DNA of 54,142 nucleotides from Paludibacteraceae bacterium (GTDB lineage: Bacteria; Bacteroidota; Bacteroidia; Bacteroidales; Paludibacteraceae): positions 1 to 54,142 of the forward strand of contig JAFUEI010000048.1 of NCBI GenBank assembly GCA_017464025.1, written 5' to 3'. The notes under the pieces are model-generated. The model searched no databases, had not been told where the DNA came from, and was given only the letters and a program-made list of their open reading frames with translations. Of the stretch, positions 1 to 54,142 are shown one piece after another. Each line of letters begins with the position of its first letter. Positions within the stretch are counted from its first letter, which is position 1. The position numbers and the translations under genes were made by a program.

Positions 1-292
1 GTAAGCCGCTCGGGCTCGGACTGACTCTTCCGCTTTCGCTACAGAGTCATTGTTGCCCTCGCGCTTACTCCTTTCAAAATCGCAAACATTCCGCTACCGC
101 TTCATTGGTTTGTGATTTTGGTGACCTCGCATGTTGCTCGGTTTTGCGGTAAGCCGCTCGGGCTCGGACTGACTCTTCCGCTTTCGCTACAGAGTCATTG
201 TTGCCCTCGCGCTTACTCCTTTCAAAATCGCAAACATTCCGCTTTCGCTTCATTGGTTTGTGATTTTGGTGACCTCGCATGTTGCTCGGTTT
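1..292. repeat. Two-copy 148-bp tandem repeat with internal hairpins
   Basis: Two near-identical copies follow each other with a 148-bp period (second copy starts at 149); the only clear internal difference is ccgctaccgc versus ccgctttcgc near 231-246. Each unit contains nested inverted repeats: GTAAGC pairs with GCTTAC, GGGC with GCCC and GACTCT with AGAGTC, forming one long imperfect hairpin; a second hairpin pairs CAAAATCGCAAAC with GTTTGTGATTTTG (12 of 13). The array is cut by the window start, so the true copy number is unknown. No gene is supported here: open frames through it are by-products of the repeat. Confidence 0.85.
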
Positions 293-295
293 AGA

Positions 296-322
296 GAAAC
301 AAAGCAGAACGGATGGTTCTGC
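296..322 (-). terminator. Rho-independent terminator of tRNA-Gly
   Basis: On the minus strand a 7-bp stem (GCAGAAC / GTTCTGC, loop catcc) is followed by TTTGTTTC. It lies just past the 3' end of tRNA-Gly and fits an intrinsic terminator. Confidence 0.7.
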
Positions 323-334
323 CTTACTTCTCAG

Positions 335-407
<73 letters not shown>

Positions 408-421
408 ATTATGTGTAAGAA

Positions 422-448
422 CACCCGCTTCCTTTCCGAAAGCGGGTG
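422..448 (-). terminator. Hairpin between invertase gene and tRNA-Gly
   Basis: A 9-bp perfect stem, CACCCGCTT / AAGCGGGTG, lies 74 bp past the invertase stop codon and is followed on the minus strand by TTCTTA. It could terminate the invertase transcript. It also overlaps the expected transcription start of tRNA-Gly, so its role is uncertain. Confidence 0.45.
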
Positions 449-480
449 CAAAAGTACTACAAGTTTTTGAACTGTGCAAA
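449..480 (-). promoter_or_regulatory. Promoter of tRNA-Gly
   Basis: Minus strand: TTTG (480-477), a 20-bp spacer, then TACTTTTG (456-449). This matches the Bacteroidetes sigma-ABfr consensus TTTG-N19-21-TAnnTTTG. Confidence 0.75.
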
Positions 481-521
481 TATTTCGGCAAAAAAAGTGC
501 GAAAAAGTGCAGTTTCTTTTC

Positions 522-1154
522 TCATGGTTGTTCGCCGGCGTGTAGGAGAGGTCTTTTATAGTATTCAATATCAATGAGGAAGCGGTAGAGGGTGGAGCGG
601 TGGACATGGAGGCGTTGGGCGATGTCGGACAGCGGAAGTCCCCTTCGGAGTGCTTTGAGGATATAGGTTTCCTTGCCGGTGAGCTTGTTGTGTTTGTTGC
701 GGCAACCCGGCATCCTGCCGATGTGCATGCCTTCTGCGCGCCGGCGGGCAAGTGCTTCTTTGGTGCGTTGGGAGATGAGGTTCCGCTCGATTTCGGCGGA
801 GAGTCCGAAGGCGAAGGCCAGCACTTTGGACTGTATGTCCTCACCGAGGCGGTAGTTGTCTTTGATGGTCCAGACGCGGCATTCCTTGTTCATGCAGATG
901 TTGAGGATTTCCATAATCATGAAGAGGCTGCGGCCGAGTCGGGAGAGTTCGGAGCAGATGATGATGTCGTTTTTCCGGATGCGCCGGAGGAGTTTGCCGA
1001 GCTGGCGTTTGCTGTAGTTTTTGGTGCCGGAGATGGTTTCTTCGATCCATCCGTCAATCCGGATATTCCGGTTTTCGCAGAAGCGGTTGATTTCGAAGCG
1101 CTGGTTTTCGATTGTCTGTTTGTCAGACGATACGCGGATGTAACCGTAAATCAT
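522..1154 (-). CDS. mpi: Master DNA invertase, Mpi-type serine recombinase
   Basis: 210-residue small serine recombinase of the resolvase/invertase family. The N-terminal catalytic domain has the YIRVSS motif with nucleophile Ser9, the conserved ELSRLGRS segment (about residues 69-76) and a long E helix containing FGLSAEIERNLISQRTKEAL; the C-terminus is a Hin-like helix-turn-helix (LSDIAQRLHVHRSTLYRFL). In Bacteroides such Mpi enzymes flip many invertible promoters, mainly of capsule loci, across the genome. I see no invertible segment next to it here, which fits a trans-acting enzyme. The family assignment is firm; orthology to Mpi is inferred from overall similarity and length (about 200 residues). 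No clear promoter is visible upstream. Confidence 0.88.
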   Translation of the reverse strand: MIYGYIRVSSDKQTIENQRFEINRFCENRNIRIDGWIEETISGTKNYSKRQLGKLLRRIRKNDIIICSELSRLGRSLFMIMEILNICMNKECRVWTIKDNYRLGEDIQSKVLAFAFGLSAEIERNLISQRTKEALARRRAEGMHIGRMPGCRNKHNKLTGKETYILKALRRGLPLSDIAQRLHVHRSTLYRFLIDIEYYKRPLLHAGEQP

Positions 1155-1242
1155 AGTGATGTTATTTTAAGGGTTAATATGCTCCCAAAACGCCAATGAG
1201 CGATTTGGGATTATGATATGGTTGTGGCATGATGCAACAAAA

Positions 1243-1266
1243 AAGGAAGCAGCAAGCTGCTTCCTT
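1243..1266 (-). terminator. Terminator downstream of asd
   Basis: A 10-bp perfect stem AAGGAAGCAG / CTGCTTCCTT with a 4-nt loop is followed on the minus strand by a run of T (TTTTTTGTTG includes stem end). It lies 30 bp past the asd stop codon. Confidence 0.8.
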
Positions 1267-1295
1267 GGTAGGGTGATATGCGGTTGCATGCGGAA

Positions 1296-2324
1296 TTACG
1301 GTCGGTCGGCGGCGAGCAGTTCTGCTATTTGCACGGCATTGAGTGCGGCCCCTTTGCGAATCTGGTCGCTGACGCACCAGAAGGCGAGTGAGTTCGGGTT
1401 GCTGAGGTCGGCGCGTACGCGTCCGACAAAGACCTCGTCGCGTCCGGAGAGGAAGAGAGGCATGGGGTAGGGCAGGTCGGCGGTGTCGCGTGCGGCGGCT
1501 TTGGCGGGTTCGTCGATAAGGCGGCAACCGTCGGCATGGCGGAAAGCTTCGCGTGCGGCGGCGACGCTGACGGGCTGTTCGGTCTCGACCCAGATGCTCT
1601 CGGAGTGGGCGCGAAGGGAGGGTACGCGCACGCAGGTGGCACTGACCCGGATGTCGGAGTGCATGATTTTGCGGGTCTCGTGGTACATCTTCATCTCTTC
1701 CTTGGTATAGTCGTTGTCGGTGAAGACATCGATATGGGGGATGAGGTTGAAGGCGAGCTGCCACATGAACTTGTCCACAGTGGGCTGTTCGCCGGCGAGG
1801 ACCTGGCGGTATTGCGTCTCAAGTTCTTTCATCGCCTGGGCACCGGCTCCGGAAGCGGCCTGATAGGTGCTCACGTGGACGCGGCGGATGTGGGAGATGT
1901 TTTCGATAGCCTGCAGGGCGACGACCATCTGGATGGTGGTGCAGTTGGGGTTGGCGATGATGCCGCGGGTGCAGAAGCGGACATCGCCGGCATTGACTTC
2001 GGGCACGACAAGGGGTACGTCGGCATCCATGCGGAAGGCGCTGGAGTTGTCGATCATGACGGCACCGAAGCGGGTGATGTCGGCGGCATACTCGCGGCTG
2101 ACAGAGGCTCCAGCGGAGGTGAATACGATGTCGAGCCCCTGGAAGAGGTTGCCGTGCTGCAGCAGTTGTACCGTGATGTCGTTTCCGCGGAACGAATAGT
2201 GCGTGCCCGCACTGCGGCTTGAGCCGAAGAGACGGAGTCCGTCAACAGGGAAATTGCGCTCTGCGAGCACCTTGAGCAACTCCTGCCCGACGGCGCCGCT
2301 GGCTCCTACGATAGCTATATTCAT
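1296..2324 (-). CDS. asd: Aspartate-semialdehyde dehydrogenase
   Basis: 342 residues, normal length for the family. Converts aspartyl phosphate to aspartate semialdehyde with NADPH, the branch point for lysine, diaminopimelate, threonine and methionine synthesis in the cytoplasm. The N-terminal Rossmann motif GASGAVG (7-13), the catalytic cysteine in NPNCTT (Cys128) and the conserved [11 protein letters not shown] segment with catalytic histidine are all visible. The start codon is placed directly before the nucleotide-binding fold. The upstream CPBP gene ends 39 bp before it on the same strand, so the two may be cotranscribed; a terminator follows. Confidence 0.96.
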
Positions 2325-2363
2325 AATGTGTACAGTTGGTTACGTTATTGTTGAAGCGGGCAA

Positions 2364-3323
2364 CTATGCGCTGGCAAACAGATGGAGGAGTCCCATAATC
2401 TCCATCATGAAGGCGATGCCGAGATGGGCGCATACGCCTCCCCATATATGTTTGGTCTTATAAGCCAGAATGCCGAGCAGATAGCCCCCGAAGATAGCGC
2501 TGACGCTTTCGAGACAGGGTTTGCCGAAATGGACGGTGCAATAATAGACGCACATGGGCAGCACGGCGCGAGGGCCGAGGATAGCCGTCATGCCGATGAC
2601 CATGGCACCGCGGAAGAAGACCTCCGTGGTGATGAAATCGAGCCCGTAGCAGGTCTCGAAGAGGGCGGTGACGGCCCACATAGGCCAGCCGAACGCGCCC
2701 TCGCAGTAGTCGGGGCGGAAGCGGGGGTAGTAGGCCTGAAAATCGGGGAGGAAAGAAGCGGCCGCCACGAAGGGGAGGATGAAGAGGAGTGCGGTGAGAT
2801 AGACGGGCACGTGCCGCGAACGGCGGCATAGACCGTAGAGACCTTCGATGCGGCGGTCGAAGATATATTTGTAGATGGCGAGGGGCAGCATGACGAGCAC
2901 GATGCCATCGAAATAGAGCCACAGCCAGGTGAGATAATAGCGGTCGGTGGGGTTGAGTGAGAGCGAGCGGAAGAAGTCGTTGTAGAGGCGATAGCCCATC
3001 GTGAACGACATGAGGAAGATGAAGAAGGCCGGCTTGAGATAGAAAGCCGGGCGGCGGAGCGGCGCATGCTCTTTGCGGATGAGCAGGTTGGGGATGGCGA
3101 CCAGCATATAGACGCAATAGAAGAAGACGGGCATCGCCCACCAGCTCATGCCGTTGCGGAAGAGGGGTATCACCCAGCGGCTGTAGCCCCCGAGCGGGTA
3201 GGCCAGCACGACGAGGGTGGCCGCCACGAGTGCGGCCCAGCCGTAGGCAAAGGGATTCCAGTCCTCCCGGACGAAACTGACCACGTCGGCCAGCAGCTCT
3301 TTGATGTCGGCAAGAAGTTTCAT
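2364..3323 (-). CDS. CPBP-family intramembrane metalloprotease-like protein
   Basis: 319-residue polytopic membrane protein with about eight hydrophobic segments. The second half has the three CPBP/Rce1 signatures: TEVFFRG (Glu and Arg of EExxxR), TVHFGKP (FxxxH-type) and AHLGIAFMME. The second glutamate of the EE pair is kept but the first is Thr. Family members are prenyl-protein-endopeptidase relatives; their bacterial substrates are mostly unknown. The start is taken at MKLLADIK rather than five codons upstream because the putative promoter box lies only about 55 bp away. Lies upstream of asd on the same strand. Function is inferred from the family only. Confidence 0.8.
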   Translation of the reverse strand: MKLLADIKELLADVVSFVREDWNPFAYGWAALVAATLVVLAYPLGGYSRWVIPLFRNGMSWWAMPVFFYCVYMLVAIPNLLIRKEHAPLRRPAFYLKPAFFIFLMSFTMGYRLYNDFFRSLSLNPTDRYYLTWLWLYFDGIVLVMLPLAIYKYIFDRRIEGLYGLCRRSRHVPVYLTALLFILPFVAAASFLPDFQAYYPRFRPDYCEGAFGWPMWAVTALFETCYGLDFITTEVFFRGAMVIGMTAILGPRAVLPMCVYYCTVHFGKPCLESVSAIFGGYLLGILAYKTKHIWGGVCAHLGIAFMMEIMGLLHLFASA

Positions 3324-3377
3324 GACGGTGTGATGCACTTATGAGGAGCGCGGCATGCGGTTTCTTCAAAGGCGGTG

Positions 3378-3385
3378 CAAAAATA
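3378..3385 (-). promoter_or_regulatory. Probable -7 box for the CPBP gene
   Basis: Minus-strand TATTTTTG fits the TAnnTTTG consensus. No good -33 box lies 19-21 bp upstream, so support is moderate. Confidence 0.45.
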
Positions 3386-3729
3386 CAAATAATTGTTGAA
3401 TTGTGGAATTGTTGAGTTGATGAATTGTTGAACTGCGGACTTTTGTATGCCTGTGCTCTTTTGTATATGGAAGAGGGTACACGACATGAGTCGGTACAAA
3501 TTTTCTGCAAGGATACCATTTTCTTTGACGTTTGCAAGAAAAATCATTGATTTCTGACAGGAAGGTACAGATTTATTTGCGTTTGTGCCAAGATTTCCGT
3601 AATTTTGCGGCAAATTTGGAAAAGTATGTCCCGAGCTACACAAAATACTATCTCCTGGCAGGTGTGTTGTGTAGGAGCATTCGCACAGCGTACAGGTTTG
3701 TATTACCAGCGTGCCGTTTATCTTTATGA
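3386..3729. other. Gene-free AT-rich spacer
   Basis: Starts with a short degenerate repeat based on TTGTTGAATTG (about 3391-3436), a common type of filler between Bacteroidetes genes. A minus-strand open frame crosses this stretch but has no start signal, no recognisable domain and odd composition. I see no supported gene. Confidence 0.6.
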
Positions 3730-3936
3730 TATAGGGCACTTCTAAAAATTCCACGTTTTTAGTTAAGCCCGTTTAGTTAATTAATTTGGCACTTTTATAC
3801 TGCTTTTGGGTTTCTCTCGGTATCTTGCTGACTTTCATTCAGTCACAATGCCCGCATTGCTCCATCAATTAAGCCAGCAATCTACTCGAGATAAATCCCA
3901 AAATCAGCATAAAGCAATTTTTAGAAGCGCCCTATA
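3730..3936. mobile_element. MITE-like element with 21-bp terminal inverted repeats
   Basis: The ends match as inverted repeats over 21 bp with a single mismatch (TATAGGGCACTTCTAAAAAT at the left, its complement with GCG for GTG at the right). Inside, a second pair of arms is also inverted: TTTATACTGCTTTTGGG near 3795 against CCCAAAATCAGCATAAA near 3899, extending through TCTCG/CGAGA. There is no coding frame. Flanks are TA on both sides, which could be a TA target duplication. This is the expected structure of a non-autonomous insertion-sequence derivative; the parent element is not in the window. Confidence 0.75.
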
Positions 3937-4270
3937 CTTAAACAAGAATTAGAAACAAAATAATTGCCTATGGCATAAAACAACCGACAAACAATATAAA
4001 TATAGCGTTATAAGCCGAGACTTGATTACTTGAAATCTGGGAAATTTCAGTAATTATCACTAATACTTCAAGCAAGGTTTATGTACGCTCACGTAATGCG
4101 TGAGTTTTTAGTGCGTAAGTTTGAATACATAAGGTTAAGTCTAGGACCTCAGAAAATCAAATGAAGCGAACGAAAGTTCACGCTATTTTTATGTCCATAT
4201 CCGGCAAGCAACAATTCCTAAGAGGAAAGAACAAATCATTTATATTCATCAAATTAAATCAAAAACAACA
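3937..4270. other. Spacer with one hairpin, otherwise featureless
   Basis: AT-rich leader before the leucine-rich protein gene. Apart from one terminator-like hairpin near 4088 I see no gene and no convincing Bacteroidetes promoter; the gene's promoter is therefore unassigned. Confidence 0.5.
4088..4109 (+). terminator. Terminator-like hairpin
   Basis: CTCACG / CGTGAG 6-bp stem with loop TAATG followed by TTTTT. No gene ends nearby on this strand, so it may be a relic or belong to a small transcript. Confidence 0.4.
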
Positions 4271-4852
4271 ATGAAACAACATTTCTTTTCAGCAGTCGTT
4301 TCACTGCTATTTTGTGCCGTTACCCTGCACGCTTCCGACACAAGTGTGGACGGCATCTGGTATGATTTCGACAACAGCAATCTCACCGCTACGGTCACGT
4401 ATAAGGGAAGCATCTATCAGGGGAGCGGCTACGAAACCTATTACATTGGATATACGGGTGCGGTCGTCATTCCCGAGACGGTAATGTATCAAGGAACTAC
4501 CTACACTGTGACAAGTATTGGAGACTCAGCCTTCTTTCGGTGCGCCGGTCTGACCTCCATCTATAATTATGGCGAGCAGCCTGTCAGTCTGGAGGGCAAA
4601 GAAGACGTCTTTACCGATGTGGACAAGTCGGCTTGCACGCTCTATGTGCCGGCCAAGTCCTTGGCGTTGTACAAGGACGCTACAGAGTGGAAGGACTTCC
4701 TTCTTGAGGCTATCAACGGCGTGCCCACCGGCCTTGACGAGGCCTCTGGCGACGTACAGGGCGCTCCGCGGAAGGTGATGGAGAACGGCGAGGTGCGGAT
4801 TGTGATGCCCGACGGGAAGCGATACGGTCTCACCGGCTGCGAGGTGAGGTAG
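4271..4852 (+). CDS. Small secreted leucine-rich (BspA-like) protein
   Basis: 193 residues. Begins with a clear signal peptide (hydrophobic core FSAVVSLLFCAVTLHA). Residues about 60-100 contain one BspA-type leucine-rich unit (VTSIGDSAFFRCAGLTSI), followed by the segment TLYVPAKSLALYKDATEW, which in this family caps the repeat array. The last 25 residues (GEVRIVMPDGKRYGLTG) resemble the C-terminal tail of many Prevotella secreted proteins. Typical BspA-like proteins have many repeats; this one has only one or two, so it looks like a minimal or shrunken relative. Role probably surface or periplasmic; no enzyme function is implied. Confidence 0.75.
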   Translation: MKQHFFSAVVSLLFCAVTLHASDTSVDGIWYDFDNSNLTATVTYKGSIYQGSGYETYYIGYTGAVVIPETVMYQGTTYTVTSIGDSAFFRCAGLTSIYNYGEQPVSLEGKEDVFTDVDKSACTLYVPAKSLALYKDATEWKDFLLEAINGVPTGLDEASGDVQGAPRKVMENGEVRIVMPDGKRYGLTGCEVR

Positions 4853-4912
4853 GCGTGGCCGTCAGAGCCCCCCAGCCCCCTGTTCCGGCAATACGGGTGT
4901 GCGTATCTACAA

Positions 4913-4944
4913 TTTTACCGTTTCAATAAATTGTTGTACCTTTG
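4913..4944 (+). promoter_or_regulatory. Probable promoter of panD-tgt-lptF
   Basis: TACCTTTG (4937-4944) is a good -7 box; the -33 position 20 bp upstream reads TTTT, one mismatch from TTTG. Confidence 0.6.
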
Positions 4945-4983
4945 CGCTCGATATTGGTTGTATGCTAAAAGATTGTCAGAATC

Positions 4984-5334
4984 ATGTTTCTTACCATACT
5001 GAAATCGAAGATTCACCGTGTTACGGTGACGGAGGCTAACCTTGAGTATATCGGGAGCATCACGATAGACGAAGACCTGATGGATGCCGCCGGCATCTGT
5101 CAAGGCGAGAAGGTGAGCGTGGTGGACAACACCAACGGTGCCCGCCTTGAGACCTACACCATACCGGGCCGTCGCGGGTCGGGCTGCATCTGCATGAACG
5201 GAGCGGCCGCCCACCTGATACATCCGGGGGACACCGTGATAATCATGGCGTACGCCCTGATGACGCCCGAAGAGGCGCGGAGCTTCCGGCCGAGTATCGT
5301 CTTCCCCGAGAACAACAGGATAGTGACCCGATGA
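4984..5334 (+). CDS. panD: Aspartate 1-decarboxylase (pantothenate synthesis)
   Basis: 116 residues, normal length. Makes beta-alanine from aspartate for pantothenate and coenzyme A. It is a self-processing pyruvoyl enzyme: the cleavage site Gly24-Ser25 is present in YIGSITID, along with the conserved Lys9, the N-A-A-A region ([13 protein letters not shown]) and the class motif [13 protein letters not shown]. The stop codon overlaps the start of tgt by 4 bp (ATGA), so the two are translationally coupled. Confidence 0.96.
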
Positions 5335-6464
5335 GTTTTTTTGACCTTCAGCATACCGACCCGAACAGCGCGGCCCGTGCGGGGGTGGTGCATACCGACC
5401 ACGGCGAGATACAGACGCCTATCTTCATGCCGGTAGGCACCGTGGGGACCGTGAAGGGCATCCACTTCCGCGACCTGCGCGACGACATCCATGCCCAGAT
5501 AATCCTTGGCAATACCTACCACCTGTATCTGCGTCCCGGGACGGAGATACTCAACCATGCGGGTGGTCTGCACCGCTTTGAGGGCTGGGAGCGGCCTATC
5601 CTGACGGACTCGGGCGGCTATCAGGTGTTCTCGCTGACGAGCCTGAGGAAGATGAGCGAAGAGGGTGTGCATTTCTCGTCGCATATAGACGGCCGCAAGC
5701 TGTTCTTCACGCCGGAGAACGTGATGGACATAGAGCGGCTGATAGGTGCTGACATCATGATGGCTTTCGACGAGTGTACGCCCGGCACGGCCGACTACCG
5801 GTATGCGAAGACGTCGATGGAGCGTACCCACCGCTGGTTGGACCGCTGCATTGCGCGCTTTGACAGCACCGAGGACCTGTACGGCTATCGGCAGCACCTC
5901 TTCCCAATAGTGCAGGGGTGCGTCTATACGGACCTGAGACAGGAGGCAGCGAAACGCCTCACCGACCTTGACAGGGACGGCTATGCCATCGGCGGATTAG
6001 CCGTAGGCGAACCCGAGGAGAAGATGTATGAGATGATAGAGGTGGTGAACGACATCCTGCCCAAGCAGAAGCCCCGCTACCTGATGGGTGTGGGCACGCC
6101 GTGGAACATCCTCAACGCGATAGAGCGCGGCGTGGATATGTTCGACTGCGTGATGCCGACCCGCAACGGCAGGAACGGGATGATATTCACATGGAACGGC
6201 GTGATGAACATGCGCAACCGGAAATGGGAGGACGACTTTACGGAGTTGGACCCGACGGGAACGAGTTTTGTGGACCACGCCTATACACGGGCCTATGTGC
6301 GTCACCTGATACATGCCGAAGAGATGCTGGGCTTGGAGATACTCTCGCTGCACAATCTGGCCTTCTACCTGCAGCTTGTGGGCCAGGCCCGCGAGCACAT
6401 CCTTGCCGGCGACTTCAAAGCCTGGAAAGACAGCATGCTGCCCGTGCTGAAACAGCGCATGTAA
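5331..6464 (+). CDS. tgt: Queuine tRNA-ribosyltransferase (TGT)
   Basis: 377 residues. Exchanges guanine 34 for a queuine precursor in tRNAs with GUN anticodons. The TIM-barrel substrate motif [12 protein letters not shown] (Asp93) and the nucleophile region [15 protein letters not shown] (Asp near 271) are intact. The usual C-terminal zinc site CxCxxC is absent: where it should be the sequence reads [17 protein letters not shown] with no cysteine, although the flanking [24 protein letters not shown] helix is normal. This suggests a zinc-free variant. Coupled to panD and followed by the lptF/G-type gene 34 bp later. Confidence 0.95.
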
Positions 6465-6498
6465 AAACAACCTTCTGCAACCTTCCGCCCCCTGAGCC

Positions 6499-7575
6499 AT
6501 GCTCAAGCGCATCGACCGGTATATTATACGTAAGTTTCTGGGGACCTATTTATTCTCCATCGTACTCGTCATGCTGGTGGCTATCGTGTTCGACCTGACC
6601 GAGAAGGCGGACATGTTCTACGACAACCAGGTGCCGCTTCGGGAGGTGATACTGGACTACTACTTCAACTTCATTCCCTACTACATGAATATGTTCAGCC
6701 AGCTGTTCATATTCATCTCGGTGATATACTTCACGACCAAGCTGGCGGGCAACTCGGAGATTATCGCCATGCTGGCGGCGGGCATGAGTTTCCGCAGGCT
6801 GATGCTGCCTTATTTCCTCTCGGCCCTGCTGCTGTTTCTGTTCACCTTCTGGATGGGCGGTTACGTGATACCTCCGGCGACGGGGAAGCTGCTGTCGTTT
6901 GAGGACAAGTACGTCAAGAAGTTCAAGAGCGAGAACGCCCGGAACATACAGATGCAGGTGGAGCCGGGCACGGTGCTGTATATCGAGTCGTTCCAGATTC
7001 GCACGAAGTCGGGCTACCGCGCCTCGCTTGAGCATTTCGAGGGGAAGACACTGCGGACGCGCATCACGGCCGACCGCATCAAATATGACTCGGCTTACTG
7101 CTGGCATTTGGAGAAATACACCCGTCGCGACTTCTACGGCCTGAAGGAAGACGTCGTGCAGGGGGCGCGGTTGGACACCATCATCCGTCTCACACCGGAC
7201 GAGCTGTTTGTGACGGCGGAGGAGGCGCAGCAGATGACGAACACGGAGCTGCGGCACTATATGGAGACGCAGCGGCAACGGGGAACGGGTAACATAGAGG
7301 CCTTTGAGGCAGAGTGGTGGAAACGCTGGGCCTCGCCTGTGGGGGCTTTCATCATGACACTGCTCGGCGTGTCGCTCTCTTCGCGCAAGGTGAGGGGCGG
7401 CATGGGCAAGAACCTCGGCGTGGGCATCACCCTCTCGGCGCTGTATATCCTCTTCTCGACAGTGAGCACGACCTTCTCCGTCTCGGGCGTGATGTCGCCC
7501 TTCATGGCGGTGTGGATTCCGAACTTTGTGTTCCTTGCCATCGGCATCGTACTCTATCTGAGGACACCCAAGTAA
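6499..7575 (+). CDS. LptF/LptG-family permease (YjgP/YjgQ)
   Basis: 358-residue inner-membrane protein. Three hydrophobic helices at the N-terminus (FLGTYLFSIVLVMLVAIVFD, the 70-90 region, the 108-130 region), a beta-rich periplasmic domain (about 135-260) and three helices at the end match the LptF/LptG fold. These proteins form the transmembrane part of the LptB2FG ATP-driven lipopolysaccharide extractor. The sequence does not decide between LptF and LptG. Probably in one operon with panD and tgt. It converges with the chromate-type transporter genes without an obvious terminator between. Confidence 0.9.
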   Translation: MLKRIDRYIIRKFLGTYLFSIVLVMLVAIVFDLTEKADMFYDNQVPLREVILDYYFNFIPYYMNMFSQLFIFISVIYFTTKLAGNSEIIAMLAAGMSFRRLMLPYFLSALLLFLFTFWMGGYVIPPATGKLLSFEDKYVKKFKSENARNIQMQVEPGTVLYIESFQIRTKSGYRASLEHFEGKTLRTRITADRIKYDSAYCWHLEKYTRRDFYGLKEDVVQGARLDTIIRLTPDELFVTAEEAQQMTNTELRHYMETQRQRGTGNIEAFEAEWWKRWASPVGAFIMTLLGVSLSSRKVRGGMGKNLGVGITLSALYILFSTVSTTFSVSGVMSPFMAVWIPNFVFLAIGIVLYLRTPK

Positions 7576-7628
7576 ATTAAAAAGGCAGGGCGCGGGTTAC
7601 GGAAGGTGGTAGAGTGCGGAGTGTGGTG

Positions 7629-8156
7629 TTACAGTCCGTAGATGAGCCAGCCGGCGGCACCGCTGAGGCAGATGAGCAGGATGGGATGGAGACGGAAGAA
7701 GAGGGTACCTGCGAAGACGGCCGCGAAAAGGAGCCAGCTCCACGCATCGATGAAGTTGTCGGGCGTCATGAGCACGAGCGCCGCGGCGGCAATGAGCCCG
7801 ACCACCACATAGCGCAGTCCGCGCATCACGCCTTTGGCGTAGCGATTCTCTTTCAGGCGGAAATAGAGCCTGCACAGCACATACATAATGATGAGCGAGG
7901 GGAGTATGAGAGCGAACGTGGCCAGTGCCGCGCCCGCCACCGAGCCAGTGGCGGTATAGCCGACATAGGTGGCGGCATTGATGCCTATCGGTCCGGGGGT
8001 CATCTGGGAGACGGCCACCATGTCGGTGAACTCCTGCGGCGAGAGCCAGCCGTAGTGTGCCGTCTCGTGCTGAATGAGCGAGAGGATGGCATAGCCTCCG
8101 CCGAAGCCGAAGAGGCCAATCTTGAAGAAAGAGAGAAAGAGCCAGATCCAGGTCAT
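7629..8156 (-). CDS. chrA: Chromate transporter family, second half (short chain)
   Basis: 175-residue single-domain CHR protein with about five membrane helices. The signature FFKIGLFGFGGGYAILSLI at residues 8-26 and the MTPGPIGINAATYVGY motif (about 55-70) are typical of ChrA. Short-chain CHR proteins work as pairs of oppositely oriented subunits; the upstream neighbour is the partner and overlaps it by 4 bp. The family includes chromate/sulfate exporters but many members have unknown anion specificity, so chromate export is a family-level inference. Confidence 0.88.
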   Translation of the reverse strand: MTWIWLFLSFFKIGLFGFGGGYAILSLIQHETAHYGWLSPQEFTDMVAVSQMTPGPIGINAATYVGYTATGSVAGAALATFALILPSLIIMYVLCRLYFRLKENRYAKGVMRGLRYVVVGLIAAAALVLMTPDNFIDAWSWLLFAAVFAGTLFFRLHPILLICLSGAAGWLIYGL

Positions 8157-8758
8157 CGGTGTGTCCTCCTTTGCTGACAGATGGTGACGGCGAGTGCGGC
8201 CACGATGGTGAAGGCGATGATGATGACAGGCGAGAGTCCTGCGAGCCAGATGAGCAGTGCCGCCGCCACAGGAATCAGCATCAGCAGCCAGCTGACGGCA
8301 ATATCGCGTCGGGTTCCCTGCGTTTGCATCAGACCGGCACTGCGTGCCATCTTCCAGAGGGGGGCGGCAATAAGAGCGACCACGGCAGGGCGTATGCCCT
8401 TGAAAACGGCCTCGACGGCGGGCATCTCACGGAAACGGGTGAAGACGGCCGCGATGAGCAGGATGATGGTGAACGAGGGGAGGACGCTGCCCAGTACGGC
8501 GGCAAAGACACCTGCATAGCCTCGCAGCTTGTAGCCGATGAAGAAGGCAGTGTTGACGGCCATGACCCCCGGAGCGGACTGGGCGAGAGCGAGCATGTTG
8601 AGAAACTCGTCGTCGTGCATCCAGCACTTCTTCTCCACCACTTCTTCACGGACGAGCGGAATCATGGCGTAGCCTCCGCCGAGCGTGAAGGCGCCTATCT
8701 TGAGGAAGCTGAAGAACAGCTCCGTGAGTGCGGGCTGAGGGGACGGGGAGGGGGTCAT
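8153..8758 (-). CDS. chrA: Chromate transporter family, first half (short chain)
   Basis: 201-residue CHR domain protein. LFFSFLKIGAFTLGGGYAMI near the N-terminus and the QSAPGVMAVNTAFFIGYKLRG segment are diagnostic. About six hydrophobic segments follow. Its stop overlaps the start of the second CHR gene and its start overlaps the stop of the lytic transglycosylase gene (ATGA each time), so all three are translationally coupled. Confidence 0.88.
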   Translation of the reverse strand: MTPSPSPQPALTELFFSFLKIGAFTLGGGYAMIPLVREEVVEKKCWMHDDEFLNMLALAQSAPGVMAVNTAFFIGYKLRGYAGVFAAVLGSVLPSFTIILLIAAVFTRFREMPAVEAVFKGIRPAVVALIAAPLWKMARSAGLMQTQGTRRDIAVSWLLMLIPVAAALLIWLAGLSPVIIIAFTIVAALAVTICQQRRTHR

Positions 8759-9423
8759 AGGTCAGTGTGCAGGGCGTGTTCTTTTCGCAGGCGGTGGCAG
8801 GTGCGGACCACATTGCGCACGTAGCGGGTGGTTTCTTCGGGGTTGAAGGAACCGTAAAGCACGACCGAATCGGCCGCCACTTCGGGTTCAGCCAGCCTGT
8901 TGAGCCAGTATTCTGTATTGTCGTGCCAGACATAGGGCGAGCGTCCGTAGCGCTTGGCGAGGCGCCGTGCATCCATGATGTGGGCGGGTCCGGCATTATA
9001 GCTGGCAAGGACAAAGAGCCGGTTTTGTACGGAGTCGGTGATGAAGGCGTAGGTCTGCTGCAGCCGACAGATGTATTGTGCTCCGGCGCGGATATTGTCT
9101 TCGGCGCAGAGCACGGTGGAGTCGTTGAGTCCGAAGCGTTCGGCGGTGGCGGGCATGAGCTGCATGAGTCCGAGCGCTCCTACGGGTGAGATGGCCGCGG
9201 GGTTGAAGTGCGACTCCTCCCATGCGATGGCCGCGAGCCAGTGCCAGTCCCAGCCGGTGAGGGGTGCGTAGCGCTGAAACAGGGCGGCAAAGGGGATTGT
9301 GCTGACCAGTTCTTCGTTGCCATCCTCCTCTTCCACGACGACGGGGGTGGCCATAAAACCGCACAATCCTGCCGTGAGCAGGATTATGAGGCATATCAGA
9401 CTATATGTAAGACGTTTCTTCAA
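8755..9423 (-). CDS. Soluble lytic murein transglycosylase-like (SLT domain) protein
   Basis: 222 residues with an N-terminal signal anchor (LTYSLICLIILLTAGLCGF). The SLT fold shows the catalytic glutamate in AIAWEESHFNP (about residue 69), followed by GALGLMQLMPATAERFG, and the ASYNAGPAHIMDA motif. It resembles the catalytic half of MltF without the amino-acid-binding domain. It would cleave peptidoglycan glycan strands in the periplasm. It is coupled downstream to the chromate-type transporter pair and follows udk by 12 bp. Confidence 0.9.
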   Translation of the reverse strand: MKKRLTYSLICLIILLTAGLCGFMATPVVVEEEDGNEELVSTIPFAALFQRYAPLTGWDWHWLAAIAWEESHFNPAAISPVGALGLMQLMPATAERFGLNDSTVLCAEDNIRAGAQYICRLQQTYAFITDSVQNRLFVLASYNAGPAHIMDARRLAKRYGRSPYVWHDNTEYWLNRLAEPEVAADSVVLYGSFNPEETTRYVRNVVRTCHRLRKEHALHTDL

Positions 9424-9435
9424 AAGGGGGAGGGG

Positions 9436-10062
9436 TCAGTTCTGCTGTTCTTTGTCCACAATCTGCTGCTTGACGAACTTGACCAGCATGTTGATGGCGG
9501 CGTTGTTGTGTCCGCCCTGTGGGATGATGACATCGGCGTATCGCTTGCAGGGCTCGATGAACTGCTCGTGCATGGGTTTGAGAATGCGCGAGTAGCGCTC
9601 GATGACGGCCTCGGTGGTGCGTCCGCGCTCCACGATGTCGCGACTGATGACGCGTATGAGCCGGTCGTCGGCATCGGCATCGACGAAGATTTTGACATCC
9701 ATCTGCTGGCGGAGCTTCTTGTCGCACAGGGTCATGATGCCCTCAATGATGACCACTTCGCGGGGTTCGATATGGATGGTCTCGGGCTGGCGGGTGCAGG
9801 TGAGATAGGAGTAGGTAGGCTGCTCGATGGCGCGTCCTTCCTTGAGGTCGCGGATATGCTTCTCCAAGAGGGGCCAGTCGAAGGCATCGGGATGGTCGAA
9901 GTTGATGAACTGCCGCTCCTCGACGGGAACATGCGACGAGTCTTTGTAATACGAATCAAGGGGAATGACTACCACTTCGCCTTTAGGGAGGCGCTCCGTG
10001 AGTTTCCTGACCACCGTTGTTTTACCCGAGCCGGTGCCGCCCGCGATGCCGATAATGAACAT
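9436..10062 (-). CDS. udk: Uridine kinase
   Basis: 208 residues from the chosen start MFIIGIAGGTGSGKTT; longer in-frame versions would begin upstream of the promoter. Phosphorylates uridine and cytidine in pyrimidine salvage. The P-loop GGTGSGKT lies at residues 8-15; the PLDSYYKD, FDHPDAFDW and DADDRLIRVISRD motifs are standard. First gene of a minus-strand unit udk-SLT-chrA-chrA. Confidence 0.96.
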   Translation of the reverse strand: MFIIGIAGGTGSGKTTVVRKLTERLPKGEVVVIPLDSYYKDSSHVPVEERQFINFDHPDAFDWPLLEKHIRDLKEGRAIEQPTYSYLTCTRQPETIHIEPREVVIIEGIMTLCDKKLRQQMDVKIFVDADADDRLIRVISRDIVERGRTTEAVIERYSRILKPMHEQFIEPCKRYADVIIPQGGHNNAAINMLVKFVKQQIVDKEQQN

Positions 10063-10088
10063 GGGGAAGAGATGTTGTTTTCGGATTG

Positions 10089-10120
10089 CAAAGATAGGTC
10101 TTTTTCTTAAAATACACAAG
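10089..10120 (-). promoter_or_regulatory. Promoter of udk operon
   Basis: Minus strand: CTTG (10120-10117), 20-bp spacer, TATCTTTG (10096-10089). Good match to the Bacteroidetes consensus and close to the chosen udk start. Confidence 0.75.
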
Positions 10121-10133
10121 ACGACGGCGGAAA

Positions 10134-10165
10134 CTTTCCCGAATGAATAAATTTCACTATCTTTG
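10134..10165 (+). promoter_or_regulatory. Promoter of rsfS-ftsH
   Basis: TATCTTTG (10158-10165) is a perfect -7 box; the -33 region is only partly matched (CTTT). A leader of about 110 nt follows, containing a hairpin CCCTGC / GCAGGG (about 10188-10213) with an inner TGCC/GGCA pair. Confidence 0.6.
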
Positions 10166-10281
10166 CACCGTGAACGACCCTGCCTCGGAGTCTGCCATTC
10201 CGGCAGCAGGGGCGGGTTCGGCACAGTTGTTGCAAAGCAAACGACAAAACGACATTAACAGAGGAATCTCATATACACTTT

Positions 10282-10626
10282 ATGAAACTGATTGACAAAA
10301 TTGTTGAAGGCATTCAGAACAAGAAGGGACAGCATATTGTTGTTCTGGACCTGCGCAAATTGGAAGTGAAACCGTGCGACTGGATGGTGGTTGCCGAAGG
10401 CGGCAGCAACATACAGGTATGCGCTATTGCAGACGAGGTGGAAGACTTCGTGCGGAAAGAGACGCGCGAGAAGCCGATGGCGGTGGCCGGCAGGGAGAAC
10501 GCGGAATGGATAGCATTGGACTACGGCGATGCGATGGTGCACATCTTCCAGCGGGAGGCGCGTGCCTTCTACGATATAGAAACCCTGTGGGCCGACGGCA
10601 AGACCACGGAAGTGGCGGAGGCGTGA
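10282..10626 (+). CDS. rsfS: Ribosome silencing factor RsfS
   Basis: 114 residues. Binds ribosomal protein L14 and blocks 30S/50S joining when nutrients are scarce. Typical sequence: KLIDKIVEGIQNKKGQ at the start, LDLRKLEVKPCDWMVV, and the C-terminal WIALDYGDAMVHIFQREARAFYDIETLW block. The ATG follows a leader hairpin. Followed by ftsH, as commonly seen in Bacteroidetes; the two may share a transcript although 134 bp separate them. Confidence 0.95.
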   Translation: MKLIDKIVEGIQNKKGQHIVVLDLRKLEVKPCDWMVVAEGGSNIQVCAIADEVEDFVRKETREKPMAVAGRENAEWIALDYGDAMVHIFQREARAFYDIETLWADGKTTEVAEA

Positions 10627-10760
10627 GACTTTCTGCCGGAGGGGTTACAGGGGCTATGGATTCCATGACGTTTATAGAGGCTGCAGGCATTGCAGACAGG
10701 CATTGAGAGCGGCCGTATCTTCAGGCTCTTATTACATTCTTTTCAATTTTCTTATTATTT

Positions 10761-12788
10761 ATGCAATCAAACCAAGGCAATAATCCGAACAACCCGCAGC
10801 AGCCGGGCAAGAAGCGTCGCGGTCCGAACTTGGCATGGCTGTACATGGCCATCATAGCTGTTCTGCTTGGCAGCTATTTCTTTGCAGATACGCCTGTAAA
10901 GAAAGACATCTCTTATACGCAACTGCAGTCGTATATCGACAACGGCGTGGTAAGCAGCGTGACGGTGTATGAAAACGGCATGCTGAAAGCTGTGGTGCGG
11001 GAAGACCAGATTGGAGTGGTCTTCGGCACGGAGGCGGAGAAGCATCCTGACAAGGCACTTGCCGTGGTGGGTCCCGGCACGGAGGAGTTCAACAAATACA
11101 TGACGACGGTCAACGAGGCGCGGAAGGCGGCCGGTCAGCAGGCCATTGACGTGCAGTTTGAGCGGAGCCGCGACTACTGGCTCTACGTTCTCAACTTCCT
11201 GCCCTTTGTGCTGTTCATCCTCTTCTTCGTATGGATGAGCCGCGGTGCAGCGGGCAGTATAGGCGGCGGCATCTTCAGCGTGGGCAAGGCGAAGGCCGAG
11301 GTGTTCGACAAAGACAACAAGAACAAGGTGACCTTCAAGGATGTGGCCGGTCTGGCCGGTGCAAAGCAGGAAGTGGAGGAGATTGTGTCGTTTCTCAAAA
11401 ACCCGAAGAAATATACAGCCCTCGGGGGCAAGATACCCAAGGGAGTGCTGTTAGTCGGCCCTCCGGGTACGGGCAAGACACTACTGGCCAAAGCCGTGGC
11501 CGGCGAGGCCGATGTGCCTTTCTTCTCGATGTCGGGTTCGGACTTCGTGGAGATGTTTGTGGGCGTAGGTGCGAGCCGTGTGCGCGACCTGTTCCGCCAG
11601 GCCAAGGAGAAGGCGCCTTCCATCATCTTCATCGACGAGATTGATGCCGTGGGCCGTGCCCGCGGCAAGAGCGTGATGACAGGCGGCAACGACGAGCGGG
11701 AGAGTACGCTCAACCAGCTGCTGACGGAGATGGACGGCGTCGGCACCAACTCGGGCGTGATTATTCTTGCGGCCACGAACAGGGCCGATGTGCTGGACTC
11801 TGCGTTGCTGCGTGCCGGACGTTTCGACCGGCAGATACACGTGGAGCTGCCCGACCTGCAGGAGCGCAAAGAGATATTCGGCGTACACCTGAAGCCGTTG
11901 AAGTTGGACGAGACGGTGGACGTGAACCTGCTGGCGAAGCAGACCCCGGGTTTCTCGGGAGCCGATATAGCGAACGTGTGCAACGAGGCGGCCTTGATAG
12001 CGGCGCGCAACAACCACGAGTCGGTGGGGCGTCAGGACTTCATGGATGCCGTGGACCGCATCATCGGCGGTCTGGAGCGCAAGACCAAGATTATGACCGA
12101 CGAGGAGAAGCGCTCGATAGCCTGCCACGAAGCGGGACATGCGACGGTGAGCTGGATGCTGCGCTATGCCAATCCGCTGGTGAAAGTGACCATCGTACCG
12201 CGCGGCATGGCCCTCGGCGCCGCGTGGTATCTGCCCGAAGAGCGGCAGATTACCAACAGGGAGCACCTGCTTGACGAGATATGCGCCACCTTGGCGGGCC
12301 GTGCAGCCGAAGAGGAGTTTCTGCACCAGACGGGCACCGGCGCCCTGAACGACTTGGAGAAGGTGACAAAGCAAGCTTACGCGATGATAGCCTATTACGG
12401 CATGGGGCGGACGATGCCCAACTTGTCGTATTACGACTCGCAGGGGCGTTATGACTACGGCTTCAGCAAACCCTATTCGGAGAAGACGGCCGAGAAGATG
12501 GACGAGGAGGTGGAGCAACTCATTGCGGAGCAGATGGAACGGGCCAAACGTATTCTTGCGGAGAATGCGGAGGGGCATCATGCCGTGGCCGACCTGTTAG
12601 TGGAACGCGAGGTGATTACCTCGGAGGATGTGGAGCGCATTCTGGGTCCGCGTCCCTGGAAGAGCCGTCAGGACGAGATTATAGAGGACAACGCCGCCGC
12701 TTCGGCCGCTTCGGATGTCGCAGGCGAGGCCTCGGAGCCGGAAGAGGCGCTGACGATAGAAAACAACGAAAACACCACTATAGCATGA
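10761..12788 (+). CDS. ftsH: ATP-dependent zinc metalloprotease FtsH
   Basis: 675 residues. Membrane-bound AAA+ protease that degrades misfolded membrane proteins and regulators. Two membrane helices (about 24-42 and 140-160) flank a periplasmic domain; Walker A GPPGTGKT near 233, Walker [13 protein letters not shown], the second-region-of-homology arginine segment [21 protein letters not shown] and the zinc site HEAGH near 456 are intact. The N-terminus is Asn/Gln/Pro-rich, and the C-terminus ends in an acidic, Ala-rich tail. The stop codon overlaps the next start (ATGA), coupling it to the M16 peptidase. Confidence 0.97.
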
Positions 12789-15613
12789 AACGTATCTTTT
12801 TCTTTGCAGCCGCTATGGCGCTCTCGCTCGGTGCGGCACAGGCCCAGCAGCTGGATAAACTGCCTGTTGACAGCAATGTGATCGTCGGTCATTTAGACAA
12901 CGGCTTGACCTACTACATCCGTCACAACGAACTGCCCAAGCAGCGAGCCGAGTTTCATATCGCGCAGGCTGTAGGAGCCATCCTGGAGGAGGACCACCAG
13001 AACGGTCTGGCCCACTTCCTTGAGCACATGGCCTTCAACGGCACGGAACACTTCCACGGGAAGGGCATCATCAACTACTTCGAGTCGATAGGTGTCAACT
13101 TCGGCGGCAACATCAATGCCTATACGGCTCTTGACGAGACCGTCTATCGTCTGTCGGAGGTGCCGACGACACGGACGGGCATAATTGACAGTGCGCTATT
13201 AGTGATGCACGACTGGTCGCACTCGCTGCTGTTAGAAGGCGATGAGATAGATGCTGAGCGCGGCGTGATACGCGAGGAGTGGCGCACGCGCGCTTCGGCC
13301 GAACGGCGCATGTGGTCGAAACTGAACCCTCTCATCTACCCCGGCAGCCAGTATGCCAAGCGCGACGTGATAGGGGATACTGCCGTCATCAACAACTTCT
13401 CCTACGATGCACTTCGGGACTACTACCACAAGTGGTACGGTCCGGACCTGCAGGCTATCGTGGTGGTGGGTGATATAGACCCTGCCTATATAGAGGCCAA
13501 GATAAAGGAACTCTGGGCAGACGTGCCGGCACGCGCCAACCGCGGTGAGCGTCCGGTGTATGGCATCGACGACAACAAAGAGCCTATCGTAGCCGTCGTG
13601 ACTGACCCCGAAGGCCAGTACACCCGCATCCGAATGGACTGGAAGAAGAACCCGCTTCCCGACGAGCTGCGGGGTACCAACGTGGACTATATGCAAGACG
13701 TGCTGAACGGATTGCTTGTAGGCATGATGGATATGCGTTTTGCCGAATTGGCACAAGATCCTGACGCCGCTTTCGTAGGCGGGGGGTGCGCCTACACCAA
13801 CCTCGTGAAATCGAAAGATGCCTTTCTGGGAATCGTAGTATCCAAGCACGGACAAGAGAAGGCCGCCCTACAGACACTGATGACGCAGATGGAGAAAATG
13901 CACCGCTACGGCTTCACGCAGGCCGAACTGGAACGTGCCAAGACGAATATGCTGACATCGTACGAGAAGTCGTACAACGAGCGGGCTTCGCGCCGCAACA
14001 TCCAGTTTACACGCGAGTATATCCGCAACTTCCTCGACGGGGAGCCTATCCCCGGCATAGAATGGGAGTATGCATTCGTAAAGCAGGTGATGCCCGTCAT
14101 CGGTGTAGAGATGATGAACAGATTAGCCGCCGAATACATCACTGACGAGAACCTGATTATCTCGCTACAGGCTCCGGAGAAGGAGGGCGTCGTGCTCCCG
14201 ACGGAGGCCGAGATAAGGCAGATGCTGGCTGACGTGAAGAAAGCGGAGATAGAGGCGCCTGCGGAGGAAGAGCTTGACTTGACGTTAGTGAAGAAAGCTC
14301 CCAAGGCCGGCAAGATAAAGAAGGTGACGAAGAACGAGGCGTTAGGCACCACCGAATGGATGCTGAAGAACGGTGTCCGCATCATCCTGAAAACCACCGA
14401 GTTCAAGCAGGATGAGATACTGATGTCAGCCTTCTCGGAGGGCGGCACGAGCATGATAGCCGACCCTGAAGACCTGCCTTCGGCCGTGTATGCCTCCGCG
14501 ATTGTGGAATACAGCGGCATAGGCGATATGAACCTCATCCAACTGCAGAAGGCGCTCACCGGCAAGCATGCTTCGGTCAGTCCTTCGGTGAACACATACA
14601 GCGAGACCATGGACGGTCAGTCCACCGTGCGCGACCTGGAGACCATGCTCCAGCTGACGTGGCTCTACTTCACGCAGCCCCGTCTGGACGAGCAGTCGTT
14701 CCTCACGCTGAAGAGCATGCTGCAGACCCAGCTGAAGAACAAGGCCTCCAACCACAAGGCCGTCTTCCGCGACTCCGTCAGCCTGATGGCTTCCAACTAT
14801 TCGCCGCGCACGCTGATATGGAACGAGCAACTGCTTGAGAAGGTGGATGCACAGAAGGCCTTCAAGATATACAAGGAGCGTTTTGCCAATCCGGCGGACT
14901 TCACCTTTACGTTTACGGGCAACATCAATCCTGATGATCCCGAGACGCAGCAGCTCATCTGCACCTGGTTGGGCGGCCTGAAGACCAAGAACTGCAAGCG
15001 GGCGAAAGAGCATTTCGTGGACCGCGGCGTGCGCCCGCCCAAGGGAGTGGCCAAGAATTGGTTTGTACGCGATATGCAGATACGGCAGACAACGAACCGC
15101 ATTCAGTTCTGGGCTCCGATGGACTATTCGTTGGCCGGCGAACTGAATATGGAGGTAATCAGCCGTGTGCTTGACATGCGCTATTTAGAGTCGGTTCGCG
15201 AGCGTGAAGGCGGTTCGTACGGCGTAGGTACGGCAGGTTATCTGAACCGTCGGCCCGTAGGAACGGCTATCCTGCTGATACAGTTTGACACCGACCCCGA
15301 GAAAGAGACCCGTCTGATGGAAGTCATCTATGAGGAAATCAACAAGATTGCCGCCGAAGGGCCGCTTGCAGAAGACCTCAAGAAGGCCAAAGAGTCGATG
15401 CTGAAGGACTTGGAGGAGGACAAGGAGAAGAACGGCTGGTGGGACGGCACGGTGCTGCCGGAGTGGTACCGCTACGGCATCAACTACCTTACCGACTACG
15501 AAGCCGCTGTGCGCGGCATCACGGCCGAGACCGTGCAGCAGACGCTCCGCGAGCTGCTTGAGGCCGGCAACTCGTTCGAGGTTGTCATGGAGCCCGTCAT
15601 GAACCGTCAATAA
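12785..15613 (+). CDS. M16-family zinc peptidase (insulinase/pitrilysin type)
   Basis: 942 residues, with an N-terminal signal peptide (FFFAAAMALSLGAAQAQ). The inverted zinc motif HFLEH (HxxEH) sits at about residues 77-81 in LAHFLEHMAFNGTEHF, with the distal glutamate in the following helix region. Four M16-type lobes are expected; the second half (SYGVGTAGYLNRRPVG) carries the inactive-domain motif. Bacteroidetes M16 proteins are periplasmic or cell-surface peptidases; substrate unknown. Translationally coupled to ftsH, which suggests a joint role in envelope protein turnover (inference). Confidence 0.93.
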   Translation: MKRIFFFAAAMALSLGAAQAQQLDKLPVDSNVIVGHLDNGLTYYIRHNELPKQRAEFHIAQAVGAILEEDHQNGLAHFLEHMAFNGTEHFHGKGIINYFESIGVNFGGNINAYTALDETVYRLSEVPTTRTGIIDSALLVMHDWSHSLLLEGDEIDAERGVIREEWRTRASAERRMWSKLNPLIYPGSQYAKRDVIGDTAVINNFSYDALRDYYHKWYGPDLQAIVVVGDIDPAYIEAKIKELWADVPARANRGERPVYGIDDNKEPIVAVVTDPEGQYTRIRMDWKKNPLPDELRGTNVDYMQDVLNGLLVGMMDMRFAELAQDPDAAFVGGGCAYTNLVKSKDAFLGIVVSKHGQEKAALQTLMTQMEKMHRYGFTQAELERAKTNMLTSYEKSYNERASRRNIQFTREYIRNFLDGEPIPGIEWEYAFVKQVMPVIGVEMMNRLAAEYITDENLIISLQAPEKEGVVLPTEAEIRQMLADVKKAEIEAPAEEELDLTLVKKAPKAGKIKKVTKNEALGTTEWMLKNGVRIILKTTEFKQDEILMSAFSEGGTSMIADPEDLPSAVYASAIVEYSGIGDMNLIQLQKALTGKHASVSPSVNTYSETMDGQSTVRDLETMLQLTWLYFTQPRLDEQSFLTLKSMLQTQLKNKASNHKAVFRDSVSLMASNYSPRTLIWNEQLLEKVDAQKAFKIYKERFANPADFTFTFTGNINPDDPETQQLICTWLGGLKTKNCKRAKEHFVDRGVRPPKGVAKNWFVRDMQIRQTTNRIQFWAPMDYSLAGELNMEVISRVLDMRYLESVREREGGSYGVGTAGYLNRRPVGTAILLIQFDTDPEKETRLMEVIYEEINKIAAEGPLAEDLKKAKESMLKDLEEDKEKNGWWDGTVLPEWYRYGINYLTDYEAAVRGITAETVQQTLRELLEAGNSFEVVMEPVMNRQ

Positions 15614-15638
15614 ACCGATTCGTCATTTCTCATCCCGT

Positions 15639-16415
15639 ATGAAAAAACTCCTCTATATCCTCCCCCTCGCCCTGCTTACGGCCTGCAACCCGCCCGCCCG
15701 CTTGGAGACGGAGCAGCTCACGGCGCAGGAGACAGTATATCTGACGCCGGAACACCGCGACAGCCTGTACCTGAGTTTCGAAATAGAATATCCCACGTCG
15801 ATAGAGAGCGGCACGGTGTTGCGCCGTGTTCAGGCCGACCTCACGGGCCGCCTGTTCGGCGAGGGCTATGCCGGCAAGCCTGTCCGTGAGGCTATGCAGG
15901 AATACATCGGCGTGGCGCGTCAGGAATATGTGCAGAACAATTTGGCGTTTGCCCATACCTCGGCAGAGGACAGCAATTTCCCCACCGTTCTTTGTGAGGA
16001 GCAGTTCCTGACGGGAAGGATAGTATATTGTGACGATAAGGTGATGAGCTACAATATAGAGCAGTACGTCTATATGGGCGGAGCCCACGGCATGAACAGC
16101 AACTTCTACCACAACTACAGCCTGCAGTCGGGCAACCGGCTGGGTGAGGGCGACCTTTTCGAGGGCGACTGGCAGGAGGGCATAGGCGTCCTGCTACGCA
16201 CGGCGCTTGTGGAGCAGAGCGAAGAGTTCGCTTCAGCGGAGGAGATGCAGGCTGCGGGTTTCGACCTCTCGCAGGTGCTACCCAACGGCAACTTCTTCTT
16301 CTCGGAGGACGGCCTGACCTGGAGCTACACTCCGTACGAGATAGCTCCGTATGTGTTCGGCGAGACGGAGGTGTTCCTGACGTGGGACGAGCTGGCCCGC
16401 TGGCGCAAGCAGTAG
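15639..16415 (+). CDS. DUF3298/RsiV-like lipoprotein
   Basis: 258 residues. Lipoprotein signal MKKLLYILPLALLTAC with lipobox LTAC (Cys16). The body matches the DUF4163/DUF3298 fold: FEIEYPTS near the start, YVYMGGAHGMNSNFYHNY (the conserved GGAH block) in the middle and LTWSYTPYEIAPYVFGETEVFLTWDEL at the end. In Firmicutes the same fold forms RsiV, an anti-sigma factor that binds lysozyme; in Bacteroidetes the role is unknown. Lies 25 bp behind the M16 gene, probably cotranscribed. Confidence 0.82.
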   Translation: MKKLLYILPLALLTACNPPARLETEQLTAQETVYLTPEHRDSLYLSFEIEYPTSIESGTVLRRVQADLTGRLFGEGYAGKPVREAMQEYIGVARQEYVQNNLAFAHTSAEDSNFPTVLCEEQFLTGRIVYCDDKVMSYNIEQYVYMGGAHGMNSNFYHNYSLQSGNRLGEGDLFEGDWQEGIGVLLRTALVEQSEEFASAEEMQAAGFDLSQVLPNGNFFFSEDGLTWSYTPYEIAPYVFGETEVFLTWDELARWRKQ

Positions 16416-16477
16416 GGCTGCCGGCTCGGGGCAAGCTTGCGTCAATTCAGAGAAAGCAATTGTTCCTGCAAAAGAAA

Positions 16478-16500
16478 GGGGCTCCCGAAGCGGGAGCCCC
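16478..16500 (-). terminator. Terminator of ssb (shared between convergent genes)
   Basis: 10-bp perfect stem GGGGCTCCCG / CGGGAGCCCC with loop AAG. On the minus strand it is followed by TTTCTTTTG, so it terminates ssb; it may also stop the plus-strand transcript. Confidence 0.85.
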
Positions 16501-16523
16501 TGCTGTTGATTATCAAAGGAGAA

Positions 16524-16964
16524 TCAGAAGATGAAATCGCTTTCGTTGTTTGCCGAGATTTCGGGTTCGGCTTTCACCTCTTCCTCGTTGTTCACTACGG
16601 TCTGCTGCTGTTGCTGTTGCTGGAGCTGCTGCGGGCGGTACAGAATCTGTATGTTTTCAGCCACCACTTCGGTGCGCTGGCGCATCTGTCCGTCTTTCTC
16701 CCAGCGGCGGGTCTGCAGTTTGCCTTCTACGTAGATTTTCATGCCTTTTTTCAGGTAGCGCTCGCTCCACTCGGCCAGATTGCGGAACAATACGATGTTG
16801 TGCCATTCCGTGCGGTCAGGCACCTGGGTGCCGTTCTGCATGATGTAGCCGCGTTCGGTGGTGGCAAGATTGAAATTGGCGATAGCGGCGCCACGGTCAA
16901 GGTAACGCACTTCGGGGTCATTGCCTACGTTACCAATCAGAATCACTTTGTTTACTGATGACAT
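16524..16964 (-). CDS. ssb: Single-stranded DNA-binding protein
   Basis: 146 residues. OB-fold at residues 1-105 (VNKVILIGNVGNDPEVRYL, WHNIVLFRNLAEWSERYLKKG, YVEGKLQTRRW), then a linker with a Gln-rich run and an acidic tail. It protects single-stranded DNA and recruits partner proteins through its C-terminus. The very end reads ESDFIF rather than the common DDxPF; the terminal phenylalanine and acidic lead-in are kept but Pro is replaced by Ile. The tail is within reading frame and followed directly by a stop. Confidence 0.95.
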   Translation of the reverse strand: MSSVNKVILIGNVGNDPEVRYLDRGAAIANFNLATTERGYIMQNGTQVPDRTEWHNIVLFRNLAEWSERYLKKGMKIYVEGKLQTRRWEKDGQMRQRTEVVAENIQILYRPQQLQQQQQQQTVVNNEEEVKAEPEISANNESDFIF

Positions 16965-17053
16965 AATGATAAGGAATTAAATGTTGTTTGGTGTTGTTTT
17001 GTATAATTCAATATTCTTCAATATTGCATTGGGACTGCAAAGGTACGAAATTA

Positions 17054-17085
17054 TTTGCAGATACCAAAAGAAAGTTGTATTTTTG
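17054..17085 (+). promoter_or_regulatory. Promoter of the secreted endonuclease-fold gene
   Basis: TTTG (17054-17057), 20-bp spacer, TATTTTTG (17078-17085). Perfect consensus. It lies inside the longest possible open frame, which supports the later start codon at 17116. Confidence 0.8.
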
Positions 17086-17115
17086 CACACTGAACAAAAA
17101 ACACACAGCACAACC

Positions 17116-18186
17116 ATGAAAAAAACTGTCCTGTTGGCTCTGGCGCTTCTTGTCTCGCTGAGCGCCGCCTATGCCAAAAAGCCCAAGAAGAACGAAGAGA
17201 AAGTGTCCTACAGCGTGCAGTGCATCGCTTTCTACAATCTGGAGAACCTCTTCGACACCATTCATGACGAAGGCAAGAACGACTACGAGTATCTGCCCGA
17301 AGGCGGTATGAAGTGGACGGGGCTCAAATATGAGCATAAGATAGAGCGCATGGCCTATGCCATCTCCCGCTTCGGGGAGGGAGTGACTCCCAAGGGCCCA
17401 GCCTGCGTAGGTGTGGCCGAGGTGGAAAACATCGGTTGTCTGAACGACCTGTGTGCCAAGCTGGGCAGTACGTACAGCCGCAACTACAAGCCTATCCTGA
17501 TAGAGGGTCCGGACCGTCGCGGTGTGGACGTAGGTTTCCTGTACAACCCCGACGTGTTTACGCCCGTCAACGTCCGCGGTCACGAGCTCAAAGCACACTA
17601 TGCGGACGGCGGCGAGGTGAAAACGCGTCTGCAGCTGTTAGTGAGCGGCTATCTGCAAGGCGACCGTGAGAAGCTTCATATCATCGTCAACCACTGGCCC
17701 TCGCGCTATGGCGGCGAACTGTCTTCGCGTCCCACGCGCGACACGGCGGCCATGCTGACCAAGTCGATATGCGACTCCATCTACCTGAAAGAGTCCAAGG
17801 CAAAGATTATCATCATGGGGGACCTGAACGACGACCCCTTCAACCACTCCTGCGCCGAGGTGCTTGGTGCACGCAAGGAGCGTGAGGCCGTGGAGCCGCA
17901 GGGCTATTACAACACGATGTGGAAGATGCTGGACCGAGGCACGGGTTCTTTGGCCTACAACGGCTCGTGGAACCTCTTCGACCAAATTATCATCTCCGGC
18001 AATCTGGCCAATGCAGACCGCAAGCACTGGTCGTATTGGAAGGCCGAAATCTTCAACAAACCCTTCCTCACCGTGCAGGAGGGCAAAGACAAGGGGACCC
18101 CGCTGCGCACGCATAAGGGCGGGGTATGGCAGGACGGCTATGCCGACCACTATCCCACAATGATTTACCTTATTAAAGAGAAATAA
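17116..18186 (+). CDS. Secreted endonuclease/exonuclease/phosphatase-family protein
   Basis: 356 residues from the start MKKTVLLALALLVSLSAAYA, which is a classic signal peptide; a longer frame starts upstream of the promoter and is rejected. The fold has the expected motifs: AFYNLENLFDT (metal-binding Asn/Glu), VGVAEVENIG, VNHWPSRYGG, MGDLNDDP and a final YADHYPTMI (Asp-His). These catalytic residues look intact. Relatives cleave nucleic acids or phospho-compounds outside the cytoplasm; the substrate cannot be told. Followed by the DUF4290 gene after 11 bp. Confidence 0.88.
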   Translation: MKKTVLLALALLVSLSAAYAKKPKKNEEKVSYSVQCIAFYNLENLFDTIHDEGKNDYEYLPEGGMKWTGLKYEHKIERMAYAISRFGEGVTPKGPACVGVAEVENIGCLNDLCAKLGSTYSRNYKPILIEGPDRRGVDVGFLYNPDVFTPVNVRGHELKAHYADGGEVKTRLQLLVSGYLQGDREKLHIIVNHWPSRYGGELSSRPTRDTAAMLTKSICDSIYLKESKAKIIIMGDLNDDPFNHSCAEVLGARKEREAVEPQGYYNTMWKMLDRGTGSLAYNGSWNLFDQIIISGNLANADRKHWSYWKAEIFNKPFLTVQEGKDKGTPLRTHKGGVWQDGYADHYPTMIYLIKEK

Positions 18187-18197
18187 CTGTCCGACCG

Positions 18198-18833
18198 ATG
18201 CAAGTTATCGAACAAGAACCGCTGCTGATGCCCGAGTACGGCCGCAACGTGCAGCGTATGGTGGAGTATGCACTCACGCTTACCGACAAGGCGGAGCGCA
18301 CGCGTTGCGTGCAGGCTATCATGCACACGATGGAGAACCTCTTCCCCTATCTAAAGAACGAAGAATCGCGCCACAAGATGTACGACCATCTGGCCATGAT
18401 GTCTGGTTTTCGTTTGGATATAGACTTCCCGTACAACCGTCCGACCCCCGACGAGTTGCGCTACCGTCCGGAGCGGCTGTCCTACAACACGGCGCAGCCT
18501 GTGCGCTACAGGCACTACGGGCGCATCATCCAGAATATGGTGCGTGAGGCTATGGACGAGACGGACGAAGAGCGGCGCAAACAGCTTGTTTTACGCATAG
18601 CCAACCGCATGAAGCAGAACTACCTGGTATGGAACAAGGACCATGTGGACGAAGCCCGTATAAAGGAGGACATACAAACACTTTCCGACGGCCGGCTGAG
18701 TTGCGACTTTCCGGAGTTCCAGCTTGCTTCGGCCAAACTGCTCAATCCGCAAGGCGGTCAGCCGCAGGGACAGACCTTTCAGCAGCAAGGCAAGAAGAAA
18801 CGCAAGAAGAAGAGAAACGCTCCGGCCAACTGA
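18198..18833 (+). CDS. DUF4290 protein
   Basis: 211 residues, a Bacteroidetes-specific conserved family of unknown function. Mostly helical; conserved features visible are YGRNVQRMVEYA, HTMENLFPYLKNEESRHKMYDHLAMMS and MKQNYLVWNKDHVD. The C-terminus is a Gln-rich linker ending in a strongly basic run (KKKRKKKR), which may bind nucleic acid (inference). A strong terminator follows, so it is last in its unit; in many relatives murA comes next, but not here. Confidence 0.85.
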   Translation: MQVIEQEPLLMPEYGRNVQRMVEYALTLTDKAERTRCVQAIMHTMENLFPYLKNEESRHKMYDHLAMMSGFRLDIDFPYNRPTPDELRYRPERLSYNTAQPVRYRHYGRIIQNMVREAMDETDEERRKQLVLRIANRMKQNYLVWNKDHVDEARIKEDIQTLSDGRLSCDFPEFQLASAKLLNPQGGQPQGQTFQQQGKKKRKKKRNAPAN

Positions 18834-18903
18834 CCGCCCGCGGCAACCGCGGCTTCTACAAACGATTTAATAACTCTATAGATTCTATAGACAGTAAAGA
18901 CAA

Positions 18904-18938
18904 CGAAAGCCCCGCACCACAAAGGTGCGGGGCTTTCG
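18904..18938. terminator. Bidirectional terminator
   Basis: 15-bp perfect stem (GAAAGCCCCGCACC and its complement plus one more pair) with loop ACAAA lies between the convergent DUF4290 and EF-G2 genes. Confidence 0.88.
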
Positions 18939-18960
18939 GTTTGTCCAGACGGGGATTGGG

Positions 18961-21120
18961 TTAATCCTCGTCTTTCTGGCTCTCCTGATACTCTTTGACG
19001 AGCTTGTCCTGTACGTCCTGCGGAACAAGGCGGTACTCGTTGAAGCGCATCGAGAAGGAAGCGCGGCCGCCCGTCAGCGACGACAGCGATGTGGAGTAGC
19101 TTGACATCTCTTTCAAGGGCACTTGTGCTTTCAGGTGCTCGAAGCCCTTCTCCGACTGCATGCCCATCACCATACCGCGACGGCCCTGCAGGTCGCTCAT
19201 CACATCGCCCATCTTGTCGGACGGTACGAAGATATCCACGTCATATACCGGTTCCAGCACCTTCGGGCCTGCATTGCGGAAGGCCTCGGCAAAGGCGTTT
19301 CGGCCGGCCAGACGGAAGGAGATTTCGTTGGAGTCAACGGGGTGCATCTTGCCGTCGTAGATGATGACGCGCACGTCGCGAGCGTAGCTTCCCGTCAGCG
19401 GGCCTTGCTCGATACGGTCCATCAGACCCTTGAGGATGGCGGGAATGAAGCGGGCGTCGATGGCACCACCTACGATACTGTTGATGAGCACGAGCTTGCC
19501 GCCCCACTCCAGAGGTATCTCCTGCGTGTCCTTCACGCTGATTTTGTATTCCTGGTTGCCGAACTTGTAGGTTTCCTTCACGGGTTCGCCTTCCACGTAA
19601 GGCTCGACAATGAGGTGCACCTCGCCGAACTGGCCCGAACCACCCGACTGCTTCTTGTGGCGGTAATCGGCCCGTGCGGCCTTCGTGATGGTCTCGCGAT
19701 ACGGAATCTTGGGCTCGTCGTACTGAATCATCATCTTGTCGTTGTTCTCCAGACGCCATTTCAGCGTGCGCAGGTGGAATTCGCCTTGACCGCTTACGAT
19801 GGTCTGGCGCAACTCTTTGCTCTGCTCGATAATCCAGGTCGGGTCCTCTTCGTGCATACGGGTGAGGAGGGCGCTGAGTTTCTCCGAATCGCTCTCCGTA
19901 ACAGGACGGATGGCGCGGCGATACTTCGGTTCGGGGTACTTAATCTGACCATATACGTAGTCGCACTCCTTGGCGTTCAGCGTGTTGCCTGTGCGCGAGT
20001 CTTTCAGCTTCACGGTAGCGGCAATGTCGCCTGCGGCCACTTCGTCAATCGTGGTGCGGATGCTTCCGTCCACAGCGTAGAGCTGCGAGATGCGCTCTTT
20101 GGAGCCGCGGTTCATGTTCTGCAGGTCGTCGGCGCCGTGCACGGTGCCCTGCATGACCTTGAAGTAGTTGACTTCGCCGATGTGGGGTTCCACACTGGTC
20201 TTGAAGATGAACATCGATGTGGGAGCCTTCGGGTCGCACTTCACTTCCGTGCCGTCTTCGGTGACAGGGACGGGGGCTTCGCTTACAGCGGGAGCAATCT
20301 CGCCGAGGAACTCCATCAGTTTCCTGACGCCCATGTCGCGCGCAGCGGAGGTGCAGACTACGGGATATACGCCGGCTTCCATGAACACCTTATGCAGACC
20401 GCGGTGGGTCTCCTCCGGAGTGAGCGTCATCTCCTCGAAGAACTTCTCCATCAGAGCCTCGTCGGCCTCGGCAGCCATCTCAAACAGCGCTGCCTGAAGT
20501 TCTTCGGCCTTGCCCTGCTCGGCTGCAGGGATGTCCAGAATCTCGGGAGCGCCGCCTTCGGCCTTCCACTGGTACATCTTCATCTGGAGCACGTCGATTA
20601 CGGCATTGAAGCCGGCACCGGCGTTGACGGGATATTGCACGACAGCGACCTTGTTGCCGAACGACTCTTTGAGTTGCTCGATGGTACGGTCGAAGTTGGC
20701 GTTCTCATGGTCGAGTTTGTTCACCACGAACATCACCGGCTTCTTCATGTTCTCGGCATAGCGGTAGTGATTTTGCGTGCCCACTTCCACTCCGCCGTTG
20801 GCTGACAGCACGATAACGGCCGTGTCAGTAACATTCAGACTGGTCACCATACCGCCCACGAAGTCGTCCGACCCCGGGCAATCGATGATATTGAGTTTCT
20901 TGCCGGCGAACTCGATGTTGCAGACCGTGCTGAACACCGAATATCCATACTCTTTCTCTACGGGGAAGTAGTCGCTCACAGTGTTCTGAGCCTCTACGGT
21001 TCCACGACGTTTGATGACACCACTCTCCAGAAGCATCGCCTCTATGAGAGTGGTTTTTCCCGAGCCACTTCCGCCCATGAGGGAAATGTTCTTGATCTCG
21101 TTTGCTTGATAGGTTTTCAT
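18961..21120 (-). CDS. fusA2: Elongation factor G paralogue EF-G2
   Basis: 719 residues with the full EF-G domain order: G domain (1-270), domain II, III, IV (IPYRETITKAARADYRHKKQSGGSGQFGEV) and V. The GTP-binding motifs diverge from true EF-G: P-loop GGSGSGKT at 16-23 replaces AHxDxGKT, and the switch II motif is DCPGSDDF instead of DTPGHVDF, so the catalytic histidine is replaced by serine. NKLD is kept. In Bacteroides thetaiotaomicron an EF-G2 of this kind is reported to support translation without GTP hydrolysis during carbon limitation; the same role is plausible here by homology. Own promoter, leader about 145 nt. Confidence 0.9.
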   Translation of the reverse strand: MKTYQANEIKNISLMGGSGSGKTTLIEAMLLESGVIKRRGTVEAQNTVSDYFPVEKEYGYSVFSTVCNIEFAGKKLNIIDCPGSDDFVGGMVTSLNVTDTAVIVLSANGGVEVGTQNHYRYAENMKKPVMFVVNKLDHENANFDRTIEQLKESFGNKVAVVQYPVNAGAGFNAVIDVLQMKMYQWKAEGGAPEILDIPAAEQGKAEELQAALFEMAAEADEALMEKFFEEMTLTPEETHRGLHKVFMEAGVYPVVCTSAARDMGVRKLMEFLGEIAPAVSEAPVPVTEDGTEVKCDPKAPTSMFIFKTSVEPHIGEVNYFKVMQGTVHGADDLQNMNRGSKERISQLYAVDGSIRTTIDEVAAGDIAATVKLKDSRTGNTLNAKECDYVYGQIKYPEPKYRRAIRPVTESDSEKLSALLTRMHEEDPTWIIEQSKELRQTIVSGQGEFHLRTLKWRLENNDKMMIQYDEPKIPYRETITKAARADYRHKKQSGGSGQFGEVHLIVEPYVEGEPVKETYKFGNQEYKISVKDTQEIPLEWGGKLVLINSIVGGAIDARFIPAILKGLMDRIEQGPLTGSYARDVRVIIYDGKMHPVDSNEISFRLAGRNAFAEAFRNAGPKVLEPVYDVDIFVPSDKMGDVMSDLQGRRGMVMGMQSEKGFEHLKAQVPLKEMSSYSTSLSSLTGGRASFSMRFNEYRLVPQDVQDKLVKEYQESQKDED

Positions 21121-21271
21121 GATAATGGGTATTTAGTTATTTGGTTTTGTTCTGGTTGCGCCTTGCACGGCAAGTCGGCGCTCTCCGTCGGCAGACGCGT
21201 TGCAACTTGCTCTGCCGCTGCCACGGAGACGTTATGACGGCTTCCCGCGCAAAGACCTTCTTTTTCCGCTG

Positions 21272-21302
21272 CAAAGATACAATAAATTTTTATAACTACC
21301 AA
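21272..21302 (-). promoter_or_regulatory. Promoter of EF-G2
   Basis: Minus strand: TTGG (21302-21299), 19-bp spacer, TATCTTTG (21279-21272). The resulting leader of about 145 nt is rich in complementary segments and could be regulated. Confidence 0.6.
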
Positions 21303-21402
21303 TACCCAACGATGCGGCTGTGTTGATTTCGTGTGTACTGATTGTCCACTCGTCTGCCGCCCCTGTTTTCCCCCATTCAACGGCGGTCCCTGCCGACGGC
21401 AT

Positions 21403-21437
21403 AAAAAAAAGAATGCGCCGGCACAGCCGACACATTC
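21403..21437 (-). terminator. Terminator of the tRNA-Leu/intron transcript
   Basis: Minus strand: 12-bp stem GAATGTGTCGGC / GCCGGCGCATTC (two G-U pairs, loop TGT) followed by eight T. Located just beyond the 3' exon of tRNA-Leu. Confidence 0.85.
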
Positions 21438-21501
21438 TCTTTCTGCTTCGTACCGCGAGCGGGGGTCGAACCCGCACAGCCGTTTCGGGCCAAAGGATTT
21501 T

Positions 21502-21938
21502 CTTGCTACACTTGGTTTTGCCCAAGCCATCCCCTGAATAGGAGGGGGATGTTGTAGTCTGGACTATTTCTTCACCATATCTGCAATAGCAGACACAGGT
21601 GCCTCCCGTATAGTCTCTACGCCGTTTATCTACGGATGCTCCGCAGAATTTAGTGAGCCATCGCCAAAGGGCAGGTTGCCCTGTCCGAGGTTTCTGTTTG
21701 TTAGAGAGGTTCTACTCACAAGGTTTCCCCTGTGGCACTCTTGTTCAGACCTCTGTAATTTTCCGTAAGAGCGTGGCAAGTCGGGCATAGAATCATCAAA
21801 TTCTCCAGCCGATTGTCTGATGTGTTGCCATTGATATGGTGCAATTCCAGAGGAATCTCTCTGCCTCGCCATTCCCATAAACCGCAACACTCGCATTTTT
21901 TCGAGCAGCTTCCTGAAAATTCTCTTTGGTCTTTTTCA
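21502..21938 (-). ncRNA. Group I intron inside tRNA-Leu(UAA)
   Basis: 437 nt. The 5' exon ends in U34 and the intron ends in G (position 21502), as required. Core elements are visible in the second half: P7 pairs GACTAT (21615-21610) with ATAGTC (21567-21562); P8 lies between them as CACC/GGTG plus TCTGC/GCAGA; the R-like segment GTAGAGACTATACGGG and the S-like segment AAGAAATAGTCC match the classical conserved boxes. A P9 domain follows, closed by CTACA/TGTAG, with CATCCCC/GGGGATG and CTTGG/CCAAG arms. P1 is weak: CTU of the exon could pair with GAG at 21924-21922. The 5' half is taken up by an HNH coding stretch. Confidence 0.85.
21716..21937 (-). pseudogene. HNH homing endonuclease domain within the intron (no start codon)
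   Basis: A 73-codon open stretch in the intron encodes a complete HNH core: zinc cysteines in KCECCG, catalytic HHINGN, DNRLENLMIL and CPTCH, ending in KSATGETL and a TGA stop. These are the signatures of small intron- and phage-type HNH nucleases. However, no ATG, GTG or TTG occurs in frame before the domain; the frame runs back into the tRNA exon and meets TAG in the D loop. The N-terminal helical region normally found in such proteins is missing. I read it as a degenerate homing nuclease whose active-site residues are still intact, or one started in a non-standard way. Confidence 0.75.
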
Positions 21939-21990
21939 AAGTCCTTCGTGTCTACCTATTCCACCATCGCGGCGTTTTCGTAAGCGGCTG

Positions 21991-22022
21991 CAAAATTAGT
22001 GCAAGTTTTTGGATTATACAAA
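21991..22022 (-). promoter_or_regulatory. Promoter of tRNA-Leu
   Basis: Minus strand: TTTG (22022-22019), 20-bp spacer, TAATTTTG (21998-21991), about 18 bp before the tRNA 5' end. Perfect consensus. Confidence 0.8.
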
Positions 22023-22051
22023 TGCAATATGCCGGTAGCATGAAAATGAGA

Positions 22052-22080
22052 GTCTCCCGCTCTGTCGCAGAGCAGGAGAC
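22052..22080 (-). terminator. Hairpin terminator of the TonB receptor/HMA operon
   Basis: GTCTCC-c-GCTCTG / CAGAGC-a-GGAGAC: 12 pairs with one mismatch and a TCG loop, followed on the minus strand by TCTCATTTTC. Lies downstream of the HMA gene. The T tract is imperfect. Confidence 0.55.
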
Positions 22081-22208
22081 GTGAATGTGAAAATATACTA
22101 TAAAACAGGTTGATTTCTTTCTCAAGAATCACGATGCAAAAGTACTGCCTTCCGGTATATCCCGCAATCCCCAAATGTGGTGATTTTGCGGGGGGAATGT
22201 CCCGCTTG

Positions 22209-22520
22209 TCATTTTCCGGTCACAGGCGGTGCCGGCATCTCTATAAGCGAAACCGGCTTTTTTATCTTCTCAAAGGCCTGCTTGAGGGTGGCGGTATCCG
22301 TCTTTTGCGGATCCCATGTGAGCGTCACCGTCTGCGCCTCCTTGTCGATGTGCATATCCTTCAGCCCTTTCTCATAAGGGATGTAGTTCTGGATACGTTT
22401 GACGCAGTTGTCGCAACTGATTTGCACGTGGAAGACAGCCGTTTGGCGCGCGGCTTTAGGCTTGGCCTGCACGGCGAGCGCAAGGCAGAGTATCAACATG
22501 ACAAGAAAAGAGGGTTTCAT
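22209..22520 (-). CDS. Secreted heavy-metal-associated (HMA) domain protein
   Basis: 103 residues from MKPSFLVMLILCLALAVQA, a signal peptide; a start 11 codons earlier would overlap the receptor gene and add a basic leader. The HMA fold is seen in FHVQISCDNCVKRIQNYIPYEKGLKDMHIDKEAQTVTLTW split across the protein, with the metal-binding pair CDNC in place of the usual MxCxxC. Likely binds copper or another soft metal in the periplasm. It directly follows a TonB-dependent receptor, implying a joint metal uptake or handling unit. Confidence 0.82.
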   Translation of the reverse strand: MKPSFLVMLILCLALAVQAKPKAARQTAVFHVQISCDNCVKRIQNYIPYEKGLKDMHIDKEAQTVTLTWDPQKTDTATLKQAFEKIKKPVSLIEMPAPPVTGK

Positions 22521-22545
22521 CGTATGTATGTTTTTCTGTTTGTTT

Positions 22546-24609
22546 TTATTCATCTGCTTCTTTGGCTAATGCCCAGCGGAATCCGATATACACTTTCCAG
22601 CCGCTTATGGGGGCGTATACCATGGATGCGTCAAAATCTGCGCCAAAGGGACTATGGGCGGCAATGACAGGCTCCGGCTGGCGGTAGTTGGTCATATTCT
22701 CTGCTCCGGCGTAAAGCGAGCAGTTGCGCCAATACTTCGTAATCTGTGCCATCAGTTGCGGATACCAGCTGTATGCCGGTTGCCACAGCGGATTGACAGG
22801 GTCGGGGTCAGGCATCCGGCCTCCGCCGTTGAACTGTGCCGTCACATCGAACTGCCACCGCCGGAGCGGTGTGATATACGAGGTGGTGATGATGCCTTTG
22901 AAGCGTGGCGTGAGCGGTTTTGGGCGGAGTGTGCCGTTGATGGTCTGGCGCACATCTGTCTGCCGGAAAGCGGCTGTCAGCGTCCAGCCGCGCAGTATCT
23001 CCATCGAGGCTTCCACCTGCCAGCTTTGGGCGAAATGGCGCTCCCCGTCGGAGTTCCGGAGAAAGACAGTATGCGCATCGGTGTCCAAATCGAGGAAAGC
23101 GCACTGCAGGAAATGTGTGTAGTAGTATTCGCCCGACAATTGCAACTCCCTGCCTGCAATAGGAATGTAGAAGGTGGTTGTGATGCCGGCGTTGACGGCC
23201 CTTTCCTGTTTCAGCGTTTCCGCGGGCAGAACCAGTTGGCGTGAAGAGGCGAGTACGGCCGTGTTGTCAGCTATTATATTCGGCGAGCGATAGCCCATTC
23301 CTGCACTGGCGCGCAGTGTCCACCACTGCCATGGTGCATAGCGGATGTTCACGCGTGGTGTGAAGAACAGGCCGTAGCGGCTGGAGTAGTCCGCCCGCAC
23401 TCCTGCCACGAGCGACAACTGCTCCTGCCACGTCAGGCTGTATTCGGCAAACACCCCCGGCGTCAGCTCCCAGCGGGAGAAGTCCGTTGTATCCGGCTGG
23501 CTGGTCAGCAGCAGTTCGCTGTACCGGTCGAAGTTGGCGGACAGGCCGGTTGTCAGTTTATGCCCTTCGGCGGGCTCAAACTGAAACATCGCATTGAGGT
23601 AGGCATTCGTCTGTGCGGCCTGCCATGTGCGCTTGCCGTAGCGGTTGCGCTGGTGATGCCGGCTCAGTGCCGTGATGATACCTATCGACATCGCCCGCTC
23701 AGGGTCGATCACGTAGCCGTTTTTCATGAAGCCTTCGATACGCTTGGTGTCCAGACCGATGTGGTAAAGCCCGGCATCCTCTTTGCGCCGGAAGAGGTTT
23801 TCGCTGCCTTGGCCGGCAAAGCGTTGGTCGTAGATGCCACGGACAAGAATGCGGCCGGTGTAGTTGCCATGGAAGATGTCCCAGCGGTTGAGCAGGTTGA
23901 CCTGACCGCCGGTGGGCATGTCCATAAAGCCGTCTTTGTTGGCATCCATACCCATTGGCATGAGTTGTGCGTGCGCCAGCACTCCCGTTGACACATCTGC
24001 TTTCCCCCCCTCCGGCCGACTCACCTGCCATCCGCCGGTGAGGTTGAGTTCGGTGTGCAGCTCCGTGTTCAGCATCACGTTCACCGCTATCGGATCTTGT
24101 AGTTTGGGTTTGAGATACTCGATGTTGATTTGTCCGGTTGTGCTTTCATAGCCGTTGATGACGGAGGCCGTGCCTTTGCTTACCTGAATAGACTCCATCC
24201 AAGGACCGGGGATATATTCCATGCCCATCTGTTGGGCCAATCCCCTGATGCCGGGCGTATTCTCGGTGAGCAACTGCACATAGGTGCCGCTCAGTCCGAG
24301 CAGACGTATCTGTTTGGCCCCTGTCACGGCATCGCTGTAGGCGACATCCACCGAGGCATTCGTCTCAAAACTCTCCGAGAGGTTGCAGCAGGCAGCCTTA
24401 CAGAGTTCGGAAGCATTGATTTTCTGGGAGTCGAAAGCCGATGTGCGGCTCTTGACTGTCGAGACACGACGGGCGCTGACCGACACCTCCTGCAGCGTCA
24501 GGTCGTCCGCCGACACGGCCAATGTGTCGGCACCTGCCGGTTTTTGCGCTGTCGTGGCGGTTGCAAAGAATGAGAGCAATAATCCTATGATGATGTTTCT
24601 CCGCTTCAT
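22546..24609 (-). CDS. TonB-dependent outer-membrane receptor (probable metal/chelate uptake)
   Basis: 687 residues from MKRRNIIIGLLL, which starts a signal peptide. The plug domain runs from about 45 to 160 (LCKAACCNLSESFETNASVD, GAKQIRLLGLSGTYVQLLTEN, VSKGTASVINGYESTTGQIN) and the rest is a beta-barrel with many aromatic-ended strands, ending in a short C-terminal strand. There is no SusD partner and no carboxypeptidase-like leader domain, so it is not a glycan-utilisation receptor. The following gene encodes a secreted HMA protein 25 bp later, pointing to a metal substrate. Substrate not determinable from sequence. Confidence 0.88.
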   Translation of the reverse strand: MKRRNIIIGLLLSFFATATTAQKPAGADTLAVSADDLTLQEVSVSARRVSTVKSRTSAFDSQKINASELCKAACCNLSESFETNASVDVAYSDAVTGAKQIRLLGLSGTYVQLLTENTPGIRGLAQQMGMEYIPGPWMESIQVSKGTASVINGYESTTGQINIEYLKPKLQDPIAVNVMLNTELHTELNLTGGWQVSRPEGGKADVSTGVLAHAQLMPMGMDANKDGFMDMPTGGQVNLLNRWDIFHGNYTGRILVRGIYDQRFAGQGSENLFRRKEDAGLYHIGLDTKRIEGFMKNGYVIDPERAMSIGIITALSRHHQRNRYGKRTWQAAQTNAYLNAMFQFEPAEGHKLTTGLSANFDRYSELLLTSQPDTTDFSRWELTPGVFAEYSLTWQEQLSLVAGVRADYSSRYGLFFTPRVNIRYAPWQWWTLRASAGMGYRSPNIIADNTAVLASSRQLVLPAETLKQERAVNAGITTTFYIPIAGRELQLSGEYYYTHFLQCAFLDLDTDAHTVFLRNSDGERHFAQSWQVEASMEILRGWTLTAAFRQTDVRQTINGTLRPKPLTPRFKGIITTSYITPLRRWQFDVTAQFNGGGRMPDPDPVNPLWQPAYSWYPQLMAQITKYWRNCSLYAGAENMTNYRQPEPVIAAHSPFGADFDASMVYAPISGWKVYIGFRWALAKEADE

Positions 24610-24677
24610 CGTCGGTCGTAACCGGATACTTCGGTGAGCATGCACCTGCCGGCTTCCAGTCTTACTGATTCCGGTTG

Positions 24678-24685
24678 CAAAGGTA
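24678..24685 (-). promoter_or_regulatory. Probable -7 box of the TonB receptor operon
   Basis: Minus-strand TACCTTTG about 70 bp before the start codon; no convincing -33 box at the proper distance. Confidence 0.5.
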
Positions 24686-24801
24686 TGGAGAATAAACAGG
24701 ACATAAATCCCTAAAAATAGTTATTCCTGACGGAGTTTATCCTGCCGGAAATGGTGACTGCCGCCCTCCCGGAGTCAGCACCGGCAAGAGACAAAGCCTG
24801 T

Positions 24802-27222
24802 TCAGATGCGCTCCAAGCGCGCGAACTTGAGCAGCAGCGTCTTCTCGCCGGCGCGGTCGAAGCGGATGACAATCTTGTCGTTGCCGTTTTCGCGGAAAGA
24901 CGCTTTCACGGTGCCGTCGCCGAAGGTGGCGTGGCGCACACGCGAGCCGTCGGGGTAGGGGCAGTGGATCTCCTCCCGCCCGCTCTTAGGCTGTGCCCCC
25001 GTGGTGGGGCTCAGGTTTTTGGGTGGAGCCGGAGAGAGGGAGGACATTCTTCCTGCATATCCGGCATATCCGGCACTTCCGGATTTTCCAGCATATCCGG
25101 GGCTTCCGGCACTTCCGGATTTTCCGGCATATCCGGCATTTTCGGTATATCCGGGTTTTCCGGAATTCCCGGGTATTCCGGCGTAGGCGGTGCTTCCTGT
25201 GCGGGACTGCATGAACTCCTGCTCCATCCACGGCATCGACCAGCGCGGTTGCGAGGCCGTCTGCTGCTCGCCGCTTCGGTCGAGATACCGCTCGTCGATG
25301 TCACGCAGGAAACGGCTCGGCGTAGAGAACATCACCTGCCCGTTGCGGAAGCGTTGCTTGGCGTGGGTGATATACACTTCCTGCCCGGCACGGGTGACGG
25401 CCACGTAGAACAACCGCCGCTCCTCTTCCAGCTCACGCTGGCTCTCGGCGAAGGCGGAGGGAAACAGCCGCTCCTCCATACCGGCGATGAACACCACGGG
25501 GAATTCCAATCCTTTGGCGGCGTGCACCGTCATGAGCGAGACGCGCGGCGTGTTGTCGTCTAAATGCTCGTCCTGATCGGTGAGCAGCGACACCTCAGCC
25601 AGGAAATCGCGTATGGGTGCCGAAGCGGCTCCCTGGCGCAGTTGCCCGTCCACAAACTCGTGGATGCTGCCCAGCAACTCCTGCAGGTTTTCATAGCGGT
25701 CCTGCCCTTCCTGCGTCTTGTCCATGAGGGCGGCGGTGAGCACTGAGGTCTGCTTCAGTACGTTATGGGCAAACGTATAGGCGTCTTCCTGCTCCGCCTG
25801 CTCGCGGAAGCTGCCGATGAGGGCGGCAAACTGCACCAGCTTTTTGGCGGTGGCGGCCGATACTTGCAGTTGGCAGGCTGCGGGGTCGCTTACGATGCTT
25901 AAGGCAGGGCGGCCGGCCGCATGGGCGCAGTCGAGCACCTTGCGCATCGTCGTCTCGCCGATGCCGCGTGCGGGGAAGTTGATGACACGAAGCAGGGCCT
26001 CGTCGTCGGCAGGGTTGACCACCAGACGGAAATAGGCCAGCGCGTCCTTTATCTCCCGGCGCTGGTAGAACGACACGCTGCCATAGATGCGGTAGGGGAT
26101 ACCCAGCTTGCGGAGCTCGTCTTCTATCACGCGCGACTGGGCATTGGTGCGGTACAGCACCGCGTAGTCGTCGTAGGCCTTTCCGGCCTCGCGGGCGATG
26201 GTGCGGGCGATGAATTCCCCCTCGTGGCGGTCGTTCTCGTGGGCGGAGACGTGCAGCAACTCGCCCTGCTCTTTTTCGGAATAGACCTCCTTGGGGATCT
26301 GCCCTTCGTTGCGGCGTATAAGGCTGTTGGCAGCGCCTACGATGTTCTTCGTCGAGCGGTAGTTGCGCTCCAGCTTGAAGAGGCGGGCTCCTGCAAACTG
26401 TTCGCGGAAGCGGAGGATGTTGTCGATGTCGGCACCACGGAAGGAGTAGATGCTCTGGGCATCGTCGCCTACCACGCAGATGTTGTTGTCGGGTTGGGCC
26501 AGTGCCACCACGATGCGCGACTGGCAGTAGTTGGTGTCCTGATACTCGTCAACGAGGATGTAGCGGAAGATGTCCTGATACTTCTTTCTCAGGTCGGGGC
26601 AGCTGTCAAGCAGGCGGTTCATGTTGACGAGCAGGTCGTCGAAATCCATGGCGTTGGCCTGCTTCAGGCGCTGGTTGTAGGTGTGGAAGATGTCGGCCGT
26701 GCGGTAGATGCGGCTGAGCCGGTCTTCCTGCATGAGGGCGTGGTTTTGGGCATAGTCCTGCGGGGTGAGCAGGTGGTTTTTCGCCATCGAGATGCGGGCG
26801 GCTACGGCGGAAGCCTTATAGACCTTGTCGTCCAACTCCATCTCTTTGACAATCTGCTTGATGAGGTTCTTGGAGTCGGTGGCGTCGTAGATGGTGTAGT
26901 CGTGGGTATATCCGATGCGGCCGGCCTCTTGTCGCAGTATCTTCGAGAAGATGCTGTGGAAGGTGCCCATCCACAGGTAGCGGGCATATTGTTCGCCCAC
27001 CAGTTTGCCGATACGCTCTTTCATCTCGCGCGCCGCCTTGTTGGTGAAGGTCAGGGCCAGGATGTTGCTTGGCGATACGCCCTGTTGCAGCAGCCACGCT
27101 ATCTTGTAGGTCAGCACGCGCGTCTTGCCCGACCCTGCGCCGGCTATCACCAGCGAGGGGCCCTGGGTCTGCATCACAGCCTGCTGCTGCGCCGGGTTGA
27201 GGTCTTGCAGGATTCCGCTCAT
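24802..27222 (-). CDS. UvrD/PcrA-type DNA helicase with collagen-like linker
   Basis: 806 residues, superfamily 1A helicase for repair and replication restart. Walker A AGAGSGKTR (about 26-34), LAFTFTNKAAREMKER-like motif Ia, DEYQDTN (motif II), GDDAQSIYSFRGA (III), LERNYRST (IV), TVHAAKGLEFPVVF (V) and VAVTRA (VI) are all present. A C-terminal Tudor-like domain (VRHATFGDGTVKA) matches PcrA. Between them, about residues 677-727, lies an unusual run of Gly-X-Y triplets (IPG NSG KPG ... YAG KSG SAG). Encoded by a GC-rich 9-bp-based DNA repeat. The helicase core looks fully functional. Confidence 0.94.
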   Translation of the reverse strand: MSGILQDLNPAQQQAVMQTQGPSLVIAGAGSGKTRVLTYKIAWLLQQGVSPSNILALTFTNKAAREMKERIGKLVGEQYARYLWMGTFHSIFSKILRQEAGRIGYTHDYTIYDATDSKNLIKQIVKEMELDDKVYKASAVAARISMAKNHLLTPQDYAQNHALMQEDRLSRIYRTADIFHTYNQRLKQANAMDFDDLLVNMNRLLDSCPDLRKKYQDIFRYILVDEYQDTNYCQSRIVVALAQPDNNICVVGDDAQSIYSFRGADIDNILRFREQFAGARLFKLERNYRSTKNIVGAANSLIRRNEGQIPKEVYSEKEQGELLHVSAHENDRHEGEFIARTIAREAGKAYDDYAVLYRTNAQSRVIEDELRKLGIPYRIYGSVSFYQRREIKDALAYFRLVVNPADDEALLRVINFPARGIGETTMRKVLDCAHAAGRPALSIVSDPAACQLQVSAATAKKLVQFAALIGSFREQAEQEDAYTFAHNVLKQTSVLTAALMDKTQEGQDRYENLQELLGSIHEFVDGQLRQGAASAPIRDFLAEVSLLTDQDEHLDDNTPRVSLMTVHAAKGLEFPVVFIAGMEERLFPSAFAESQRELEEERRLFYVAVTRAGQEVYITHAKQRFRNGQVMFSTPSRFLRDIDERYLDRSGEQQTASQPRWSMPWMEQEFMQSRTGSTAYAGIPGNSGKPGYTENAGYAGKSGSAGSPGYAGKSGSAGYAGYAGRMSSLSPAPPKNLSPTTGAQPKSGREEIHCPYPDGSRVRHATFGDGTVKASFRENGNDKIVIRFDRAGEKTLLLKFARLERI
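25055..25190. repeat. 9-bp-periodic repeat coding for Gly-X-Y triplets in the helicase
   Basis: On the plus strand TCCGG recurs every 9 bp with variable bases between (for example ccggcatatccggcacttcc). On the minus strand this gives about 14 consecutive triplets ending in Gly, such as YAG, KSG and SAG, with one YTE interruption. Larger units are duplicated too (the YAG-KSG-SAG block occurs twice). It looks like an expandable coding minisatellite. Confidence 0.8.
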
Positions 27223-27244
27223 CGGTAGAGTGCTTTTTGGGGGG

Positions 27245-28690
27245 TTACAGTTTCTCCAGTGTCTTCTTCAGCCACTCCCAAGTCTTTCGCGTGGAGCTGA
27301 TGCTCAGTTGCTCGCTCGGCGAGTGTACGCCCGACATCTGCGGCCCGATGCTGACCATGTCTAACCAGGGGTATTTCTCCAGAAACAGTCCGCACTCCAG
27401 CCCTGCGTGTATGGCTTTCACCTCGGGCTCTGCGCCGGTGAGTTCTACGTATGCCTGCCGCACCACTTCCAGCAGAGGGCTTTTCACGTCGGGTTTCCAG
27501 CCCGGATAGCCGTCGCCGTGGGTCACTTCCGCTCCCGACAGGCGCAGGGCGCACTCCACCATGTTCTTCAGGTTGTGCTTCTGGCTCTCCACGCTGGAGC
27601 GTTGCGAGGTGTTGATTTCGATATAGCCTTCTTTCATCTTCACGCTGGCCAGATTGGTGCTGGTCTCGACGAGTCCGGGCATATCTTTCGACATGGCATA
27701 TACGCCGTGGGGGCAGGCGTACAGGGAGAGCAGCAGCCGCTCGGAGACGAGTTTGGGCAGCACCTGCTGCGGTGTGGCGGTGCTCTCGAGGGTGAGGCAC
27801 ATGTCTTTCTCCACGGCCTTGAACTCGCTCTCTACCTCCGCTGTGAAGCAGTTGAAGAGGATGCGCAGCTGTTCTTTCCATGCGAAGGGCACGAGCACCA
27901 CGGCTTCCGCCTCGCGGGCGATGGCGTTGCGCAGGTTGCCTCCGCTGATACGTGCGATGCGCAAGTCGGTCTGCTTGCTGACAGCAAACAAAAAGCGCAC
28001 AAGCAGTTTGTTGGCATTGGCCCGGCCTTTGTTGATGTCGTCGCCGGAGTGGCCGCCCATGAGTCCGCTGACGCGCACCTGTGCGGCAAACCATTGCCCT
28101 TCAGGCAGGGCTTCGGGCGTGTAGGCCAGTTTGGCCAGCGTGTCGATGCCTCCGGCGCAGCCGATGAATATCTGTCCGTCGTCTTCGGAGTCGAGGTTGA
28201 TGAGGCGTTTGCCCTGCAGCAGACCGTCGCCGAGGCGGAAAGCGCCTGTCAGTCCCGTCTCTTCGTCCACGGTGAAGAGTCCTTCCAGAGCGGGGTGGGG
28301 CAGGGTGGCGGAGGTGAGGGCTGCCAGCGCCATGGCCATGCCGATGCCGTCATCGCCGCCCAAGGTGGTGCCGCGGGCCTTGATGAGGTCGCCGTCCACA
28401 TAGGTGTCGATGCCTTGCGTCATGAAGTCGTGCTCCGTGTCGTTGTTCTTCTCGCATACCATGTCCATGTGCGCCTGCAGGATGACGCCCGGCCGGTCTT
28501 CGTAGCCGGCGGTGGCGGGCCGGCGCATGATGACGTTGCCTGCCTCGTCTTGTACGTATTGCAATCCGTGGTTCTGCGCAAAGCGTATGAGCCAGGCGCC
28601 TATCTGCTCCTCGTGTTTGGAGGGGCGGGGTACTCGGGTGATTTCATGGAAGATGCTGAACACTTCCTCAGGTTGAAGATGCTGTATCAT
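27245..28690 (-). CDS. pepD: Cytosol aminodipeptidase (Xaa-His dipeptidase, M20 family)
   Basis: 481 residues from MIQHLQPEEVFSIF; longer frames run back past the promoter. M20 metal site: LQAHMDMVCEK (His), GGDDGIGMA (bridging Asp), DEETGLTGA (catalytic Glu and ligand), and a final LECGLFLEKYP/GVHSPSE block. Lid domain in the middle. Cleaves dipeptides, including histidine-containing ones, in the cytoplasm. The start of the helicase gene lies 22 bp downstream of the stop on the same strand, so cotranscription is likely. Confidence 0.94.
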   Translation of the reverse strand: MIQHLQPEEVFSIFHEITRVPRPSKHEEQIGAWLIRFAQNHGLQYVQDEAGNVIMRRPATAGYEDRPGVILQAHMDMVCEKNNDTEHDFMTQGIDTYVDGDLIKARGTTLGGDDGIGMAMALAALTSATLPHPALEGLFTVDEETGLTGAFRLGDGLLQGKRLINLDSEDDGQIFIGCAGGIDTLAKLAYTPEALPEGQWFAAQVRVSGLMGGHSGDDINKGRANANKLLVRFLFAVSKQTDLRIARISGGNLRNAIAREAEAVVLVPFAWKEQLRILFNCFTAEVESEFKAVEKDMCLTLESTATPQQVLPKLVSERLLLSLYACPHGVYAMSKDMPGLVETSTNLASVKMKEGYIEINTSQRSSVESQKHNLKNMVECALRLSGAEVTHGDGYPGWKPDVKSPLLEVVRQAYVELTGAEPEVKAIHAGLECGLFLEKYPWLDMVSIGPQMSGVHSPSEQLSISSTRKTWEWLKKTLEKL

Positions 28691-28744
28691 ATCGGTTATA
28701 GTTTTGTGTGTGCCTGTGATTGTTGTGCGGTGGTAAGGTAGTTG

Positions 28745-28776
28745 CAAAGGTACGGCTTTTTTCGGGATTGTGCAAG
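28745..28776 (-). promoter_or_regulatory. Promoter of pepD
   Basis: Minus strand: CTTG (28776-28773), 20-bp spacer, TACCTTTG (28752-28745). Confidence 0.75.
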
Positions 28777-28961
28777 TCGTGACAGGGATATGCAAGTCAT
28801 GTGAAAATGCGAAAAAGCGAAAATGCGGGTAGGGCAAGGGTAGGGCAAGCCTTCGGAGGAGACATTTTCACATTCCTGCAATTCCGCATAGCAAAAAGAG
28901 CTGCGCATAGGGGAAAAGGCGGCCCTTTTGCGCCGTTTAGGGCGTTGCACGTAGCGTATGG

Positions 28962-28993
28962 CTTGCAGATTCGGATTATTTGTCGTACTTTTG
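28962..28993 (+). promoter_or_regulatory. Promoter of the TPR regulator gene
   Basis: CTTG (28962-28965), 20-bp spacer, TACTTTTG (28986-28993). It lies inside the longest open frame, supporting the start codon at 29072. Confidence 0.75.
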
Positions 28994-29071
28994 CATGCAT
29001 TCTTTCCGTCGGGGCATCTGCTGCCAATTCCGTGCATCGGGTCCTGCGGAAGGAGGAATGTGCTGACTGCG

Positions 29072-30526
29072 ATGCGCCGGATTGTGCTGTTGTCCATAGT
29101 GCTTCTGAGTATGTTTTCCTGCCGCGATGCTGCCCGGCAGGAGGCGTTGCATACCGTGGCGGTAGCCGACAGTCTGTTTGCTGCCGGCGGCCTGCTTGCC
29201 GACACCTGCCGTCTGCAGCAGGCGATAGACGTCTTGGAGCGGCATGCCTGCCTCGACCACGACGCATTGGCACGCGCTTATTACTATCTCGGCCGCAATT
29301 ACGACCTGCTTCACATGGATTCCCGCGAAGTCCCCTGCTTCATCCGCTGCATCAAGCTGCGGCCGAAAGACCGACAGTATGAGGGGCGGTCATATAGTAA
29401 TCTAAGGGCAATTTGTGAGAATCACGGGGAATATAAGGCGGCATATAAACTGGCAGTGCGGATGGTAGCATGCTATGATACATCGGATTCGAATGATAAG
29501 CTTTTGACTATATCAAAATTACGTGTGTGTTACTTGCAAGCAAAGGCAGGTATGCTTCCAGAGGCGATGGAGGCGTATGGAAAACTGGAAGAATCGGCTG
29601 TTGATTTGTTTGCAAAGACCTATTATTATAAAATAGGAGCTGAATTACTCTTTTGTGCAGAGCAATATAATGAGGCCGTCAGGTATATGCACAAGTCGCT
29701 ACAGTATCCTGTAAGCAGAACTGAACTGAACTATTCCAAGTATTTGACAATAAGTCAGGCATTCTCTGCTCTCGGACAGGAAGACTCTGCACGCTATTAT
29801 TGTCGTTTGGCCATACAAAATCCGTGGGATGGAATAGACAAAATAAGGGCTTTTGACTATTGGGATGAGTGTTTTGCGGACACCGATGATAGCGCATTGA
29901 TTGACTACTATAAAGCGGAAAGCAGGGCAATGCAGAAGCGGATGGCGGAGGTTACGAGGGAGGAGGCCAAGGCTGCCGGCATGATTTGCAAATACATCGA
30001 AATGAGCGAGAAAAATTCGTTTTACAAAAAGATAATAGGAGGCGTGGCTGCTGTTGTGCTGCTGGCAGTTTGTGCCATCGTAATACTATATGCCAAACGC
30101 AAATACAAGTACAAAACGGCTCTGGGCGAGTTGTCGGATAATATGACCTCGCTGCAGAATGAACTATCTTCCCGAAGCGCCGACTCTGACATAAGAAAGC
30201 AAATCTTACTGAAGCGGTTAGAGGCCCTCTCACAACAGCTGCCTGACCCCTATGCGGCCGACTGGAAAGACGACAGCGGCTTCAGACGGAAATATAATGC
30301 ACTCCTTTTTGACCTGCCGGACAAGTTGGAGATATCCAGCGGTTTGAAAATGAATGAAATCCGAATGTGTGTGCTGGTGCTACTGCAAGCCCCGCAAAAG
30401 CAGATGGCCGACTGTCTGTTTATTTCTCTGAAATCAGTCGGGAAAACGAAACTCAGGTTGGCACAAAAACTGAATACGACAAGTGCCAATCTCCGTGATT
30501 TTTTGATAGATTTTGCCGCCCGTTGA
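29072..30526 (+). CDS. Membrane-anchored TPR protein with C-terminal DNA-binding-like domain
   Basis: 484 residues from MRRIVLLSIVLLSMFSC. Order: signal/lipoprotein-like leader (Cys17), a helical repeat region of TPR type (about 25-310; LARAYYYLGRNYDLL, CYLQAKAGMLPEAMEAYGKLEE, YSKYLTISQAFSALGQEDSARYYCRL split), one membrane helix (about 320-343), a basic YAKRKYKYK stop, a coiled coil, and a C-terminal helical domain (NEIRMCVLVLLQAPQKQMADCLFI) that resembles LuxR-like helix-turn-helix ends of Bacteroidetes TPR regulators. The layout suggests a one-piece sensor with periplasmic TPRs and a cytoplasmic regulatory end. Base composition becomes AT-richer from about 29380. Target genes unknown; the neighbouring lipoprotein is a candidate. 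Confidence 0.75.
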   Translation: MRRIVLLSIVLLSMFSCRDAARQEALHTVAVADSLFAAGGLLADTCRLQQAIDVLERHACLDHDALARAYYYLGRNYDLLHMDSREVPCFIRCIKLRPKDRQYEGRSYSNLRAICENHGEYKAAYKLAVRMVACYDTSDSNDKLLTISKLRVCYLQAKAGMLPEAMEAYGKLEESAVDLFAKTYYYKIGAELLFCAEQYNEAVRYMHKSLQYPVSRTELNYSKYLTISQAFSALGQEDSARYYCRLAIQNPWDGIDKIRAFDYWDECFADTDDSALIDYYKAESRAMQKRMAEVTREEAKAAGMICKYIEMSEKNSFYKKIIGGVAAVVLLAVCAIVILYAKRKYKYKTALGELSDNMTSLQNELSSRSADSDIRKQILLKRLEALSQQLPDPYAADWKDDSGFRRKYNALLFDLPDKLEISSGLKMNEIRMCVLVLLQAPQKQMADCLFISLKSVGKTKLRLAQKLNTTSANLRDFLIDFAAR

Positions 30527-30613
30527 GACTGTTGGATGAAAAATGTCCATGGCTGTTTGTATAAGATGCAGAATATCAATTTTGTGTTAAGGCTGAATGT
30601 CTATCATCATTTT

Positions 30614-30644
30614 ATTGTTCTTTGCCCTATTTGCTCTACCTTTG
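30614..30644 (+). promoter_or_regulatory. Promoter of the lipoprotein gene
   Basis: ATTG (30614-30617), 19-bp spacer, TACCTTTG (30637-30644). Supports the later start codon at 30684. Confidence 0.65.
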
Positions 30645-30683
30645 CACTCGGGAATAGTCCCGCAAAATCTAAATAGTATCGTT

Positions 30684-31319
30684 ATGAAAGCAAATGTCAC
30701 TTTTACGGCAGTGTGCATGACGCTCCTGCTGTCGGTCGGCCTCTTCTTTGCAGGCTGCAGTACGAATCCGGCTCCTGAATCGGATGCCGATAGACTCATC
30801 GGGAAATGGTGTCTCGTGGAGGATAACGGAGTGGGTTATTATCTTGAGTTTACAAGCAATAGTATATACCTTTGGCTTTATGAAGGTTTCGAGATGCCCA
30901 CGTTTGCTAACGGCATAATCCGCTCCGAAACCAGATACTGGCAGCGGGAGGAAACCATTTCTTATTCGTATGACGAAGCCAAGCAAGTTATTTCGACGAA
31001 AGATGCGGGCGATGTCAAGGTGAAATGGATAAACGATGATGAGTTGGAGCTGACGGGAGATGAAGAGCAGGGACTTGACGGCAGATTCTACCGGATTAAA
31101 GAGTTTGAGAATGTGAAGGAGTCATCTTCGTCGTCGTTTGAAAATGGGACCCATTGCTGGGAAGTAACAATAAATTATCAAGGAGGTAATTCTGAAACAT
31201 TTTATTTTTGGGGGACACGTGAACAAATATGGGGTATGATGCCGGTGAAGACCACATTTTCCTGCACTATAGTTCCTTCCGCTAACAATGAGGATGCGTG
31301 TGAGGCATTAAACAAATGA
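30684..31319 (+). CDS. Hypothetical lipoprotein, possibly lipocalin-like
   Basis: 211 residues from MKANVTFTAVCMTLLL; lipobox LFFAGC gives a lipidated cysteine near residue 25. The mature part begins with ADRLIGKWCLVEDNGVGYYLEF, typical of lipocalin-like small beta-barrels, and has alternating strands afterward; a serine run (SSSSS) marks a linker before a C-terminal strand region. I do not recognise a named family with certainty. It lies behind the TPR regulator but has its own promoter, and an 18-bp perfect terminator follows. Location: inner leaflet of outer membrane or cell surface (inference). Confidence 0.7.
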   Translation: MKANVTFTAVCMTLLLSVGLFFAGCSTNPAPESDADRLIGKWCLVEDNGVGYYLEFTSNSIYLWLYEGFEMPTFANGIIRSETRYWQREETISYSYDEAKQVISTKDAGDVKVKWINDDELELTGDEEQGLDGRFYRIKEFENVKESSSSSFENGTHCWEVTINYQGGNSETFYFWGTREQIWGMMPVKTTFSCTIVPSANNEDACEALNK

Positions 31320-31336
31320 TGCCGTAGGCGTCTGTT

Positions 31337-31376
31337 ACACAAGAAACGCATCGCGGCTGCGATGCGTTTCTTGTGT
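31337..31376. terminator. Strong bidirectional terminator with 18-bp perfect stem
   Basis: ACACAAGAAACGCATCGC and its exact complement with loop GGCT, between the convergent lipoprotein and C69 dipeptidase genes. Confidence 0.88.
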
Positions 31377-31402
31377 GTCTATCGGAGGCGGTTGCCGGTG
31401 TG

Positions 31403-33016
31403 TTATTCGTGTGCGATGGCGGGAGCGAAGCGGCGGAGCCATTCTTCGGGGAAGGGCGGACGGTTGGGCCCTACGGGCTCTCCCCAGTCGTTGCGCTTGA
31501 AGCGGCCGTTTTCTTCCTTGCGCTGCTGCCCGTCGAGATATTTGACGAGCAGATATTCATACAGTTTGTTCCATGCGGCAGTGCCGGCTTCGGCCTGCAT
31601 GCAGCTGAAGCGCGTGAGGTAGCGCCGTGCGTCGTCGGGCGACATCTCCATGACGGCCCGGTCGGTGACGGGTATCTGCGTGTTGAAGTATTCTTCCCAC
31701 TCCTGCTGCACCTTGCGGATGTCGGGCAGCATGGCGCTGTACTTGCTGTAAGCCCAGTTGGCCACGCGGTTGAAGGTCCAGAAGGCGGAGGTGGGTGAAT
31801 AGGTGTAGAGGTCGCCGTTGCCTTCGCGGAAACATTCGGGCACATCGAGGATGGTGCAATACATGGGCACATAGAGGTTGGTGGCGGCATCGTCCACACC
31901 GAACCAGAAGATGCCTCCCGTTTCGGCGGTGGCATAGGGCCGTATCTGTGCCACGAAGGAGAAACCTGTCTGCTGTGTGGCGGTGGGGCGCTCGTACCAG
32001 TATTGCACCGAGTCGAGTTTGAATCCGAGTCCGCCGTAGCGCAGCTTCGTATTCCACGGGCCGGCGTCGTCGCCCTTGGTGATGTCGAGAGGTGTGCCTT
32101 CATACTGGTCGCGCATGAAGCCCTTGAAGTCTTGTGTGCAGAGCAGCCGGTCGGGGCGTATGTAGAGGGGCATGCGCTCGTCGGAGCGGCCGATGACGTA
32201 GTCGTAGTAGCCTTCCATCGTGCTGTTGACTTGGCGGAAGAAGCTCCACACGCGTGCTTCGCAAACGTAGCGGCCGGAGAAGTCGAGGGGGTTGTAGGTG
32301 TCGGAGAAAGAGAAGTCGGCATCTTTGCCCTCATACCAGCCTTTGTTTCGGGCGAAACTGACAACGTCGGGCGACCAATACCAATTCTGGTGCTTCTTGT
32401 CTTTGAAGTCGATGCGTGTGATGCGGGCCTGGTTGGCGTGGGCCGATACGCAGTCGTCGGGTATGCGGCATGCGGCCCATACGGCGCCTTTCTGCTGTTT
32501 GCCCTTGCCGATGAGCTCCAGAATCCACAGCTCCCGTGTGTCGGCCAGGGTGAACGATTCGCCTTCGGAGGCGTAGCCGTATTCCTGCACGAGCGAGGTC
32601 ATCAGCTGTATGGCTTCGCGGGCGGTGCGGCAACGCTCGAGGGCGATATAGATGAGCGATCCGTAGTCGATGCCGGCATCGCCGTAGAGTTCTTCGCGCC
32701 CGCCCCAGGTGGTCTCGCCGATGACGAGCTGGTGCTCGTTCATGTTGCCGACGACGCTGTAGGTGTGCGGTGCTTCGGGTATTTCGCAGAGCGGCTTGCC
32801 GGTGTCCCAGTCGCTGACGGGGCGCATGGCGCCTTCGGGGTGGTCGGCAGCGGGGCGGTAGCGCAGGAAGCCGTAGAGCGAATAGGAGTCGGCGGCGTAG
32901 GTGACGATGATGCTGCCGTCGGTGGTGGCCTTCGGCCCCGCCATGAAGTTGGTGCAGGCCAGGGTGAGCGACCAGGGCAGCAGGATGACTGACAAGGCAA
33001 GGATGATTCTTTTCAT
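31403..33016 (-). CDS. C69-family dipeptidase (secreted)
   Basis: 537 residues. N-terminal signal sequence, then the nucleophilic cysteine that becomes the N-terminus after processing (LTLAC-TNFMAG, Cys21), the hallmark of C69/U34 Ntn-hydrolase dipeptidases. Conserved blocks include DGSIIVTYAADSYS, GNMNEHQLVIGETTWGG and SFTLADTRELWILELIGKG. Cleaves dipeptides in the periplasm or outside. Cotranscribed with the 5'-nucleotidase-domain gene, which ends 37 bp upstream. Confidence 0.92.
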   Translation of the reverse strand: MKRIILALSVILLPWSLTLACTNFMAGPKATTDGSIIVTYAADSYSLYGFLRYRPAADHPEGAMRPVSDWDTGKPLCEIPEAPHTYSVVGNMNEHQLVIGETTWGGREELYGDAGIDYGSLIYIALERCRTAREAIQLMTSLVQEYGYASEGESFTLADTRELWILELIGKGKQQKGAVWAACRIPDDCVSAHANQARITRIDFKDKKHQNWYWSPDVVSFARNKGWYEGKDADFSFSDTYNPLDFSGRYVCEARVWSFFRQVNSTMEGYYDYVIGRSDERMPLYIRPDRLLCTQDFKGFMRDQYEGTPLDITKGDDAGPWNTKLRYGGLGFKLDSVQYWYERPTATQQTGFSFVAQIRPYATAETGGIFWFGVDDAATNLYVPMYCTILDVPECFREGNGDLYTYSPTSAFWTFNRVANWAYSKYSAMLPDIRKVQQEWEEYFNTQIPVTDRAVMEMSPDDARRYLTRFSCMQAEAGTAAWNKLYEYLLVKYLDGQQRKEENGRFKRNDWGEPVGPNRPPFPEEWLRRFAPAIAHE

Positions 33017-33053
33017 AAACAGATGAGGTGTTTTGGGATGGTTGTATGTATGT

Positions 33054-33785
33054 TTACAGCGCTGTCATGCGGCCGTCCACTTTGGCGGCGACGGTCGGCC
33101 GGCTGATGACGTATTGCATGTAGAGGTCGCGTATCTTGAGGCCGGTCTCATGCTTGTCGATGGCATGGGTGAGTGCGTCGAAGTGGTCGGCTCCGCCCGC
33201 AAGGTAGTCGCTGGTGGCGACGTAATACAGGGCGTCGGGCACCACGGGTTTGCCGTTGATGCTCACGTTTTGTGCCTTACCGCCCCGCATCTGCATGCGC
33301 AGCTGCCGGCTCACGCCTTGTCCGCCCTGGCGGGCAAACTCGTCGCAGAGCTCCAGCACGTCGCTGCCTTGGAGGGTGAGGATGACGAGGCGGTTGTCGA
33401 AGGGCATGAGTTCGAAGACGCTCCGGCGTGTGATGTCGCCGGCCTGCCAGTTGCAGCGCATGCCGCCGATGTTGGCCGTGGCGAAATCCAGAGGACCGTT
33501 GTACACTTCTGCGGCCATGTCGAAGAGCGCGTCGCAGGCCCAGTTGAGCATTGTGCATTCGGGCTGGCGCACCGTCAGGGCTTCGGGTGCATAGCCTATC
33601 ACGATGTCCATCTGTGCGTTCAGCGCATCGCGCACGGGCGCCAGGGCGTGCAGGTAAGCGGTGTCTTCGGCGAGGGTGCTGTCGATGGCTTTCATTTCTT
33701 CGCTGACGGCCGTCAGCCGCCGGGGCTGGTGCGTGCAGGAGACGATAGCCGTTGCCGCCAGCAGGAGTAGGGTAATACGTTTCAT
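33054..33785 (-). CDS. 5'-nucleotidase C-terminal domain lipoprotein
   Basis: 243 residues from MKRITLLLLAATAIVSC; lipobox TAIVSC. The body matches only the C-terminal, substrate-binding domain of UshA-type 5'-nucleotidases (LNWACDALFDMAA, ATANIGGMRCNWQAGDITRRSVFELMPFDN split, VATSDYLAGGADHF). The catalytic metallophosphoesterase domain is absent. In many Bacteroidetes the two domains are separate adjacent genes, but here the neighbours are a C69 dipeptidase and a MATE pump, so the partner must be elsewhere or missing. Binds a nucleotide moiety (family inference). Confidence 0.86.
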   Translation of the reverse strand: MKRITLLLLAATAIVSCTHQPRRLTAVSEEMKAIDSTLAEDTAYLHALAPVRDALNAQMDIVIGYAPEALTVRQPECTMLNWACDALFDMAAEVYNGPLDFATANIGGMRCNWQAGDITRRSVFELMPFDNRLVILTLQGSDVLELCDEFARQGGQGVSRQLRMQMRGGKAQNVSINGKPVVPDALYYVATSDYLAGGADHFDALTHAIDKHETGLKIRDLYMQYVISRPTVAAKVDGRMTAL

Positions 33786-33806
33786 AGGTGTGTGCCGTTT
33801 TGCCTG

Positions 33807-33852
33807 CAAAGATAATTCTTTTTGCCGGATTGGGCAAATAGCAGTATCTTTG
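33807..33852. promoter_or_regulatory. Overlapping divergent promoters
   Basis: Plus strand (MATE): TTTG 33821-33824, 20-bp spacer, TATCTTTG 33845-33852. Minus strand (5'-nucleotidase domain): TTTG 33838-33835, 20-bp spacer, TATCTTTG 33814-33807. The two footprints share 33821-33838, so RNA polymerase probably cannot occupy both at once. Confidence 0.8.
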
Positions 33853-33922
33853 CAGCGCCTTGGGAGCGGCTCTGCGGCGGTCGGTATCGCCCGCTTTGGT
33901 GCCCGGCTCCCGCGCCTTTGCC

Positions 33923-35269
33923 GTGTATTCGCTGAAAGCCTACATACCCTACTACCGGCGCAATCTCCGGATTGCCTTTCCCGTGATGCTCACGCAGCTC
34001 GGTGCAGCCTTGGTGGGCTTGGCCGACAGCATCATGGTGGGCCACTACGGCACGACCGACCTCGCCGCCGTCAGTCTGGGCAACGGCATCTTTTTCACGG
34101 TGATGGTCTTCAGCATGGGCTCGCTCATGGGCATAACCCCGCTGACCGGTCAGGCGTTTGTGCAGAATGACGACCGTCGTGTGGCCATGCTGCTGCAAAA
34201 CGGCCTTCTGTTCACGCTCATCGTAGGCGGTATCACGTGCGGCCTGCTTGCCCTCTGCGTGCCGTTTATGGACAGGATGGGTCAGGACCCGGCGGTGGTG
34301 GAGGCGGCGCGGCCGTATCTGATTACCCGCATTGCCGGTCTGCTGCCTTTTCTGTATTTCTGTGTGCTGAAGCAGTTTTTGGAAGGGTTGGGCAATACGC
34401 TGGTGGCGATGCTGGTGTGTCTGGCGCTCAACCTGCTGAACATATTGCTCAACTGGGTGTTCATCTTCGGCCATTGGGGAGCGGAGCCGATGGGCGCCTA
34501 CGGAGCCGGTCTGGCCAGCCTGATAGCCACCTCGCTGATGCCGGTAGCCTTCTTTGCGGCCATCTTGCTCAAGGCGGAGTGGCGCCGCTATCTGACGCTG
34601 TTTTCCCGCCGCCTCACCAGCTGTGGCTGTTTGGCTGAACTGGCCCGTGTGGGCTTCCCTATCGGCATCCAGACTACGATGGAGACGGTGCTCTTTACGC
34701 TCTCTTTCATCATGGTGGGCTGGATCGGCAAGGAGGCTCTGGCTGCGCACCATATTGCCAACAACGTGGCTGACTTCGCCTTCATGCTCTCGCTGGGTGT
34801 GGGAGCGGCTACCACCATCCGCGTCTCCCATCAGTACGGGTTGCACGACTATCACGCCATGCAGATGGCGGCTCGCGCCAGTGTGCATCTGATTCTGCTG
34901 ATGAATACCGTGGGTGCGGCGCTGATGATAGGCTTGCGCAACTGGCTGCCGCTACTCTTCTCCGACGACCCTGAGGTCATCCGCATTGCCTCGCCTCTGC
35001 TGGTGTTTGCCGGCCTCTTCCAGTATGCCGACGGTCTGCAGTGCGTGGGGGCCGGTATGCTCCGCGGCATCACCGACGTGCGGCGGCCGATGCACTATGC
35101 CTTTCTCTCCTATGTGCTGATTGCTCTTCCGCTCGGCTATGTGTTGATGTTTCCTGCCGGCATGGGCGTGGAGGGCATGTGGGTCAGCTTCATCGTGGCC
35201 CTGTCGCTCGCCGCTTTCTTCTTCCATGCCCGCTTCCGCCGTCTCACCCGCCGCCTTCCGGCAGCGTAG
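33923..35269 (+). CDS. MATE-family efflux transporter
   Basis: 448 residues from a GTG start (reading MYSLKAYIPYYRRNLRIAFP); the longer frame back to a TTG at 33860 would begin at the predicted transcription start and adds a non-conserved leader, so it is rejected. Twelve membrane helices in two homologous halves; the motif GLADSIMVGHYGTTDLAAVSLGN at the first half is typical, with the matching ALAAHHIANNVADFAFM in the second half. Exports cationic drugs or metabolites using Na+ or H+; substrate unknown. Confidence 0.9.
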   Translation: MYSLKAYIPYYRRNLRIAFPVMLTQLGAALVGLADSIMVGHYGTTDLAAVSLGNGIFFTVMVFSMGSLMGITPLTGQAFVQNDDRRVAMLLQNGLLFTLIVGGITCGLLALCVPFMDRMGQDPAVVEAARPYLITRIAGLLPFLYFCVLKQFLEGLGNTLVAMLVCLALNLLNILLNWVFIFGHWGAEPMGAYGAGLASLIATSLMPVAFFAAILLKAEWRRYLTLFSRRLTSCGCLAELARVGFPIGIQTTMETVLFTLSFIMVGWIGKEALAAHHIANNVADFAFMLSLGVGAATTIRVSHQYGLHDYHAMQMAARASVHLILLMNTVGAALMIGLRNWLPLLFSDDPEVIRIASPLLVFAGLFQYADGLQCVGAGMLRGITDVRRPMHYAFLSYVLIALPLGYVLMFPAGMGVEGMWVSFIVALSLAAFFFHARFRRLTRRLPAA

Positions 35270-35356
35270 AGCGGGTGGAGAGGCAGCACGGAGAGGACAC
35301 TTGAGGACGGCCATCGGGAGCACGGATGCCCCGCCTGCTTTTCCGACGATGTCTGT

Positions 35357-35396
35357 CCCTCTTGCATAATTGGCACAAATGTTGTAATTTTGCAGC
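35357..35396 (+). promoter_or_regulatory. Promoter copy 1 (identical to ssrA promoter), before the retropepsin genes
   Basis: CTTG (35361-35364), 20-bp spacer, TAATTTTG (35385-35392). The 40 bp from 35357 to 35396 are identical to 35914-35953 upstream of tmRNA. Confidence 0.85.
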
Positions 35397-35420
35397 GGAA
35401 TAATTAATCAATAGTTTTTT

Positions 35421-35603
35421 ATGAAACAGGTTCACATGGGCGGATATTCTATCGTTATCCCCGAAAATTATGTCCACCGCGTCAAGGTGAGCCGCATAAA
35501 AGGTTCGCACGATGTTAGACTTGGACTTGCCGAAGGAAAACAGTCTGCTGCAACTGCCGGTGCTTTTGCGGAATATCCCTGCTGGGAAAGCGACTTACAC
35601 TAA
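35421..35603 (+). CDS. Small hypothetical protein overlapping the retropepsin-like gene
   Basis: 60 codons beginning MKQVHMGGYSIVIPENYVHRV. The start lies about 28 bp after the promoter -7 box. The first 30 residues look protein-like, while the part after codon 30 overlaps the retropepsin frame and has low information. It may be a real leader peptide coupled to the next gene, or the 5' part of a single gene broken by a frameshift near 35505. I do not recognise a family. Confidence 0.45.
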   Translation: MKQVHMGGYSIVIPENYVHRVKVSRIKGSHDVRLGLAEGKQSAATAGAFAEYPCWESDLH

Positions 35604-35907
35604 ACTTGCGCTTTGGGATACAGGGGCCGAAATGTCGGGTGTGTGTGAAGAACTTGCTGCATGGCTTCAGTTGGAGCCTCGCGACGAGGGCATGTATATG
35701 CAGTCTGCTTCGGAAACGGTCTCTGTCAAGGTTGCCAACTGCCGGTTGGAGCTGCCTTCGGGCGAGACTTTTGAACAGGATGTGCTTATTCTGCCAACGA
35801 ATGAGACTCCCGTCATTGTCGGTTTGGATATTATCAAACAGGGATTCTTTTCTCTCAAACCCGAAGAAGCGGGTCTGCATTTCCATTATGAACTGCTTCT
35901 TTCCTGA
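35512..35907 (+). CDS. Retropepsin-like aspartic protease domain protein
   Basis: 131 residues, the size of one retropepsin monomer. The catalytic DTGA motif is in LWDTGAEMSGV (about residue 36), and the conserved flap-side end motif VIVGLDIIKQG lies near residue 105. Such single-domain proteins are active as dimers in viruses; bacterial members are mostly uncharacterised. ATG chosen after an AAAAGG stretch, inside the preceding small frame. Flanked by two identical 40-bp promoter copies. Cytoplasmic: no signal peptide. Confidence 0.78.
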   Translation: MLDLDLPKENSLLQLPVLLRNIPAGKATYTKLALWDTGAEMSGVCEELAAWLQLEPRDEGMYMQSASETVSVKVANCRLELPSGETFEQDVLILPTNETPVIVGLDIIKQGFFSLKPEEAGLHFHYELLLS

Positions 35908-35913
35908 TTGGAC

Positions 35914-35953
35914 CCCTCTTGCATAATTGGCACAAATGTTGTAATTTTGCAGC
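35914..35953 (+). promoter_or_regulatory. Promoter copy 2, driving ssrA
   Basis: CTTG (35918-35921), 20-bp spacer, TAATTTTG (35942-35949); exact duplicate of 35357-35396. tmRNA begins about 40 bp later. Confidence 0.88.
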
Positions 35954-35989
35954 CGCTTCGGTGAGCTGCTTGCCGGAGCGTCATACCTC

Positions 35990-36382
35990 GGGGCTGCTTG
36001 GTTTTGACAGCAGGTAGAACAGGTATGTAAGCATGCCGAGCCTTGCAGAATATGCTCGTTAAACTGAGTCTGTAGCACAATAACTGGCAACAACAACTAT
36101 GCTCTCGCTGCCTGATCGAAGTACAGTAGATCGGCCTTATTTCGGCACCAGGTGCTGAAACGGGATGTCTCGCCGAGCCGCGTCTGCGGGCTTACGGATT
36201 ACGGGGCACAGAAATACGCAGAATAGTCCTTGCAGGCTGCGATGCAGGGGCGAAACCGTAGCAGATAAGGTGTCGGTTGGTGGTCCGGGTCTTGCCGATA
36301 CACGAAAACGAAGGCCGGAATAAGCATGTAGAAAGCGTATTGGTTCCTTGTTTGGACGCGGGTTCGACTCCCGCCAGCTCCA
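35990..36382 (+). ncRNA. ssrA: tmRNA (transfer-messenger RNA)
   Basis: 393 nt. The tRNA-like ends pair as GGGGCTG with CAGCTCC, and the T arm GGTTCGACTCCC is near the 3' end; the 5' part reads GGTTTTGACAGCAGGT as in other tmRNAs. The tag frame at 36086-36115 is GNNNYALAA followed by TGA, close to the GENNYALAA-type tags of Bacteroidetes. CCA is not encoded. Rescues stalled ribosomes with SmpB and marks products for proteolysis. Confidence 0.94.
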
Positions 36383-36395
36383 CAGAATTCAGGAA

Positions 36396-36427
36396 AGAGA
36401 CGTATGGGTTGATACGTCTCTCTTTTG
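36396..36427 (+). terminator. Terminator of ssrA
   Basis: 10-bp perfect stem AGAGACGTAT / ATACGTCTCT with a 6-nt loop, then CTTTTG. Leaves only about 20 bp to the next start codon. Confidence 0.8.
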
Positions 36428-36445
36428 TAAAGAAAAAACACGACA

Positions 36446-37366
36446 ATGAAGAAAACAATTATATTACTCGGCGTCTTTTGGGCAGCTGTTGGCGTTGCCG
36501 CACAGTCGCTGCCCGAAGGACTGCAGTTTGAGGTGCGCAATGACACCCTTTTCGTCACCTGCAACGCCGACGAACTCCCCAAACACGTCATCGTGCAGGC
36601 CGCCGACCGCGCCAATATCTACAAGCGTATCCTGAACGATGCCACCGACGATCTCATGGAAGACCATCCGGCCGACGACCTCTACAACAGCATCTGGACC
36701 CGCGAAAAGGTGAATCCCTACCAACTGCCTATCGACTCCGTGCGCGACAGCATCCGCATCGACTGCTCCGGCTTCGTCATGCCCGTCAGAGGACATATCA
36801 CCTCCAAATTCGGCCCCCGCAAGTATCGCTACCACTACGGCACCGATATCAAACTGCAGACGGGCGACACCATCTACAACTCGTGGGACGGGCAGGTGCG
36901 CATTGTGCGCTATGATCCCAAAGGCTACGGCAACTTCGTGGTGGTGCGTCATCCCAACGGACTGGAGACCGTATATGCCCACATGTCGCGTGTGCTCGTG
37001 GAGGAAAACGAGCATATCACGGCGGGTGAAGTTCTGGGTCTGGGAGGAAATACCGGCCGCAGCACAGGGCCGCATCTGCACTACGAGATACGCTATCTGG
37101 GCAATGCCATGAACACGGAACTCATGCTCGACTACGCCAATTTCTGCATGAAGGACTCCGTCTATACCATCACCAAACGCAACACGTTCTACCACCAGCA
37201 GCAACTCAAGGAGATGCAGCAAGCCAAGTATGTCACCGTCAAGTCGGGCGACAACCTCTCCGTGCTTGCGCGCCGCTACGGCACGACGGTGAACCAGCTC
37301 TGCCGCCTCAACGGCATCAAGTCCAACAGCGTCATCCGCATCGGCCAGCGCCTGCGTGTGCGCTGA
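36446..37366 (+). CDS. M23-family peptidase with C-terminal LysM domain
   Basis: 306 residues with a signal peptide (IILLGVFWAAVGVAAQ). LytM/M23 zinc motifs: HYGTDI (about residue 133) and GPHLHYEI (about 213), with the intervening VVVRHPNGLETVYAHMS. A LysM repeat at 262-306 (YVTVKSGDNLSVLARRYG ... IRIGQRL) binds peptidoglycan. A D,D- or D,L-endopeptidase of the periplasm is likely. Begins right behind the ssrA terminator; no own promoter is obvious, so readthrough is possible. Confidence 0.92.
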   Translation: MKKTIILLGVFWAAVGVAAQSLPEGLQFEVRNDTLFVTCNADELPKHVIVQAADRANIYKRILNDATDDLMEDHPADDLYNSIWTREKVNPYQLPIDSVRDSIRIDCSGFVMPVRGHITSKFGPRKYRYHYGTDIKLQTGDTIYNSWDGQVRIVRYDPKGYGNFVVVRHPNGLETVYAHMSRVLVEENEHITAGEVLGLGGNTGRSTGPHLHYEIRYLGNAMNTELMLDYANFCMKDSVYTITKRNTFYHQQQLKEMQQAKYVTVKSGDNLSVLARRYGTTVNQLCRLNGIKSNSVIRIGQRLRVR

Positions 37367-37376
37367 TATGCCGGAG

Positions 37377-38657
37377 TCAGAACTCCGTCTTCTCCATTAC
37401 AAACAGTTTGTCGCCCCGTCGGACGGTATCGGGGCAGTGCACGCACAGCAAGGTGCCCTGAGGGGCCTCATGTGCGTCGGGTATCTCGGGCTGCTTGCCT
37501 GCGGCTTCGAACACGCGTATGGCCGTTGCGGTGCAGTCCAAGGCGCCCGTTGTCTCGCCGGTGACCAGCAGCTCGTCGCCTTCTCTCACCACGCAGGCCT
37601 CGACGAGAAACTCCGCAACATGGGGTTTCTGGAAGTAGTTGGTGCACCTGCCGGCATACACTTTCCGGCGTGTGGCTTTGTTGCCGTGGGTGTCGTTCCA
37701 CTCGCCAAGGCGCTGACCCTGATACCAACCGTCCCAGAAGCCGCGGTTGAAGACGCGTGCCAGACGCTCGTCCCACCGGGCAAAACGCTCTTCTGCCTTG
37801 TCGTCGTGGAACTTGCCTTCTTGCCATACGCTGATGGCTTCTTTATAGCATTCTACAACCGTCTTCACGTATTCCGCTCCGCGGGCGCGGCCCTCGATTT
37901 TTAGTACGCTGACGCCCGCGTCAAGCATCTTGTCCAAGAAGCGGATGGTCTTGAGGTCTTTGGGCGACATGATGTACTGGTTGTCCACCTCCAACTCCAG
38001 GTCCGAGTCCTTGTCTTTTACGATATATCCGCGGCGGCATATCTGGGCGCACGCACCGCGGTTGGCGCTCATGCCGAGGTTGTTGAGACTCAGGTAGCAC
38101 TTGCCGCTGACGGCCATGCAGAGGGCGCCGTGGCAGAACATCTCAATGCGGAGTTGCTCACCGTTGCGGCCCCTGATGTCCTGCTCCACGATGTCGCGGT
38201 GAATCTGCGCCACCTGCTGCATGTTCAGTTCGCGGGCTAGCACCACTACGTCGGCGAACTGTGCGTAAAAACGCAACGCCTCGGTGTTGGCAATGTTGAG
38301 CTGGGTGCTCAGGTGCACCTCCACGCCTTGTTGGTTGCAGTATTGCATCACGCTGATATCGCTTGCTATGACGGCGCTGATACCGGCCTGTCGGGCATGG
38401 TCCACAATCTGCCGCATGAGGGGCAGGTCTTCGGGGTACATGACGGTGTTGAGGGTGAGGTAGGTCTTCACGCCCGCCTCATTGCAGCGTTGGGCGATGG
38501 TGTGCAGGTCGGCGGTGCTGAAGTTGGCACTGCTGCGGGAGCGCATGTTGAGATGCTCAATGCCGAAATAAACGGAGTCGGCGCCGGCGTTGATGGCTGC
38601 AGCCAGGCTTTCCCAACTGCCTGCGGGAGCCATGATTTCTATGCGGTGGTTGTCCAT
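37377..38657 (-). CDS. U32-family protein, TrhP (YegQ)-like tRNA hydroxylation enzyme
   Basis: 426 residues. N-terminal MAPAGSWESLAAAINAGADSVYFG-type barrel start, ELNMQQVAQIH, and the U32 signature MFCHGALCMAVSGKCYLS followed by NRGACAQICRRGY, whose cysteines could hold an iron-sulfur cluster. Annotated historically as a collagenase-like peptidase; the closest studied relatives (YegQ/TrhP) act in prephenate-dependent hydroxylation of uridine 34 in tRNA. The single-domain length fits TrhP rather than the two-domain RlhA type. Convergent with the M23 gene with only 10 bp between the stops. Confidence 0.88.
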   Translation of the reverse strand: MDNHRIEIMAPAGSWESLAAAINAGADSVYFGIEHLNMRSRSSANFSTADLHTIAQRCNEAGVKTYLTLNTVMYPEDLPLMRQIVDHARQAGISAVIASDISVMQYCNQQGVEVHLSTQLNIANTEALRFYAQFADVVVLARELNMQQVAQIHRDIVEQDIRGRNGEQLRIEMFCHGALCMAVSGKCYLSLNNLGMSANRGACAQICRRGYIVKDKDSDLELEVDNQYIMSPKDLKTIRFLDKMLDAGVSVLKIEGRARGAEYVKTVVECYKEAISVWQEGKFHDDKAEERFARWDERLARVFNRGFWDGWYQGQRLGEWNDTHGNKATRRKVYAGRCTNYFQKPHVAEFLVEACVVREGDELLVTGETTGALDCTATAIRVFEAAGKQPEIPDAHEAPQGTLLCVHCPDTVRRGDKLFVMEKTEF

Positions 38658-38682
38658 GGATGGTGTTGTGTGTTGCAGGCTG

Positions 38683-38714
38683 CAAAGGTACTCATTCTTT
38701 GCTTAACGGGCAAA
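38683..38714 (-). promoter_or_regulatory. Promoter of the U32 gene
   Basis: Minus strand: TTTG (38714-38711), 20-bp spacer, TACCTTTG (38690-38683). Perfect consensus. Confidence 0.82.
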
Positions 38715-39013
38715 CCGGGCGGCCTCTCCCGCACAAACCGGCCGTCTCCCGTCAGGCTCTTCCTCTTCCCCTACAGGCACCAGCCGTCACCCGCTCCCGA
38801 ATTGCGCTGCAAAGTTACTGCTTCCCTTGTGCTTTTGTTGGTAAAGATGCAAAAAAAACTTCATAAGGTGAACATCTGCTGGTGGCTGCGTCCGCTGGCG
38901 GACTGGGCTTTCTCAGGGGCTGCTGCAGACCTCGGTTGGCGACCCTCCGCGGGGCTCTGATACCCGCATTTTTGCATAAAAATGCAGTTTTCTTCAAAAA
39001 AAACATGCCTTTG
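38715..39013. other. Gene-free stretch between the U32 and rpsL promoters
   Basis: About 300 bp without a supported gene. It is GC-rich in 38870-38965 with short complementary segments (GTCCG/CGGAC) and ends in a perfect 8-bp palindrome GCATTTTT-gcat-AAAAATGC (38966-38985) followed by a T-rich run, which could end a small transcript. A minus-strand TAACTTTG (38817-38810) has no proper -33 box. No known RNA family is recognised. Confidence 0.45.
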
Positions 39014-39045
39014 CTTGTGTAATTCAAAAACTTGTAGTAATTTTG
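39014..39045 (+). promoter_or_regulatory. Promoter of the str-S10-spc ribosomal cluster
   Basis: CTTG (39014-39017), 20-bp spacer, TAATTTTG (39038-39045), about 75 bp before rpsL. Same box pair as the ssrA promoter. Confidence 0.82.
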
Positions 39046-39119
39046 CACGCTTTTTCGGCGCATCATGCCCGAAAGACGATAGTTAACAAATAACATTTAA
39101 CAATTAACAAGTTAAGTAA

Positions 39120-39500
39120 ATGCCTACAATTCAACAATTGGTTAGAAAAGGAAGAGCAGAACTTCAGGACAAGTCAAAGTCGCCCGCTCTCGACAGCTGC
39201 CCGCAGCGTCGTGGCGTGTGTGTCCGCGTGTACACCACCACTCCCAAAAAGCCTAATTCGGCTATGCGTAAGGTGGCACGTGTGCGCTTGACCAACCAGA
39301 AAGAAGTGAATGCTTACATTCCGGGCGAAGGACATAACTTGCAGGAGCACTCCATCGTGATGGTGCGCGGCGGTCGTGTGAAAGACCTCCCCGGCGTGCG
39401 TTATCACATCGTTCGCGGTACGCTCGATACGGCCGGTGTGGCCAATCGTCTGCAGCGCCGCTCGAAATACGGTGCCAAGCGTCCGAAAGCCAAGAAGTAA
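39120..39500 (+). CDS. rpsL: Ribosomal protein S12
   Basis: 126 residues. Decoding-centre protein of the 30S subunit. [18 protein letters not shown] and [16 protein letters not shown], the streptomycin-resistance segments, are wild-type in appearance (Lys in PKKPNS and Lys in VKDLPG). First gene of the cluster; a 149-bp spacer with a GAGGGC/GCCCTC hairpin separates it from rpsG. Confidence 0.98.
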
Positions 39501-39649
39501 TATTCCGGCAAACTAACCAACCGCAGGCTGCGTGACTGCACAGATGATTTAACGGGTTGAAGGTTGAGTACTCCCCGATGAGGAGGAAGAAACCGCAGAC
39601 AACCAAAAGTGAGGGCCGTGCCCTCTGAACTAAACAAAACATTACAACA

Positions 39650-40126
39650 ATGAGAAAAGCAAAACCGAAGAAACGCGTCATCCTTCCGGATCCCGTGTAC
39701 GGCGAGGTGATGGTGGCCAAGTTTGTGAACCACCTCATGCTGGACGGCAAGAAGAGCACTGCTTACGGTGTGTTCTATACGGCGCTTGAGACCGTGGGCC
39801 AGAAGGCTAAGAACGAGGAGAAAACTCCGCTGGAAATCTGGAAACAGGCGCTGAGCAACATCACGCCGCAAGTGGAGGTAAAGAGCCGCCGTATCGGTGG
39901 TGCCACCTTCCAGGTGCCGACCGAAATCCGTGCCGACCGCAAGGAGTCCATCTCGATGAAGAACATGATTCAGTTTGCACGCAAGCGCGGCGGTCATTCG
40001 ATGGCTGAGAAGCTCGCTGCCGAAATCATGGACGCTTACAACAATCAGGGCGGTGCCTTCAAGCGTAAGGAAGACATGCACCGCATGGCAGAAGCCAACC
40101 GTGCTTTCGCGCACTTCCGCTTCTGA
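39650..40126 (+). CDS. rpsG: Ribosomal protein S7
   Basis: 158 residues, full length ([18 protein letters not shown]). Nucleates assembly of the 30S head and contacts the E site. The conserved [15 protein letters not shown] and [14 protein letters not shown] blocks are present. Followed by fusA after 91 bp; tuf is absent from the cluster, as is usual in Bacteroidetes. Confidence 0.98.
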
Positions 40127-40217
40127 TTTTCCCCCTCCGCATCCCCTCCTTCGGGAGCGGGGTGCGGAAAGCAGAAAAATCATATTATATATAAGGTATT
40201 AGTTAAGGATTATAACA

Positions 40218-42332
40218 ATGGCAAAACACGATTTGAAATATAATAGGAATATCGGTATCATGGCTCACATTGATGTTGGTAAGACTACTACTTCAGAGCG
40301 TATTCTTTTTTACACCGGCCTTACCCACAAAATCGGTGAGGTGCACGACGGCGCGGCAACCATGGACTGGATGGAGCAGGAGCAGGAGCGTGGTATCACT
40401 ATTACCTCCGCTGCTACCACCACCTATTGGAACTACCTCGGTGAGAAATACTAAATCAATTTGATAGACACTCCGGGGCACGTCGATTTTACGGTTGAGG
40501 TGGAGCGTTCGCTCCGTATCCTGGACGGCGCTGTGGCTGCATTCTGTGCAGTAGGCGGCGTAGAGCCCCAGTCGGAGACTGTGTGGCGTCAGGCGGATAA
40601 ATATAGCGTGCCCCGCATCTGCTATGTCAACAAGATGGACCGCTCGGGTGCCGACTTCTTCGAGGTTGTCCGCCAGATTCACGATGTGCTGGGTGCTACC
40701 CCTTGCCCGATACAGATTCCCGTCGGCGCAGAGGAAACCTTCAAAGGTGTGGTTGATCTCATCAAGATGAAGGCTATCATCTGGCACGACGAGACCATGG
40801 GTGCAGAATATGTCGAGGAAGAGATTCCTGCCGACCTGCGTGCCGAGGCCGAGGAGTGGCGCGACAAGATGCTGGAGGCTTGTGCCGAGTTTGACGATGT
40901 GGTGATGGAGAAGTTCTTCGACGACCCCTCGCAAATCACGGAGGAAGAAATCCGCAGTGCTATCCGCAAGGGTACGCTCGGCATGAAGATTTATCCCGTT
41001 ATCTGCGGCTCGTCGTTCAAGAACAAGGGCGTGCAGACCATGCTTGACGCTGTCTGCGCCTACCTCCCGTCGCCGCTCGATACGGAGGTTATAGAAGGCA
41101 CCGACCCTCGTACCGACAAGCAGATTGCACGCAAGCCCGACGAGAGCGAACCTCTCTGCGCACTCGCCTTCAAGATTGCCACCGACCCCTATGTGGGCCG
41201 CCTGTGCTACTTCCGTGTTTATAGCGGCAAGCTCGAAGCCGGCTCCTATGTGTATAACACCCGCTCGGGCAAGAAAGAGCGTATCTCGCGCATCTTCCAG
41301 ATGCACTCCAACCACCAGAATCCTGTCGAAGTAATCGCTGCCGGCGATATAGGTGCCGGCGTGGGCTTCAAGGATATCCGCACCGGTGACACGCTCTGCT
41401 CTGAAGACCATCCTATCGTGCTTGAATCCATTGAGTTCCCCGATCCTGTTATCGGTATCTCGGTAGAGCCCAAGAGCCAGAAGGACCTTGACCGTCTGGG
41501 TGTAGGTCTGGCCAAACTTGCCGAGGAAGACCCCACCTTCACCGTCAAGACCGACGAGCAGACGGGACAGACCGTCATCTCCGGTATGGGTGAACTTCAC
41601 CTTGAGATTATCATCGACCGTCTGCGTCGCGAGTTCAAGGTGGAGTGCAACCAGGGTCGCCCCCAGGTGGCCTACCGCGAGGCTATCACCGCTCCTGTCG
41701 AGCTGCGTGAGACCTACAAGAAGCAGTCGGGCGGCCGTGGCAAGTATGCCGACATGATTGTCCGCGTTGAGCCCGCCGACGAAGGCTTCGAAGGATCGCT
41801 GCAGTTTGAAGACGTGGTGAAGGGCGGCAACATCCCCAAGGAGTACATCCCTGCTATCGAGAAAGGGTTCCAGAGTGCCATGAAGAATGGCGTTCTCGCC
41901 GGTTTCCCCATGGACAAACTCAAGGTTACCGTCCTCGACGGCTCCTTCCACCCCGTGGATTCCGACCAGCTCTCTTTCGAGATTTGTGCCCAGATCGCTT
42001 TCAAGAACGCTTGCGCGAAAGCCAAACCCGTACTTATGGAGCCCATCATGAAGATAGAGGTGGTTACTCCCGAAGAGTCTATGGGCGATGTCATCGGCGA
42101 CCTCAACAAGCGCCGCGGTCAGGTCGAAGGTATGGAAACGGCCCGCACCGGCGCCCGTATCGTGAAAGCCAAGGTGCCCCTGAGCGAGATGTTCGGCTAT
42201 GTGACAGCCCTGCGTACCATCACCTCCGGACGCGCCACCAGCAGCATGGAGTTCTCGCACTATGCTCCCGTTAGCTCGGCTATCGCCAAGGCGGTGCTGA
42301 CCGAAGCGGGCGGTCGTGCCGACCTCGTGTGA
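40218..42332 (+). CDS. fusA: Elongation factor G, interrupted by in-frame TAA at codon 79
   Basis: The frame starts [20 protein letters not shown] and stops at TAA (40452-40454) after GEKY; in the same frame it continues [19 protein letters not shown] to a normal end (GGRADLV) for a total of 704 codons. In relatives the stop position is lysine ([11 protein letters not shown]), so one A-to-T change (AAA to TAA) explains it. P-loop AHIDVGKT, switch [10 protein letters not shown] with its catalytic His, NKMD and domains II-V are otherwise intact. EF-G is essential for translocation, so a real stop would need suppression, a second gene or EF-G2 compensation; a base-call or assembly error is the simplest explanation. 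The 3' part has no credible independent start (TTG at 40461). Confidence 0.93.
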
Positions 42333-42382
42333 TGCATCCGGCCGGTCACGGCTGTAATTGAAACAACTTATTCAACGGAGCA

Positions 42383-42424
42383 AGCGGCGAGAAGCCAAGC
42401 AAATGACTCTTTGGCTTCACCGCT
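42383..42424 (+). other. Hairpin in the fusA-rpsJ spacer
   Basis: GAAGCCAA pairs with TTGGCTTC (8 bp) and the outer AGCGG with CCGCT (5 bp), separated by a small bulge and a 12-nt loop. No T tract follows, so it is not a typical terminator; it may be an mRNA processing or regulatory structure. Confidence 0.6.
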
Positions 42425-42455
42425 GCCCCGCAACATACTAACAACAAACACAACA

Positions 42456-42761
42456 ATGAGTCAGAAAATCCGTATCAAGCTGAAAAGCTACGACCACAAT
42501 CTGGTGGACAAAAGCGCCGAGAAGATTGTGAAGACCGTCAAAGCGACGGGTGCTGTGGTAAGTGGTCCCGTACCTCTGCCCACCCACAAACGTATTTTTA
42601 CCGTCAACCGTTCGACCTTCGTCAACAAGAAGAGTCGCGAGCAGTTCGAACTCAGCTCCTACAAGCGTCTGATCGACATCTATCAGTCGAATGCCAAGAC
42701 CGTTGAGGCCCTGATGAAACTGGAACTTGCCAGCGGTGTCAGCGTAGAAATCAAAGTATAA
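42456..42761 (+). CDS. rpsJ: Ribosomal protein S10
   Basis: 101 residues from [20 protein letters not shown]; a 15-codon longer frame lacks family similarity. 30S head protein, also the NusE antitermination factor. The tRNA-proximal loop [19 protein letters not shown] is standard. First gene of the S10 section; a structured 136-bp spacer follows. Confidence 0.97.
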
Positions 42762-42770
42762 CAGACAACG

Positions 42771-42863
42771 TGTTTGTTTCCATCCGCAAGGATGCGCCTA
42801 AGCAACCCCGGGGCAACCCTCCTTGGTTACTCAGGCTTTTCTGCGCGATGGCGAGAACAAACA
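42771..42863 (+). other. Structured spacer before rplC, candidate leader RNA
   Basis: Outer stem TGTTTGTT / AACAAACA (8 bp, exact); inside it a CATCC-GCAA-GGATG hairpin with a GNRA tetraloop, then GCCT/AGGC enclosing AACC/GGTT. It fills nearly the whole rpsJ-rplC spacer and ends about 34 bp before the rplC start. There is no open reading frame. A ribosomal-protein-binding leader is plausible but unproven. Confidence 0.55.
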
Positions 42864-42897
42864 TAAATAATTAACATTTTCTAATTCAACAAAAGAA

Positions 42898-43515
42898 ATG
42901 CCAGGATTATTAGGTAAAAAAATCGGAATGACTTCCGTTTTCAGTGCTGATGGCAAGAATATCCCATGCACTGTTATCGAGGCTGGTCCCTGCGTCGTTA
43001 CGCAGATCAAAACTGTTGAGAAGGACGGCTATCAGGCTGTACAGGTTGGCTTCCAGCCCAAGACGGAGAAGCACACCAACAAGGCCGAGATGGGACACTT
43101 CAAGGCAGCCGGCGTTCAGCCTATGGCTCACCTCGCCGAGTTCGATGGTTTCGAGCAGGAGGTGAAGCTCGGTGATACTATCACCGTTGAAATGTTCAAG
43201 GAAAACACCTTCGTTGACGTTATCGGTACGTCCAAGGGCAAAGGTTTCCAGGGTGTCGTTAAGCGTCACGGCTTCGGCGGTGTCGGCCAGTCCACCCACG
43301 GTCAGGACGACCGCCTGCGTGCCCCCGGTTCGGTTGGTGCATCTTCCTATCCCTCGCGCGTCTTCCCCGGTATGCGTATGGCAGGCCGTATGGGCGGCGA
43401 CCGCGTCACCGTGCAGAACCTCGCCGTTCTGAAAGTAATCCCCGAATACAACCTGCTCCTCGTCAAGGGCAGTGTGCCGGGCGCAAAGAACTCAATCGTA
43501 ATCATCAACAAGTAA
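42898..43515 (+). CDS. rplC: Ribosomal protein L3
   Basis: 205 residues beginning [15 protein letters not shown]. Early assembly protein of the 50S subunit near the peptidyl transferase centre. The conserved loop [18 protein letters not shown] and the [18 protein letters not shown] segment are intact; the Gln in the first (HGQ) is the usual methylation site. Confidence 0.98.
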
Positions 43516-43521
43516 TTCGTC

Positions 43522-44151
43522 ATGGAACTTAGCATTTATAACATCAAAGGCGAGCAGACTGGAAAAAAAGTACAGCTCAGCGACGCAATATTTGGTATCG
43601 AGCCTAACAACCATGCCATCTACTTGGATGTTAAGCAGTATCTGGCCAACCAGCGCCAGGGTACCCACAAGTCAAAACAGCGTTCCGAAATCGCAGGCTC
43701 GACCCGCAAACTCGGTCGCCAGAAGGGCGGCGGCGGCGCACGACCCGGCGATATCAAATCGCCTGTACGCGTCGGCGGCGGACGTATCTTCGGCCCCGTA
43801 CCCCGCACCTACGACTTCAAACTCAACAAGAAAGTGAAGCAGCTTGCCCGCAAGTCCGCTCTCTCGCTCCGCGCTTCGCAGGAGCAGATTATCGTGCTCG
43901 ACCAGCTCAACTTCGAGGCTGCCAAGACCAAGCAGATGGTGGAAATGCTCGCAAATCTGAAAATTTCTGACAAAAAAGCACTTATTATTTTGCCGGTTCA
44001 AAATAATTTTGTAATTTTGTCGGCTCGTAATCTGCAAAAGGCGAAAGTCGTTACAGTTAACGAGTTGAACACATACATTATCATGAACTCTAATGTTCTC
44101 GTTCTCACCGAAGAGACCGTGGCTGCATTGGAGGGCACTTTTAACGCGTAA
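43522..44151 (+). CDS. rplD: Ribosomal protein L4
   Basis: 209 residues. Globular domain plus the extended loop ([21 protein letters not shown]) that reaches the exit tunnel. In E. coli L4 autoregulates the S10 operon; whether that holds here is unknown. An AT-rich patch inside the last third (about 43981-44020) carries a perfect promoter-like pair. The stop overlaps the Shine-Dalgarno of rplW. Confidence 0.97.
43989..44019 (+). promoter_or_regulatory. Possible internal promoter inside rplD
   Basis: TTTG (43989-43992), 19-bp spacer, TAATTTTG (44012-44019), with a second overlapping TAATTTTG at 44004-44011. It would start transcripts about 140 bp before rplW. Confidence 0.5.
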
Positions 44152-44156
44152 GGAGG
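44151..44156 (+). promoter_or_regulatory. Strong Shine-Dalgarno site of rplW
   Basis: AGGAGG 7 nt before the ATG, overlapping the last base of the rplD stop. Unusual because most genes in this window have no such site. Confidence 0.8.
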
Positions 44157-44163
44157 TTATACT

Positions 44164-44454
44164 ATGGCAATTATTATCAAACCGATCGTCACGGAAAAAA
44201 TGACCGCCCTTGGCGAAAAGCTCAATCGCTACGGTTTCCAGGTGGAGCGCACTGCTAACAAAGTGGAAATCAAAAAAGCGGTTGAAGAAATGTATAACGT
44301 AACGGTGGTGGCTGTCAATACGGCCGTTGTGGCACCGAAAGTGAAGACCCGCTACACCAAGAGCGGTCTCCAAGTGGGTAAAACCAACGCCTACAAGAAA
44401 GCCGTCGTTACGCTCAAAGAAGGAGAAACAATTGATTTTTATAGCAACATCTAA
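44164..44454 (+). CDS. rplW: Ribosomal protein L23
   Basis: 96 residues ([19 protein letters not shown]). Sits at the exit tunnel and docks trigger factor and SRP. The conserved [14 protein letters not shown] and central variable loop are normal. One of three genes here with a full AGGAGG-type ribosome-binding site. Confidence 0.97.
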
Positions 44455-44459
44455 CTAAA

Positions 44460-45284
44460 ATGGCTGTACGCAAATTGAAACCCTCTACACCGGGGCAAAG
44501 ACACAAAATTATCGGCGCGTTCGAGACAATTACAGCGAGCGCACCGGAGAAATCTCTTGTGTATGGCGGTCGTAAAACGGGTGGTCGCAACAATACTGGA
44601 AAAGAGACCATGCGCTATATCGGCGGCGGACACAAGCAGAAATACAGAGTAATTGATTTCAAGCGCAACAAAGACGGTGTACCCGCAACAGTGAAGACTA
44701 TCGAATACGATCCGAACCGCTCGGCCCGTATCGCACTGCTCTTCTATGCTGACGGCGAGAAGCGCTACATTCTTGCACCCAATGGGCTGCAGGTAGGTCA
44801 AACAGTAATGTCGGGTGCCGATGTGGCTCCCGAAGTAGGCAACGCTCTGCCCATGCAGAACATCCCCCTCGGCACGCTCATCCACAACATTGAGCTCCGT
44901 CCCGGGCAGGGAGCGTCTCTCGTGCGCAGCGCCGGCGTGTTCGCACAGCTTGCTTCCCGCGAAGACAAGTATGCTATCGTCAAGCTCCCTTCGGGCGAAC
45001 TTCGCAAAATCCTTGCTGCCTGCAAGGCCACTGTCGGTGTCGTAGGCAACTCGGACCACGCACTCGAGAAATCGGGTAAGGCTGGTCGCAGCCGCTGGCT
45101 CGGTCGCCGCCCCCGCGTTCGTGGCGTCGCTATGAACCCGGTGGATCACCCCATGGGTGGTGGCGAAGGACGTGCCTCCGGCGGTCATCCGCGTTCGAGG
45201 AAAGGCTTGTTGGCTAAGGGTTATAAGACTCGCGCTCCCAAGAAGCAGTCGAATAAGTACATTATCGAAAGAAAGAAGAAATAA
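44460..45284 (+). CDS. rplB: Ribosomal protein L2
   Basis: 274 residues. Largest primary 23S rRNA binder, needed for subunit joining and peptidyl transfer. The key region [20 protein letters not shown] with its functional histidine is intact, as is the N-terminal [18 protein letters not shown] part. Confidence 0.98.
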
Positions 45285-45303
45285 CCTGTAAAATTGAGCA
45301 ACT

Positions 45304-45570
45304 ATGAGCCGTTCATTGAAAAAAGGACCATTCATCAACCTGAAACTGGAGAAGAAAATTCTTGACATGAATGACAGCGGCAAGAAAACCGTAGTCAAAA
45401 CATGGTCACGCGCCTCCATGATTTCGCCTGATTTCGTAGGTCATACTATCGCAGTTCACAATGGTAATAAGTTCATTCCGGTTTACGTAACGGAAAACAT
45501 GGTAGGACACAAGCTGGGCGAGTTCGCCCCCACGCGCACCTTCCGTGGCCACTCCGGCAACCGCAAGTAA
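45304..45570 (+). CDS. rpsS: Ribosomal protein S19
   Basis: 88 residues ([19 protein letters not shown]). 30S head protein next to S13. The conserved [21 protein letters not shown] and [12 protein letters not shown] segments are present. Confidence 0.98.
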
Positions 45571-45609
45571 CACCATTGCAATCATTAACATATTAACACT
45601 AAGATTAAA

Positions 45610-46017
45610 ATGGGTGCTAGAAAACATAATTCAGCCGAAGCAAGAAAGGAAGCTCAGAAGAGTCTGTACTTTGCCAAGCTCAACAACGTGCCGACTTCGC
45701 CGCGCAAGATGCGTCTCGTCGCAGATATGATCCGCGGTATGGAGGTCAACCGTGCGCTCGGTGCACTGCACTTCTCTACCAAAGAAGCTTCCCGCAAGCT
45801 TGAAAAGCTCCTGAAATCCGCCATCTCGAACTGGGAACAGAAGACCGGCAAGAAGGCCGACCAGGAGACATTATATGTAACCAATATCTACGTGGACGGA
45901 GGCATGATGCTGAAACGCCTGCAGACCGCCCCCCAGGGACGCGGCTACCGTATCCGCAAACGCTCCAACCATGTTACGATATTCGTAGATACAAAAAATA
46001 CTAACCAAGAAAACTAA
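45610..46017 (+). CDS. rplV: Ribosomal protein L22
   Basis: 135 residues. Lines the exit tunnel with L4. The body [18 protein letters not shown] and the tunnel hairpin loop [21 protein letters not shown] are normal; the N-terminus has a short extension ([18 protein letters not shown]) usual in Bacteroidetes. Confidence 0.97.
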
Positions 46018-46025
46018 CCAGCAAG

Positions 46026-46769
46026 ATGGGACAGAAAATCAATCCAATTAGTAACCGCCTCGGTATTGTCCGCGGATGGGACAGCAACTGGTTCGGCGGA
46101 AACAATTACGGTGATACACTGCTCGAAGACAGCAAAATCAGAAAATATCTGAATGCCCGTCTCGCCGAGGCTAGTATTTCCCGTATCGTTATCGAAAGAA
46201 CTCTGAAACTTGTAACTATTACTGTCTGCACTGCTCGCCCCGGTTATATCATCGGTAAGGGTGGACAAGAGGTTGACAAACTGAAGGAGGAACTTAAGAA
46301 AATTACCGACAAGGATGTTCAAATCAACATCTTCGAGGTAAAGCGTCCTGAACTCGACGCCGTCATCGTGGCTACCAAGATCGCCCGCCAGCTCGAAGGC
46401 AAAATCGCCTATCGCCGCGCTGTTAAGCAGGCTATCGCTTCCACCATGCGTATGGGGGCCGAGGGTATCAAAGTACAGGTCAGCGGCCGTCTCAATGGTG
46501 CTGAAATGGCACGCAAGGAAATGTACAAGGAAGGACGTACTCCGCTCCACACGCTCCGCGCCGACATCGACTATTGCCATGTGGGTGCACTGACCAAAGT
46601 GGGAATGATTGGCGTCAAGGTTTGGATTTGCCGTGGTGAAGTCTATGGCAAGAAAGACTTGGCTCCCCAGTTCTCACAGAAGCAGGAAGGTCGTCCCGAG
46701 CGTCGCGGAGGCGAACGTCGCGAGCGTCGCGATGGCGAACGCCGCGGCTTCCGCAGAAACAATAAATAA
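46026..46769 (+). CDS. rpsC: Ribosomal protein S3 with Arg/Gly-rich tail
   Basis: 247 residues: KH domain (about 60-110, with [14 protein letters not shown]) and C-terminal mRNA-entry domain, then a roughly 25-residue tail rich in Arg, Glu and Gly ([20 protein letters not shown]) coded by short GC-rich repeats. The tail is longer than in E. coli S3 (233 residues). Forms the mRNA entrance with S4 and S5. Confidence 0.97.
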
Positions 46770-46796
46770 GTTTAACCGAACAGTAGATGCGTAATT

Positions 46797-47228
46797 ATGT
46801 TACAACCGAAAAAGACTAAATTCCGCCGTTCGCAGAAAGGCCGTATCAAGGGCAATGCCCAGCGCGGCAACGAACTGGCTTTCGGCTCGTTTGGCATCAA
46901 GAGCCTCGGCACAATCTGGCTCACTGGTCGCCAAATCGAAGCTGCCCGTGTCGCCGTGACACGTTACATGCAGCGTCAAGGTCAAGTGTGGATCCGCGTG
47001 TTCCCCGATAAACCCATCACCAAGAAACCTCTCGACGTTCGTATGGGTAAAGGTAAGGGCGCACCCGAAGGATTCGTGGTCCCCTTGGCTCCCGGACGTA
47101 TCATCTTCGAAGTGGACGGCGTGCCCTACGAAGTGGCTAAAGAAGCCCTCCGTCTCGCTGCGCAGAAACTTCCTATCACAACCAAATTCGTCGTTCGTCG
47201 CGACTATGATCCAACCCAAAATGTGTAA
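46797..47228 (+). CDS. rplP: Ribosomal protein L16
   Basis: 143 residues ([16 protein letters not shown]). Orders the A-site tRNA elbow. The conserved GRMGKGKG-like segment [19 protein letters not shown] is present. Confidence 0.98.
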
Positions 47229-47234
47229 GGACTT

Positions 47235-47429
47235 ATGAAAACAAGCGAAATCAAAGAACTCACCACTGCTGAGATTCAGGAACGCCTTGCTACCGAAAAA
47301 GAGCATCTCGTCCGCATGAAACTGAACCACAGCATCTCTCCGCTCGATAACCCCTTGCAGATCAGGGAGGCTCGTAAGACCATCGCTCGGCTCAACACCG
47401 AGCTCCGTCAGCGGGAATTAACCAAATAA
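47235..47429 (+). CDS. rpmC: Ribosomal protein L29
   Basis: 64 residues, two long helices ([18 protein letters not shown] and [19 protein letters not shown]). Exit-tunnel rim protein beside L23. The gene starts 6 bp after rplP. Confidence 0.96.
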
Positions 47430-47442
47430 CACAGCAATCAAG

Positions 47443-47700
47443 ATGGAAACAAGAAATCTAAGAAAAGAGCGTGTGGGCGTTGTTACCAGCGACAAGATGG
47501 ACAAGACCATCACCGTTGCTGTCAAATGGAAAGAGAAACACCCCATCTATGGCAAATTCGTCAACAAGACGAAGAAGTACCATGTTCACGACGAGAACAA
47601 CGAGTGCGGCATCGGCGATACCGTCCGCATTATGGAAACTCGTCCGACGAGCAAAACAAAACGTTGGCGTTTAACTCAAATCATCGAAAGGGCTAAGTAA
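47443..47700 (+). CDS. rpsQ: Ribosomal protein S17
   Basis: 85 residues ([22 protein letters not shown]). OB-fold primary 16S rRNA binder; [19 protein letters not shown] is the family core. Two bp before rplN. Confidence 0.97.
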
Positions 47701-47702
47701 TT

Positions 47703-48068
47703 ATGATACAGCAAGAATCAAGACTTACAGTTGCGGACAACTCCGGTGCCAAAGAAGCACTCTGCATCCGCGTTCTGGGCGGAACCAAGAAGCGTTACGC
47801 CACCCTCGGTGATACCATCGTTGTCGCTGTCAAGGGCGTTATCCCCTCCAGCGAAATGAAGGACGGCACCGTTAGCCGCGCCATCGTTGTACGCGTCAAG
47901 AAGGAAGTGCGCCGCGCCGACGGCAGCTACATCCGCTTCGACGACAACGCATGCGTCCTCATCAACAACGCCGGCGAACTCCGTGGCAGCCGTATCTTCG
48001 GCCCCGTTGCACGCGAGCTCCGTCAGACCAACATGAAAATCGTTTCTCTCGCACCCGAAGTGCTCTAA
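47703..48068 (+). CDS. rplN: Ribosomal protein L14
   Basis: 121 residues ([20 protein letters not shown]). Intersubunit bridge protein and the docking site for RsfS, whose gene lies elsewhere in this window. Sequence is complete and conserved ([14 protein letters not shown]). Confidence 0.98.
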
Positions 48069-48080
48069 ATTTTTACAGAA

Positions 48081-48389
48081 ATGGCAAAGTTACATATCAA
48101 AAAAGGTGACATCGTCTATGTGAACGCAGGTGCTTCCAAGGGCAAGACCGGCCGAGTGCTGGAAGTGCTCGTAGAGAAACAGCGCGCTATCGTAGAGGGC
48201 GTCAACATGGTGTCCAAGAGCACCAAACCCAATGCCAAGAACCCGCAGGGCGGCATCGTTAAACAGGAGGCTCCCATCCATATCTCCAACCTCAACCCCG
48301 TTGAGGACGGAAAGCCCGTTCGCATCGGACGCGTGCTCAAGGATGGAAAACTCGTTCGTGTATCCAAAAAATCAGGAAAGGAACTCTGA
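48081..48389 (+). CDS. rplX: Ribosomal protein L24
   Basis: 102 residues with an N-terminal KOW motif ([23 protein letters not shown]). Initiates 50S assembly near the tunnel exit. Its stop is 2 bp before the rplE start. Confidence 0.97.
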
Positions 48390-48391
48390 CA

Positions 48392-48934
48392 ATGAATACA
48401 GCAAGCTTGAAACAGGACTATCAGGAGCGCATCGTTCCCGTCCTCATGAAAGAATTCGGTTACACTACAGTGATGCAGTGCCCCAAGCTTGAGAAGATTG
48501 TTCTCAACCAGGGTCTCGGCGAGGCTGTGGCCGACAAGAAGATTATCGACGTCGCTCTTCAGGAGATGACCCTTATCGCCGGCCAGAAAGCTGTTGCCAC
48601 TCTTTCCAAGAAAGATATCTCCAACTTCAAGGTTCGTAAGAAAATGCCTATCGGCGTGCGCGTCACCCTCCGCGGAGAGCGTATGTACGAATTCCTGGAG
48701 CGTCTCGTGCGCGTGGCTCTGCCCCGTATCCGCGACTTCAAGGGTATCAACAGCAAGATGGACGGCCGTGGCAACTACACACTCGGCATCACCGAACAAA
48801 TCATCTTCCCCGAAATCAACATTGACAACATTACCAAACTCCTTGGTATGAACATCACCTTCGTCACTACGGCCAGCACCGACGAGGAAGGTTTCGCTCT
48901 GCTCCGCGAGTTTGGCTTACCCTTCAAAAAATAA
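48392..48934 (+). CDS. rplE: Ribosomal protein L5
   Basis: 180 residues ([19 protein letters not shown]). Binds 5S rRNA and forms a bridge to the 30S head. [16 protein letters not shown] and the C-terminal [23 protein letters not shown] are standard. Confidence 0.98.
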
Positions 48935-48940
48935 GAGAGT

Positions 48941-49210
48941 ATGGCAAAACAATCAATGGTTGCACGCGAAGTAAAGCGTCAGAAGCTGGTTGCCAAATAC
49001 GCTGCCAAGCGTGCCCAGCTCCTCAAGGACGGTGACTACGAAGGACTGCAGGCTCTGCCTAAAAACGCCTCACCCGTCCGCCTGCACAACCGCTGCAAAA
49101 TCACCGGACGTCCCAAAGGATATATGCGCCAGTTCGGTCTGTCGCGTATCCAGTTCCGCGAGATGGCTTCCAAGGGACTCATCCCCGGCGTGAAAAAAGC
49201 CAGCTGGTAA
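48941..49210 (+). CDS. rpsN: Ribosomal protein S14 (zinc-free type)
   Basis: 89 residues. The short zinc-ribbon form (about 61 residues with two CxxC) is not used: only one cysteine is present, and the length fits the zinc-independent form. C-terminal [36 protein letters not shown] is the family core, shown here in parts by its [10 protein letters not shown] centre. Confidence 0.97.
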
Positions 49211-49222
49211 CACACACACAGA

Positions 49223-49294
49223 TTGTTCAACGGTTCGATTGTTTGACGGTTTGAATGTACCGCAGTCAAACTGTCAGACAGTCAAACGGAACAA
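49223..49294 (+). other. Nested hairpin in the rpsN-rpsH spacer
   Basis: Three stacked inverted repeats: TTGTTC/GAACAA, GTTTGAC/GTCAAAC and GTTTGA/TCAAAC. The spacer (141 bp) is unusually long for this cluster and has no open frame. No T tract follows, so a simple terminator is unlikely. Confidence 0.55.
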
Positions 49295-49351
49295 CATAAT
49301 AGTAATTAACAATTAAATATTGTCCCGACAGGCGGGATTAATTTAACAATT

Positions 49352-49747
49352 ATGACAGATCCAATCGCAGATTATCTGACTCGGCTCAGAAATGCAATCA
49401 AGGCAGGCCACCGCGTTGTTGAGGTGCCCGCTTCGAATCTGAAGAAAGAGATCACGCGCATCTTGTTCGAGAAAGGATACATCCTCTCCTACAAGTTTGT
49501 CGAAGATGGTCCCCAGGGCACTATCAAAATCGCCCTCAAGTATGATCCTGTTAACAAGGTTAACGCGATCAAGAGTTTGCAACGTGTTTCGACACCCGGT
49601 TTGCGCCAGTATGTAGGCTATCGTGAGATGCCCCGCGTACTCAACGGCCTCGGTATCGCCATCCTCTCCACTTCCAAAGGAGTGATGACCGACAAAGAGG
49701 CGGTAGGACAAAAACTCGGTGGCGAAGTTATTTGTTACATCTATTAA
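49352..49747 (+). CDS. rpsH: Ribosomal protein S8
   Basis: 131 residues (MTDPIADYLTRLRNAIKAGH). Central-domain 16S rRNA binder; in E. coli it represses the spc operon. C-terminal GLGIAILSTSKGVMTDKEA motif is intact. Confidence 0.98.
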   Translation: MTDPIADYLTRLRNAIKAGHRVVEVPASNLKKEITRILFEKGYILSYKFVEDGPQGTIKIALKYDPVNKVNAIKSLQRVSTPGLRQYVGYREMPRVLNGLGIAILSTSKGVMTDKEAVGQKLGGEVICYIY

Positions 49748-49752
49748 TCTTT

Positions 49753-49758
49753 AGGAGG
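49753..49758 (+). promoter_or_regulatory. Strong Shine-Dalgarno site of rplF
   Basis: AGGAGG with a 7-nt spacer to the ATG; rare in this genome segment. Confidence 0.8.
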
Positions 49759-49765
49759 AACAGTT

Positions 49766-50320
49766 ATGTCAAGAATAGGTAAATTGCCAATCGCTATCCC
49801 CGCAGGTGTAACCGTAACCGTCAGCAACGACAACGTTGTCACCGTCAAAGGTCCCAAGGGCGAACTCTCCCAGCAGGTGGACCCCCTCATCTCCGTTAAC
49901 GTAGAAGGCGCTGTTTGCCACGTCACCCGTCCCAACGACGAGAAAGAGTCGCGCGCAAAACACGGCCTCTATCGCGCCCTTATCCACAATATGGTTGTAG
50001 GCGTTTCGGAAGGCTATAAAAAAACACTCGAACTCGTCGGTGTAGGCTACCGCGTCGAAGCACAGGGACAAATCCTCAACTTCTCGCTCGGCTATACACA
50101 CCCCATCTATCTCGGCCTCCCCAAAGAAGTCAAGGTGGAAACCAAGAGCGAGCGCAACCAGAACCCCCTTGTTATCCTCGAGTCTGCCGACAAGCAGCTT
50201 CTCGGCCAAATCTGCGCCAAGATACGCTCCTTCCGCAAACCCGAACCCTACAAAGGTAAAGGTATCAAGTTCCAGGGTGAAGTACTTCGTCGCAAGGCTG
50301 GTAAATCGGCTGGTAAATAA
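49766..50320 (+). CDS. rplF: Ribosomal protein L6
   Basis: 184 residues (MSRIGKLPIAIPAGVTVTV) with two similar alpha-beta domains; lies near the factor-binding site. The conserved C-terminal KPEPYKGKGIKFQGEVLRRK is present. Confidence 0.98.
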   Translation: MSRIGKLPIAIPAGVTVTVSNDNVVTVKGPKGELSQQVDPLISVNVEGAVCHVTRPNDEKESRAKHGLYRALIHNMVVGVSEGYKKTLELVGVGYRVEAQGQILNFSLGYTHPIYLGLPKEVKVETKSERNQNPLVILESADKQLLGQICAKIRSFRKPEPYKGKGIKFQGEVLRRKAGKSAGK

Positions 50321-50338
50321 TCTTTAAACGTAAGTGTT

Positions 50339-50683
50339 ATGATTCAGAAAATAGCAAGAAGACTCAGAATCAAAGCTCACATCCGTACGAGCGTAAGTGG
50401 TACGGCTGAGCGTCCCCGTTTGAGCGTATTCCGCAGCAACAGCCAGATTTACGCACAAGTGATTGACGACACCAAGGGTGTCACTCTCGCTTCGGCTTCG
50501 TCTCTCGGAATCAAAGATAAAATCACCAAGAGCGAGAAAGCCGCACAAGTAGGCAAACTCATCGCCGAGGCTGCCAAGAAAGCTGGCGTTGAGGCTGTCG
50601 TTTTCGACCGCAACGGCTATCTCTATCACGGACGTGTTAAACAACTGGCCGACGCCGCACGCGAAGCCGGTCTTAAATTCTAA
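50339..50683 (+). CDS. rplR: Ribosomal protein L18
   Basis: 114 residues. Binds 5S rRNA. Basic N-terminus followed by [20 protein letters not shown] and the C-terminal [24 protein letters not shown]. Confidence 0.97.
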
Positions 50684-50689
50684 AGCAAT

Positions 50690-51208
50690 ATGGTAAACAA
50701 TATGAATCGCGTTAAAAACGTAGGCGACGTCGAACTCAAAGAGCGCCTCGTGGCCGTAAACCGCGTAACCAAAGTTACCAAGGGTGGCCGTACATTCACG
50801 TTTGCTGCCATCGTTGTTGTAGGTAACGAAGACGGTATCGTTGGCTGGGGCCTCGGCAAGGCAGGTGAAGTTACCGCCGCTATCCAGAAGGGTACGGAGG
50901 CTGCCAAGAAGAACCTCATCAAAGTTCCCGTTCGCAAGGGTACCATCCCTCACGAGCAACTCGCCAAATTCGGCGGCGCACAGGTCTATCTCCAGCCCGC
51001 CAGCCATGGTACCGGTGTCAAAGCCGGTGGCGCCATGCGTGCCGTGCTCGAGTCGGTGGGTGTTACCGACGTGCTCGCCAAATCCAAAGGCTCGTCCAAC
51101 CCCCACAACCTCGTCAAGGCTACCATCCTTGCCCTCAGCGAGATGCGCGACGCCAATATGGTCGCTCAGAACCGCGGTGTAAGTCTCTCTACTGTGTTTA
51201 ACGGATAA
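50690..51208 (+). CDS. rpsE: Ribosomal protein S5
   Basis: 172 residues. Accuracy and mRNA helicase protein of the 30S body. [16 protein letters not shown]-like N-domain (here [17 protein letters not shown]) and [17 protein letters not shown] are present, then the second domain [16 protein letters not shown]. Confidence 0.98.
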
Positions 51209-51213
51209 TAACG

Positions 51214-51220
51214 AAAGGAG
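51214..51220 (+). promoter_or_regulatory. Strong Shine-Dalgarno site of rpmD
   Basis: AAAGGAG with a 6-nt spacer to the ATG of rpmD. Confidence 0.75.
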
Positions 51221-51226
51221 TAATCT

Positions 51227-51403
51227 ATGGCAACTATCAAAATTCAGCAGGTGCGCAGCATCATACGCTGCCCCAGAGTTCAGAAAGACACCATGCATGC
51301 TCTCGGACTCCGTAAAATGAACGCTGTGGTCGAGCACGAAGCCACCCCCGCTATCCTCGGTATGGTGGACAAAGTAAAACACCTCGTCAAAGTAATCGAT
51401 TAA
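51227..51403 (+). CDS. rpmD: Ribosomal protein L30
   Basis: 58 residues: MATIKIQQVRSIIRCPRVQK then LGLRKMNAVVEHE, TPAILGMVDKVKHLVKVID. Small 50S protein. Found by reading the sequence between rpsE and rplO; it has a clear ribosome-binding site and normal family length. Followed by a structured 91-bp spacer. Confidence 0.96.
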   Translation: MATIKIQQVRSIIRCPRVQKDTMHALGLRKMNAVVEHEATPAILGMVDKVKHLVKVID

Positions 51404-51421
51404 ATGAACCATGGGAACTCT

Positions 51422-51469
51422 TTCGCAACGGTAGGGTACGACGGACTCTCCGCCACCCCTGCCTGCGAA
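51422..51469 (+). other. Long hairpin in the rpmD-rplO spacer, candidate regulatory RNA
   Basis: Three nested stems: TTCGCA/TGCGAA (6 bp), GGTAGGGT/ACCCCTGCC (8 pairs with one bulged C and a G-T pair) and CGGA/TCCG with loop CTC. It lies 25 bp before rplO and has no T tract. Confidence 0.6.
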
Positions 51470-51494
51470 GCCCCAAGAAAACATCCAAATCAAT

Positions 51495-51941
51495 ATGGAA
51501 CTTAACAATTTGACACCGGCAGCAGGATCTGTCAAGACAGCGAAACGCATCGGTCGAGGTGCAGGTTCGGGTCTCGGGGGAACTTCTACGCGCGGTCACA
51601 AAGGCGCCAAGTCGCGTTCGGGCTATTCCAAGAAAATCGGCTTCGAAGGCGGTCAGATGCCTATCCAGCGCCGTCTGCCCAAGTACGGATTCAAAAACAT
51701 CAACCGTGTGGAGTACAAGGCCATCAACATCGCCACTCTTCAGGCTCTCGCCGATGCGCAGAAACTCGAGAAGATTGGCATACAGGAACTTATCAATGCT
51801 GGCTTCATCCACAAGTCGATGCTCGTCAAGATTCTTGGCAACGGACAACTTACCGCTAAACTGACAGTAGAAGCCAACGCTTTCTCCAAATCGGCGGAAG
51901 AAGCTATCACGGCCGCTGGCGGAACTGTCGTAAAACTCTAA
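51495..51941 (+). CDS. rplO: Ribosomal protein L15
   Basis: 148 residues (MELNNLTPAAGSVKTAKRIG). Late-assembly 50S protein with a long basic extension (RGAGSGLGGTSTRGHKGAKSR) that reaches into the subunit. Followed by secY after 6 bp. Confidence 0.98.
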   Translation: MELNNLTPAAGSVKTAKRIGRGAGSGLGGTSTRGHKGAKSRSGYSKKIGFEGGQMPIQRRLPKYGFKNINRVEYKAINIATLQALADAQKLEKIGIQELINAGFIHKSMLVKILGNGQLTAKLTVEANAFSKSAEEAITAAGGTVVKL

Positions 51942-51947
51942 ACAACA

Positions 51948-53294
51948 ATGAAGAAATTCATCGAAACAATCAAAAATATCTGGAAGATTGAAGATCTCCG
52001 CAACCGGCTGCTCACGACCCTTCTGTTCGTGCTTATCTATCGTTTCGGATCCTTCGTCATTCTCCCCGGTATTGATCCTACTGCCTTGACTGCACTCCGT
52101 GCCCAGACGCGCGGAGGCTTGATGGCCCTGTTGGATATGTTCTCTGGTGGCGCGTTCTCCAACGCCTCCATCTTTGCACTCGGTATCATGCCCTACATCT
52201 CGGCAAGTATCGTCATCCAGCTCCTCACCATCGCTGTGCCCTACTTCCAGAAGATGAGCCGCGAAGGCGAGAGCGGACGTATGAAGATGAACCAGATTAC
52301 ACGCTACCTCACGGTCGCCATCCTTCTGTTCCAGGGGCCCAGCTATCTGGTCAACCTCTCCGTGCAGATGGCTCAGGCAGGAACTTCGCTCGCAATCGGA
52401 TTCAACTGGTTCACTATCTCATCCACCATCCTCCTCTGCGCAGGATCCATGTTCGTCATGTGGCTCGGTGAGCGCATTACCGACAAGGGGGTCGGAAACG
52501 GCATTTCCTTCATCATCCTTATCGGTATTATCGCACGCTTCCCCGGCGCTGTCGTACAGGAGTTCTCCTCGCGCCTCAACGAGGCCGGCGGCGGACTGAT
52601 TGTGTTCCTGCTCGAAATCATCCTGCTTCTGGTGGTCTTTGCTGCCGCTATCGCTCTTGTACAGGGTACACGCAAAATCCCCGTACAGTACGCTAAGCGG
52701 ATTATAGGTAACAAGCAGTATGGCGGCGTGCGGCAGTATATTCCCCTCAAGGTCAATGCTGCCAATGTGATGCCTATCATCTTCGCACAGGCCATCATGT
52801 TCATTCCTATCAGCATCGTCGGATTCTCCGCTTCTGAAAGTGCAGGGGCTTTCACCCGCGCTTTCATGGACAACACCGGATTCTGGTACAACCTCGTGTT
52901 CGCACTCCTTATCATCCTGTTCACCTACTTCTACACTGCCATTATCATCAACCCCACCCAGATGGCTGAGGACCTCAAACGCAATAATGGCTTCATCCCC
53001 GGCGTCAAACCCGGCAAGAAGACGGCTGAATACATTGATACCATCATGTCGCGCATCACGCTGCCCGGAAGTATCTTCCTCGCACTCGTGGCTATCCTCC
53101 CCGCTTTCGCCCGCATCGCTGGCGTCAGCCAAGGATTCGCGCAGTTCTTCGGCGGCACCTCGCTGCTGATTATGGTCGGAGTGATTCTGGACACGCTCCA
53201 GCAGATTGAGAGCCACCTGCTGATGCGCCACTACGACGGATTCTTCGAGTCCGGCATGCGCATCAAAGGACGCTCAGGTGCAATGGCATATTGA
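51948..53294 (+). CDS. secY: Preprotein translocase subunit SecY
   Basis: 448 residues with ten predicted membrane helices. Channel of the Sec translocon. Plug-region and pore features near YRFGSFVILPGIDP and GGAFSNASIFALGIMPYISASI, the cytoplasmic loop RKIPVQYAKRIIGNKQYGG and the helix-10 end MRIKGRSGAMAY are present. Confidence 0.97.
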   Translation: MKKFIETIKNIWKIEDLRNRLLTTLLFVLIYRFGSFVILPGIDPTALTALRAQTRGGLMALLDMFSGGAFSNASIFALGIMPYISASIVIQLLTIAVPYFQKMSREGESGRMKMNQITRYLTVAILLFQGPSYLVNLSVQMAQAGTSLAIGFNWFTISSTILLCAGSMFVMWLGERITDKGVGNGISFIILIGIIARFPGAVVQEFSSRLNEAGGGLIVFLLEIILLLVVFAAAIALVQGTRKIPVQYAKRIIGNKQYGGVRQYIPLKVNAANVMPIIFAQAIMFIPISIVGFSASESAGAFTRAFMDNTGFWYNLVFALLIILFTYFYTAIIINPTQMAEDLKRNNGFIPGVKPGKKTAEYIDTIMSRITLPGSIFLALVAILPAFARIAGVSQGFAQFFGGTSLLIMVGVILDTLQQIESHLLMRHYDGFFESGMRIKGRSGAMAY

Positions 53295-53306
53295 TTTCTT
53301 GTTACG

Positions 53307-54092
53307 ATGATCTTTCTCAAAACAGACGAGGAAATTGAGCTGATGCGTGAAAGCAACCTCATCCTGGGCAAGGCCTTGGCAGAAGTCGCCAAGGCCATTG
53401 CCCCGGGAGTCACTACCGCACAGCTCGACAGGATTGCCGAGGAGTTTATCCGCGACAACGGAGCCATCCCCTCCTGCAAAGGATATGAAGGCTATCCTGC
53501 CACCCTCTGCACCTCTGTCAACGAACAGGTGGTGCACGGTATTCCCTCTGATAAAGTGGTGCTGCGCGACGGCGACATTATCTCCGTGGATACCTGCGTT
53601 CTCAAGAACGGATTCCATGGCGATTCGGCCTACACCTTCCCCGTCGGGGAAGTGACCCCGGAGGTGATGCAGCTGCTCCGCACTACCAAAGAGTGCCTCA
53701 TGCTCGGTATCAGCCAGGCCGCTACAGGACGGCGTATCGGAGATATCGGAGCCACCATACAAAACCATGCCGAGAAGGCTGGCTATCAGGTGGTACGCGA
53801 GTTTATCGGACATGGCATCGGACGCGACATGCACGAAGACCCCGAAGTCCCCAACTACGGGCGCAGAGGCAACGGCATCGTCCTCAAGTCCGGAATGGTC
53901 ATTGCCATCGAACCTATGGTCATGTCCGGACGACGCAACGTCATCATCGAGAACGACGGTTGGACCGCAAGGGCGGCCGACCGCAAACCGGCTGCACACT
54001 ACGAACTCTCTGTCGCAGTGCGCAATGGCAAAGCCGACGTCCTCTCCACGTTCGACTATATCAAAGAGGTACTCGGAGACAGATTCATCTGA
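53307..54092 (+). CDS. map: Methionine aminopeptidase, type I
   Basis: 261 residues. Removes the initiator methionine. Five metal ligands visible: Asp in SVDTCVLKNGFHGDSAYTF (two), His in GHGIGRDMHEDPEVPN, Glu in AIEPMVM and Glu in IENDGWTA. No zinc-finger extension. Lies 12 bp behind secY. Confidence 0.97.
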   Translation: MIFLKTDEEIELMRESNLILGKALAEVAKAIAPGVTTAQLDRIAEEFIRDNGAIPSCKGYEGYPATLCTSVNEQVVHGIPSDKVVLRDGDIISVDTCVLKNGFHGDSAYTFPVGEVTPEVMQLLRTTKECLMLGISQAATGRRIGDIGATIQNHAEKAGYQVVREFIGHGIGRDMHEDPEVPNYGRRGNGIVLKSGMVIAIEPMVMSGRRNVIIENDGWTARAADRKPAAHYELSVAVRNGKADVLSTFDYIKEVLGDRFI

Positions 54093-54117
54093 CCCTAACG
54101 TCTAACAATTGATTGAT

Positions 54118-54142
54118 ATGGCAAAGCAGACAGCAATTGAAA
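54118..54142 (+). CDS. infA: Translation initiation factor IF-1 (5' end only)
   Basis: Only the first eight codons are inside the window: MAKQTAIE. The sequence and the position behind map match infA in the Bacteroidetes spc cluster. Partial at the window end. Confidence 0.8.

Follow-up and report, generated by a model that had tools for sequence, protein, structure and literature searches.

The tRNA-Leu(UAA) intron of cyanobacteria, as papers that cite it describe it in the text available to us (PMC3984707, PMC4476775), likewise interrupts tRNA-Leu(UAA), with a group I core and a U at the end of the 5' exon, and it is by these descriptions that we liken the locus reported here to it. The cyanobacterial tRNA-fMet intron (Bonocora and Shub 2001) also lies in an anticodon loop, of another tRNA, and is reported to come with its own homing endonuclease. 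Phage introns to date were all in protein genes according to the accessible part of Hausner 2014 (PMC3984707), and the corresponding part of Yutin 2021 (PMC7886860) reports dense group I introns in crAss-like phages and names only protein genes as their hosts. For Lak megaphages, Devoto 2019 (PMC6784885) describes, in the passages available, tRNA genes with introns that are unclassified and "enigmatic," with Tyr and Thr named. The tRNAscan-SE 2.0 paper states, in the portion at hand, that the program is not designed for group I intron detection. No earlier report of a tRNA-Leu intron in Bacteroidales was found in the open-licence literature, which is only part of the whole.

The window, by which we mean the whole stretch of 54,142 nt analyzed here, carries on its minus strand a tRNA-Leu(UAA) gene (21973..21451) in two parts, with a 437-nt insert between U34 and A35, presumably the insertion site of the cyanobacterial tRNA-Leu(UAA) intron too. 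The gene is composed of the following parts.

21939..21973, minus strand: tRNA-Leu(UAA) 5' exon, from the acceptor strand to U34; 35 nt, ending in GGACUU.
21502..21938, minus strand: group I intron, 437 nt, recognized by fold, covariation, and a match to the covariance model R2 described below; RF00028 gives 17.4 bits only.
21451..21501, minus strand: tRNA-Leu(UAA) 3' exon, from A35; 51 nt, beginning with AAAA; the discriminator is A and CCA is not encoded.

Joining the exons by script yields an 86-nt molecule with a full cloverleaf, which ARAGORN reads as tRNA-Leu(taa), and the two halves form an anticodon stem and an acceptor that are perfectly paired except for G-U pairs. In the raw window, the split gene was missed by ARAGORN, and no Rfam family reached its gathering threshold over it. 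An earlier note, made from the letters alone, had placed the insert between U34 and A35 of tRNA-Leu(UAA) and had given its length of 437 nt, its terminal G, the U at the 5' exon end, and the 86-nt joined product; the first is borne out by the joined exons (ARAGORN, cloverleaf) and the rest by the sequence. A tmRNA gene with the tag GNNNYALAA lies elsewhere in the window (35990-36385, plus strand).

The insert is a group I intron. It combines a paired P3-P9 core including P7, a terminal G, and a guide sequence that pairs with the 5' exon and places a U.G at the splice site; P4 is the exception, with no convincing pairing in the window-type introns (RNAalifold, 7 cores). Its elements are listed below.

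21735..21740, minus strand: internal guide sequence GAGUGC, forming P1 with the exonic GGACUU; this pairing puts a U.G at the splice site and contains a single G/G mismatch (inspection).
21717..21734, minus strand: P2, CACAGGG-GAAA-CCUUGUG (covariation).
21602..21709, minus strand: P3 (21709..21704 with 21607..21602), around P4-P6 and the P7 5' strand (covariation).
21562..21615, minus strand: P7 (21615..21610 with 21567..21562), around P8 (21601..21598 with 21576..21573) (covariation).
21506..21557, minus strand: P9 (21557..21553 with 21510..21506) (core alignment).
Within 21506..21557, minus strand: P9.1 (21551..21545 with 21534..21528) and P9.2 (21526..21522 with 21515..21511) (core alignment).
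21502, minus strand: terminal G of the intron (omega-G) (sequence).

Two covariance models were used. R1 was made from 13 introns, the window's included, by aligning the 3' half of the core and the start of exon 2. Because R1 includes the window, R2 was built from 12 relatives, with the window and its two closest kin left out; run on the 54-kb window at E values up to 10, it returned a single match, at 21620..21487 on the minus strand, with 70.4 bits and an E value of 6.2e-13. The Rfam model RF00028, which the earlier note had named as the check to run, fell short, matching 21756..21552 on the minus strand at a relaxed threshold with 17.4 bits against a cut-off of 50 (E = 0.076 in 851 bases), a score that would not by itself have settled the question. 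The gathering score of RF00028 is missed by 11 of 14 related loci and reached by 3 (L033, L044, and L168); the shortfall reflects the limited sensitivity of a single general model and not a defect in the structure.

The fold is documented by covariation. In P7, P8, and P9, 14 named pairs were followed through 13 sequences, the window included, and all 182 of the 182 cells pair; 7 of the 14 pairs show changes on both sides, the covariation score was reached by 0 of 500 shuffles, and sliding the partner by 1 to 3 columns as a control lowers pairing to 17 to 39%. Among the seven window-type cores, 31 of 55 RNAalifold pairs contain a double change, including pairs in P2, P3, P5, P8, P9.1, and P9.2, and P3 has double changes in 3 columns of alignment A1, in 3 sequences each. 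The guide GAGTGC is present in all 23 parsed introns of the genus. Together, the R2 match and the covariation of P7, P8, and P9 uphold the group I call of the earlier note, and the P7-P9 elements and the AAGAAAUAGUCC box that it had pointed out are both confirmed in the window intron. RNAalifold also proposed a helix between the guide sequence and the intron end and a hairpin inside the P7 5' strand; they were rejected for conflicts with P1 and P7, respectively.

The first reading overlooked that the first loop of the intron (L1) contains a gene for an HNH homing endonuclease; in the window, this gene is dead, and two remnants of it are left.

21903..21939, minus strand: remnant of the HNH N terminus (end approximate), in frame 2; compared with the related genus loci L092 and L098, it shares 9 of 12 residues with L098.
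21719..21916, minus strand: HNH C-terminal part in another frame, a pseudogene; PF13392 (HNH_3) at 29.4 bits, with a cut-off of 24.8.

The C-terminal part is 77% identical over 66 aa to the HNH protein of L092. The guide sequence stands at position 199 of the window intron, versus 449 in L092 and 452 in L098; about 250 nt, not a multiple of three, are missing from the window's HNH gene, and the remnants lie in different frames. The window has no intact HNH frame; its HNH motif scores above the Pfam cut-off. The motif was also looked for in three intact relatives, of which L092 stays below both HNH cut-offs (E = 3e-4). From the sequence, the gene may have started at a TTG that spans the exon-intron junction. 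In the phages cr126_1 (L056 2501-2724) and Arash (L058 2315-2715), the ends of HNH genes overlap or adjoin annotated, uninterrupted tRNA-Leu genes, which suggests that they encode stand-alone relatives of the intron endonuclease that target tRNA-Leu.

Relatives with exons apart first came to light when the gene was searched, as DNA, against 200 genomes of the family. The census of introns was made with R1, which replaced an exon-based census limited to at most 3 candidates per genome. Within the genus, R1 has a match in 24 of 178 genomes (13 of the 68 high-quality ones). The HNH frame is intact in 12 of these 24 introns (L092 to L098, L107, L110 to L112, and L114), decayed in 6 (the window, L101, L102, L103, L106, and L108), and absent in 5 (L099, L100, L109, L113, and L115); in the last, L105, the HNH region is cut off by the contig end. 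L112, of 690 nt, and L113, of 221 nt, have cores that agree at all but 1 of 190 positions, and the HNH block is absent in L113. L115, counted among the 24, is a further intron lineage from a genome with 7% contamination. All 23 parsed loci of the genus join to Leu(taa), 22 of them numbered alike and L115 with numbering offset by one base. The comparison of related genomes that the earlier note had called for also revealed empty sites: the exons are directly joined in 25 of 30 loci (L001 to L030) and interrupted in 4, and the remaining one, L030, was not caught by the exon patterns. The gene upstream of the tRNA is common to the window and to the uninterrupted loci L003, L009, and L013; the other flank gave no match. 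Three genomes from another genus of the family also bear introns. Hence, one genus displays every life stage of an intron: the empty site, the intron with its endonuclease, the decaying endonuclease, and the bare ribozyme.

Matches were also found in phages. The window gene has matches in ten Lak phages and in the crAss-like phage cr115_1, the latter at 78% over 164 nt. Pattern scans of IMG/VR were made as well, and R1, applied to 52 sources, matched 26 of them, with 29 matches in all and cr115_1 counted twice. Exon finding was applied to 24 phage loci: six in Leu(UAA) at U34/A35, one in Leu(UAA) at U33/U34 (L142), two in Lys(UUU) (L126 and L130), one each in Ile(UAU) (L132) and Arg(UCU) (L143), one in a clear CUA tRNA (cr115_1), six read as CUA, and six without assignment (L127, L137, L152, L134, and two Lak Leu genes); a full tRNA assignment is lacking for L127, L124, L137, L152, and L134. 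In the Prevotella phages Lak-B1 (L055) and Lak-C1 (L060), the tRNA-Leu(UAA) gene has two group I introns, one at U34/A35 and the other in the D loop (R1 35.8 bits, E = 4e-5); because of this double interruption, the exon-finding script gave no assignment for them.

In a midpoint-rooted tree of 56 intron cores, built on 205 columns, the window intron forms a group with L092 and L098 (100/98) within a clade of 19 introns, 13 from phages and 6 from bacteria (100/98). Most other introns of the genus fall into a second lineage of 21 bacterial introns, whose sister is the phage intron L157 (99/97). Because the two clades are each joined with phage introns, the same site was occupied at least twice in the genus, and since the two or more lineages present there are only distantly related to each other and each have close kin in tRNA genes of phages, phages are the likely reservoir or carriers of the intron. 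Of the two possibilities that the earlier note had offered, horizontal transfer or an overlooked lineage, both apply. Beyond its view were the introns in 23 further genomes of the genus, the second, distantly related lineage at the site, and the close relatives in phage tRNA genes.

Several long branches were flagged by the tree program, and with a midpoint root, the direction of transfer is one that we infer. The flow might have been the reverse, with phages acquiring the intron from the tRNA-Leu genes of their hosts, as phages take up host tRNA genes and several phage introns sit in Leu(UAA); however, the phage introns of the clade also occupy Ile, Lys, Arg, and CUA tRNAs, and the bacterial introns are nested among phage ones, under a root that does not fix direction, so we hold this course of events to be unlikely, if still the strongest competitor of phages as the source or vehicle.

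Wider samples were also searched. R1 matches 3 of 393 genomes in a sample of the order, two of them in the window's genus, which means that the trait is patchy, and 28 of 395 genomes in a sample of the phylum, the window's own genome included (27 of 370 high-quality ones). The 30 loci examined from these two samples were read as 7 Leu(UAA), 8 Met(CAU), and 3 Arg(UCU) genes, 5 loci with several readings, and 7 with no tRNA. The Met(CAU) introns were seen in other classes of Bacteroidota (L174 to L176, L179 to L182, and L184), with up to three intron matches per genome. Neolewinella agarilytica DSM 24740 (L044 1634-2377; Saprospiria) has a Leu(UAA) intron with an open HNH frame between U33 and U34. 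This position, one base upstream, is shared by L044, from a cultured type strain, L170, and L142. Plasmids, searched at the DNA level, gave no match. The Leu(UAA) introns of other Bacteroidota families (7 of the 30 loci) could be taken as survivors of an ancient intron of the phylum that descended vertically and has disappeared from most species, phages playing no part. Such descent is improbable given the 3 of 393 genomes in the order, the two distant lineages that share one site in the genus and group with phage introns instead of with each other, and the intact HNH frame in half of the genus introns, as expected of recent mobility.

Apart from its history, the intron occupies a gene that the cell appears to need. 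In the window's genome (G000), a draft that is 89% complete, a search for a second Leu(UAA) gene gave 31 further tRNAs, Leu UAG, CAA, and GAG among them, and none with UAA. The intron-bearing congener G165 (96% complete) has uninterrupted Leu UAG, GAG, CAG, and CAA genes, and the single-contig genome G976, from another family, has Leu GAG, CAG, and CAA; in both, a pattern search allowing up to 3 mismatches found UAA as a split gene only. Reading of the codon UUA falls to the tRNA with anticodon UAA, and this codon accounts for 20 of the 454 leucine codons in 10 genes of the window; since it is in use, splicing should be needed for life. The group I intron, at the site expected in tRNA-Leu(UAA), is almost certainly functional, and judged by its sequence, the intron RNA very probably excises itself from the tRNA-Leu transcript. 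The dead copy beside an intact gene, which the earlier note had considered, finds no support in G000, G165, or G976. That the locus is a non-splicing remnant, a dead tRNA gene with another Leu(UAA) in the missing 11% of the genome, is very improbable: the incomplete assembly, the dead HNH gene, and the subthreshold RF00028 score would fit it, but the anticodon stem and the acceptor pair, 14 of 14 named core pairs are kept, and the pattern search with up to 3 mismatches showed no second copy in either G165 or G976, both intron-bearing.

The best overall explanation, to which we assign a probability of roughly 0.93, is a phage-linked mobile group I intron with a decayed HNH gene in the only tRNA-Leu(UAA) gene found. 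By this account, the intron in the transcript would fold into P1 to P9, and guanosine would attack at the U.G pair of P1, immediately behind U34; the 5' exon released by this step would then attack after the terminal G, and joining of the exons would give the 86-nt tRNA, expected to read UUA and UUG. The intron would have arrived as a mobile element whose HNH endonuclease cut intronless tRNA-Leu genes, into which the intron was copied. As the HNH gene is now a pseudogene, with about 250 nt lost and the frame shifted, the window intron would at present be kept only by splicing and vertical descent.

The same intron family also occurs in phages that have recoded TAG. In cr115_1 (NC_055898.1), 34 genes were sampled: the 25 on the late strand contain 258 in-frame TAG among 18,083 codons, and the 9 on the other strand contain 1 in 3,350. 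No suppressor tRNA was found in its record or by ARAGORN on both halves, which gave only Leu, Leu, and Arg tRNAs and a tmRNA. The phage has a CUA tRNA split by an intron of the window family (L054 2428-2715; match L194 30559-30677) upstream of the terminase gene, and its relative cr53_1 has at the same place, after an identical 31-nt stretch, an uninterrupted CTA tRNA recorded as tRNA-Gln. A similar split tRNA with a Gln-like body, probably with anticodon CUA and cut between U35 and A36, is found in Lak-B1 (L196 1330-1461).

Six more phage loci from IMG/VR (L131, L135, L141, L144, L119, and L140) are probably CUA tRNAs split between U35 and A36, several of them Gln-like. ARAGORN scores Leu(taa), with another loop, equally or better for each of the six, and among the phage loci read as CUA, this is its top reading only in cr115_1 (L054). 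We prefer CUA, since this reading preserves U33 and a loop of 7 nt and since the Gln-like bodies and the recoding agree with it. Reading through TAG gives a clear coding gain for L131, L144, L119, L140, and L120, a moderate one for L127, and an absent or small one for L135 and L141; a gain is also seen without a CUA tRNA for L134, L118, and L126.

Yutin 2021 (PMC7886860) describes, in the text available, recoded crAss-like phages without a detectable suppressor, and according to the accessible portion of Crisci 2021, 38 of 51 Lak genomes have CTA suppressors. Since ARAGORN and the Rfam cut-offs overlook split genes, suppressorless recoded crAss-like phages may have a suppressor split by an intron. 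We lean, by a small measure, toward a single mobile group I family, specialized in anticodon loops, that moves between phages and Bacteroidota; it would hold the essential tRNA-Leu(UAA) in bacteria and split tRNA(CUA) in TAG-recoded phages, where the code switch would become ribozyme dependent, and it would explain at least part of the recoded phages without a suppressor. If so, splicing could even time the switch of the phage code to late genes. A split suppressor tRNA may thus be a concrete and checkable answer to the puzzle of recoded crAss-like phages. More broadly, the classic tRNA-Leu(UAA) intron gains hosts among the gut species of a bacterial phylum, the introns are tied to phages, and intron-split tRNA genes in neighboring species and phages escape the usual gene finders.

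The window intron differs from the cyanobacterial tRNA-Leu(UAA) intron in its Bacteroidota host and in the HNH gene, whole or as remnants, that loop L1 contains; cyanobacterial tRNA-Leu(UAA) introns are not known to have such a gene. The endonuclease of the cyanobacterial tRNA-fMet intron is reportedly not of the HNH kind. The Lak introns belong in our analysis to the window family and split Leu(UAA) as well as a Gln-like CUA tRNA, whereas those that Devoto 2019 (PMC6784885) describes, in the text available, are in Tyr and Thr genes and carry no group I assignment. The group I introns of crAss-like phages (PMC7886860) likewise belong to phages of Bacteroidota and are described, in the part of that paper at hand, in protein genes and not in tRNA genes.
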